From positions 1-36,518 of IMG/VR virus record IMGVR_UViG_3300032323_002742: 36,518 bases of DNA. One strand, written 5' to 3'. The notes below the pieces were generated by a model. It ran no database searches. It saw only the letters and a program-made list of their open reading frames with translations, and was not told the origin of the DNA. How positions within the stretch are numbered: the stretch's first letter is position 1; the number at the start of each line of letters is the position of its first letter. The position numbers were made by a program, and so were the translations under genes. This stretch comes from a virus. This document shows, piece by piece, positions 1 to 36,518 of this stretch.

Positions 1-180
1 AACTGTGGTAACGATCTGACCAGTTTTGTCATCACGTTTAGCTGTCATTTCCCATCCTTGAAACTTTGAGTGGAACTCATCGCTTACTAGGCCTTTGGCC
101 ATGTCTAGGATGTCTGTGCGGATCTCGTAGCCGTTTTTGTTAAACTTTACTTCTGGTAGTTTTGGAGTTTCGAATGACAT
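1..180 (-). CDS. Small phage protein, C-terminus beyond window edge
   Basis: Partial gene: 60 codons are visible from an ATG at 180 reading leftward off the window, with no stop. The start follows a clear AAAGGAG ribosome binding site. The protein begins MSFETPKLPEVKFNKNGYEI and is hydrophilic, with no signal peptide or membrane segment. I do not recognise a function; the style matches small conserved proteins of T4-like marine phages. It lies 2 bases after the stop of the 71-residue gene on the same strand and is probably co-transcribed with it. Confidence 0.75.
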   Translation of the reverse strand, partial: MSFETPKLPEVKFNKNGYEIRTDILDMAKGLVSDEFHSKFQGWEMTAKRDDKTGQIVTTV

Positions 181-182
181 AA

Positions 183-398
183 TTAAGCTCCTTTCTTTGC
201 GTAAACTACATCGCCGGTATTCTTAACAACTGCTTGAGCAATGCTTAGAGTAGTTTGATAAGAGCCTTTAGCAAACTTAGCTTGAGCGTCGGCCAACTTA
301 ATCATTTCGGCTTGTAATTTTTTGTCTGTTACGTAGGTTTCTACGAATTTAGTTTGAGCACCTTGTACAGTGTCAACGATTGAATCAAATGAAAACAT
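183..398 (-). CDS. Small helical phage protein (71 aa)
   Basis: A longer reading frame begins upstream, but the ATG at 398 has the good AAGGAG site 7 bases before it, so I choose the 71-residue form starting MFSFDSIVDTVQGAQ. It is Ala/Lys/Gln-rich and likely all-helical, loosely like a phasin (FVETYVTDKKLQAEMIKLAD), but the similarity is too weak to name. No signal peptide or membrane segment is seen. It is the first gene of the pair reading out of the left edge and sits behind its own sigma70-type promoter at 463-491. Confidence 0.7.
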   Translation of the reverse strand: MFSFDSIVDTVQGAQTKFVETYVTDKKLQAEMIKLADAQAKFAKGSYQTTLSIAQAVVKNTGDVVYAKKGA

Positions 399-428
399 AT
401 TAATCTCCTTGTGTGTATGTTTCTGTGT

Positions 429-460
429 TGCTAACAACTACTTCTTTTTCGCTGTTAGCA
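429..460 (-). repeat. 8-bp inverted repeat in leader of the 71-aa gene
   Basis: TGCTAACA (429-436) and TGTTAGCA (453-460) are perfect inverted copies 16 bases apart. They lie between the minus-strand promoter and the start codon at 398, so the leader RNA can form a hairpin. It could be an mRNA-stabilising hairpin or an operator; there is no U-run to suggest a terminator. Confidence 0.5.
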
Positions 461-462
461 CT

Positions 463-491
463 AGTATATATGCCTTTCAGCAAAAAAACAA
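463..491 (-). promoter_or_regulatory. sigma70-type promoter
   Basis: On the minus strand, TTGTTT (491-486) and TATACT (468-463) are separated by 17 bases. It drives the small genes that start at 398 and 180. It lies just upstream (on that strand) of the hydrolase stop, so these genes can be transcribed separately from the cupin-hydrolase pair. Confidence 0.5.
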
Positions 492-1067
492 TTATTTTCT
501 GAACTTTTTTATTCGTTCTTTAATAATTTTGACAACTGGTTCAGCTAGCACAACTTCATAATGGTTGTAATCCACTTCTATCAGTTCCATATCCTCATGA
601 TGCTTTTGACTAGAAACCGTAACTACTCCGTCGTTATGAGCCAACATAAACGGGCTTTGTCCTTTGACAGTAACAACATTAGTCCAAGGGTGCTGGATTT
701 TAATGTTGTCTGCTTGTTTAAAAGCCCAACTGTTTGGACCTATGTCGCGCATTAATCTACTAAACGGTAAAAAGTATTTGGCATAATCTGCTACTTCGGC
801 ACCACCGTACGGTGTGCTTAATGTAACAGCACCTACTACTTGAGTAGGCATAGCGTTGGCAATATGTAGTGAATATATACCGCCCAAACTATGCGCCACG
901 AAAGCTATGTCTTTAACACTTTTTAACTGTTCCATGATGTCTGACAGGTTATTTTCAAACCCGTTTCGACTGTCGTAGTTGATGTCTATGCCAGAACCCA
1001 GTTTGCTTCTAATGTAATTGAAGCTTTCACTGGTAGCACTAGCACCGTGTATATAAACTAAGGTCAT
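492..1067 (-). CDS. Alpha/beta hydrolase (lipase-like)
   Basis: Predicted serine hydrolase of the alpha/beta fold, 191 residues. The N-terminus MTLVYIHGASAT carries the oxyanion-hole HG motif. AHSLGG near residue 60 is the nucleophile elbow, NDGVV near 145 offers the acidic residue, and NHYE near 170 the catalytic His. The substrate is unknown. There is no signal peptide, so it should act in the cytoplasm. I choose the ATG at 1067, which sits 6 bases after GGAG; a GTG at 1070 directly after the cupin stop is the alternative. The tight spacing to the cupin gene indicates one operon, read from the late promoter at 1511-1518. Confidence 0.75.
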   Translation of the reverse strand: MTLVYIHGASATSESFNYIRSKLGSGIDINYDSRNGFENNLSDIMEQLKSVKDIAFVAHSLGGIYSLHIANAMPTQVVGAVTLSTPYGGAEVADYAKYFLPFSRLMRDIGPNSWAFKQADNIKIQHPWTNVVTVKGQSPFMLAHNDGVVTVSSQKHHEDMELIEVDYNHYEVVLAEPVVKIIKERIKKFRK

Positions 1068-1070
1068 CAC

Positions 1071-1487
1071 TTACTCCCAAGGAGTAGGATCAGGTATGGC
1101 GCAAGGACCTTCTGCAGGCTCTGTGCCATAATCTGCTGGCGTAATGATTTCTAAATACTCCATATCTGGGCTATAGTCGTACAAGTAATGTACGATTCCC
1201 GGACGTTGTTGTACGCAGTCGCCTGCTTCAACTAGGTGGATCTTGTCTTCGTACATAAACTTAGCCCAACCTTTGAGCATATAAACGATCTGGAATTCAG
1301 CTACGTGAATGTGCCAGCCTGTGCCGCCCGAACCTTCTGGGGGTAAGTTAGCTTTGGTGATGTGTGCTAGGACACGCCCGTTAGTAGCGTCTGCTACTCC
1401 TAGATCTTTATATAGGAAAAAGTCGCGAAGCCCGCCACCTTTAAACTCTATCTCAGACCCTTTAACGTGTGAAAACTGTGTAGTCAT
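1071..1487 (-). CDS. Cupin-domain protein
   Basis: Single-domain cupin of 138 residues. The first cupin motif is visible as HIHVAEFQIVYMLKGWAKF near residues 60-80, followed by EAGDCVQQRPGIVHYLYDY near 92-110, which supplies a further His of the metal site. Such folds bind a metal and serve as small oxygenases, isomerases or ligand-binding proteins; no substrate can be given. The ATG at 1487 follows a strong AGGAGGT. It is the first gene after a perfect TATAAATA late promoter and is directly followed by the hydrolase gene, suggesting the two act together. Confidence 0.8.
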   Translation of the reverse strand: MTTQFSHVKGSEIEFKGGGLRDFFLYKDLGVADATNGRVLAHITKANLPPEGSGGTGWHIHVAEFQIVYMLKGWAKFMYEDKIHLVEAGDCVQQRPGIVHYLYDYSPDMEYLEIITPADYGTEPAEGPCAIPDPTPWE

Positions 1488-1510
1488 CTAGAAGACCTCC
1501 TGTGTGTGTT

Positions 1511-1518
1511 TATTTATA
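1511..1518 (-). promoter_or_regulatory. T4-type late promoter
   Basis: The minus strand reads TATAAATA, an exact match to the T4 late consensus. Initiation about 6 bases downstream would give an 18-base leader carrying AGGAGGT before the cupin ATG at 1487. A GC hairpin with a GCAA loop (1519-1532) lies just upstream of it. Confidence 0.7.
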
Positions 1519-1539
1519 GCGCCTTGCGGCGCAACAAAG

Positions 1540-1659
1540 TTACTTTGTCATGATTGCTTTGGCCTCGTCGATTCTTCCCTGACGTGCTAACCAAGAAGCA
1601 TATCTTGCTTCGCCTACTGCTAATAAAAAATTGCCAACTGAATTTAAAAAGTTTTTCAT
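1540..1659 (-). CDS. Small protein (39 aa)
   Basis: Thirty-nine residues, MKNFLNSVGNFLLAVGEARY through to AKAIMTK. The ATG at 1659 overlaps the TGA of the preceding gene (ATGA), and AAGGAA lies 8 bases before it, so it is translationally coupled. The sequence is an amphipathic helix with an ARYASWLARQGRIDEAK segment that resembles short uncharacterised proteobacterial proteins. Function unknown. Confidence 0.6.
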   Translation of the reverse strand: MKNFLNSVGNFLLAVGEARYASWLARQGRIDEAKAIMTK

Positions 1660-1838
1660 ACTAAGTTTTCCTTGTGAGAATTGTAGTTGAACTGCTGGAT
1701 ATAGCCTTCCAACTGTGCGGCATCGGTAATGCCTTTTGAGCTTAGATAATGATCCAAGCGAGTTTGATAAGAACTATTTGGAAACATTTCTGCCAAACGC
1801 TCTAAGATGGATAACATCTTTTTCGATATTATGTTCAT
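1656..1838 (-). CDS. Small protein, DUF3563-like (60 aa)
   Basis: Sixty residues from an ATG at 1838 with GAGG 9 bases upstream. The stretch SSYQTRLDHYLSSKGITDAA resembles the short DUF3563-type proteins I associate mainly with betaproteobacteria, where a YxxRLxxYL segment is followed by a 'DAAQLEGY'-like helix. No function is known for that family. It is coupled by a 4-base overlap to the 39-residue gene and lies behind a late-type promoter at 1887-1894. Confidence 0.6.
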   Translation of the reverse strand: MNIISKKMLSILERLAEMFPNSSYQTRLDHYLSSKGITDAAQLEGYIQQFNYNSHKENLV

Positions 1839-1886
1839 AGTACTTTCCTCTGTAAGTGTGTGTAGTAACTCATGGTTTCTACTGAG

Positions 1887-1894
1887 TATTTAGT
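1887..1894 (-). promoter_or_regulatory. Late-type promoter (ACTAAATA)
   Basis: The minus strand reads ACTAAATA followed by CTC, one of the variants of the late octamer used repeatedly in this window. Initiation near 1881 would give a leader of about 40 bases to the ATG at 1838. The leader begins with an imperfect hairpin (GTAG-AAC against GTT-CTAC, 1862-1882). Confidence 0.4.
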
Positions 1895-1913
1895 TGTATG
1901 GCCGAGGACTCCG

Positions 1914-1942
1914 TTGATTTTTCGTAATAAATGTGTTATCAT
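1914..1942 (+). promoter_or_regulatory. sigma70-type early promoter
   Basis: TTGATT (1914-1919) and TATCAT (1937-1942) with a 17-base spacer, on the plus strand. It diverges from the minus-strand genes and drives the three-gene operon 1986-4151. Confidence 0.6.
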
Positions 1943-1985
1943 ACTTTTAGATTTGGATTAAATAACAAATAACCATTGAGAAATC

Positions 1986-2282
1986 ATGAAACTAAAAACA
2001 CGCTCGATATTACAAGAATTAAACGAAGTAGCGGCGGTACGCAATACTGATGCTATGTTTGAAAGTAGAGCCACTAACGTAATTAACAGTGCTATCAATT
2101 TGATTGAATCTCTACACAAACACTACAACCCAGAAGAAGCCGACGAACTCGAACGTAGATTACTCAACGCTATCAAAGGACAAGAACCTGCTAAATTTAC
2201 CAGAGGCATACGAAAAATATCCGAAAGTCGCAAGCAGAAGAGAAAATTAGAAGAAAACGCCAATGACCAAGACAACACTTAA
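1986..2282 (+). CDS. Small charged protein (98 aa)
   Basis: Ninety-eight residues starting MKLKTRSILQELNEVAAVRN, mostly helical, with a Lys/Arg/Glu-rich tail. No known domain is recognised. The N-terminus has a leucine-x-glutamate site (LQE at residues 9-11), similar to the short leader seen on several other proteins here (see findings). It is the first gene behind the early promoter, and its 3' end overlaps the nucleotidyltransferase-like gene by 20 bases. The start is supported by a weak GAG element in the leader only. Confidence 0.65.
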   Translation: MKLKTRSILQELNEVAAVRNTDAMFESRATNVINSAINLIESLHKHYNPEEADELERRLLNAIKGQEPAKFTRGIRKISESRKQKRKLEENANDQDNT

Positions 2283-3036
2283 CGAAGGCGGCAACGTATT
2301 CAAAGACGAAGCTGGTACAGTTCTAACCAAGCGAATTAATCGCGCTGATGTGATTCCTACAATCCAGTGGCTGGAAACGATCACGGGTTTAGAACTCACT
2401 GATCACATGTTAGGAACCACAGGTAAAAAAGATACCAGTGGCGACCTGGACATTGCTATCGACGCCAACGAAGTAGATAAAAACGAATTTGCTATCAAAC
2501 TAGCAGAGTATATTAAAAAACAGGGCGGTGACCCTAAGCAGTGGATTAAAAAATCCGGTATTTCTGTGCATTTCAAAACTCCTATCAAAGGGGATGAAGC
2601 CAACGGATATGTACAGTCAGACTTTATGTTTGGTGAGCGTGAGTGGATGAAGTGGAGTATGGTAGGTGGCCGCGAAGGTTCAGAACTCAAAGGCGCACAC
2701 CGCCATGTGATCATGGCATCTATTGCCAAGACTAAAAATATGAAGTGGAGTTTCCAGAACGGTTTAGTTAATAGAGAAACCAATGAAGTTATTACCCGTG
2801 ACCCAAATGAAATTGCCAAGAAGCTATTAGGTCAAACAGCAACTCCTAAGGATCTACAAGATCCAGAAGCGATTATCGATTACATTATTAAGTTACCTAA
2901 CTACGAAGAACTAGTAGCAGATGCTAGAGAAACATTAGGCCGTGAGGGAGTGCAATTACCAGTAGCAGGCAAGGTAGAAAGTTTTACTCCTGGTTCCAAT
3001 GCTTGGTTCCGTAAAATGATTGAAGTGTCTAAATGA
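2263..3036 (+). CDS. Nucleotidyltransferase-like protein (pol-beta fold)
   Basis: 257 residues. The core pattern GTTGKKDTSGDLDIAID (51-67) resembles the pol-beta superfamily signature: a G-T/S turn followed by hDhDh, here D61 and D63. A third acidic position may be D120 in VQSDFMFG. These would be the three metal-binding carboxylates of a nucleotidyl transfer site. The rest is unassigned, and the substrate is unknown. It overlaps the upstream 98-residue gene by 20 bases and the ligase-like gene by 4 bases (ATGA), so the three genes form one translationally coupled unit. The fold call is from motif spacing only and needs a structure comparison. Confidence 0.55.
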   Translation: MTKTTLNEGGNVFKDEAGTVLTKRINRADVIPTIQWLETITGLELTDHMLGTTGKKDTSGDLDIAIDANEVDKNEFAIKLAEYIKKQGGDPKQWIKKSGISVHFKTPIKGDEANGYVQSDFMFGEREWMKWSMVGGREGSELKGAHRHVIMASIAKTKNMKWSFQNGLVNRETNEVITRDPNEIAKKLLGQTATPKDLQDPEAIIDYIIKLPNYEELVADARETLGREGVQLPVAGKVESFTPGSNAWFRKMIEVSK

Positions 3037-4151
3037 GAATCTACGAAATATTAACAGAAGCCAAAGTTGGCCGTGATCTGCAACACGCAGAAGATTTAGT
3101 CATTGTTGATGGCTCACAAGGTGCTATGGAAGCATTAGACGAGTTGTCTAAACTAGCCCAAGGCGTAGATGATGTAACAGTTAAATGGGACGGAAGTCCT
3201 GCTATCTATTTTGGTCGTAATGAGCGTGGTGAGTTTGTGCTAACAGACACTGCCGGCTTTGCCGCCAAAGGGTATGATGGCAAAGTTACCAGTTCAACTA
3301 ATCTACAACAAATGTTGTTAAGTCGTGGCAAAGAAGTCACTCCTGAAAGAAAACAATTTGCTGCTGGAATGGCCGGACTATGGGACAAGTTTGAATCTAT
3401 GATTGATTCTAGTTTCCGTGGATTTATCAAAGGCGATCTGCTTTACTATTCTAAACCTCCACAGGACAAAGATGGTGACTATGTCTTTACTCCCAACACT
3501 GTAACTTATAACATTCCTGCAGAATCAAACATTGGACGCAGAATCGCTAAGTCAGAAGCAGGAGTTGTTATCCACTCTTATACAGATTTACAAGGCACTA
3601 CACAGCCAGTTAAGGGTGCTGTCAAAGGCATTAACCTAGAAGGTCCTGTAATGATACAAGGACCCGTGACTGTTAATCATTTGCCTAGCATTGATACAGC
3701 ACAGATAGAAAAAGTTAAACAATACGTTTCTCAACACAGCGCCGACATTGATTCGTTACTTGACGATAACAAATTAGCTGCTGATAAAATGAGCGACTTT
3801 AAAAATGTGCTTTACACTTTTGTAAATCAAAGTGTTGATACAGGTAACCTATCTAATTTAAACACACGATTTGAACAATGGTTATCCAGCAGTAAGGTAT
3901 CCGGACCTAAACAACAAAAGATACTGGCCTATAGACAGAGTCATGCTCGTGCGTTTGAAGCTGTGTTCAATACTCTTGAACAGGTTATGAAAATTAAAGA
4001 TTCTATAATTGATCAGCTAGATCAAAACACAGATGTTAAAGCCAGCGTACAGGGCAAACGTGGTGGGGAAGGATATGTTATTGGTAAAAGCAAAGTCAAG
4101 CTAGTACCAAGACTACACTTTACTGCTGCAAATCGAGCCAAAACCCGCTGA
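3033..4151 (+). CDS. Polynucleotide ligase / covalent nucleotidyltransferase-like protein
   Basis: 372 residues. KWDGSPA (51-57) matches motif I of the ATP-dependent ligase and capping superfamily (KxDG), with K51 the expected adenylation lysine. FIKGDLLYY (131-139) sits where motif III is expected. Near the C-terminus, EGYVI (346-350) and KVKLV (354-358) resemble motifs IV and V, although they are closer together than in classical ligases. I infer covalent nucleotidyl transfer to RNA or DNA ends, substrate unknown. The N-terminus MRIYEILTEAK carries the L-x-E leader shared with other genes here. The ATG overlaps the previous gene's stop (ATGA). Confidence 0.55.
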   Translation: MRIYEILTEAKVGRDLQHAEDLVIVDGSQGAMEALDELSKLAQGVDDVTVKWDGSPAIYFGRNERGEFVLTDTAGFAAKGYDGKVTSSTNLQQMLLSRGKEVTPERKQFAAGMAGLWDKFESMIDSSFRGFIKGDLLYYSKPPQDKDGDYVFTPNTVTYNIPAESNIGRRIAKSEAGVVIHSYTDLQGTTQPVKGAVKGINLEGPVMIQGPVTVNHLPSIDTAQIEKVKQYVSQHSADIDSLLDDNKLAADKMSDFKNVLYTFVNQSVDTGNLSNLNTRFEQWLSSSKVSGPKQQKILAYRQSHARAFEAVFNTLEQVMKIKDSIIDQLDQNTDVKASVQGKRGGEGYVIGKSKVKLVPRLHFTAANRAKTR

Positions 4152-4175
4152 TCTCGCACGTTTTCTTCAAACCAA

Positions 4176-4183
4176 TATAAATA
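4176..4183 (+). promoter_or_regulatory. T4-type late promoter
   Basis: TATAAATA followed by CT, exact late consensus. Initiation near 4189 gives a 40-base leader with an AAGGAG site before the ATG at 4229. The leader contains GATCCCGGAGCGGGATC, a hairpin (GATCCCG/CGGGATC). Confidence 0.75.
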
Positions 4184-4228
4184 CTATGCCGATCCCGGAG
4201 CGGGATCATTGATTAAGGAGAAAATATC

Positions 4229-4618
4229 ATGGCAGACGTATTATCAACAGTTGGCGTTAATGCTAACAAATTCGTAATTAACACATCCGACGCAGGTCGC
4301 GAGCAAATCGTTAAAATCTCAGCAAACGCTGGAATGACTAACAATGAACTTCTAGCAATTTATCGCAACCTAACAGTTGCCGGTGGTTCTGGTTCTGGTG
4401 ACGACACAAACGGTCCAGACGCATTCACGATCGCAGCAGTCGGTACAGCAGACGGTTCAGCATTTGCTACTGGAACAACTCAAGTTGTTTTCATGCGTGT
4501 TCAAGGTACAGGTACCTTAAGCACATCAGCAGTTAAAGCAGCAGCAGAAGCAGCTGATGCTGGTACTTCAACTACGTTCACTGTAACAGTTGAAGCAGTA
4601 TTTGCTCCAGCACTATAA
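4229..4618 (+). CDS. Probable virion protein (129 aa)
   Basis: 129 residues, MADVLSTVGVNANKFVINTS onward, rich in Ala, Gly, Ser and Thr with few charged residues and alternating beta-type segments. This composition is typical of structural or decoration proteins of marine T4-like phages. It has a strong AAGGAG site, its own exact late promoter and its own terminator, which implies high late expression as a single-gene unit. No family is recognised. Confidence 0.7.
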   Translation: MADVLSTVGVNANKFVINTSDAGREQIVKISANAGMTNNELLAIYRNLTVAGGSGSGDDTNGPDAFTIAAVGTADGSAFATGTTQVVFMRVQGTGTLSTSAVKAAAEAADAGTSTTFTVTVEAVFAPAL

Positions 4619-4640
4619 TTCCTAGGGATGGGAAGACTAA

Positions 4641-4662
4641 GCCCACTTCGGTGGGTTTTTTT
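4641..4662 (+). terminator. Intrinsic terminator, UUCG loop
   Basis: CCCAC-TTCG-GTGGG followed by seven T's, just after the 129-residue gene. The same stem and loop recur at 19942-19963. Confidence 0.85.
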
Positions 4663-4687
4663 AAATTAACATTTCAAGGAGATTAAA

Positions 4688-5152
4688 ATGGCAGATTTAT
4701 ATTCAGTAACCCCACAAGGGATGACCAGTACATTAGGTGGCAATGCCCGTAGAACAAAACCAAGCTCAGAGTTTGGCACACCAAGAATAACAACAGTAAT
4801 GATAGACACTGATGGAGTAACACTACCCGGCAGTTTAACTTACTGGTCAGATGACACAGACGCAGAAAACCTATTGATCACAGGTGATTACCAGTCAGCA
4901 AACAGCAACGTATTTCGTGCTGTACAGGCAATCCAGCAGTACTGCGAAGTTTATCAAGTAGGTGGTTCAGCAGACAGCAACTATCTTGCTGTGGCCTGTA
5001 GAGATTCAAGCATTCCCTACGATGATGGTACAACTTTCGTGAACGTGGGAAGTACTATTACCAAACTACAAACAGCAGTACGTGCGGCCCTAGGTGGCGC
5101 GGCTGTGTTAGTTGTAGTTGGTACATTCAGAGACGACGACCTAGACAGTTAA
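4688..5152 (+). CDS. Probable virion protein (154 aa)
   Basis: 154 residues starting MADLYSVTPQGMTSTLGGNA. It is rich in Thr, Ser, Gly and Asp, soluble and largely beta-type, again consistent with a virion component; no family is recognised. An AAGGAG site lies 6 bases before the ATG. It is flanked by terminators on both sides, so it may be a single-gene unit, but I see no clear late octamer in the 25 bases before it. Read-through from the 4176 promoter is the likely source of transcript. Confidence 0.65.
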   Translation: MADLYSVTPQGMTSTLGGNARRTKPSSEFGTPRITTVMIDTDGVTLPGSLTYWSDDTDAENLLITGDYQSANSNVFRAVQAIQQYCEVYQVGGSADSNYLAVACRDSSIPYDDGTTFVNVGSTITKLQTAVRAALGGAAVLVVVGTFRDDDLDS

Positions 5153-5168
5153 TAGTTCTTGTTTCATA

Positions 5169-5199
5169 AAAAGAGCGGATTTTTTCCGCTCTTTTTTTG
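5169..5199 (+). terminator. Intrinsic terminator
   Basis: AGAGCGGA and TCCGCTCT form an 8-bp stem with a short T loop, followed by a T run; A's on the 5' side also make it usable in the other direction. Confidence 0.85.
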
Positions 5200-5203
5200 T
5201 CTC

Positions 5204-5211
5204 TATAAATA
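5204..5211 (+). promoter_or_regulatory. T4-type late promoter close to start codon
   Basis: TATAAATA, exact consensus. With initiation about 6 bases downstream (near 5217), only about 5 bases of leader precede the ATG at 5222, and no ribosome binding site is present. Confidence 0.7.
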
Positions 5212-5221
5212 GTAGCACATT

Positions 5222-5614
5222 ATGGCACGATACAGAATTATTACATTAGTTGATATCACAAGATCAAATCCGGATCGCAACGATCCGAACAGACTCAAAC
5301 AGGGTCAGCAATCAAATTTTAACACATTAATACAAACAGTAACACTTAGGGCCAATATTATTTGGACCGTAGATCCTAAGATGGATAAGAGTGCGTTACC
5401 CCATAAATTAGGGGGTAAAGCCACACACTGGACCTGGGAGTTTGAAATTGAGCAAGAAGAAATATTCAAAAAAGACGATAATCCCTTGGGTTTGTTAATT
5501 GATGATATGCATGGTGTGCCCATAGTTAATCAACTGTTAAATTCAAAAGACATCGATCCTGCTGCTTTTCAAACACATGGTGAAAATCAGAACATTTGGA
5601 TCGAAATAATCTAA
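5222..5614 (+). CDS. Conserved-type phage protein (130 aa)
   Basis: 130 residues, MARYRIITLVDITRSNPDRN onward; hydrophilic and mixed alpha/beta, ending in NQNIWIEII. I do not recognise a domain, but the sequence looks like a protein common in marine T4-like phages. It has no Shine-Dalgarno sequence and the late promoter lies directly in front, so its mRNA is predicted to be nearly leaderless. Confidence 0.65.
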   Translation: MARYRIITLVDITRSNPDRNDPNRLKQGQQSNFNTLIQTVTLRANIIWTVDPKMDKSALPHKLGGKATHWTWEFEIEQEEIFKKDDNPLGLLIDDMHGVPIVNQLLNSKDIDPAAFQTHGENQNIWIEII

Positions 5615-5621
5615 AGTAAAA

Positions 5622-5629
5622 GATAAATA
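5622..5629 (+). promoter_or_regulatory. Late-type promoter (GATAAATA)
   Basis: GATAAATA then TT, immediately after the 130-residue gene. Initiation near 5635 gives an 86-base leader to the ATG at 5721, including a GCTCG/CGAGC hairpin (5677-5689) and an AAAAGGA site. Confidence 0.55.
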
Positions 5630-5720
5630 TTTGTCACAAGGCAAACATTAGGCATTTCGGAACACTTAGGCACATGGCTCGGATCGAGCACTTGACTTAA
5701 CATAAAAGGAAACAGCCATA

Positions 5721-6041
5721 ATGGCCACAGTAGCAGAACGAATCAGTGTAGTGGAAGTACAGGTCGCTAACCTTGACGAAAAATTAGATGACATCAAAGT
5801 AGATGTGAAAGAAATGCACGACTGCTTAGATCGCACGGGCGAAACCATAGCTAAAACACTAGCAGACATGAGAGAAGAATCCAGCAATCAGCATAATCAA
5901 TTAGCTGGAAAAATTGTTGAATTAGAAAAATCCAAACAGAAATTAATGATGTACGGTATGGTAGGAATGGCATTTATAGCAGGTCTTGGTTGGACCGGAC
6001 AACTTAATATACAAACAATTACCAAGTTCTTCGGTGTATAA
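5721..6041 (+). CDS. Coiled-coil protein with C-terminal membrane segment
   Basis: 106 residues. Positions 1-75 are a continuous heptad-type coiled coil (MATVAERISVVEVQVANLDE onward), and 78-95 form one hydrophobic segment (MYGMVGMAFIAGLGW). This layout is like the XhlA/holin-associated family of phage proteins, where a coiled coil is anchored in the membrane, but the match is by architecture only. It could help the lysis pathway or organise the inner membrane late in infection. The AAAAGGAAAC site supports the start. Confidence 0.55.
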   Translation: MATVAERISVVEVQVANLDEKLDDIKVDVKEMHDCLDRTGETIAKTLADMREESSNQHNQLAGKIVELEKSKQKLMMYGMVGMAFIAGLGWTGQLNIQTITKFFGV

Positions 6042-6058
6042 AATACACACACTTAAAT

Positions 6059-6081
6059 AAAGGACCACGTGGTCCTTTTTT
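6059..6081 (+). terminator. Intrinsic terminator ending at next start codon
   Basis: The palindrome GGACCACGTGGTCC (6062-6075) is followed by six T's; the next ATG is only 1 base later at 6083. Confidence 0.75.
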
Positions 6082-6082
6082 A

Positions 6083-6517
6083 ATGGCAAACTTACAAAAA
6101 CGTCTCGATCAAGTAATATCTAATGTTCAGCGAAAGCTGATCCAGAATAACGAAGTAATTCCGGTAAAGATTCCCGGCGGCGTACAAGTTGGCAATGTTA
6201 AAATTATCAATAATGGATCACACAAAGATCTTTATAAGAATGACGAGTTAATGTTTGCTGGTATATATCTAAACAAGGTAGCAGTTAAAATAGCTAATTT
6301 TTTAGCCATTAATTATATAAAGTATCATACACAAATTGACAAGCTGTATCAAGCAGATCAGCAGTTTGGAGCAGCGTTAGAAGACTACCAAATTTTTAGA
6401 GCTAAGTATCAATGTGCTAGAGACCCAGACCGTGCGCAGATACTGTTAGCTAGGCTGTGTTACAGCAAAGATCGAGCCAACTATTATAAAAATCAAGCAC
6501 TACGTTTGGCACAATAA
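6083..6517 (+). CDS. Phage protein of unknown function (144 aa)
   Basis: 144 residues, MANLQKRLDQVISNVQRKLI onward. The first part mixes beta strands (IPVKIPGGVQVGNVKI) and the second is helical with many Tyr, Gln and Arg. No family is recognised, though the style matches conserved proteins of marine myoviruses. The gene begins directly after the T run of a terminator, with no ribosome binding site. A possible late promoter CTTAAATA (6052-6059) would start transcription inside the hairpin. Confidence 0.6.
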   Translation: MANLQKRLDQVISNVQRKLIQNNEVIPVKIPGGVQVGNVKIINNGSHKDLYKNDELMFAGIYLNKVAVKIANFLAINYIKYHTQIDKLYQADQQFGAALEDYQIFRAKYQCARDPDRAQILLARLCYSKDRANYYKNQALRLAQ

Positions 6518-6519
6518 GT

Positions 6520-6527
6520 AATAAATA
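6520..6527 (+). promoter_or_regulatory. Late-type promoter (AATAAATA)
   Basis: AATAAATA then TATG, 25 bases before the ATG at 6552; initiation near 6533 leaves a 19-base leader without a strong ribosome site. Confidence 0.55.
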
Positions 6528-6551
6528 TATGATAATCCTGGATACTGATTC

Positions 6552-7913
6552 ATGAAAACACAAGACATTTTTAAAACAAAAACATCGCAAAAGCTCAACG
6601 AAACGTTGGAAAAGACTTTTGGTAAAAAGCTAAAATTAGAAACTTTTAGCATAGAGCAACTGCATGATGTTCGTAACAAACTGAGAACTCAGATTCATCA
6701 GTTCAAACAAGGTTCGAATTTCAATGAAACTGTGGAAAACGAAACATATACTAAAGCACAGTGGATGTTAGACACAGTCAATGCTGCAATTGCTGAGCGA
6801 GGAGAATTTGAATTCGAACCGCAGCAAGAAGCAGTTCAAGAAGGTAGCGGTTCATTAGAAGAAAAAGTCGCAGAAATTATTAAAAAGTTTGACGAAGATA
6901 TGATGGAAATCGGCGGCTACGGTGACCCAGATCAAGACAAGATTGTTGAACTGCTAAAACAAGGCGACTGGGACGGTGCCACAGAAGTAGTATGGTATTC
7001 CTACGCTGATCAAGATGGCGGCGAACTTCGTGATATGGACAACTACATCGAAGATATAGAAGATCAATTCAAAGACCTCGCCCAAGGCGGTGATGAAGAT
7101 GAAGGTGGCGAAACTGATGACGGTTACGCCCTAGCATCAGCAGGTCATGGCAGCGATGAAGATTATGGCGACTTTGGCCGCGATGAATCTTTCGATGCAG
7201 AAACAAACGAAGCTTATATCAATAGCGCCAAAGATGCTATTAATATACTAGCAGATCTTAGAAAACAATCTAAAATGGCAGAACGAGGCCAAGGCGAACC
7301 AGTCCGTCCTAATCAACTAGTAAATGATCTATGGGATGTGATCACATGGATCGAAGCCAATATGGAAGAATCAATTGCAACAGAAAGCACACAAGGAGAA
7401 AATATGCGTAAAGTAACAGAAGGTGAGATCCAACAAGCACAGTCGATCGTAACCGCAAAAACAATGGTAGATAGAGTGGGTCGCTGGATTGAAGAACTTT
7501 CTGGCATGGAAAACGACACACTATTAACACTAGGTGATCAAATCCGTGACGAGATGGGACAAGAGCAGGCCAAGGCATTCTTAAGTGCTACTGCTCCTGC
7601 TATCCAACAAGCTCTTGAGAATTTAAAGATCACACGTGAAACTTTAGCCACAGGTGTTCGCACACTAACAGGTGAGCAACAACCAGCTGAAATTATTGGT
7701 GCTGATCCAACAGCAGCTCCAGCTGATGACGTAGCAGGTCCTGCCGAGCCAGATGCTATGAATGCTGAGCCAGACTTAGATGTAGAAGGCGGTGACTTAG
7801 GTGATGAGTTTGGTGCGTCAGAACCAGCAGCAGGTGGTGCTGAAGAAACTGGTCGTGCTAAAAGAGAAAGCATTAACTATTCAAACAAACTATTAAAGGT
7901 TCTAGCAGGATGA
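6552..7913 (+). CDS. Large acidic phage protein, possibly head-core
   Basis: 453 residues. The N-terminal 75 residues are basic and helical (MKTQDIFKTKTSQKLNETLE), followed by very acidic, Gly/Asp/Glu-rich segments near 150-220 and again near 395-440 (GGDLGDEFGASEPAAGGAEE). It ends GRAKRESINYSNKLLKVLAG. Long acidic proteins of this kind in T4-like phages are often prohead core or internal proteins; that role is inference. It overlaps the next gene by 4 bases (ATGA) and begins a three-gene run to 8934 read from the late promoter at 6520. Confidence 0.6.
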   Translation: MKTQDIFKTKTSQKLNETLEKTFGKKLKLETFSIEQLHDVRNKLRTQIHQFKQGSNFNETVENETYTKAQWMLDTVNAAIAERGEFEFEPQQEAVQEGSGSLEEKVAEIIKKFDEDMMEIGGYGDPDQDKIVELLKQGDWDGATEVVWYSYADQDGGELRDMDNYIEDIEDQFKDLAQGGDEDEGGETDDGYALASAGHGSDEDYGDFGRDESFDAETNEAYINSAKDAINILADLRKQSKMAERGQGEPVRPNQLVNDLWDVITWIEANMEESIATESTQGENMRKVTEGEIQQAQSIVTAKTMVDRVGRWIEELSGMENDTLLTLGDQIRDEMGQEQAKAFLSATAPAIQQALENLKITRETLATGVRTLTGEQQPAEIIGADPTAAPADDVAGPAEPDAMNAEPDLDVEGGDLGDEFGASEPAAGGAEETGRAKRESINYSNKLLKVLAG

Positions 7914-8584
7914 GATCCGAATCTTTTCTAACTGAATCCTCAGAAACTCGATATGCAATTCTCGCAGAGAGAAAGTATATCCAATCTGAAATTCAAAAAT
8001 TAGAAGAAGAACTTGCTCAGTTAGATGAAATTCTGCCAGCCCTGGCAGCAGTAGGTGGTGCGCTGGCTAGAGGCGCCGTTGCCGGAGTTGGTGCGCTTGG
8101 AAGAGGTGCCGCAGCATTGGGTCGTGGCGCAATGCAGGCCGGCCGAGCAGTTGGCGGCGCTGTTGCTAGGGGTGCTAATGCCGCTGGTAGAGCAGTAAGC
8201 CGAGGTGCTAATGCTGCTGGCAGAGCAGTAAGCCAAGGAGCTCAAACATTGTCTCGAGGAGTCGGGAAAATGGCAGGGCAAGCTTCAACAGGATTTCAAC
8301 AAGGTCAGATGGCTGCTATGGCAGCAGGTGGCGGTGGTAGTGGCTATGGTGGTGGCAAAGGCGGCACTGGCACAGGACAACTGGCTTTAAACAAATTTGG
8401 AACCAAACTTGTAACAAAGCAGACAGGGGTTACAGGACAACAAGCACAAAATTTTGGCGGCCAGGATGAACTGACTCCACAGCAAGTTCAACAGGTTAAA
8501 CAACAAGTTCAAGCTCGTAAAAAAGAAGTACAAGATCAAATCAAAGCTCTTCAACAAGAACTTCAACAATTAGGTGCAGTATGA
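7910..8584 (+). CDS. Coiled-coil protein with Ala-Gly-Arg repeats
   Basis: 224 residues in three parts: an N-terminal leader (MRSESFLTESSET, with an L-T-E site at 7-9) and short coiled coil to residue 43; a low-complexity block near 44-125 made of repeats such as LGRGAMQAGRAVGGAVARG and ANAAGRAVS; and a Gly-rich stretch with a C-terminal Gln-rich coiled coil. The repeat block is basic and could bind DNA or membrane. Function unknown. It starts on ATGA with the previous gene and ends on ATGA with the next, indicating tight coupling. Confidence 0.6.
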   Translation: MRSESFLTESSETRYAILAERKYIQSEIQKLEEELAQLDEILPALAAVGGALARGAVAGVGALGRGAAALGRGAMQAGRAVGGAVARGANAAGRAVSRGANAAGRAVSQGAQTLSRGVGKMAGQASTGFQQGQMAAMAAGGGGSGYGGGKGGTGTGQLALNKFGTKLVTKQTGVTGQQAQNFGGQDELTPQQVQQVKQQVQARKKEVQDQIKALQQELQQLGAV

Positions 8585-8934
8585 GATTTTTTGAATTCCA
8601 CGGTGAGGACAAGTTAGTTCTTGTACTTAAAAACATCATAGGTCGTAGCAGTAGTAAAGGCCAACCTGCTCGAATGAATTGGGAAGCTATCAATTCAATT
8701 TTACAGAGAATGGGACAAGAGCAGCTAGACTATGATGCTTTTAAAAATATCTACGATCGAAGTGCCATTTTACAAAATCTAGTACATGACTTTAATGCCG
8801 ATGGTATCTCATTAAATGTACCAGGTTCAAAAGACCAAAATATGGGTCAAGAAACCAATCCAGAAGATTCCGAAGAAAAGGTTGCTCAAATCGCAGCAGC
8901 CAATGCCGAAAAACAAATGAAAGCTCAGGCTTGA
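8581..8934 (+). CDS. Small phage protein (117 aa)
   Basis: 117 residues, MRFFEFHGEDKLVLVLKNII onward, helical, with an acidic tail (NPEDSEEKVAQIAAANAEKQ). No domain is recognised. The first residues resemble the leader of neighbouring proteins, but the third leucine position is His, so the L-x-E site is not intact. It is the last gene of the 6552-8934 run, coupled by ATGA overlap. Its 3' end contains the -35 element of the next promoter. Confidence 0.65.
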   Translation: MRFFEFHGEDKLVLVLKNIIGRSSSKGQPARMNWEAINSILQRMGQEQLDYDAFKNIYDRSAILQNLVHDFNADGISLNVPGSKDQNMGQETNPEDSEEKVAQIAAANAEKQMKAQA

Positions 8935-8959
8935 CATTAAACAAATAGTACTGTAATAT
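8931..8959 (+). promoter_or_regulatory. Strong sigma70-type promoter
   Basis: TTGACA (8931-8936), 17-base spacer, TAATAT (8954-8959), a near-perfect host promoter suited to early expression. Initiation near 8966 would put the first base at or next to the ATG at 8967, so this transcript too may be leaderless. Confidence 0.8.
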
Positions 8960-8966
8960 ATACAGT

Positions 8967-9671
8967 ATGACTAATTTACAATTACAAGCACCGCCCTTTG
9001 TTGAAAAGTTTCAATACAAAAACTGTCAGCAAATCAACGACCCAGTAACTAGAAAGCGGGTCTATCTAACTCCAGACGGAGAAAGCCTTCCATCAGTAAC
9101 AACCATTCTGTCAGCTACCAAAGACATGACAGCACTTAACGAATGGAAGAAACGGGTAGGCGAACAAAAAGCCAAAGAGATTACCACAGAAGCTGCTGGT
9201 GTAGGCACAGCCATGCACAGCAACTTAGAACGCTTTATTGCTGGACTTCAAAGACAACCAGGAAATGCGCCTGTACATGTACAGGCTAATAAAATGGCTG
9301 ATGTGATCATTGACAACGGTTTAAAACATGTCAATGAAGTATGGGCTATGGAACAGAGTCTTTACTTTCCTGGACTATATTCGGGCACCACAGACCTTGT
9401 GGCTGTGTTTAAAGATAATCCTTCTGTTTGTGACTACAAGCAGACCAACAAGCCCAAGAAAGAAGAATGGGTAGAAGATTATAAAATTCAATTAGTGGCT
9501 TATATATTAGCACATAATGAAGTTTATAAAACAGACATCCGTGAAGGGCATGTGTTTATGTGTTCAAGAGCATTTGAATATCAGCAATTTGATCTTTGGC
9601 CCACGGATTTTAACAAGTATCAGGATATGTGGCTCAATAAGGTAGAAGAGTACTACAACGCTAATAGATAA
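8967..9671 (+). CDS. PD-(D/E)XK exonuclease (RecB/Cas4/MGME1-like)
   Basis: 234 residues. The nuclease motifs are in the right order: GTAMH with H84, the acidic residue D143 in SGTTDLVAVF, the DYK core D156-Y-K158, and motif IV QLVAYI with Q175 and Y179. This is the pattern of RecB-type single-strand exonucleases, including those found in T4-like cyanophages. It likely processes DNA ends in phage recombination or host DNA breakdown. Its own strong early promoter separates it from the upstream virion-type genes. The start is the only sensible ATG. Confidence 0.8.
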   Translation: MTNLQLQAPPFVEKFQYKNCQQINDPVTRKRVYLTPDGESLPSVTTILSATKDMTALNEWKKRVGEQKAKEITTEAAGVGTAMHSNLERFIAGLQRQPGNAPVHVQANKMADVIIDNGLKHVNEVWAMEQSLYFPGLYSGTTDLVAVFKDNPSVCDYKQTNKPKKEEWVEDYKIQLVAYILAHNEVYKTDIREGHVFMCSRAFEYQQFDLWPTDFNKYQDMWLNKVEEYYNANR

Positions 9672-9674
9672 ATA
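9667..9674 (+). promoter_or_regulatory. Late-type promoter (GATAAATA)
   Basis: GATAAATAC overlaps the stop codon of the exonuclease gene. Initiation near 9680 gives an 18-base leader with AGGGA before the ATG at 9698. Confidence 0.65.
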
Positions 9675-9697
9675 CCCTATAACAGGGAAATCTATCT

Positions 9698-11266
9698 ATG
9701 GCAGTCGTACAGATATCGAAAATACAAGTCCGCAGAGGACGTAAAAACTCAGAATCCGGAGTACCACAGTTATCCAGCGGCGAAATGGCATGGACTGTGG
9801 ATTCCCAAGAATTATTCATTGGTAACGGTTCTGTGGCAGAAGGTGCTCCTTACGTAGGCAACTCTAAGGTACTAACAGAGCATGACAACTTACTAGAGCT
9901 TATTGAAAGCTACAGATACGCTCGTCCAGATGCTAGTATCACTACCAGCGTTTTTAGAACACTACAAAACAAACTTGACGACTACGTTAACGTCAAGGAC
10001 TTTGGTGCGGTTGGTGACGGTGTTATCGATGATACCGCAGCCTTCCAAGCAGCCTTCGATGCGCTGTATAGAAACGACAACGTAGAGTATAGAAAAAGAT
10101 TATACCTACCTACAGGTCATTATAGAATAACAGGAATTTTAAGAATTCCATCATTTACGCTGATCGACGGTGAAAGTCAAAACGGATGTATTCTTAGTTG
10201 TGCCGCAGCAACTATTGAAACAGTTAGTACCGAAGGCACTTTAAAAGAATTGTTTGAATCTGCTGACAGATCTCAAAATATCGTTGTTACTAACACCACG
10301 TTTAGATTTACCACAGGACACTTTGACCTTACAGGTTTAAAAGACAGTGTGTTTAGAAACTGTACATTCCAAGGACCGTATCAATCGTTGGCACAGGTAG
10401 CAGCAGCACCGGCAGAAGATCCATTAGTCTTTATGTCAAATGGTATTAAAGTTGGTATCAGAGTAGATAACATCTTGTTCGATAGCTGCAAGTTTGATGG
10501 CGCATACGCAGGTGTTGGTTTTGCACAAACAAGTAACTTTGAATCTAACATCAAGTTTCAAGACTGTGAGTTTATTAGATTAAACAAAGCCATAGATATC
10601 ACAGCTGGCCAGGCTAACCAAAAAGTCAATTGGTATGTGTATGACACAGTGTTTGAAGAAATTGCTTCAACAGCATTTAAATCTGAACACGGTGTTGGTA
10701 CTAAAATTATTAGAAGTAGATTCATTAACTGCGGTAATGACACTAACCAAGCAGATAATCCAGAAACAGCTATAATTGTTTTTAATGATCAAGGAAACAA
10801 CATTGTTGATCTTTGTACATTTAATAGACATCAGGCAGCTTATAACACTGTGTCTATTGGTGATCAAAGATTAGCACATCCAGAAGTACTTAATTCTGCT
10901 AGAACAAATCTTCCAGATCAAATTAACAAAGAGCTGTTCCAGTCATCTACATTTACACCATTGGCAATGTTTTCAACATTGAACAAGAAAACAGCAATTG
11001 ATTATATTATTAATTTTGATTCGGGTAGTGCTAGGTCAGGAACAATTACAATCACTGTTGGCGACACATTGATGAATCCAATTATTACAGATTCATATTC
11101 TAGCACATGCGGAGATACTCAAGCTGAGCTAGTAGAGTTTAGTGTATCACTTGTTGATAGAAGCGATTCTACAACAGGATCTGAAACAATGATAGTGAAT
11201 TATAAAAATCCAGGTGCTGGATCTGCTCCAGATAAAATGTTCTACTTTGTAAGCTACGGTGTTTGA
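9698..11266 (+). CDS. Tail fibre/tail spike with Mtd-like N-terminus and beta-helix
   Basis: 522 residues. Residues 5-50 match the N-terminal fold of major tropism determinants (ISKIQVRRG, PQLSSGEMAW, ELFIGNG). Residues 96-118 (VNVKDFGAVGDGVIDDTAAF) are the classic start of the pectate-lyase-type right-handed beta-helix, and the following 250 residues keep its Asn/Phe/Cys ladder pattern. The C-terminal third is beta-rich. I infer a trimeric receptor-binding or polysaccharide-degrading spike on the virion. A late promoter and AGGGA site precede it. The next gene overlaps its stop. Confidence 0.8.
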   Translation: MAVVQISKIQVRRGRKNSESGVPQLSSGEMAWTVDSQELFIGNGSVAEGAPYVGNSKVLTEHDNLLELIESYRYARPDASITTSVFRTLQNKLDDYVNVKDFGAVGDGVIDDTAAFQAAFDALYRNDNVEYRKRLYLPTGHYRITGILRIPSFTLIDGESQNGCILSCAAATIETVSTEGTLKELFESADRSQNIVVTNTTFRFTTGHFDLTGLKDSVFRNCTFQGPYQSLAQVAAAPAEDPLVFMSNGIKVGIRVDNILFDSCKFDGAYAGVGFAQTSNFESNIKFQDCEFIRLNKAIDITAGQANQKVNWYVYDTVFEEIASTAFKSEHGVGTKIIRSRFINCGNDTNQADNPETAIIVFNDQGNNIVDLCTFNRHQAAYNTVSIGDQRLAHPEVLNSARTNLPDQINKELFQSSTFTPLAMFSTLNKKTAIDYIINFDSGSARSGTITITVGDTLMNPIITDSYSSTCGDTQAELVEFSVSLVDRSDSTTGSETMIVNYKNPGAGSAPDKMFYFVSYGV

Positions 11267-11669
11267 TTTAAACGAAACTAATAAATTACAACAGTGGAAG
11301 AATTTTAGAAATAGCCTAGAGGTTTCTTCCACTGCCTTTGAAGATGTTGCTCAATTTTGGAGCCGAGCTCCATTTGTTAGCAACTACCTTGATCCTTTTG
11401 ATTCAAAATCTTGGCCAGATCCTTGGCAATTAATCATTAATAATAAGTTCGATGACCTAGGAATTGTTCTAGGTATGTGTTATACTTTGCAATTAACTGA
11501 GCGGTTTAAGGGTAATAAATTTGAGATACATATGTCTATGTCCCAATTAAAAAAGGATTGGAGATATATGTTGTTGATAGATGATAATACAGTTTTAAAT
11601 TGGAACTATGGTTCCGTGACCAACTTTAATGAGATTGATGCTAATCTAACAAAAATTTGGTCTCAGTGA
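11259..11669 (+). CDS. Phage protein of unknown function (136 aa)
   Basis: 136 residues starting at a GTG that overlaps the tail-spike stop by 8 bases. It is rich in Trp and Asn (FEDVAQFWSRAPFVSNYLDP, WRYMLLIDDNTVLNWNYG) and has no signal peptide. I do not recognise a family. Its position directly after the tail spike, with no gap, suggests a late protein or a fibre assembly helper. No strong ribosome site is seen, so translation is likely coupled. Confidence 0.6.
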   Translation: MFDLNETNKLQQWKNFRNSLEVSSTAFEDVAQFWSRAPFVSNYLDPFDSKSWPDPWQLIINNKFDDLGIVLGMCYTLQLTERFKGNKFEIHMSMSQLKKDWRYMLLIDDNTVLNWNYGSVTNFNEIDANLTKIWSQ

Positions 11670-11676
11670 TTTGAGT

Positions 11677-11684
11677 AATAAATA
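11677..11684 (+). promoter_or_regulatory. Late-type promoter (AATAAATA)
   Basis: AATAAATAC between the 136-residue gene and nrdA, 34 bases before the nrdA ATG. Use of a late-type octamer for nucleotide metabolism genes is noteworthy; an additional upstream early promoter was not seen. Confidence 0.5.
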
Positions 11685-11717
11685 CTCTCACCAGATAAGA
11701 AAAGTATAGAGGCTTAG

Positions 11718-14042
11718 ATGACAAATATAACAGTAATAAAAAGAAACGGACAGAGAGAGCCACTAACACTTGAGAAGTGGCAGACACAGATAGCAAAGGT
11801 ATGTAAAGGAATAGCTGACGTCAGTCAGTCAATGATAGAGATCAAAGCACAGCCTCATTTTTATGACGGCATTACAACAAAAGAAGTAGATGAGATTACA
11901 TTAAGAGCGATTGTTGATCTTATTGACATTGAATCAAATCCAGATCTAGGTCACACCAATTATCAACATGTCGCTGGCAAGCAACGTCTTAGCATGTTGC
12001 GAAAGGATGTATATGGAGAATACACGCCTCCTCGCCTCTACAATATTGTAAAGAAAAATATTGATGTTGGCCTATATACTCCTGAACTACTTAATTGGTA
12101 TAGCGAAGACGATTGGGACAAGATGGATGACATGCTTGAGCATGATAAAGATGAACAATACAGCTATGCTGCGATTGAACAACTAATTGAAAAATATCTA
12201 GTACGCAATCGTTCAACAAAGGAAATTTATGAAACTCCACAGGTTAGATACATGGTGGCGGCAGCTACAGTTTTTCACAAAGAAGAACCTAACTCAGCTA
12301 GAATGCGTTATATCAAAGAATATTATCAAGCCGCCAGTGATGGTTTGTTTACTCTTGCTACACCTGTGCTTGCAGGGCTCGGCACTCCTACTAAACAGTT
12401 TAGTAGTTGTGTGCTTATCAGGAGTGACGACGATCTTGATAGTATATTCGCTAGTGGTGAGATGATGGCCAAGTATGCCAGCAAACGTGCTGGCATTGGT
12501 TTAGAGATTGGAAGACTACGTCCATTAGGCTCTCCCATCAGAGGTGGCGAAATCATGCACACAGGCATGATACCATTCTTAAAGAAATGGTTCGGAGACT
12601 TACGCAGTTGTAGTCAAGGTGGTATCCGTAATGCTAGTGCTACAGTCTTTTATCCAATTTGGCATCATCAGTTCGATGACCTTATCGTACTTAAGAACAA
12701 CCAAGGAACAGAAGAAACCCGAGTCCGTCATATGGATTATGGGGTTGTGCTTAGTGCTTTCTTCTGGAGACGTTTTAAGAACAAAGAAAACATAACGTTT
12801 TTTGATCCTAACGAAGTTCCGGACTTGTACGAAGCATTTTATTCTAACACAGCACTATTTGAAGAGCTGTATGTTAAGTATGAGAAACAAAAAGGCTTAC
12901 GTAAAAAGACAATGTCAGCTGAAGAAGTATTCAAGTCAGGCATATTAAAAGAACGTACAGACACAGGTCGCATCTATCTTGTGTTTATTGACAACGTAAT
13001 GAAGCAAGGTCCGTTTGATCCTGAGTACCATACGATTTATCAAAGTAACTTGTGCTGTGAAATCCTATTGCCCACAAAATCTTTCAAACGTCTCGATGAC
13101 GCTGAAGGCCGCATAGCGTTATGTACATTAGGATCTATCAACTGGGGTGCGTTCCGTAACCCAGAAGACATGCGCCGTGCCTGTCGTATATTACAGCGCA
13201 GCCTATGCAACATACTTGATTACCAAGATTTCTTATCTATTCAAAGTAAGTTAAGCAACGACGAAATTAGTCCGCTAGGTATTGGTGTAACTAATCTAGC
13301 TTACTGGCATGCCAAACGCAGTATGTTTTACGGAGAGAAGGATTCTCTACAAGAAGTTAAAAGCTGGATGGAACATCAGGCTTATTATCTAACAGAAGCC
13401 ACGGTTGAACTAGCTAAAGAACGCGGTGCCTGCCTTGATAGCAGTAAAACACGATACGGTCAAGGTATATTTCCTTGGGAACTAAGAGCCTCTGGTGTTA
13501 ATGATTTAGCAGATTTTACTCCCGAGTTAGATTGGGAACCTTTACGTAAGGAAATGAAACAATATGGTGTACGAAATTCTACACTTATGGCTATTGCTCC
13601 AGTTGAGTCTAGTAGTGTTGTTATTAATAGCACTAATGGAATAGAAATGCCAATGAGCCTTATCTCTACTAAAGAGTCCAAGGCAGGATCATTTACTCAG
13701 GTTGTTCCAGAATATCAAAAACTTAAAAACAAATATCAATTGATGTGGGATCAAAAAGACTGTGACGGTTATTTAAAAACTGCCGCAGTATTACAGGCAT
13801 ATGTTGATCAAAGTATTTCAACAAATACATTTTACAATCCTGCACACTTTCCGGATCGTAAAGTTCCAACTACAGTAATTGCTAAAAATTTAATGAACTT
13901 CTTATATTGGGGCGGCAAGACATTCTATTACAGCCTAATTAATAAAGCGGGATCAAAAGCAGTAGCAGAAGAAGCTCCTGCTATGGGATTAGCACCTATT
14001 GATTTTGACGATGAAGCTGACTGTGAGAGCTGTAAGTTATGA
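11718..14042 (+). CDS. nrdA: Class Ia ribonucleotide reductase large subunit
   Basis: 774 residues; reduces ribonucleoside diphosphates to deoxy forms for phage DNA synthesis. An N-terminal ATP-cone spans about 3-95 (ITVIKRNGQREPL). C231 in QFSSCVLI is the first active-site Cys, NLCCE carries the radical Cys and catalytic Glu, and ALCTLGSINW the second redox Cys. The radical-transfer tyrosine pair is in KTFYYS, and the tail ends CESCKL with the CxxC that accepts electrons. All key residues are present, so it should be active with NrdB. It overlaps the superoxide dismutase gene by 4 bases and heads the nrd operon. Confidence 0.97.
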   Translation: MTNITVIKRNGQREPLTLEKWQTQIAKVCKGIADVSQSMIEIKAQPHFYDGITTKEVDEITLRAIVDLIDIESNPDLGHTNYQHVAGKQRLSMLRKDVYGEYTPPRLYNIVKKNIDVGLYTPELLNWYSEDDWDKMDDMLEHDKDEQYSYAAIEQLIEKYLVRNRSTKEIYETPQVRYMVAAATVFHKEEPNSARMRYIKEYYQAASDGLFTLATPVLAGLGTPTKQFSSCVLIRSDDDLDSIFASGEMMAKYASKRAGIGLEIGRLRPLGSPIRGGEIMHTGMIPFLKKWFGDLRSCSQGGIRNASATVFYPIWHHQFDDLIVLKNNQGTEETRVRHMDYGVVLSAFFWRRFKNKENITFFDPNEVPDLYEAFYSNTALFEELYVKYEKQKGLRKKTMSAEEVFKSGILKERTDTGRIYLVFIDNVMKQGPFDPEYHTIYQSNLCCEILLPTKSFKRLDDAEGRIALCTLGSINWGAFRNPEDMRRACRILQRSLCNILDYQDFLSIQSKLSNDEISPLGIGVTNLAYWHAKRSMFYGEKDSLQEVKSWMEHQAYYLTEATVELAKERGACLDSSKTRYGQGIFPWELRASGVNDLADFTPELDWEPLRKEMKQYGVRNSTLMAIAPVESSSVVINSTNGIEMPMSLISTKESKAGSFTQVVPEYQKLKNKYQLMWDQKDCDGYLKTAAVLQAYVDQSISTNTFYNPAHFPDRKVPTTVIAKNLMNFLYWGGKTFYYSLINKAGSKAVAEEAPAMGLAPIDFDDEADCESCKL

Positions 14043-14584
14043 CCTATAGTTTTATTAGAAACGTTCTGTTAGAAGGCAAGCCTGATAAGTTAGAGATCGC
14101 AGCGTTGCCTTATGATGCTAATGAACTCGAGCCGGCTATTTCAGAAGAGACAATTAACTATCATTACGGTAAGTTGGCAAAGACCTATGCTGAACGATAC
14201 AATGCCAATGAGGGTGACCCAACGTTTAATGAAGCTGGTGTGTTTTTACATAATATTCTGTTTCAACAGTATCAAGCACCTAGGGGTTCTAATAAACCCA
14301 CAGGTGGCATCTTAGAATTTATTGAAGAACACTACAAGTCTTTTGATAAGTTCAAAGAAGAGTTTGCTAAAACAGCAATGGCTATACAGGGTAGTGGATG
14401 GGCATACCTAGCCAAAGACGGCAAAATTAAAACTATCAAGAATCACGAAGTTAAGAAAGATATTGTGCTGTTGATTGATTGGTGGGAACATGCATGGGCA
14501 CTAGACTATCAAGCAGACAAGAAAAAGTATTTAGAAAATCAATGGAAAATTATTAATTGGGAGCATGTAAATGGACGCATATGA
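14039..14584 (+). CDS. sodB: Fe/Mn-type superoxide dismutase
   Basis: 181 residues, close to the usual SodB length. The four metal ligands are present: H42 (NYHYGK), H71 (FLHN), D147 and H151 (DWWEH). The gateway Tyr is Y50. The second-sphere Gln that distinguishes Fe from Mn enzymes is missing from both usual places: the N-terminal position is Gly68 (AGVFLH) and the C-terminal one is H136 (KNHE). The usual HH after YHYGK is replaced by LA, so metal preference cannot be told. No signal peptide, so cytoplasmic. Coupled to nrdA by ATGA, it may protect the NrdB radical cofactor from superoxide; that is inference. Confidence 0.92.
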   Translation: MTYSFIRNVLLEGKPDKLEIAALPYDANELEPAISEETINYHYGKLAKTYAERYNANEGDPTFNEAGVFLHNILFQQYQAPRGSNKPTGGILEFIEEHYKSFDKFKEEFAKTAMAIQGSGWAYLAKDGKIKTIKNHEVKKDIVLLIDWWEHAWALDYQADKKKYLENQWKIINWEHVNGRI

Positions 14585-14744
14585 TTTACACCAAGAAATA
14601 TTCAAAGCATGGCAACAGTTAGCACACAGGTCCGATGCTACAACTGTTAAAAAAAATTGGAATGAAGTTCCTGTCTTCGTTGATGGCAAACAAGTAAAAC
14701 GTGTAGTAATAATAGACGGACAACTAATATTGGAAACAAAATGA
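14571..14744 (+). CDS. Small protein between sod and nrdB (57 aa)
   Basis: Fifty-seven residues, MDAYDLHQEIFKAWQQLAHR to QLILETK. It overlaps the superoxide dismutase stop by 14 bases and the nrdB start by 4 (ATGA), so it fits the coupled operon exactly. A helical first half is followed by a small beta hairpin (VPVFVDGKQVKRVVIIDGQ). No family is recognised. The codon use looks like its neighbours. Confidence 0.75.
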   Translation: MDAYDLHQEIFKAWQQLAHRSDATTVKKNWNEVPVFVDGKQVKRVVIIDGQLILETK

Positions 14745-15841
14745 GCAAACAACAATATAATTTAAACACAAAGACAGACTATCTTAATCGAAAGATGTTC
14801 CTTGATCCTGAGGGACCGGTTACTATCCAACGATTTGAAGAAGTTAAGTATAAAAAGATTGCAGACTTTGACACAACCGCACGTGGCTTCTTTTGGCAAC
14901 CAGAAGAAGTTAGTTTAACCAAAGACAGCAACGACTTTAAAGAGGCCAGCAATGCAGTCAAGCATATCTTTACCAGTAACCTACTTCGCCAAACTGCTTT
15001 GGATAGCCTGCAGGGTCGAGGACCAACACAGGTATTCACGCCCGTGTGTTCATTACCCGAAGTAGAAGCATTGATGTACAATTGGGGCTTCTTTGAAACA
15101 AACATTCATAGCAAGAGCTACAGTCACATCATCCGCAATATCTATAACGTTCCTAAGGATGTGTTCAACACAATCCATGACACTAAAGAAATTGTAGATA
15201 TGGCATCGAGTATTGGTTTGTACTATGATAAACTGCACGTTATTAACTGTCGTAAAGAGATTGGTGAAAAGATTGATGAACAAGAACATGTTAAAGCGAT
15301 TTATCTAGCACTGCATGCCAGTTACGGCTTGGAAGCATTCCGCTTTATGGTATCATTTGCTACGTCACTTGCCATGGTTGAGAACAAGATCTTTATTGGC
15401 AACGGTAACATTATCAGTTTGATTCTACAAGACGAGTTGTTACATAAGGCCTGGACTGCTTACTTGATTAATCAAGTAGTTAAAGAAGATCCAAGATTTG
15501 CTCGTGCTGCTCAAGAGTGCCAAGCTGACGTTATTCAAATTTACAAAGATGTTATTGCAGAAGAAAAGGCATGGGCTGACTATTTGTTTAAACTAGGTCC
15601 AGTGATTGGTCTAAATGCCAACATCCTAAAGGACTTTGTTGATTACACAGCAGTTGGCGCATTGAAGGATATTGGCATCAAATATTGGAACCCGCACCCA
15701 AAGAGCACACCAATCCCGTGGTTTAACAAGCACAGTGATACCAGCAAAAAGCAAACTGCTTTACAAGAATCAGAATCTACCAATTATGTTATTGGAGTCA
15801 TGAGTGAAGGTATTGACTATGATGCCTTACCTTCGCTATAA
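14741..15841 (+). CDS. nrdB: Class Ia ribonucleotide reductase small subunit
   Basis: 366 residues; holds the diiron-tyrosyl radical cofactor for NrdA. Expected ligands: D88 (TALDSL), E119 and H123 (FFETNIHSKSY), E198 (GLEAF), E232 and H235 (DELLH), with the radical Tyr at Y127. Oddly, E119 and H123 are four apart (ETNIH) where E. coli has three (ETIH), an extra residue in the ligand helix. The tail VIGVMSEGIDYDALPSL is the NrdA-binding end. It starts on the ATGA of the 57-residue gene, and glutaredoxin follows after 19 bases. Confidence 0.96.
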   Translation: MSKQQYNLNTKTDYLNRKMFLDPEGPVTIQRFEEVKYKKIADFDTTARGFFWQPEEVSLTKDSNDFKEASNAVKHIFTSNLLRQTALDSLQGRGPTQVFTPVCSLPEVEALMYNWGFFETNIHSKSYSHIIRNIYNVPKDVFNTIHDTKEIVDMASSIGLYYDKLHVINCRKEIGEKIDEQEHVKAIYLALHASYGLEAFRFMVSFATSLAMVENKIFIGNGNIISLILQDELLHKAWTAYLINQVVKEDPRFARAAQECQADVIQIYKDVIAEEKAWADYLFKLGPVIGLNANILKDFVDYTAVGALKDIGIKYWNPHPKSTPIPWFNKHSDTSKKQTALQESESTNYVIGVMSEGIDYDALPSL

Positions 15842-15860
15842 TATAACAAAGGAAAAATAA

Positions 15861-16094
15861 ATGAAAGCAACAGTATGGAGCAAACATCATTGTCCCTACT
15901 GCGATCAAGCAAAAGCATTACTAAAACAAAAAGGTATTGAGTTTGAAGAGCGCAAGGTAGGTGATGGATTTACCAAAGAAGATTTATTAGAAGCTGTACC
16001 AGGAGCGAGAACTGTACCACAGATTTTTTTGGATGAAAAATTAATCGGTGGCTTTACAGAATTAAAAGCACATCTCGCTAATGCAAATAATTGA
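15861..16094 (+). CDS. grx: Glutaredoxin
   Basis: Seventy-seven residues of the small dithiol glutaredoxin type. CPYC at 11-14 is the redox site, TVPQIF near 51-56 holds the cis-Pro, and GGFTEL near 63-68 completes the glutathione site. It probably reduces NrdA after each turnover, as in T4 (NrdC). AAAGGAAAAATAA supports the start; its stop overlaps the next gene. Confidence 0.95.
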   Translation: MKATVWSKHHCPYCDQAKALLKQKGIEFEERKVGDGFTKEDLLEAVPGARTVPQIFLDEKLIGGFTELKAHLANANN

Positions 16095-16641
16095 TCAAAA
16101 CTCGGATTTTACAAAATACGACTTTAGTGGTGTTATTAAAGAATCCGATTGTGTTGAAGCCAAACGAATAATTAAACAGGTCATCGACTCTGGAAATTAT
16201 TTTGAAAACAGTCCCAAGTTTCAAACTAAAGAAAACATTTTTAACCGTCCAGAAGATGTTTGGTTAAAGTTTAGAATGAGCTTTATGTTTGCTGCCTTTA
16301 TGTATTTGGGCAGAGAAGTAAAAATTACCAATTTACAAAGTTGGAGTTTTATGACTTCGCTCAATCATCCAGAAAATCGAGATGACCTTTGGCACAATCA
16401 TCAATTCCAGGGAGCAAAAACAGTTTCTGGGATATTTTATTTGCACATACCCGAAGATGTAGATAACTATGATACATGCGGGACAGAATTTGCTCCGCAA
16501 GGCGTTGAACATCCTGATCGAGTATTTGTTAGACCATCTCAGTACAGTTGGTTAATCTACCCAGGAAAACTGTGGCATCGTCCGGGCATAGTTCAAAGTT
16601 ATCAAGACAGATATGTACTAGCGGCAGACATGGAATTTTAA
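16081..16641 (+). CDS. Putative 2-oxoglutarate/Fe(II)-type oxygenase
   Basis: 186 residues. The region WHNHQFQGAKTVSGIFYLH (104-122), then GTEF (134-137) and LWHRPG (164-169), resembles the double-stranded beta-helix oxygenases seen in phages, with H105 or H107 and H166 as candidate iron ligands. The acidic ligand is not certain, so the call is tentative. Substrate unknown; related phage proteins are often grouped with prolyl-hydroxylase-like enzymes. It overlaps glutaredoxin by 14 bases and belongs to the nrd operon. Confidence 0.5.
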   Translation: MQIIDQNSDFTKYDFSGVIKESDCVEAKRIIKQVIDSGNYFENSPKFQTKENIFNRPEDVWLKFRMSFMFAAFMYLGREVKITNLQSWSFMTSLNHPENRDDLWHNHQFQGAKTVSGIFYLHIPEDVDNYDTCGTEFAPQGVEHPDRVFVRPSQYSWLIYPGKLWHRPGIVQSYQDRYVLAADMEF

Positions 16642-16649
16642 GGAAAAAT

Positions 16650-16940
16650 ATGTTAATTGACAAAGGTGTAACAGCAGGCGAAGTAGTAACTATCAAGCTA
16701 ACCAGCGGAGAAGAACTGGTAGCCAAATTAGATGAGGAAACAGCAACTCATTACAAATTATCTAAACCGCTGGTGTTAAGTGCTGGCCCCCAGGGAATTG
16801 GAATGGTTCCGTACCTTTTTACTGTGAGTCAGGATAAAATTGTTCCCCTAAATAAAGCTACGGTGACAGTGTGTGTGCCCACGATGAAAGATGCCGCGGA
16901 TCAATACATCCAAAGCACTACCGGCATTAAACTGGCTTAA
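16650..16940 (+). CDS. Small beta-rich protein (96 aa), Sm-like pattern
   Basis: The ATG at 16650 has AAGGA 6 bases upstream and is the real start; a longer upstream frame only shadows the oxygenase gene. The 96 residues begin MLIDKGVTAGEVVTIKLTSG and continue with short strands and the GEELVAKLDEETATHYKLSK segment, reminiscent of the Sm/Lsm barrel pattern (V..KL.SGEE..G.L.E.....Y.L..P). Similar small proteins occur in T4-like marine phages. RNA binding is a guess. Last gene of the nrd operon; a late promoter lies over its stop. Confidence 0.5.
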   Translation: MLIDKGVTAGEVVTIKLTSGEELVAKLDEETATHYKLSKPLVLSAGPQGIGMVPYLFTVSQDKIVPLNKATVTVCVPTMKDAADQYIQSTTGIKLA

Positions 16941-16943
16941 ATA
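16936..16943 (+). promoter_or_regulatory. Late-type promoter (CTTAAATA)
   Basis: CTTAAATAC over the stop of the 96-residue gene; initiation near 16949 gives a 14-base leader with AGGAG before the ATG at 16963. Confidence 0.5.
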
Positions 16944-16962
16944 CTAGAAACAGGAGACAGCT

Positions 16963-17748
16963 ATGGGAGTACAACTATCCAACGTATTGACCGGTAATAC
17001 CGGTGGTACAATTATCACGGTTGATTATAGTAGTGATTTTGTAACGTTGAATCAAAATTTAGCTAATATCATTACAGGTCTAGCCGATATAAAAGCAGAA
17101 TTAGTTTTTATAGATGCCAATATAACTACTTTAAATAGTAATCTCAATTCTTCAATTGGTGCTACTGGCGCGAACATACCCGGAACTGTATCCAACTCTT
17201 CTGTGCTTGCGAAAGATGTTTTAACTGTTGTAGCCGAAGCATTATTAAGTATTCAAGAAAATCAAAATGAGCTAACGCAGTCGCTGGGCCAGATGACGTT
17301 TGCAGTCTCTGGTATATCAAGTGCGACACAGGAATCTATAGCTGTTCAACAACTGGCATTAGCCGATCAGCTTTCTACTAACGAATTCCAAAAAACAGCC
17401 ACTAAAGAAGCATTAGCCAGAAATGGCATTGACCCACCGGCGCCGAGACCAATTGGCACCATAATACAAGAAAAAGTTCAAGAAGCTACAACTATTAATG
17501 CTACTTCCTCAGCCGTTGCTTTTGTTAGTGACAAAGTTAATTCGGGAGTTAGCTATGCTAGTACTACAGCAGTCAGTTACGTGGGAGAGTCAGCAGTCGG
17601 TACATGGTTCGCAGCTCGTTGGGCTGATGTTAAGAAAGTATTTGCTGATCCTGAAAAGGCTGTGGAAAAAACATATAAACAAAACGTTAGCGCACAAATG
17701 GCTCAAATTAGAACCGGAGTCAAAGGCGCTCTTCCGCCATCACAATAA
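16963..17748 (+). CDS. Putative baseplate/structural protein (261 aa)
   Basis: 261 residues, MGVQLSNVLTGNTGGTIITV onward. Residues 25-150 are Asn/Thr/Ser-rich with long helices, and 190-225 contain an Ala/Val/Ser stretch (ATSSAVAFVSDKVNSGVSYA). No family is recognised. It sits behind a late promoter with AGGAG and is followed after 9 bases by the PAAR gene, so a baseplate or spike-associated role is likely. Confidence 0.55.
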   Translation: MGVQLSNVLTGNTGGTIITVDYSSDFVTLNQNLANIITGLADIKAELVFIDANITTLNSNLNSSIGATGANIPGTVSNSSVLAKDVLTVVAEALLSIQENQNELTQSLGQMTFAVSGISSATQESIAVQQLALADQLSTNEFQKTATKEALARNGIDPPAPRPIGTIIQEKVQEATTINATSSAVAFVSDKVNSGVSYASTTAVSYVGESAVGTWFAARWADVKKVFADPEKAVEKTYKQNVSAQMAQIRTGVKGALPPSQ

Positions 17749-17757
17749 GGATAAATT

Positions 17758-18021
17758 ATGCCAGGAAAACCTCCATCAAGAATATCTCAAGATCAAGGCG
17801 ATTTAGTCTTTGTATCTACAGGAAGATCAAATCCAAATACAGTTTTGATCAACGGTACAGAAGTGGCCACAGAAGGATCAGTTACAGCCACTGGGGCAAC
17901 AGTTGTTACATCGAGCACCTCTGTGTTTATTGATGGTAAAGGCATTGCTCGCGAAAGTGATTTATTAAACAATGGTGTTGCTGTTCGTACCGGTGCGCAG
18001 ACTGTTTGTGTAGGCGGCTAA
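17758..18021 (+). CDS. PAAR-motif spike tip protein
   Basis: Eighty-seven residues with PAAR-type repeats: a Gly/Val/Thr-rich beta pattern (VLINGTEVATEGSVTATGAT, FIDGKGIARESD) ending TGAQTVCVGG. In T4 the equivalent (gp5.4) forms the sharp tip of the cell-puncturing spike. It is soluble, without signal peptide, and follows a putative baseplate gene. AAGGATAAATT before the ATG supports the start. Its stop overlaps the next ATG by one base (TAATG). Confidence 0.75.
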   Translation: MPGKPPSRISQDQGDLVFVSTGRSNPNTVLINGTEVATEGSVTATGATVVTSSTSVFIDGKGIARESDLLNNGVAVRTGAQTVCVGG

Positions 18022-18431
18022 TGAAAAAACTATTTTGGAATATACTTGGCTTCTTTAGTCTAGGCCTTGCTTATATCGGAGTCATTACTCCTGGTATGCC
18101 TTACAGCATATTTGTAGTGTTTGCCGCATACTGTTTTAGCAAAGGCAGCGAGCGTATGCATCGTTGGATCTACAATCACAAACTGTTCGGCCCATTCTTG
18201 ACCAACTGGGGAACTAAGCGTGTATTCCCAACAAAGATGAAATACTTTATGCTGGCCATGATGAGCAGTAGTTTGCTTATTATGTTTTTCACAGGAGTAA
18301 AACCAATTGGAATTATCAGTACTGCTTGCTTTATGGCCATTGTTGCCATTTGGGCTTGGCGTTTTCCTGGGAGTGTTGAAGAACACCAACGAAGAATTGA
18401 TAGCGGAGAAAGGGTAGGATGGCTAAAATAA
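18021..18431 (+). CDS. DUF454 (YbaN)-like inner-membrane protein
   Basis: 136 residues. The start is the ATG at 18021, sharing a base with the PAAR stop. Hydrophobic segments lie near 5-40 (FWNILGFFSLGLAYIGVITP) and 75-110, with PGMPYSIFVVFAAYCFSKGS and the following ERMHRWIYNHKLFGP, which match the DUF454 family pattern (GVxxPxxPTxPFLLLAAxxFxRSS, then WLxxHxxFGP). The function of DUF454 is unknown. This is a host-like gene in a virion-gene operon. Confidence 0.75.
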   Translation: MKKLFWNILGFFSLGLAYIGVITPGMPYSIFVVFAAYCFSKGSERMHRWIYNHKLFGPFLTNWGTKRVFPTKMKYFMLAMMSSSLLIMFFTGVKPIGIISTACFMAIVAIWAWRFPGSVEEHQRRIDSGERVGWLK

Positions 18432-18679
18432 AATTAGATGAATTAATTGATATTGCTTTTGCCCACGAAGAAGGCGACCCATTTGACTGGGGAGTTTTTA
18501 CTAACGGCAAAGATGAAGCAATGCGTATGATTGGTTCAAGTATTCTCGAACAGTTCGACAAAGAAGAAATGACCGATGCTGATCGATTGATTCTATTATC
18601 AACGATCACTAAACTTTTAACAGAAAACATGATCCTACATACTAAAATGTTAGCAGTAAGGAACAGGGATGAAGTGTGA
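18419..18679 (+). CDS. Small phage protein (86 aa)
   Basis: Eighty-six residues, MAKIKLDELIDIAFAHEEGD onward, acidic and helical, with DPFDWGVFTNGKDEAMRMIG. No known domain. It overlaps the DUF454-like gene by 13 bases and the following gene by 11 bases, consistent with coupled translation. AAGGGTAGG precedes the start. Confidence 0.65.
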   Translation: MAKIKLDELIDIAFAHEEGDPFDWGVFTNGKDEAMRMIGSSILEQFDKEEMTDADRLILLSTITKLLTENMILHTKMLAVRNRDEV

Positions 18680-18971
18680 GCAAGGCGACATTGCCAAGAT
18701 CATAATGAGCATACGTCCTAGTAATATTGGCAAGCAAGTGCTAGTTGAAGATTACATAGGACACTTTAAGCAAGGAGAAGCTTTTGATTTTAGAGGTTTT
18801 TCCTGTAAAGCAATAATCACCGACCATTATTGGTGGGTGGCATCAGAGTACGGTCTCACCAATATGATTGGTGAAACTCCAAAAGTGTATATTCCGGATA
18901 CATGGTTAGAACCAATTCGTCCAGAAAATACTGTACAAAAAGAGAAAGAAAACATTGACATCTTTGCCTAA
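18669..18971 (+). CDS. Small phage protein (100 aa)
   Basis: One hundred residues, MKCEQGDIAKIIMSIRPSNI onward, beta-rich, with GKQVLVEDYIGHF and WWVASEYGLTN. It resembles the small SH3-like barrels common in phage genomes (MKxxxGDxAxIxxSxxPxNxGK), but no specific family is named. It overlaps the previous gene by 11 bases; AAGGAACAGGG lies before its ATG. Confidence 0.6.
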   Translation: MKCEQGDIAKIIMSIRPSNIGKQVLVEDYIGHFKQGEAFDFRGFSCKAIITDHYWWVASEYGLTNMIGETPKVYIPDTWLEPIRPENTVQKEKENIDIFA

Positions 18972-19031
18972 AGATGTTTAAATAACATATATGAACAGTT
19001 TGTTGGTTAGAGTAGTTGAGACAGTTAGTAA

Positions 19032-19087
19032 CCTTTGTGTTAGTACCGTTAGATGAAATTAGCAGATCAGTAATATTAACACAAAGG
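19032..19087 (+). promoter_or_regulatory. Inverted repeat that can sequester the csp ribosome site
   Basis: CCTTTGTGTTA (19032-19042) and TAACACAAAGG (19077-19087) are perfect 11-bp complements. The right arm contains the AAAGG ribosome site of the cold-shock gene (ATG at 19097), so a folded leader would hide it. The arms are separated by 34 bases. Confidence 0.65.
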
Positions 19088-19096
19088 AAAATAAAA

Positions 19097-19300
19097 ATGG
19101 CAACAGGTAAAGTAAAATGGTTTAATGACACTAAGGGTTTCGGTTTCATTACTCCTGATGGCGGTGGTGAGGATTTGTTTGCTCACTATTCACAGATACA
19201 AGCAGGCGGATTCAAGTCTTTGAAAGAAGGTCAAGATGTACGCTTCGATGTAACTCAAGGACAGAAAGGCAAGCAGGCTAGTAACATTCAGCCAGCTTAA
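19097..19300 (+). CDS. csp: Cold-shock protein (CspA family)
   Basis: Sixty-seven residues, the usual length. RNP1-type [11 protein letters not shown] and RNP2-type DLFAHYSQI motifs are present after GKVKWFND, so it is a single-strand nucleic-acid binding RNA chaperone. The ATG at 19097 with AAAGGA is the true start; an upstream in-frame ATG at 19016 would only add non-homologous residues from the leader. The leader is long and can fold over the ribosome site. It lies directly upstream of the tmRNA acceptor piece. Confidence 0.95.
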
Positions 19301-19311
19301 AGAATTGTTGT

Positions 19312-19367
19312 AGAAGTCTTAAAGTAAGGCATTCTGGACGCGGGTTCGACTCCCGCCAGGTCCACCA
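19312..19367 (+). ncRNA. ssrA: tmRNA acceptor piece
   Basis: T-arm GCGGG-TTCGACT-CCCGC (19340-19356) followed by CAGGTCC and ACCA. The same T-arm style occurs in bacterial tmRNAs. The 5' boundary is set by guess; no separate promoter is seen between csp and this piece, so it may be read with csp. An AAGGCAT before the T-arm is complementary to ATGCCTT near the end of the coding piece. Confidence 0.85.
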
Positions 19368-19379
19368 TAAGGAAGTTTA

Positions 19380-19559
19380 ATGAAGATTGATATCACAGCG
19401 GAACATGAAGGCGTAACAAAAACAATTTGTACCTACGAATTTGAACCAATCGTTGGACAAAGTGAAGATGTTACTACCCAAGTGCTTGATGCGATTAACT
19501 CTAACATAAGTTTTTTTATGATGGGCCTGCCATGGTTTCGACAGGGTGAGATAGGATAA
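19380..19559 (+). CDS. Small ORF in the tmRNA intervening segment (59 aa)
   Basis: An ATG at 19380 with AAGGAAG 5 bases upstream opens a 59-residue frame, MKIDITAEHEGVTKTICTYE onward, which looks protein-like up to about residue 47. The last dozen residues (GLPWFRQGEIG) are encoded by the first bases of the tmRNA coding piece, so the frame runs into the RNA gene. No family is recognised. If the precursor is transcribed through, the ORF would be excised between the two pieces. It may be a real small gene or a chance frame. Confidence 0.45.
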   Translation: MKIDITAEHEGVTKTICTYEFEPIVGQSEDVTTQVLDAINSNISFFMMGLPWFRQGEIG

Positions 19560-19680
19560 AGATCAACACGTGGGGTCACGTAAAATACAAAAAACGTAAA
19601 TGCAAACGCAAATACAAACGAGGCATACGCTCTAGCAGCTTAACCTCCGAGGCAACTATGCCTTGTCATCCAAACTAGTT
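19523..19680 (+). ncRNA. ssrA: tmRNA coding piece with proteolysis tag
   Basis: Starts GGGCCTG, continues with the tRNA-like D-loop block CATGGTTTCGACAGGG, then CACGTGGGGTCACGTAA with possible pseudoknot pairing, then the tag frame GCA AAC GCA AAT ACA AAC GAG and so on to TAA (19641-19643). After the tag, GGCAACTATGCC can form a hairpin. A terminator follows at 19682. The end of the mature piece is an estimate. Confidence 0.88.
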
Positions 19681-19681
19681 G

Positions 19682-19707
19682 AAAAAGGCTACTTCGGTAG
19701 CTTTTTT
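19682..19707 (+). terminator. Intrinsic terminator after tmRNA
   Basis: GCTAC-TTCG-GTAGC stem with UUCG loop, flanked by A's and followed by six T's. Confidence 0.9.
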
Positions 19708-19756
19708 CTTTAATACCTTTTAATGATTTTCGCTATGTTTTTCTTGGGTGATCTGT

Positions 19757-19764
19757 GGTATAAT
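19757..19764 (+). promoter_or_regulatory. Promoter (extended -10) for pqqA
   Basis: TGG-TATAAT: a perfect -10 (19759-19764) with the TGn extension at 19756-19758. The -35 region at the right distance (TGTTTT) is poor. It gives a leader of about 50 bases to the PqqA ATG. Confidence 0.6.
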
Positions 19765-19823
19765 GTTTATAAGTACTAGTGCAATACAACAAGTACTTAA
19801 ATTTGTTAACAAGGAGAACTACT

Positions 19824-19895
19824 ATGTGGACAACACCTCAAGCAACAGAAATGCGCTATGGTTTCGAAATCACAATGTACGTGATGAATCGATAA
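19824..19895 (+). CDS. pqqA: PqqA, PQQ precursor peptide
   Basis: A 23-residue ORF with AAGGAG 7 bases before the ATG. It starts MWTTPQATEMRYGFE and ends ITMYVMNR, closely matching the PqqA family pattern MWTKPxxTDLRxGFEVTMYxxNR. Crucially, E15 and Y19 keep the E-x3-Y spacing; these are the two side chains joined and cut out to make pyrroloquinoline quinone in hosts with PqqBCDE. It stands alone between a promoter and a terminator; no other pqq gene is in the window. A phage-borne PqqA would depend on the host's PQQ enzymes. A longer upstream frame from 19748 is not needed. Confidence 0.9.
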   Translation: MWTTPQATEMRYGFEITMYVMNR

Positions 19896-19941
19896 GTGAA
19901 ATGACACGTCTTTTGGAAACAGGAGACTGCTATTAAGACTT

Positions 19942-19963
19942 AGCCCACTTCGGTGGGCTTTTT
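19942..19963 (+). terminator. Intrinsic terminator after pqqA
   Basis: AGCCCAC-TTCG-GTGGGCT plus T's, the same hairpin type as at 4641. It ends the pqqA transcript; the next promoter begins 1 base later. Confidence 0.9.
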
Positions 19964-19964
19964 C

Positions 19965-19992
19965 TTGACTTTTCCTGCATAGATGCTATACT
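19965..19992 (+). promoter_or_regulatory. sigma70-type promoter
   Basis: TTGACT (19965-19970), 16-base spacer, TATACT (19987-19992); drives the gene at 20024. Confidence 0.65.
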
Positions 19993-20023
19993 AACATATC
20001 AGTATTAGATATGGAGATATATT

Positions 20024-20398
20024 TTGAGTATGCATTTGGAAGGTCCGTGGTTATCTACCACAGGCAAGAAAAAAGGTAAAAAGAAATTTGCGTCAGCCGA
20101 ACATGCACGTAAAGCACGTGAGCAGGCCGAAGCATGGCAAGAGCTTCTTAAGCGACACGCTGTCACCCCGTCAAGGAAATCAACCAAAACAATTGTATTA
20201 CCAACAGAAACTCCTGCTTATCGCAGAGAGACTCCGTATATCGCTAGTCTTCCGTTTACTGCTGGTCCTTGTTTGAAATCCCCGGATAAAGTCTATACTG
20301 GTACAATGATCAAAGGTATTGGCACTATGCATAAATCAAATGCGGTTCCAATTTTTAGCAATCAAGAAGCGGAAGATATTGCCAAAATGAGGCGATAA
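20024..20398 (+). CDS. Basic phage protein (124 aa), TTG start
   Basis: 124 residues from a TTG at 20024 placed 7 bases after GGAG; an ATG at 20030 is 13 bases away and less likely. It begins MSMHLEGPWLSTTGKKKGKK and has a strongly basic N-terminus, then a short coiled coil (AEHARKAREQAEAWQELLKR) and a Pro/Thr-rich middle. I recognise the overall style from marine phage genomes but know no function. Single gene with promoter and terminator of its own. Confidence 0.7.
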   Translation: MSMHLEGPWLSTTGKKKGKKKFASAEHARKAREQAEAWQELLKRHAVTPSRKSTKTIVLPTETPAYRRETPYIASLPFTAGPCLKSPDKVYTGTMIKGIGTMHKSNAVPIFSNQEAEDIAKMRR

Positions 20399-20409
20399 TT
20401 GCCTCTTTT
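20384..20409 (+). terminator. Intrinsic terminator overlapping a stop codon
   Basis: GAGGC (20389-20393) and GCCTC (20401-20405) with a 7-base loop and TTTT; the stem overlaps the end of the 124-residue gene. Confidence 0.65.
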
Positions 20410-20425
20410 AGCCCTATAATCCAAA

Positions 20426-20656
20426 ATGAGAACTATATATTATACGTTTCGCAAAGAAACTAAGATAGTTGGCAAGATAGAGATACCATCAAAATCATGC
20501 CCGCGGGTCTTGGCCAATGAGAAACCCGTATTTTCGGGAAGCCAAGGGTCGCCAAAGGCACACAAAGTTATGAGCTTGTGCGTCCAATGGAGACAACTAC
20601 ACGAAAGTAGGGTTCTTTCAGAGCCTCGTGAAGTTAACTCCCTTTATGTAATGTGA
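20426..20656 (+). CDS. Doubtful ORF over a structured region (76 aa)
   Basis: 76 codons. The first 24 residues (MRTIYYTFRKETKIVGKIEI) look protein-like; the rest is basic, low in pattern and lies over strongly foldable RNA (20509-20641). A TATAAT at 20415-20420 would start transcription at the ATG itself. It may be a short leaderless gene followed by a structured RNA, or no gene at all. No family recognised. Confidence 0.35.
   Translation: MRTIYYTFRKETKIVGKIEIPSKSCPRVLANEKPVFSGSQGSPKAHKVMSLCVQWRQLHESRVLSEPREVNSLYVM
20509..20641 (+). ncRNA. Candidate structured RNA
   Basis: Several nested helices can be drawn by eye: CTTGGC (20509-20514) with GCCAAG (20541-20546) around CCCG/CGGG; GCACA/TGTGC (20558-20581); and a long hairpin in which GGAG, AAC and CACGA (20589-20604) pair with TCGTG, GTT and CTCC (20626-20641), enclosing GGTTCT-TTC-AGAGCC. 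The piece CGAAAGTAGG resembles the core of glutamine (glnA) riboswitches, but the rest of that fold is only partly matched. It precedes the lysis-type genes. Confidence 0.4.
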
Positions 20657-20693
20657 TATGAAGTATGTATCACACCAAGTCAAAGGAGGACTT

Positions 20694-21263
20694 ATGGAAA
20701 AGTCATTAAAAACAGTAGCCTGTATCATGGGCTTTATAGCAGTAGCCATGTTGGTTCAAACTATTACAGTACAAAAATTTGCTGTACTTAAAGAAAAAAA
20801 TGGTTACTATTCACAAGATGTTGTTTCAATCAAGACACGTGAAAAACAATTAGATTGCATGGCGATGAACATTTATCGAGAAGCTGGTCATGAACCGTTC
20901 GAAGGTAAAGTTGCTGTGGCACAGGTTGTTATGAACAGAGTTAAATCTGGTAAATTTGGTAATGATGTCTGCGGAGTCATTTATCAAAAGAATGTAGTTA
21001 TGGATAAAGTTGTGTGCCAGTTCTCATGGTACTGCGACTCAGCTACTAAAACAAGACCAATTAATAGCGCAGCCTATACTGAAAGCTATGAAGTGGCTAA
21101 AAAAGTTCTTTTGGAAGGCTTTCAACTAAGCGTTCTCAAAGATGCGTTGTACTATCATGCCAATTACGTAAATCCAAAATGGCCGTTAGAAAAAATCGGT
21201 GTAATTGGAAATCACATTTTTTACAAACCAAAAGAGAAAGGATCGTCATATGCAAAGCTTTGA
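20694..21263 (+). CDS. SleB-like cell wall hydrolase (putative endolysin)
   Basis: 189 residues from the ATG at 20694, which has AAAGGAGG upstream; earlier in-frame ATGs have no ribosome site. Residues 6-25 form a hydrophobic signal-anchor. The catalytic domain of the SleB/hydrolase_2 family starts at LDCMAMNIYREAGHEP, with the E of YREAG the likely acid, then GKVAVAQVVMNRVKSGKFG, CQFSWYCD and the end YYHANYVNPKW. Such enzymes cut peptidoglycan glycan strands. With the membrane protein that follows (14-base overlap) it forms a lysis pair; the anchor suggests export by the host Sec system. Confidence 0.85.
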   Translation: MEKSLKTVACIMGFIAVAMLVQTITVQKFAVLKEKNGYYSQDVVSIKTREKQLDCMAMNIYREAGHEPFEGKVAVAQVVMNRVKSGKFGNDVCGVIYQKNVVMDKVVCQFSWYCDSATKTRPINSAAYTESYEVAKKVLLEGFQLSVLKDALYYHANYVNPKWPLEKIGVIGNHIFYKPKEKGSSYAKL

Positions 21264-21555
21264 TTTAACAAAATTCAAAGATTTTATTCAAAACAAATTC
21301 AGCCACGTTTCAGCAGAAACTGTTGGTTGGCTAGCTGTAATTGTTTTACACGCCAGCACTGTGCCCAGTATGTTAGCCGTGATGAGCGGTTTAACAGATC
21401 GATTACCTGCTGTAGATTTGGTTTTGTTAGTTTGGGCAGGATTATCGTTACTGTTTGTCAAAGCGGCTGTTCAACGGGACATGCTTAATTTGGTAACTAT
21501 TGGTATTGGATTTATTATTCAAGCAGTAATGATGGCATTGATCTTTTTCAAATAA
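21250..21555 (+). CDS. Small membrane protein, holin candidate (101 aa)
   Basis: 101 residues from the ATG at 21250 (AAAGGA upstream). Three hydrophobic segments are seen: about 25-42 (WLAVIVLHASTVPSMLAVMS), 50-70 (AVDLVLLVWAGLSLLFVKAA) and 78-99 (LVTIGIGFIIQAVMMALIFF). Size, topology and its place overlapping the endolysin gene point to a holin; the family is not recognised. Confidence 0.6.
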   Translation: MQSFDLTKFKDFIQNKFSHVSAETVGWLAVIVLHASTVPSMLAVMSGLTDRLPAVDLVLLVWAGLSLLFVKAAVQRDMLNLVTIGIGFIIQAVMMALIFFK

Positions 21556-21560
21556 ATTGG

Positions 21561-21600
21561 ATAGCACCACTCTTGACTTTTTGTCTAGTGGTGCTATACT
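21561..21600 (+). promoter_or_regulatory. Promoter inside an 11-bp palindrome
   Basis: TTGACT (21573-21578), 16-base spacer, TATACT (21595-21600). ATAGCACCACT (21561-21571) and AGTGGTGCTAT (21587-21597) are perfect inverted copies around the -35 and reaching into the -10. The arrangement could be an operator or a hairpin ending the upstream transcript. Confidence 0.6.
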
Positions 21601-21636
21601 ATTAATGTCGTAACACACACACAGAAGGATTTAACA

Positions 21637-21759
21637 ATGAAGACAGTTGCAGTAATTTTGATTAGTTTTGTTCTAACCGCTTGCGGAACCGTTGGAGGTG
21701 CTGTTAGTGGAGCAGGACAAGATTTAGGTAAAGCAGGTGATTGGATTCGAACCCGTTAA
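21637..21759 (+). CDS. Entericidin-like small lipoprotein
   Basis: Forty residues with GAAGGA before the ATG. The N-terminus MKTVAVILISFVLTACGTV is a lipoprotein signal with lipobox LTAC (Cys16). The mature part GTVGGAVSGAGQDLGKAGDW resembles entericidin A/B (Gly-rich, VG.D...GG). Bacterial entericidins are small outer-membrane lipoproteins of an antidote/toxin pair; the phage role is unknown. First gene of a run of envelope genes. Confidence 0.7.
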   Translation: MKTVAVILISFVLTACGTVGGAVSGAGQDLGKAGDWIRTR

Positions 21760-21777
21760 TTACACAGAGAGGCAATT

Positions 21778-22344
21778 ATGAAAAAGGCACTAATACTACT
21801 ACCGATGGTCGCTGCTTTGGCAGCATGTAGCACCACTGATGTTTATCAGAAACGAGCAGACGAAGCTCGCGAACGTCAAGAAAAATATGTTGAACGTTCA
21901 ATCGACAAGGCTCCTAAATGGATGACCGAACTTCCAAAATCAACCAGTGCTGTCTATGCTAATGGTACAGGCGTAAGCGGTGATTGGAATGCCGCTATCA
22001 GTTATGCTAAAAATAATGCTTATCGTAGCATTTGTATGGCAGCTGGTGGCGAAGTAGATAGTCGAACAAAAACTTATACACAAGATACTTCGACAGTTAC
22101 ATCTACAACTAACGAAACAGCGACAATGAGTAAATGTCGAAATGTTGATATCACTGGCGTCGAAGTACAAGAACGTAAAATTGTACAAGAAGGCGGCCGA
22201 TATCGTGTCTATATGTTAGTTGCTCTGCCAGTTGGTGAAGCAAACGCAATTCAGACACGTAAAGATCGACTTACTGCTGAGAAGAACGCTGCCGCTAATA
22301 GCGAACGCATGTTCCGTGAGATGGACCAAGATAGAAAAAATTAA
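21778..22344 (+). CDS. Lipoprotein (188 aa), LPP20-like
   Basis: 188 residues with signal and lipobox LAAC at 14-17 (MKKALILLPMVAALAACSTT). A charged linker to about 45 is followed by a domain with PKWMTELPKSTSAVYANGTG and, later, GGRYRVYMLVALPVGEAN, which resembles the LPP20/flagellar-assembly lipoprotein family. A basic helical tail ends it. It should sit in the outer membrane or periplasm. GAGAGGCAATT precedes the ATG; it lies 18 bases after the entericidin-like gene. Confidence 0.65.
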   Translation: MKKALILLPMVAALAACSTTDVYQKRADEARERQEKYVERSIDKAPKWMTELPKSTSAVYANGTGVSGDWNAAISYAKNNAYRSICMAAGGEVDSRTKTYTQDTSTVTSTTNETATMSKCRNVDITGVEVQERKIVQEGGRYRVYMLVALPVGEANAIQTRKDRLTAEKNAAANSERMFREMDQDRKN

Positions 22345-22347
22345 AAA

Positions 22348-23019
22348 ATGAAAACTATCTTAGCAGTATTGTTAATGCTGCCAGCGGTAGCATTTGCTGA
22401 TACTCCTTCACTATGCGAAGAACAAACACGCACAGAACACTTTAGAAATAAAAATGGTGTTGAGTCTGTAAGAACAATTACAGAAACTGTGTGTGTTGAT
22501 AATTCTCGTCAGTTAAAAAGAGCAGGCTTGCTGAACGGAGTCTGCGGTGTGCCTGGTCGAACAGATCCAACGTTAGATCAGCGTGTGGTCAGTTGTATGA
22601 AACCAGACAACTCGTGGGAACAATTTAATGTTGCTCCTTGGATTGATACAACTTCAGTAGATTCAAATCAAGAAATACCATTGCCCAATTATTATGACTA
22701 CGGTCGAGGTGATGCCGGCGGCTTCCTTTTTGGTTTGTTTCGCGGAGGCTATTATAAATTATCCGGATCCCAACAAGAAGCACATACCCAGGCAATTTGG
22801 ACTGCTTTAAAAACAGCCGAATTAGGTCAGCGTGTGATATGGCGATTAGGCGATGTGGGTGGTTATGCGTTACCTGTGGCAACGTTCCCATCCAGTCAAG
22901 GACATTGTAGAAGAATACATGTCAGCATATTCAATTCAGGGGAGACACAAGCTATATCTAAAACTGCCTGTTACGAAAATAGTACTAGCAAGTGGGTATG
23001 GATTAGCGATAAATATTAG
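22348..23019 (+). CDS. Secreted protein with surface-antigen-like C-terminus
   Basis: 223 residues with a signal peptide cut near residue 17 (LPAVAFA-DTPS). Four Cys pairs suggest a disulphide-bonded periplasmic protein. Residues 120-145 (YYDYGRGDAGGFLFGLFRGG) are Gly-rich. The C-terminus, CRRIHVSIFNSGETQAISKT followed by ACYENSTSKWVWIS, resembles the end of the 17-kDa surface antigen/glycine-zipper family (CREFxQTVxxGG ... ACRQPDGSW). Role unknown. A late octamer overlaps its stop. Confidence 0.6.
   Translation: MKTILAVLLMLPAVAFADTPSLCEEQTRTEHFRNKNGVESVRTITETVCVDNSRQLKRAGLLNGVCGVPGRTDPTLDQRVVSCMKPDNSWEQFNVAPWIDTTSVDSNQEIPLPNYYDYGRGDAGGFLFGLFRGGYYKLSGSQQEAHTQAIWTALKTAELGQRVIWRLGDVGGYALPVATFPSSQGHCRRIHVSIFNSGETQAISKTACYENSTSKWVWISDKY
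23008..23015 (+). promoter_or_regulatory. Late-type promoter (GATAAATA)
   Basis: GATAAATAT inside the last codons of the secreted-protein gene. Initiation near 23021 leaves about 3 bases before the ATG at 23024. Confidence 0.6.
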
Positions 23020-23023
23020 TTCT

Positions 23024-24460
23024 ATGAAATATAAATTATCAGATAAACTTATTGCTTACATGGCTTTAGTCAGCGGATTAACTATATCCGCTGTTGCCAT
23101 TTGGTACAGCGTGGCCGGCCTAGTATCTATCTTTAGTGCGGCAACTATTGCCATCATCGTTATGGGAGTTGCTCTCGAAGTTAGTAAGTTGATTGCTACT
23201 GTATGGCTTAAAATAAATTGGTCACGTGCTCCTGTGTTCATACGAACATATTTGCTTATTGCCATTGCGATTCTTATGCTGATTACCAGCATGGGTATTT
23301 TTGGATTCCTAAGTAAAGCACACAGTGATGCTGGTCTAGTTTCTGGAGATGTACAGGCAAAGATTGCTGTATATGACGAAAAGATTAAAACTGAACGGGA
23401 GAATATCGATGCCGCTCGTAAAGCACTTACTCAAATGGATGCGCAGGTTAATGAACGTCTTAGTCGTAGCACCGACGACCGTGGCGCAGAACGGGCAGTC
23501 CAAATCCGCAGACAACAACAAGCAGAACGAACTAGACTCCAAAACGATATTTCTAGGTCACAGAGTGCTATTGCTAAACTCAACGAAGACCGAGCTCCAA
23601 TCGCCGCAGAAGTCCGCAAAGTCGAAGCCGAAGTTGGACCAATAAAATATATTGCATCGTTTATCTACGGCAGTAATCCAGATGCTAATTTATTAGAAAA
23701 AGCAGTTACATGGGTAATCGTAATTATCGTTGTGGTATTTGATCCACTAGCTGTTATCTTGTTGTTAGCTAGTCAATATAGTTTCCAGTGGTTCCGTAAA
23801 TCTGAGGAAGAAGACCAATCGGAAGATGACGTTGAAGAATTTTTTACCAGAGGAAAACTAGTAGCTAGAGGATTAGATGCTGATGAGCAAGCTCGTCTTG
23901 CCGAGGAAGCCAATACTAAACTTTCTGAAATTGAAAAAGAAACAGATCTCGATGCTACATTGGCGTCAGTGGAAGATACTGATGTTGAGAAGCCACTAAC
24001 TGCTGACTCTGAAAAAGTAATAGAAGAAATCCCGATCGAGCAATGGAATAAGATGATTGCTGAGGCCGAAAAAGCTGCAGAAGAAGAAAAAGAAAAAGAA
24101 GACCATGAAATTTTAGAAGAAGCTCATGAAACTGAAAAAGAAGCCATGCGCCTTTGGAAGGACGATAATCCCGAAGGATCTTTGAAACATCAAAGAAAAC
24201 TTTTAGAACGTGGGGTTATTTCTGTATTGCCGTGGCATGCCCAATTAAAAGCTCAACCAGACTATACTGACAACGATGCTGCTGAAGAAGCAGCTAAATG
24301 GGCAATGGAGCAAGTTGAAAAGAAAAATGATTTAACCTATGTTGATAAAGAAGGAAAAAATCAAGTAGTTAAATCTGTATCCTACGAACAAAATGCTGAA
24401 CAAAGTCCGAGCACTCTTTGGTCACGTATCAAAGATAAAAAAGGTTCCGATGAGCAATAA
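23024..24460 (+). CDS. Membrane protein with central coiled coil (478 aa)
   Basis: I choose the ATG at 23024; a longer frame from 22853 merely overlaps the secreted-protein gene. Two or three N-terminal hydrophobic segments (about 8-50 and 68-90), a long charged coiled coil near 105-205 (KIKTERENIDAARKALTQMD), then another hydrophobic stretch near 228-250 (AVTWVIVIIVVVFDPLAVIL), and an acidic cytoplasmic tail to the end. The layout is known from conserved T4-like marine phage proteins of unknown function. It overlaps the next gene by 11 bases and is probably nearly leaderless. Confidence 0.65.
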   Translation: MKYKLSDKLIAYMALVSGLTISAVAIWYSVAGLVSIFSAATIAIIVMGVALEVSKLIATVWLKINWSRAPVFIRTYLLIAIAILMLITSMGIFGFLSKAHSDAGLVSGDVQAKIAVYDEKIKTERENIDAARKALTQMDAQVNERLSRSTDDRGAERAVQIRRQQQAERTRLQNDISRSQSAIAKLNEDRAPIAAEVRKVEAEVGPIKYIASFIYGSNPDANLLEKAVTWVIVIIVVVFDPLAVILLLASQYSFQWFRKSEEEDQSEDDVEEFFTRGKLVARGLDADEQARLAEEANTKLSEIEKETDLDATLASVEDTDVEKPLTADSEKVIEEIPIEQWNKMIAEAEKAAEEEKEKEDHEILEEAHETEKEAMRLWKDDNPEGSLKHQRKLLERGVISVLPWHAQLKAQPDYTDNDAAEEAAKWAMEQVEKKNDLTYVDKEGKNQVVKSVSYEQNAEQSPSTLWSRIKDKKGSDEQ

Positions 24461-24842
24461 AGTTACTTTAATAACTACACCAGACGATATTGTTGTCGAT
24501 GGTTTAAGAATACTTTTAGTTGGTTTGACATCAGCACAGTCTGCGTTATTTTCCGACGCTCTTAATAAATTTAACAGTATTCCAAATACCATAATTTACA
24601 TATGGAATCAAAATGATGATCTACCTTGGTTGTTTGATAAAAAACATAAAAGTCAATTTATAATCTTTAATTCTGAAATGGATAATCAAGAATTGGTAGG
24701 TTATTTTTCCGCACAGGCCAAGAGTCATTATTTTGGAGTGTTGCGTAGTTTAGAGATAATTAATAATCGTGTCATACACGATTTAGACCAATTACTAATA
24801 ATATTAAAGGAACAAATCCATTTTTATGAACAATCCAAATAA
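24450..24842 (+). CDS. Phage protein of unknown function (130 aa)
   Basis: 130 residues from the ATG at 24450 (AAGG 5 bases before), MSNKVTLITTPDDIVVDGLR onward, alternating strands and helices. A GLTSAQSALFSDALNKF segment and a Leu/Ile-rich C-terminal helix are notable. No family recognised. It lies between the membrane protein and bS21, overlapping both, so the three are co-expressed. Confidence 0.65.
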   Translation: MSNKVTLITTPDDIVVDGLRILLVGLTSAQSALFSDALNKFNSIPNTIIYIWNQNDDLPWLFDKKHKSQFIIFNSEMDNQELVGYFSAQAKSHYFGVLRSLEIINNRVIHDLDQLLIILKEQIHFYEQSK

Positions 24843-25068
24843 AGGTAAATTCATAGGCGCTACAGTCTTTGTTAAAGAAGGTGAGCCAATTGAACGAGCT
24901 CTTAGAAAATTTAAGAATAAAATCAGTGATTCCAAACTGCTAGAAACATTAAGAGCTAAAGAGTTCTATGAAAAGCCAACTACAGTCAGAAAAAGAAAAA
25001 AATCGGCTGCTAAAGCTCGCTGGAAAAAACAACTAAAAGATCAGCAATTACCTAAAAAAATGTATTGA
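24826..25068 (+). CDS. rpsU: Ribosomal protein bS21
   Basis: Eighty residues. The core VFVKEGEPIERALRKFKNKI, AKEFYEKPT and the RKRKKSAAKARWKKQ tail match bS21 (E. coli: VRENEPFDVALRRFKR, REFYEKPT). It binds the 30S platform near the anti-Shine-Dalgarno end and helps initiation. A phage-borne copy could replace host bS21 to favour phage mRNAs. It overlaps the upstream gene by 17 bases; AAAGGAACAAAT lies upstream, and the start MNNPNKG adds a short extension. Confidence 0.92.
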   Translation: MNNPNKGKFIGATVFVKEGEPIERALRKFKNKISDSKLLETLRAKEFYEKPTTVRKRKKSAAKARWKKQLKDQQLPKKMY

Positions 25069-25093
25069 CATTTACTTGTAAATTTGTTACAAT
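25065..25093 (+). promoter_or_regulatory. Strong sigma70-type promoter
   Basis: TTGACA (25065-25070), 17-base spacer, TACAAT (25088-25093). It begins on the rpsU stop and drives the exonuclease and guaC genes. Confidence 0.8.
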
Positions 25094-25126
25094 AGTATTT
25101 GTTAATATAGATATAGAAAGAATATA

Positions 25127-25711
25127 ATGGCTAATACTGATCTAATGATCGATTTAGAAACACTTGACGTAACCCCAACCGCATCAATCTTAACTATTGG
25201 TGCGGTTCGTTTTGATCCTTTCGGTGATGATGTTAATGAACCCAAATGTGATAAGTTTTATGTAACAGTAGATCTTGACAGTTGTGATCGATTAGGACTT
25301 ACTGTATCTGATTCTACTTTAGAATGGTGGGCAAGTCAAAGTAAAGAAGCACAAGAAGCAGCCTTTGATCCAACTGGTAGGATCGATATCGTAGATGCCT
25401 TCAATCAACTGTATAAATTTGCTTGGGGTGCTAAACGAGTATGGAGTCACGGTGCTAGTTTTGATGTACCTATTTGTGAAAATGTTTATAGGAAAATACA
25501 AAAAGCCATTCCGTGGCAGTTCTGGGAAGTTCGTTGTACCAGAACATTGTTCGACCTAGGCATCAATCCAAATCGTCCTCCTGTATTAAAACATCATGCA
25601 CTTGAAGATGCGTGGAATCAAGCAGTAGGAGTTCAAAATGTGTTTAAAGCATTGAGAAGTTCTACAAAGTATGACGGTGGATTAATCACTCCGTTCTCTA
25701 ACCAAAGGTAA
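25127..25711 (+). CDS. DEDDh 3'-5' exonuclease (DexA-like)
   Basis: 194 residues of the DnaQ fold: D9 and E11 (MIDLETLD), D113 (HGASFDV), and H156 with D161 ([10 protein letters not shown]) give the DEDDh set. T4 DexA has this domain and size range, and TLEWWASQ and the WSHGASFD block fit that subfamily. It likely degrades single-stranded DNA ends or recycles host DNA. It shares an operon with GMP reductase (5-base gap), consistent with nucleotide recycling. Confidence 0.85.
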
Positions 25712-25716
25712 TAGTA

Positions 25717-26760
25717 ATGCGTATTGAAGATGATATCAAGTTAGATTTTTCTGACGTGCTCATCCGTCCTAAGCGTTCGACATTGTCAAGTCGAAAAGAA
25801 GTAAATTTAAAACGATCCTACACATTTAAACACAGCGGATGGGAATACACTGGTGTTCCTATCATGGCTGCTAACATGGACGGTGTCGGAACGCTGGCTA
25901 TGGCGACTGCGTTAAATGATCACAATCTTTTTACCTGTTTAACAAAAACCTACGACGAAGATGATCTAGGTGATACTATCGGAAAAATTAGTAAAAATAG
26001 TTTTGCTGTTAGTACAGGTACCGGCGATAAAGATTTTCAAAAATTACAAAGAATTATAAATGTTTATCCGGAAATACAATTTATTTGTATTGATGTAGCC
26101 AACGGCTACAGTGAGCATTTTGGTGACTATGTTGCTCGAGTACGTGCAGCATATCCAACAGCGACTATTATTGCTGGTAACGTTGTTACAGCAGACATGA
26201 CACAGGAGTTAATTTTACGTGGCGCCGATATTGTTAAAGTGGGCATTGGCCCTGGTAGCGTTTGTACTACTCGTTTGCAAACTGGTGTGGGCTACCCACA
26301 GCTTAGTGCTATTATTGAATGTGCCGATGCCGCTCATGGTCTTGGCGGGCATATTATTGCTGATGGCGGATGTACTTGCCCTGGCGATGTTGCTAAAGCT
26401 TTCGGGGCTGGTGCGGACTTTGTAATGCTAGGTGGTATGTTAGCAGGACACGCCGAAGGCGGCGGAACAAAATATGAAGACTTTTCTTTTAATCCTAAGA
26501 AAATCTTTGTAGAATTTTACGGTATGAGCAGCGACACGGCTATGGATAAACATCATGGTGGTGTAGCAGACTATCGTAGCTCGGAAGGACGTACTGTTCG
26601 CATTCCCTACAAAGGGTATGTAAATGATACTGTATTAAATATCTTAGGCGGTTTAAGAAGCTCTTGTACGTATGTAGGTGCTCCAACTCTAAAGCAGTTG
26701 AGTAAATGTACTACATTTGTTAGAGTCAATAAACAGTTTAATGATGTTTATCTGAGATAA
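25717..26760 (+). CDS. guaC: GMP reductase
   Basis: 347 residues, equal to the usual GuaC length. It has [20 protein letters not shown] with the active-site Cys at 183, the FMN-fold phosphate loop [10 protein letters not shown] and [14 protein letters not shown] reductase turns GMP to IMP with NADPH; the absence of CBS domains separates it from IMP dehydrogenase. In the phage it may rebalance purines from degraded host RNA. GGTAATAGT before the ATG gives a weak site; it is 5 bases from the exonuclease stop. Confidence 0.9.
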
Positions 26761-26763
26761 ATA
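26756..26763 (+). promoter_or_regulatory. Late-type promoter (GATAAATA)
   Basis: GATAAATAT over the guaC stop. Initiation near 26769 starts the transcript at the first base of a hairpin. Confidence 0.6.
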
Positions 26764-26768
26764 TTTTT

Positions 26769-26805
26769 GTAAAACGCTTCGGGTTTTACATACGGGCAGT
26801 TGCCC
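26769..26805 (+). promoter_or_regulatory. Two hairpins in the dnaK leader
   Basis: GTAAAAC (26769-26775) with GTTTTAC (26783-26789), then GGGC-AGTT-GCCC (26794-26805). They lie at the 5' end of the predicted late transcript and may protect it or sense temperature; the AAGGAG site at 26822 is not paired by them. Confidence 0.5.
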
Positions 26806-26835
26806 AAATTACTCGCTTAACTAAGGAGAAAGATT

Positions 26836-28707
26836 ATGAGTAAAATTATCGGTATCGATCTAGGTACCACAAATTCATGCGTAGCCGTTATTGAAAACGG
26901 TGTTTCTAAAGTAATTGAAAATTCTGAAGGAGCACGTACTACCCCTAGTATTGTTGCTTACACCCAAGATGAAATTCTAGTAGGTGCTTCAGCAAAACGC
27001 CAGTCAGTAACAAATCCCAAAAATACTATCTATGCCAGCAAGCGATTAATTGGTCGCAAGTTCAAAGAGGAAGCTGTACAAAAAGATATCAAATTGATGC
27101 CATATGAAATTATGGAATCTAAAAATGGAGATGCTTGGGTAAGAGCCCAAGGTAAAGAATTAGCACCTCCACAAATTTCCGCAGAAGTACTTCGCAAAAT
27201 GAAGAAGACTGCTGAAGACTATCTTGGTCACGAAGTAACACAAGCGGTAATTACTGTACCTGCTTACTTCAATGACAGCCAACGGCAGGCAACCAAAGAT
27301 GCGGGACAGATCGCAGGCCTAGAAGTGTTGCGTATTATCAACGAGCCTACAGCGGCAGCACTGGCATATGGTGTTGATAAGGCTGATAAGAAAGATCGCA
27401 AAGTTGCTGTCTATGACTTAGGTGGTGGTACATTTGACGTATCAATCATCGAGATTGCCAATGTAGATGGCGACAAACAAATTGAAGTATTATCGACAAA
27501 CGGTGATACATTCCTGGGCGGTGAAGACTTTGACCAACGCATCATGGATCATTTAGTTGATGAGTTTAAGAAAGAAAATGGAATCGATCTTAAGAACGAT
27601 GTGTTGGCATTACAACGTTTGAAAGATGCTGCTGAAAAAGCCAAAATTGAATTATCAAATTCTACACAAACAGAAGTAAATCTACCATATGTTACCGCTG
27701 ATGCTAGTGGTCCTAAACACTTGGTTGTTAAATTAACTCGTGCTAAACTTGAATCGTTAGTAGATGAATTAATTCAACGTTCAATCGAGCCTTGTAAAAT
27801 TGCTATGAAAGACGCAGGAGTAACTGCCGCAGACATTGACGAAGTTATCTTAGTTGGTGGGCAAACACGTATGCCTAAAGTACAAGAAGCAGTTGAAAAG
27901 ATGTTTGGCAAAGCACCTCGAAGAGATGTGAATCCGGATGAAGCTGTTGCTGTTGGTGCCGCAGTTCAAGGTGCTGTGCTAGGTGGTGATCGTAATGACG
28001 TTCTATTGTTAGACGTTTCTCCGTTGAGTCTTGGTATTGAAACAATGGGCGGAGTATTTGCTAAACTAATTCAAAAGAATACAACAATCCCAACTAAGGC
28101 ATCACAGACATTCTCAACAGCAGAAGATAATCAACCAGCTGTAACAATCAAAGTGTTCCAAGGCGAGCGTGAATTTTGCCAATACAATAAATTACTAGGT
28201 GAGTTTAATTTAGAAGGCATTGCTCCGGCTCGCCGAGGCATTCCACAGATTGAAGTTACCTTTGACGTAGATGCTAACGGCATTATGAATATTAGTGCTA
28301 AAGATAAATCTACAGGCAAAGAAAACAAAATCACTATCAAGTCAGACAGCGGGTTAAGCAAAGAGCAAATTGAACAAATGATTCAAGATGCCGAAGTCAA
28401 TGCCGAAGCTGATAAAAAACTACGTGAATTAGTTGAAGCACGTAACTCAGCAGAGTCACAGATACATGCTGCTCGTTCGGACATGAAAGAAGTTGAAGAT
28501 CAATTGTCTGATGAAGAAAAAACAAAAATCAATGAAGCAATTTCTGCGTTAGAAGAAGCAGCTAAAGGTGATGACAAAGAAGCTATCACTCAAAAGGCCA
28601 GTGACTTATATACTGCGATTGTTCCGATTGCTCAGGCAAAGAATAAACCAGAACAAGCATCCGCAGAACCAGAAATCATTGATGCTGAATTCAAAGAACA
28701 GAATTGA
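26836..28707 (+). CDS. dnaK: Hsp70 chaperone DnaK
   Basis: 623 residues, slightly shorter than E. coli DnaK. The ATPase domain has [42 protein letters not shown] and [13 protein letters not shown]; the linker is [12 protein letters not shown]; the peptide-binding domain and lid follow, ending [12 protein letters not shown]. All key motifs are intact. The sequence [15 protein letters not shown] has a beta/gammaproteobacterial look. [18 protein letters not shown] departs from the usual EREMAADNKSLG. It has no co-chaperone gene in the window, so host DnaJ/GrpE would be used. Full-length DnaK is rare in phages. Confidence 0.97.
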
Positions 28708-28732
28708 CACAGACACAGAAATACGTTAAAAT
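28704..28732 (+). promoter_or_regulatory. sigma70-type promoter for hsp20
   Basis: TTGACA (28704-28709), 17-base spacer, TAAAAT (28727-28732). The TTGACA overlaps the dnaK stop. The transcript starts next to a TGCGG/CCGCA hairpin (28740-28762) with inner CTCA/TGAG. Confidence 0.7.
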
Positions 28733-28792
28733 AAATTTATGCGGTGCTCAGGTGAGGCCGCAATAAATCTTGCTTATTAAGGAGAAATTAAA

Positions 28793-29230
28793 ATGACACA
28801 AATGCAACGTTTTGACACCACTGCTCTAGCTAGAGCACTTGTAGGATTTGATCGCATGTTCGACGACATGGAACATAGATTTGCGAATCAAATCAACAAC
28901 AACTATCCACCGCACAACATTATCAAAACTGGTGATAACGATTACCTTATTGAAGTTGCTGTGGCTGGATTTTCTAAGAATGAAATTGCTGTAGAGTTAG
29001 AAGACAATCATCTTACCATTAGAGGCGAAAGTCGAACTACATCATGGCCTACTGAGGCATACTTACATCGAGGTCTTGCTAGTCGAGATTTTGCTAAAGT
29101 ATTCCCCTTAGCAGAACATATCAAAGTAAAAGGTGCTCAGATCGAAAACGGTATTTTAACAGTGATGTTAGAGCGTATCGTTCCAGAAGAGCTCAAACCT
29201 AGAGTAATCGAGGTTGTTGAGGTTAAGTAA
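28793..29230 (+). CDS. hsp20: Small heat-shock protein (Hsp20/IbpA type)
   Basis: 145 residues. The alpha-crystallin domain covers about 40-135: YPPHNIIKTGDNDYLIEVAV, NHLTIRGESR and the closing IENGILTVML. The C-terminus has PRVIEV, an I-x-V type tail. It holds unfolded proteins for DnaK. Hsp20 is common in T4-like marine phages. AAGGAG precedes the ATG. It lies between dnaK and clpS, with its own promoter. Confidence 0.95.
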   Translation: MTQMQRFDTTALARALVGFDRMFDDMEHRFANQINNNYPPHNIIKTGDNDYLIEVAVAGFSKNEIAVELEDNHLTIRGESRTTSWPTEAYLHRGLASRDFAKVFPLAEHIKVKGAQIENGILTVMLERIVPEELKPRVIEVVEVK

Positions 29231-29243
29231 TAGTATAAACCCG

Positions 29244-29262
29244 GGGGAGGCAACTCCCCTTT
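29244..29262 (+). terminator. GC-rich hairpin between hsp20 and clpS
   Basis: GGGGAG-GCAA-CTCCCC followed by TTT: a strong 6-bp hairpin with a GNRA-like loop. The short T tail suggests attenuation or partial termination rather than a full stop; the clpS ribosome site GGAG follows. Confidence 0.5.
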
Positions 29263-29274
29263 ATGGAGCATAAA

Positions 29275-29577
29275 ATGAGTACAGCAGATGTTAAGATTGA
29301 CGAAAAAGTTAAAGTAAATTTAGAGCCGCCAAAGATGTGGAAAGTGGTTCTACTAAATGATGATCACACACCAATGGAATTTGTCATTGAGCTGCTAACT
29401 GCTGTTTTCAGACATGAAGAAAAAGCAGCCCGAGATATTACTTTAGAAATTCACGAAACTGGTTCAGCTATTGCTGGAATTTATAGTTTTGAAATTGCCG
29501 AACAAAAAGGTGTCGAAAGCACTACATTGGCTCGAGAGCATGGATTTCCGTTACAAGTACAAGTAGAAGAAGAATAA
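29275..29577 (+). CDS. clpS: ClpS protease adaptor
   Basis: One hundred residues from the ATG at 29275, 6 bases after GGAG; a frame opening at 29263 would place that site inside the gene. LLNDDHTPMEFV (26-37) and EIHETG (H60) form the pocket for N-terminal residues, and the acidic N-terminal arm contacts ClpA. It directs N-end-rule substrates to host ClpAP and blocks tagged substrates of ClpAP. Together with tmRNA it gives the phage two hands on host proteolysis. Confidence 0.92.
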   Translation: MSTADVKIDEKVKVNLEPPKMWKVVLLNDDHTPMEFVIELLTAVFRHEEKAARDITLEIHETGSAIAGIYSFEIAEQKGVESTTLAREHGFPLQVQVEEE

Positions 29578-29578
29578 A

Positions 29579-29601
29579 CAACCGCCCTAGGGCGGTTTTT
29601 T
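29579..29601 (+). terminator. Intrinsic terminator after clpS
   Basis: ACCGCCCTAGGGCGGT palindrome (29581-29596) plus T's ends the chaperone block. Confidence 0.85.
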
Positions 29602-29633
29602 AATCACAAATGCAAACAACAATAAAATTAATA

Positions 29634-29641
29634 CGTAAATA
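29634..29641 (+). promoter_or_regulatory. Possible late promoter (CGTAAATA)
   Basis: CGTAAATAT, a weaker match to the late octamer; initiation near 29647 leaves 12 bases with AGGAG before the ATG at 29659. Confidence 0.35.
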
Positions 29642-29658
29642 TCTCACAGGAGATTAAA

Positions 29659-30231
29659 ATGAGCTTACGAGATTTAACTAAAGAAAAACACCACGATGCT
29701 GAACGAACTGAATTTGCTAAGACGTTGCTCAGTGGAAATATTACTAAAGAACAGTATTCCTGTTACCTGACACAGATGTTGGCAATATATGCTGTACTAG
29801 AACATCAAGCAGCATCACACGGACTATTTGACGAACTGCATGGCCTAGCAAGATGTAGAGCCATTTTTGATGATCTTAACGAATTAGCCGGTGGCGTAAA
29901 TTATGCTATTCTGCCATCTACTAGAAATTATGTAGAATATCTAGAACAGTTAGATGATGCTAATCGAATCATGGCGCATCTGTATGTACGTCATATGGGC
30001 GATTTGTTTGGCGGCCAAATGATTGCCAAGCGTGTGCCAGGTAGTGGGAAATTCTATCAGTTTAACAACGAAGAACAATTAAAATCAACTATCCGTTCTA
30101 AGATAGATGATTCTATGGGTGACGAAGCCAATGTGGCATTTGAACACGCTATTGCTATTATGAAGGATCTAAATGAGTCAAGTCTGGAACACGTTGATAC
30201 AAATTCAGCAATGCTTCGAGCAGAAGTTTAA
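29659..30231 (+). CDS. ho1: Heme oxygenase
   Basis: 190 residues. H11 in KHHDAE is the axial heme ligand expected in the HxxAE pattern, and YVRHMGDLFGGQ (109-120) is the distal helix signature (HVRYLGDLSGGQ in others). It opens heme to biliverdin, CO and iron using ferredoxin electrons. AGGAG before the ATG. Its 3' end overlaps the bilin reductase by 59 bases in another frame, so the two are co-translated and the biliverdin is passed on. Confidence 0.93.
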   Translation: MSLRDLTKEKHHDAERTEFAKTLLSGNITKEQYSCYLTQMLAIYAVLEHQAASHGLFDELHGLARCRAIFDDLNELAGGVNYAILPSTRNYVEYLEQLDDANRIMAHLYVRHMGDLFGGQMIAKRVPGSGKFYQFNNEEQLKSTIRSKIDDSMGDEANVAFEHAIAIMKDLNESSLEHVDTNSAMLRAEV

Positions 30232-30853
30232 TGAAACAGGTGTTGAAACGATTGAACCAGGAATGGATCGTTTCAACCAGCCCGGTTGGGTTAATCGTGT
30301 ATGGACTAGCGACAAGTATCGCAGGGCACACGTTGATGTTGTTGATGCTAGACTAACCAAAGGTCTATGGATGATGCATTGTTGCATCTTCCCGCACACA
30401 CATAACCCTGCTCCAATTTACGGTTTTGATGTTATAGCTGGTAAGAATAAGATCACTGGCTGTTTCCACGATTATTCAAAAGCGGGTGATGCCGATCACC
30501 CTATGATGCAGTGGTTTGCTGACGAAGTTGCTAAACTAGAATGGCGCAAAGAACGAGCTCTACCAGAATGGGCCACTAACATATTCAGCAAGAGCATGGT
30601 AGCTGCTGCTAATGTCAGTGACGAAGAAGAACTAGAACAACTCACAGATCTAGCAAATACCACAATAGAACACTATCTTAGCACCGTAGCAGACACTAAT
30701 AATACTGTAGCAGATACTACATTTGAACAGAATTATTACGCACAAAATCAAAAGTGCAATCCGCACACACCTAAAGTTATGGTTAGTTTAGGGCTCAGTG
30801 AAGACGATGTACAGCATTTTATCCAAGATTGCCTGTTCCCAGAAATCCGATAA
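30173..30853 (+). CDS. pcyX: Ferredoxin-dependent bilin reductase, PcyX-like
   Basis: 226 residues. The core LWMMHCCIFPHTHNPAPIYG plus FDVIAG matches the bilin reductase family (PcyA: LQVLHF..YP..D.DLPIFGMDLV). H69 and D86 keep the 17-residue spacing of PcyA H88 and D105; D86 is the expected proton donor. The PcyA E76 equivalent is not evident, as in other family members. It should reduce biliverdin to a coloured bilin such as phycoerythrobilin. Phage PcyX sequences from the ocean have this heme oxygenase neighbour. The start overlaps ho1. No bilin-binding protein is in the window. Confidence 0.85.
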   Translation: MSQVWNTLIQIQQCFEQKFNETGVETIEPGMDRFNQPGWVNRVWTSDKYRRAHVDVVDARLTKGLWMMHCCIFPHTHNPAPIYGFDVIAGKNKITGCFHDYSKAGDADHPMMQWFADEVAKLEWRKERALPEWATNIFSKSMVAAANVSDEEELEQLTDLANTTIEHYLSTVADTNNTVADTTFEQNYYAQNQKCNPHTPKVMVSLGLSEDDVQHFIQDCLFPEIR

Positions 30854-30856
30854 ATA
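30849..30856 (+). promoter_or_regulatory. Late-type promoter, TSS at the start codon
   Basis: GATAAATAC over the bilin reductase stop. With initiation 6 bases downstream, the first base is the A of the ATG at 30862, so the mRNA would be leaderless. Confidence 0.65.
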
Positions 30857-30861
30857 CTCTT

Positions 30862-32337
30862 ATGAGAGCATTTGAATTCCTTATTGAAACAGCAGACCCG
30901 GTTTCTAGCATTGTTAAAAATCTAGAAATTGTGGCTAAAAAGACTGACGAAAATCCTGATTTATTAGATCAGGTAGAACCTGTCCTCGATCAGTTAGAAC
31001 AGCAAATAGCTGAATTAGAAGCTAAAGCTAAACAACCAGCACAACAATCTCCAATCGGAGAAGACCAAGCAACTGACCTAAGGATTCAAAATTTAGAACA
31101 ACGGATCAGCAATTTAAAAACTAAACTGCCAGCAGACGATCCTGATCTACTACAGATGGAAGCTGATTTAGTTAATCTATTAACAGAAATCGAAGCAGCC
31201 GAAAAGGATCAAGCGGCACAAGGATTTAATTTAGGAAAATCTTTAGCAGCTGATACAAAGACTGAAAGAACTAATAAAGCTAAAGAATTAGCTTCTAGAT
31301 TAGGAAAGCAGCCTAGTTGGGCAAATAATTTAATCGGTGCCCTTAGTTTATATGAAGATCAATTAGAAAATGACTTTTTAGACTTGTGTATTGCTGGACA
31401 AGGACTAACACAGAATATTACCAGTGTTAATAAAATTAAGAAGTTTAATTTAAAAACAGCAATTAACCCAAAACTTTCTGGAATATTTAATAACAAAGAA
31501 GCATTTGAAGCGTTGTTATATTTGCCATTCGCTGAACAAAAAGCAGGATTTGGTGGCGGTGTAGGCCCAGGCGAAGCATTATTAGCCATGCTAATACCTA
31601 ATGCCAAACGAGCCAATCCTGGAGATATCATAGTTGGCAAGGACACATGGGAAATCAAATCAGGTTCGTATTCTAGTCCTAGCAAAGGAAGCTCTGCTTG
31701 GTTAGATTCATCTCCAAACAAACTAACAGGACAGTCGTTACGTAAAGCATTTGATCAGTCGATCAGCAATTTTATAAAACCCTTGTTACAAAAATCTGTA
31801 ACTGTAGATGGTACTAGACTTAGAGTTAGTCAAGCCCTTGAATTAGCAGATTTTAGATCACGTGCTTTTCCTTACTTAAAAGCGGTGTTTGCTTTACTAC
31901 AAGATAAACAAAGAATTAAAGTATTAGACGATGTGTATTCTGAACTTTATCCTACTGTAAAGAAAGATGATGAAGCATTTTATGATGACATCTTAGTTAG
32001 ATCATTAACTGCTATTGTTCAAGGCGATCACCAAATGTTAGCAAAATCGCAAGCCAAAGGCGGTATGGTTGAATATGCTTTAGGTAACTACAAATCTGCT
32101 AACTTTTTAATTTATAATTCAACAACACACGATATCCTTTCAATCAAAGGAAAGGACGGAATCGTGCAGTCGCTAGATAATTCAGCCAATAACTTATTAG
32201 CAACTACCGCCACAATGGGAAGATCTGCTAAAGCCAGTGCTGGAGTATTCCTACAAACTCAAGATCAATCCTTTTTGGATCAAACTTTTGGTTTTGAACG
32301 CAAACGCACAAAAACCACAAGATCAAAGACCTTTTAA
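30862..32337 (+). CDS. Predicted restriction-endonuclease-fold nuclease
   Basis: 491 residues from the ATG at 30862; a longer frame from 30829 lies inside the bilin reductase gene. MRAFEFLIETADP carries the L-I-E leader. A coiled coil spans about 15-130 (NLEQRISNLKTKLP). GPGEALLAML (E238), GDIIV (D255) and EIKSG (E264-x-K266) fit the PD-(D/E)XK fold. The C-terminus is basic (FERKRTKTTRSKTF). It may be a DNA-cutting protein, perhaps packaged with the genome. No specific family name is certain. Confidence 0.6.
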   Translation: MRAFEFLIETADPVSSIVKNLEIVAKKTDENPDLLDQVEPVLDQLEQQIAELEAKAKQPAQQSPIGEDQATDLRIQNLEQRISNLKTKLPADDPDLLQMEADLVNLLTEIEAAEKDQAAQGFNLGKSLAADTKTERTNKAKELASRLGKQPSWANNLIGALSLYEDQLENDFLDLCIAGQGLTQNITSVNKIKKFNLKTAINPKLSGIFNNKEAFEALLYLPFAEQKAGFGGGVGPGEALLAMLIPNAKRANPGDIIVGKDTWEIKSGSYSSPSKGSSAWLDSSPNKLTGQSLRKAFDQSISNFIKPLLQKSVTVDGTRLRVSQALELADFRSRAFPYLKAVFALLQDKQRIKVLDDVYSELYPTVKKDDEAFYDDILVRSLTAIVQGDHQMLAKSQAKGGMVEYALGNYKSANFLIYNSTTHDILSIKGKDGIVQSLDNSANNLLATTATMGRSAKASAGVFLQTQDQSFLDQTFGFERKRTKTTRSKTF

Positions 32338-32381
32338 TCTAGAACAACTAAAAAGCTAACAGTTTATTCGCTCATATAATC

Positions 32382-32389
32382 AATAAATA
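32382..32389 (+). promoter_or_regulatory. Late-type promoter (AATAAATA)
   Basis: AATAAATAT before csgF; initiation near 32395. The leader contains ACCCGGGAGCGA (32404-32415), shared with the gene at 35952. Confidence 0.6.
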
Positions 32390-32419
32390 TTAATAAGGAT
32401 TATACCCGGGAGCGAGTGA

Positions 32420-32872
32420 ATGAAATATCTAAGATTGGCAATTTTCGTTGGCATTACCGCCATAACGAACACTTCTTTTGCCACAGAACTAGTACATCAA
32501 TTCCAAAGCCCTGCCTTTATACCAGGCAACGGCTTTTCTTCTCACGTCTTATCTATTCATCAGTTAGAAGAAGCTAAAAAGAAAGAAATCAAGTCAGAAG
32601 AACTTGCAGCTATAGCCAAAGCAGAAACTGCCGCTAAGAGCACAAACTTGGCAAAATTCCTAGTGAACGTAGAAGCAAGAATATATGCTCAGTTATCTAA
32701 ACAGCTAGCAGATCAGATGTTTTCTGAAACTAGTGGTGATAGTGGATCTATGAACTTTCAGGGAACTAACATCAGTTGGGTTAAATCTAGTTCGGACGTA
32801 ACCTTAACTATTATCGAAGCCAACGGTGGCCGCACAGAAATTACTGTACCTATAGCGAGCTTTGCATTTTAA
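32420..32872 (+). CDS. csgF: CsgF-like curli assembly protein
   Basis: 150 residues with a signal peptide cut near residue 21 (NTSFA-TELV). The mature N-terminus TELVHQFQSPAFIPGNGF matches CsgF (MTFQFRNPNFGGNPNNG), the part that inserts in the CsgG pore; the C-terminus SSSDVTLTIIEANGGRTEIT fits the CsgF end. In between is a helix with Lys/Ala repeats that is longer than in E. coli. It should sit at the outer face of the outer membrane. GGGAGCGAGTG precedes the ATG; its stop overlaps csgG. Confidence 0.8.
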   Translation: MKYLRLAIFVGITAITNTSFATELVHQFQSPAFIPGNGFSSHVLSIHQLEEAKKKEIKSEELAAIAKAETAAKSTNLAKFLVNVEARIYAQLSKQLADQMFSETSGDSGSMNFQGTNISWVKSSSDVTLTIIEANGGRTEITVPIASFAF

Positions 32873-34089
32873 TGAATCGTTTTTTATTAATATTAATGGT
32901 ATTCGTGCTCTCAGGATGCGCCCATATACATATGGAAGGGGCCAAGGAAGAACCAGTAGCATTAAAACCAAAAGAAAGTCTAATCGAAAAACTTCCTGAT
33001 CTCGACGGTCCTCCAATCACGATAGCAGTGTATGGTTTCACTGACAAGACTGGACAAATGAAACCTAATGATAGATTGGCTGTATTTTCAAAAGCAGTAA
33101 CACAGGGTGCTGAAGTGTTTTTAATTAAATCACTGCAGGACTCAAAGAATTGGTTTAAAGTAGTTGAACGTGTTGGCTTAGACAATCTAATCAAAGAACG
33201 TCAGTTGATACGCAACCAACGTGAAGTATATGAAGGTAAAGATGCAAAGCCATTGAGACCCATGACTGTAGCAGGTGTTATGATTGAAGGTGGCATCATC
33301 GGCTATGATAGTAATATTAGAAGTGGTGGTAACGGTGCTCGTTTCTTAGGCATCGGTGGAAGCCAACAATATCGTGTAGATGAAATTGTTATATCTATGA
33401 GATTGGTCAGTATCAACAGCGGAGAAGTACTAATAACTAATGCTGTTAGTAAAACAATCTATAGCACACAACACAACGTGGGTGTTTTACGATTCGTTGA
33501 TGCTGGAACCAAAGCATTAGAATTAGAAAATGGCATGGCTTTAAATGAGCCTACTACTTATGCTGTTCGTATCGCAATCGAACAAGCAGTTTATGATATG
33601 ATTGTTGAGGGTGAAAAGAAAGGCATGTGGAGATACAAGAAACCTGCGTCGGCGGCTCGGCCAGAAGAAGTCAAAGTAGAGGAGAAAAAAGATGTCGTGG
33701 TTCAACCACAAACCTCACAAACACCCCAAAGAGCTCCAGAGCCCGTATCGGTCACACCGATCGAGCCCAACAACGGAAAAAATATTGAAACAAACAAAAT
33801 TGAAAGTAAAACAACTGAGCAGAGGCAAGAAGCAGAGGCAAACTTAAAACCGATAATATCAAATCCAGAATTAAAATCAAATGTAAATTTATTCGGTTAC
33901 AGGTACTTAGGTCTAGACACGTTTGTTTATAAAGACGCAAGCGAAAAAAGCCAACGTACTTGGTTGTTAAAAAGAGGAACAAGGATGACCATTCTAAGTC
34001 CTGGACCAGAAGGATGGCATTTTGTAAAAGACGACGAGAATCGTAAAGGGTATGTGAAATCCAACGTGCTTTTGGACCACAAACCATAA
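32872..34089 (+). CDS. csgG: CsgG-like outer-membrane secretion pore with SH3-type tail
   Basis: 405 residues with lipoprotein signal and lipobox LSGC at 13-16. Residues 45-255 match CsgG: ITIAVYGFTDKTGQ, WFKVVERVGLDNLIKERQLI, GVMIEGGIIGYDSNIRSGG and the following GGSQQYRVDEIVISMRLVS. CsgG forms a nonameric peptide pore. A Pro/Glu/Lys-rich linker (260-330) leads to a C-terminal SH3-like domain (YLGLDTFVYKDAS, WHFVKDDENRKGYVKSNVLL), which E. coli CsgG lacks and which may bind peptidoglycan. Coupled to csgF by one base. Confidence 0.88.
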   Translation: MNRFLLILMVFVLSGCAHIHMEGAKEEPVALKPKESLIEKLPDLDGPPITIAVYGFTDKTGQMKPNDRLAVFSKAVTQGAEVFLIKSLQDSKNWFKVVERVGLDNLIKERQLIRNQREVYEGKDAKPLRPMTVAGVMIEGGIIGYDSNIRSGGNGARFLGIGGSQQYRVDEIVISMRLVSINSGEVLITNAVSKTIYSTQHNVGVLRFVDAGTKALELENGMALNEPTTYAVRIAIEQAVYDMIVEGEKKGMWRYKKPASAARPEEVKVEEKKDVVVQPQTSQTPQRAPEPVSVTPIEPNNGKNIETNKIESKTTEQRQEAEANLKPIISNPELKSNVNLFGYRYLGLDTFVYKDASEKSQRTWLLKRGTRMTILSPGPEGWHFVKDDENRKGYVKSNVLLDHKP

Positions 34090-34170
34090 TGAGACAAGCA
34101 TAGGAGAAATTTTTACAAAACTAAAATATGGATGCACTAATAAACATAACTTGCATCTGGAGCGATTAAA

Positions 34171-34845
34171 ATGAAAAAACGAATCAAAGGCGGTGGCGGG
34201 TTGTCGAGAAAATTACTCGCAATTCTAATGACATCTGGGATGATGTCGTCGGGAGCATTGGCCAACGATGTTTATGTAGAACAAATTGGTGATAATACAT
34301 CAGTTTCTATTACACAAACAGGCGCTGGAAACTTGGTTAATGGAAACGTTGGAGGCACTGGGTCAAATGACGATGCTGCTATAATTCGTGGTGACCTCAA
34401 TAACGTAACCATTAGTCAGATTGGTGCTAGTAATACCATTAGCATGATTATCAATAACGAAACCAGCGGTACTGGTTCAACTGTGGTAGTGTCGGCGGAC
34501 GGTAGCAATAACAATCAAACTATCGGTTGTGGAACAGCATTAAGTTCAACTTGTAACGCTAGCATTATTAGATCAGAAATTTCAGGTAATAACAACAATA
34601 CAGTACAGACGTTGAGTGGTGGTGTTGTTCAAAGTAAAATTGCCATTAATGGAAACTATAATAACGTAACGCACATAGCATCAGGTGCCGGGGCGCATAA
34701 TGGTGAAATTACAGTTTCAGGTAGCGGTACTTCTGGATCGCCAACTGGGATAACATTAACACAGAGTGGAGCATCAGCTAAAAATGCAGTTATCACTAGC
34801 AACGGTTCTAGCAATACTATTTCTGTTACTCAGTCCGATCAATAA
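34171..34845 (+). CDS. Curlin-repeat protein (CsgA/CsgB-like)
   Basis: 224 residues with a signal peptide cut near residue 31 (SSGALA-ND). The mature part has Gln/Asn/Ser-rich repeats such as VEQIGDNTSVSITQTGAGN and ISQIGASNTIS, then NNNTVQTLSGG, fitting the SxxxxQxGxxNxxxxxQ curlin pattern, though degenerate in the middle. It would be the substrate secreted by CsgG and form amyloid-like fibres. CTGGAGCGATT before the ATG. The last 62 bases overlap the FecR gene in another frame. Confidence 0.85.
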   Translation: MKKRIKGGGGLSRKLLAILMTSGMMSSGALANDVYVEQIGDNTSVSITQTGAGNLVNGNVGGTGSNDDAAIIRGDLNNVTISQIGASNTISMIINNETSGTGSTVVVSADGSNNNQTIGCGTALSSTCNASIIRSEISGNNNNTVQTLSGGVVQSKIAINGNYNNVTHIASGAGAHNGEITVSGSGTSGSPTGITLTQSGASAKNAVITSNGSSNTISVTQSDQ

Positions 34846-35884
34846 CAGCTATGCCGGCATTGGCAAAGTTACAGAACAGACTGGTCCTACAGAAATAATA
34901 AGGAATAAAAAAAGTATTCCTTCGAGCTTGAACACGGGCGTAGAAATGAACGATGCAATCACTACGGCTAAAGCTAAAGCAACACTGACATTTGAAGATT
35001 CAACTACGGTTAAGATCACAGAACAAAGCAAGTTAATCATAGATGATTTTGTCTATGATCCGAAGAAAGGTTCGGGTAAATTGGCCTTAAACATGGCGCT
35101 GGGAACAGCTCGTTATGCTAGTGGGCAGATTGCTAAAAACAATCCCCAGCAGGTAGCGATTAAGACACCGACTGCTAGTATTGCCGTGCGTGGTACAGAC
35201 TTTTCAATGACAGTAGATGAGTTAGGAAGAAGCTTAATCATGCTTCTTCCTAGTTGCGATAACAAAGGTTGTGTCACAGGAGCTATCGAGGTTAGTAATC
35301 TAGCCGGGGTGGTTTTACTCGATGTACCATATCAGGCTACATTAGTAAATTCTCAAAACACTCCACCAAGTACTCCTACTGTAATAAAGATCGATCAGGC
35401 CAATATCAACAATATGTTGATTATCAGCAAGCCTCCGGAAGTTACCGATGACAGCAAGGCAGGAGTGAATAAAGATAAAAATGTTTTAGATTTTAATGAG
35501 TTAGATGTTGATCTATTAAAATACGCAGCATTAGACGAAAATAAATTAGAAGACAATCGAGCATTAGATAGAAATGATTTGAACACAGACCTTTTAGCAT
35601 TCAACGAATTAAATGAATTAGATAGACAAAACGCTAGTCTATTAAGTAATGAATTAGATAATCCTATACTTCCAGGATATTCAGCAAATAAATCTTTAGG
35701 CTTATTGTATTACTTTAATGATGATCAAACTAAAGTAACATTATATAAATCAGGCACACATAATGCGACAGCAACATTTGATACAACTAAAAATGTAACA
35801 TATACATTAAACCAAAATGGGCAGACTATTATTCAAAATGTGAATAAAGGCTCAACTAGTACAGTGACTATCAATCAGAATTAA
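34784..35884 (+). CDS. Secreted FecR-domain protein
   Basis: 366 residues from the ATG at 34784, which lies within the curlin gene; a GTG at 34766 is possible. Signal peptide to about residue 24 (NNSYA-GIGKV). Residues 25-180 are a FecR domain: GKVTEQTGPTEI, NDAITTAKAKATLTFEDST, and the following PTASIAVRGTDFSM. FecR folds often sit beside surface adhesins. The middle (about 225-295) is rich in Leu/Asp/Asn repeats (ELDVDLLKYAALDENKLED). The C-terminus is Thr/Asn-rich. It probably helps the curli-type assembly; role unproven. Confidence 0.75.
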   Translation: MQLSLATVLAILFLLLSPINNSYAGIGKVTEQTGPTEIIRNKKSIPSSLNTGVEMNDAITTAKAKATLTFEDSTTVKITEQSKLIIDDFVYDPKKGSGKLALNMALGTARYASGQIAKNNPQQVAIKTPTASIAVRGTDFSMTVDELGRSLIMLLPSCDNKGCVTGAIEVSNLAGVVLLDVPYQATLVNSQNTPPSTPTVIKIDQANINNMLIISKPPEVTDDSKAGVNKDKNVLDFNELDVDLLKYAALDENKLEDNRALDRNDLNTDLLAFNELNELDRQNASLLSNELDNPILPGYSANKSLGLLYYFNDDQTKVTLYKSGTHNATATFDTTKNVTYTLNQNGQTIIQNVNKGSTSTVTINQN

Positions 35885-35912
35885 CCTATAGTTTAATATA
35901 GAGCGAAACGAC

Positions 35913-35920
35913 TCTAAATA
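35913..35920 (+). promoter_or_regulatory. Late-type promoter (TCTAAATA)
   Basis: TCTAAATAC; initiation near 35926 gives a leader with ACCCGGGAGCGA (35932-35943), the same 12 bases as before csgF. Confidence 0.5.
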
Positions 35921-35951
35921 CAAGTACATTCACCCGGGAGCGAAATCGGAA

Positions 35952-36518
35952 ATGAAAAAAACAATAATAGCCGCCACGGTTGCGGCTCTAATGTCCGCCA
36001 GTGCCTTTGCACAGTGGGCAGACTCAAATATGGGATTTGAAAGTGGTAACACTTCAGGATGGACCATTAGTAATCAAGGTACAATGACCGGCACTATTAC
36101 ACAAAACGGATCAGGTGCAAGTCTTATAACAGGTAGCCCTGGTACTGTTACGTTTAACGCTGGATCACATCCAGGTGCCGGCCAATCAGGCAGTGCGTAT
36201 TATCAACCTCCCGTTAGTTCTGCTACTTGGCAATTTAGTGCTTACGGCAACAGTATGTTAGCATTACAGCCTGGGCCTAGTAATCAATGGAATACTGTTG
36301 GAACTACACTGGGACTAACTTCATCTCAGATCACTAGTTTAAGTGCTTTATTACAACAGCAGGCTCAGACCAGCGGCTTCGGCAGCGGCAGTATCACTAA
36401 CTCTGCTTTTGTTCATAGAACAGTAACGTTAACAGCAGGCACAACTTATCAATTGGCTTGGAACTACATTGGTACAGACTACGTACCGTTTAATGATGGT
36501 AGTATCACAACATTAGTA
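35952..36518 (+). CDS. Secreted adhesin-like protein, cut by window end
   Basis: 189 codons visible, no stop. Signal peptide MKKTIIAATVAALMSASAFA then QWADSNMGFESGNTSGWTIS, the start of a jelly-roll domain seen in many surface adhesins and PEP-CTERM-type proteins. The motif LAWNYIGTDYVPFNDGSITT resembles the FDWNFxxxDYxPFND segment of such domains. It is Gly/Ser/Thr-rich with few charges. It probably ends up on the cell surface with the curli products. Confidence 0.7.
   Translation, partial: MKKTIIAATVAALMSASAFAQWADSNMGFESGNTSGWTISNQGTMTGTITQNGSGASLITGSPGTVTFNAGSHPGAGQSGSAYYQPPVSSATWQFSAYGNSMLALQPGPSNQWNTVGTTLGLTSSQITSLSALLQQQAQTSGFGSGSITNSAFVHRTVTLTAGTTYQLAWNYIGTDYVPFNDGSITTLV

Follow-up and report, generated by a model that had tools for sequence, protein, structure and literature searches.

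A solitary pqqA gene carried by phages of methylotrophs and its putative role in supplying the host PQQ pathway

Does a 23-residue open reading frame in an environmental viral genome encode a genuine precursor of the cofactor PQQ and, if so, what might a phage gain from carrying it? The window, by which we mean the whole 36,518-nt stretch analysed (IMG/VR record IMGVR_UViG_3300032323_002742), encodes T4-like and structural functions, among them a virion structural protein, an exonuclease, a class I ribonucleotide reductase and an endolysin, which bears out the claim of the initial annotation that the gene is phage-borne. The ORF and its downstream neighbour are:

19824-19895, + strand: pqqA, translated as MWTTPQATEMRYGFEITMYVMNR (then stop), the 23-aa PQQ precursor, in which E15 and Y19 are the residues to be cross-linked
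20024-20398, + strand: phrog_27048 gene, function unknown, downstream neighbour of pqqA

The ORF is a real pqqA. The initial annotation had called the peptide PqqA and proposed a PqqA profile search as a test; the peptide passed, with 35.3 bits against PF08042 (cut-off 21.1) and 33.9 bits against the equivalog model TIGR02107 (cut-off 20). Searching the whole 36.5-kb record in six frames gave PqqA an E-value of 3.9e-9, and hence the ORF is not a product of chance, a reading also ruled out by the profile scores and the codon-position pattern given below. It retains the Glu-x3-Tyr pair (E15, Y19) that becomes PQQ, as well as W2, P5, R11, G13 and the length of ~22-25 aa seen in PqqA. A PDB sequence search with the window peptide gave no match; being a 23-aa substrate peptide, it is presumably disordered.

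Phage pqqA is clearly under purifying selection. An initial pN/pS of 0.20 was dropped as biased, since the IMG/VR search pattern had fixed residues 11-19, and was replaced by values from a set of 80 IMG/VR relatives of phrog_27048 collected independently of pqqA. In 25 of these 80, pqqA lies just upstream (within ~2.6 kb) on the same strand. In this synteny set, pN/pS of pqqA was 0.168 in frame versus 0.98 and 2.14 in the shifted frames, values that disfavour an overlapping 62-aa GTG ORF (19748-19936) in another frame. Mean pairwise identity was 0.915, 0.897 and 0.690 at codon positions 1, 2 and 3, respectively, 0.70 in the RBS region and ~0.31 in the flanks. E15 and Y19 occur in 25/25 synteny-set peptides, which were found via the neighbour gene with no residue-fixing pattern, and in all seven cultured-phage PqqA sequences examined. 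In the pattern-derived set, residues 2-10, lying outside the search pattern, gave a weaker but still purifying pN/pS of 0.47. Conservation in related phages, which the initial annotation had also set as a test, is therefore observed; for translation, its third test, the coding constraint gives indirect support. Among 31 longer contigs without pqqA near phrog_27048, five have it elsewhere and none was seen in 26; within the broader lineage of the window, pqqA is thus retained in some phages, relocated in others and lost from still others, the pattern expected if it tracks the host.

The sequences flanking the gene have the anatomy of a small expression cassette:

19722-19741, + strand: upstream box AATGATTTTCGCTATGTTTT, probable part of the pqqA promoter, matched exactly nowhere else in the window
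19756-19764, + strand: extended -10 TGGTATAAT, TATAAT at 19759-19764, predicted transcription start at ~19771
19770-19799, + strand: 5'-UTR hairpin, stem UAAGUACU/AGUACUUA, lying between -10 and RBS, at the predicted mRNA 5' end or close to it
19811-19816, + strand: RBS AAGGAG, 7 nt before the ATG
19942-19964, + strand: intrinsic terminator, stem AGCCCACTTCGGTGGGCT at 19942-19959, with 7-bp stem, UUCG loop and U-rich tail, ending the predicted pqqA transcript
19965-19992, + strand: promoter-like sequence TTGACT-16-TATACT of the downstream gene, abutting the pqqA terminator

The initial annotation had given the ORF its own promoter, ribosome site and terminator. The last two stood: GGAG precedes the ATG in 76/78 unique window-type upstreams, and the terminator fold (-13.9 kcal/mol, z -4.2) has a counterpart within 120 nt of pqqA in 17/19 unique synteny relatives versus none in shuffles. 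The promoter fared less simply, since a generic sigma-70 promoter scan called none at the window pqqA, and the evidence for a probable one is comparative, from conserved boxes recurring upstream of pqqA in related phages. An AATGAT-A/T-TTC box is present in 39/78 unique window-type phage upstreams and recurs in the synteny set, and a -10-like hexamer at the expected interval is found in 35/78; elsewhere in the window, the upstream box has a single other site, with 3 mismatches (0 at 19722-19741). The 5'-UTR hairpin is the centroid fold, unexceptional in the single window sequence (z -0.88). Across 31 relatives, however, two of its pairs changed on both sides (CG to AU and AU to GC), giving 12 double-changed cells versus 2.4 in shuffles, a count reached in 0/500 shuffles, although few evolutionary events may lie behind this signal. 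Because the hairpin loop varies in length, an RNA element is favoured over the operator of a dimeric protein. 5'-terminal stem-loops stabilise bacterial mRNAs, and by analogy the hairpin suggests a stable, abundant pqqA transcript. Between pqqA and the terminator there is also an 11-codon ORF, MTRLLETGDCY (19904-19939), near-identical to one in a relative locus, L290 (MRRLLETGDCY, near 5888), whose pqqA has diverged.

We then asked which cultured phages carry the gene. Two tblastn queries over 50,697 phage records, the window peptide and, independently, the divergent Klebsiella PqqA, returned the identical 12 records. Nine come from Methylophilales phages (P19250A, MEP301, Venkman, MEP401, MEP402 and four Melnitz), and one is a phage from Manatee Spring (spring water) whose TerL is 74% identical to that of Venkman. 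The two remaining, 'Acinetobacter phage MD-2021a' (CAKLQF020000010.1 and CAKLQH020000055.1), were rejected as bacterial contigs mislabelled as phage; the one of them examined contains fur, ppk and pqqABCDE and by appearance is host contamination. The Methylophilales phages with pqqA belong to at least three unrelated lineages: Melnitz (Kyanoviridae), MEP401/402 (Zobellviridae) and Venkman/P19250A. Their closest TerL relatives, SAR11 phages (~50% identity) and Vibrio phages (~55%), are absent from the PqqA matches. Among phages of known host in this collection, pqqA is therefore confined to those of Methylophilales. pqqA is not peculiar to the window phage, being present in every matched cultured Methylophilales phage record; NCBI taxonomy lists further Methylophilales phages, among them MEP431-434, HIM624-A and MG-MtP1. 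At these matches pqqA is nowhere annotated, the deposited features being none or a 'hypothetical protein', and in Melnitz the CDS deposited at the site is on the opposite strand. In P19250A the unannotated gene is at 28085-28153 of KX815270. The isolate papers of Melnitz, MEP301, Venkman and MEP401/402 do not mention phage pqqA. Profile searches of six whole records of the phage collection placed pqqA among phage genes. Contigs with related terminases vary in this respect: 5/7 Venkman-type contigs of at least 18 kb and 3/20 MEP401-type TerL contigs have pqqA, these being fragments whose hosts may differ.

The gene is also widespread in environmental virus contigs. Degenerate-codon DNA patterns matched at least 120 IMG/VR contigs, with 82 further ones of other PqqA types and 106 further ones of the window type, or at least ~308 pqqA-bearing contigs in all, which are not 308 species given that IMG/VR is not dereplicated. 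The largest records that carry it measure 356 kb and 372 kb. Each of 50 larger records (chosen for having pqqA) had a single pqqA above the PF08042 cut-off, and pqqE over cut-off was found in 0/50 of them. PqqB, C, D or E was encoded at 0/387 viral loci versus 21-32/120 host pqqA loci, and reading the window ORFs by eye revealed no homologue of PqqBCDE, in agreement with the absence of pqqBCDE reported earlier for this DNA. A pqqA gene is commonly linked to pqqBCDE but need not be, and here the hosts supply them. The six whole-record checks and the 0/387 loci with pqqB-E exclude prophage or host contamination of the viral contigs. Methanol dehydrogenase was rejected as the usual partner of phage pqqA, since it was present in only one record across two partly overlapping sets of 50 larger pqqA-bearing records (0 in the second set). 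That record, IMGVR_UViG_3300025120_009955 (72 kb), has methanol dehydrogenase at 34049-35731 and pqqA at 41887-41943, like Baikal VP_266. Matches to pmoC, which would link to methane oxidation, numbered 0/50 in pqqA-bearing records, and no control gave a match either. Some viral contigs encode PqqA types without the EMR core, such as MKWETPTYVDLRFGFEVTMYIYNR and MWKKPEFVDLRLGLEVTLYISNR, which suggests that pqqA is also present in phages infecting other PQQ producers.

As for the host of the window phage, a freshwater bacterium, the peptide core E-M-R-F/Y-G-F-E-V/I-T-M-Y is found mainly in Methylophilaceae (GTDB genomes). Because of this and because every phage match with a named host is from Methylophilales, a methylotroph of the Methylophilaceae is very probably the host, in line with the hint of a methylotroph or other PQQ-making host in the initial annotation. 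All 80 sampled Methylophilaceae genomes have pqqA, with 1-12 copies (mean 4.5, median 4) and two or more in 77, and pqqE over cut-off is present in 79/80, nearly always as one copy. Such hosts can thus finish the pathway and amplify only the precursor; multi-copy pqqA with single-copy pqqBCDE was noted earlier (PMC4109929), and strong expression of two out of five pqqA copies is described in one methylotroph that overproduces PQQ (PMC9851590). Hosts thus multiply just the consumed component, and this is all of the pathway that the phages carry. Host Methylophilaceae pqqA (PMC4109929; PMC9851590) has the same peptide core as the phage gene and, at many copies (99/127), an RBS and terminator. 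The phage copies differ in lying among phage genes and never with pqqB-E, and those of the window lineage also in having a phage-type upstream region, the UTR hairpin and a peptide with Y12 and a C-terminal MNR. This variant accounts for 22/115 viral EMR-type peptides, whereas in hosts Y12 occurs in 2/128 and the MNR ending in 0/128. Being nearly absent from hosts, it indicates that evolution of the gene within phages probably goes back some time. Four 63-nt sequences are exactly common to viral contigs or phages and hosts.

From these data we consider it likely that phage pqqA is a solitary expression cassette, one that supplies precursor to host PqqD/PqqE and so maintains the charging of PQQ-dependent methanol dehydrogenase. 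The gene has the attributes by which an auxiliary metabolic gene (AMG) is recognised, namely viral genome context, a host homologue with the rest of the pathway in the host, and purifying selection; its expression and timing, its processing by the host and the benefit to the phage are what we infer. A short mRNA would be made from the phage promoter, with the hairpin near its 5' end and the intrinsic terminator at its 3' end, and the strong RBS would direct translation of the 23-aa PqqA. Host PqqD and PqqE would join E15 and Y19 by a cross-link, after which PqqB, PqqC and a protease, likewise from the host, would complete PQQ. Because one PqqA is destroyed per PQQ and the enzymes are reused, PqqA is the sole pathway part needing continual resynthesis, and would be the part lost first once the phage takes over host transcription. 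Its supply may then leave the PQQ-dependent (XoxF-type) methanol dehydrogenase charged in infected Methylophilaceae, so that energy and formaldehyde supply could continue during infection.

Cyanophage psbA is a phage AMG that replaces a fast-turnover host component. Phage pqqA would resemble it in that only the quickly used-up component of a large host machine is carried, but the psbA product is a protein subunit subject to damage, whereas PqqA is a peptide substrate consumed one-for-one for a cofactor.

Other functions for the locus were weighed against this supply of precursor. Phage PqqA, or some form of it, might instead act as a decoy or inhibitor, tying up PqqD/PqqE so that host PQQ and methanol oxidation are lowered or retuned. 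The Y12/MNR variant, almost never seen in hosts, would fit a gene that is not simply a host copy, but a decoy would have no need to keep both cross-linking residues, and these are present in every synteny-set and cultured-phage peptide inspected, which makes this reading improbable. A top-up of PQQ meant for a different PQQ enzyme, or for a host outside Methylophilaceae, is slightly less probable still: non-EMR PqqA types on 86 IMG/VR contigs mean that phages of other PQQ producers may have the gene, yet the EMRYGFE type of the window fits the Methylophilaceae-type signature and the named hosts of all matched phages are Methylophilales.

We give even less weight to the idea that pqqA is a passenger, a scrap of host DNA carried with no selected function. 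A gene so short and so often multi-copy in hosts is easily acquired, and the 63-nt sequences common to both sides would accord with this. Against it, however, selection is purifying in frame and neutral-like in shifted frames, the RBS, UTR hairpin and terminator are conserved, the gene is retained across unrelated lineages, and pqqB-E never accompany it in the viral loci despite their linkage at some host loci. Least probable of all is a small RNA whose reading frame is incidental. The predicted transcript is indeed short, with hairpins at both ends, of which the 5' one covaries, but substitutions concentrate at third codon positions, the shifted frames look neutral, and Rfam has no match near gathering score at the pqqA locus.

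The supply of PqqA to host enzymes thus remains our preferred reading, and several points count against it. With at least two pqqA in 77/80 hosts, the value of one more is not obvious; dehydrogenase-bound PQQ may outlast infection; and pqqA is missing in 26 of the 31 longer contigs of the broader lineage that have none near phrog_27048, and in most MEP401-type contigs, absences that contig fragmentation and other hosts may explain. Moreover, partial-operon overexpression in other bacteria raises PQQ modestly (+29% with pqqAB; PMC7936290). On balance, we lean towards the broader proposition that infected methylotrophs are generally limited by their supply of PqqA, so that unrelated Methylophilaceae phages would gain and retain a solitary pqqA with strong expression, in some cases phage-adapted (Y12/MNR), since nothing else in the PQQ pathway is consumed. 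Methylophilaceae rank among the major oxidisers of methanol in lakes and coastal seas, where, if this is true, infection may sustain methanol oxidation.

The initial annotation knew of no well-described phage pqqA, but that of Lake Baikal phage VP_266 has been reported as an AMG (Coutinho et al. 2020, PMC7678222), and viral pqqA, together with pqqE and pqqD, is listed in PMC13188868. VP_266 is similar in having a PqqA precursor on a T4-like contig, a predicted Methylophilaceae host and a proposed PQQ-boosting role (PMC7678222), but its pqqA occurs with a methanol dehydrogenase gene, an association seen here in just the one record mentioned above. The same study states that P19250A has none of its AMGs, which the pqqA at 28085-28153 of KX815270 corrects. 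Melnitz, Venkman, MEP301, MEP401/402 and P19250A are alike in having a solitary pqqA at the DNA level, although none is annotated so. In the literature searched, which included few subscription papers or preprints, the presence of pqqA throughout the matched cultured methylophage genomes, P19250A among them, its solitary occurrence in ~300 contigs, the coding constraint, the cassette anatomy and the dosage argument appear unreported. Among phages of methylotrophs, pqqA is a candidate for a near-core metabolic gene, and it offers a simple system for asking whether a host pathway can be sustained by its consumable substrate alone. It is too small for routine annotation, and such blindness to short ORFs hides phage metabolic genes.

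Other genes of the window also merit mention. It encodes a DUF6267 protein with relatives in cyanophages, pelagimyophages and Melnitz and, from Pfam matches within 26836-30231 and 32420-35884, CsgF, CsgG, a curlin-repeat protein and a FecR-domain protein; Melnitz likewise has csgF/csgG but lacks csgA. DnaK-, Hsp20-, ClpS- and heme-oxygenase-like genes were recognised by eye from translations in the same two intervals. Directly upstream of the pqqA cassette, as a neighbour outside pqqA function, is:

19265-19734, + strand: permuted (two-piece) tmRNA, betaproteobacterial type

The window tmRNA (19265-19709) scored 117 bits with the beta_tmRNA model. Ten Methylophilaceae genomes gave no beta_tmRNA match over cut-off (best 32.8 bits), and hence the phage tmRNA looks unlike the host type. 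In the phrog_27048 set, whose loci are partly redundant, permuted tmRNA genes were found in 18/25 pqqA-bearing loci versus 3/55 others. Many permuted tmRNAs have unusually long tags of 26-31 aa by ARAGORN prediction only, such as ANADTFDFTAMSFTGNTVRGAANESKFALAA, as if an extra conserved block (~F-D-F-x-A-x-S-F-T-G-N-T/S-V) stood ahead of a normal tag; the tag predicted for the tmRNA of the window itself is ANANTNEAYALAA.
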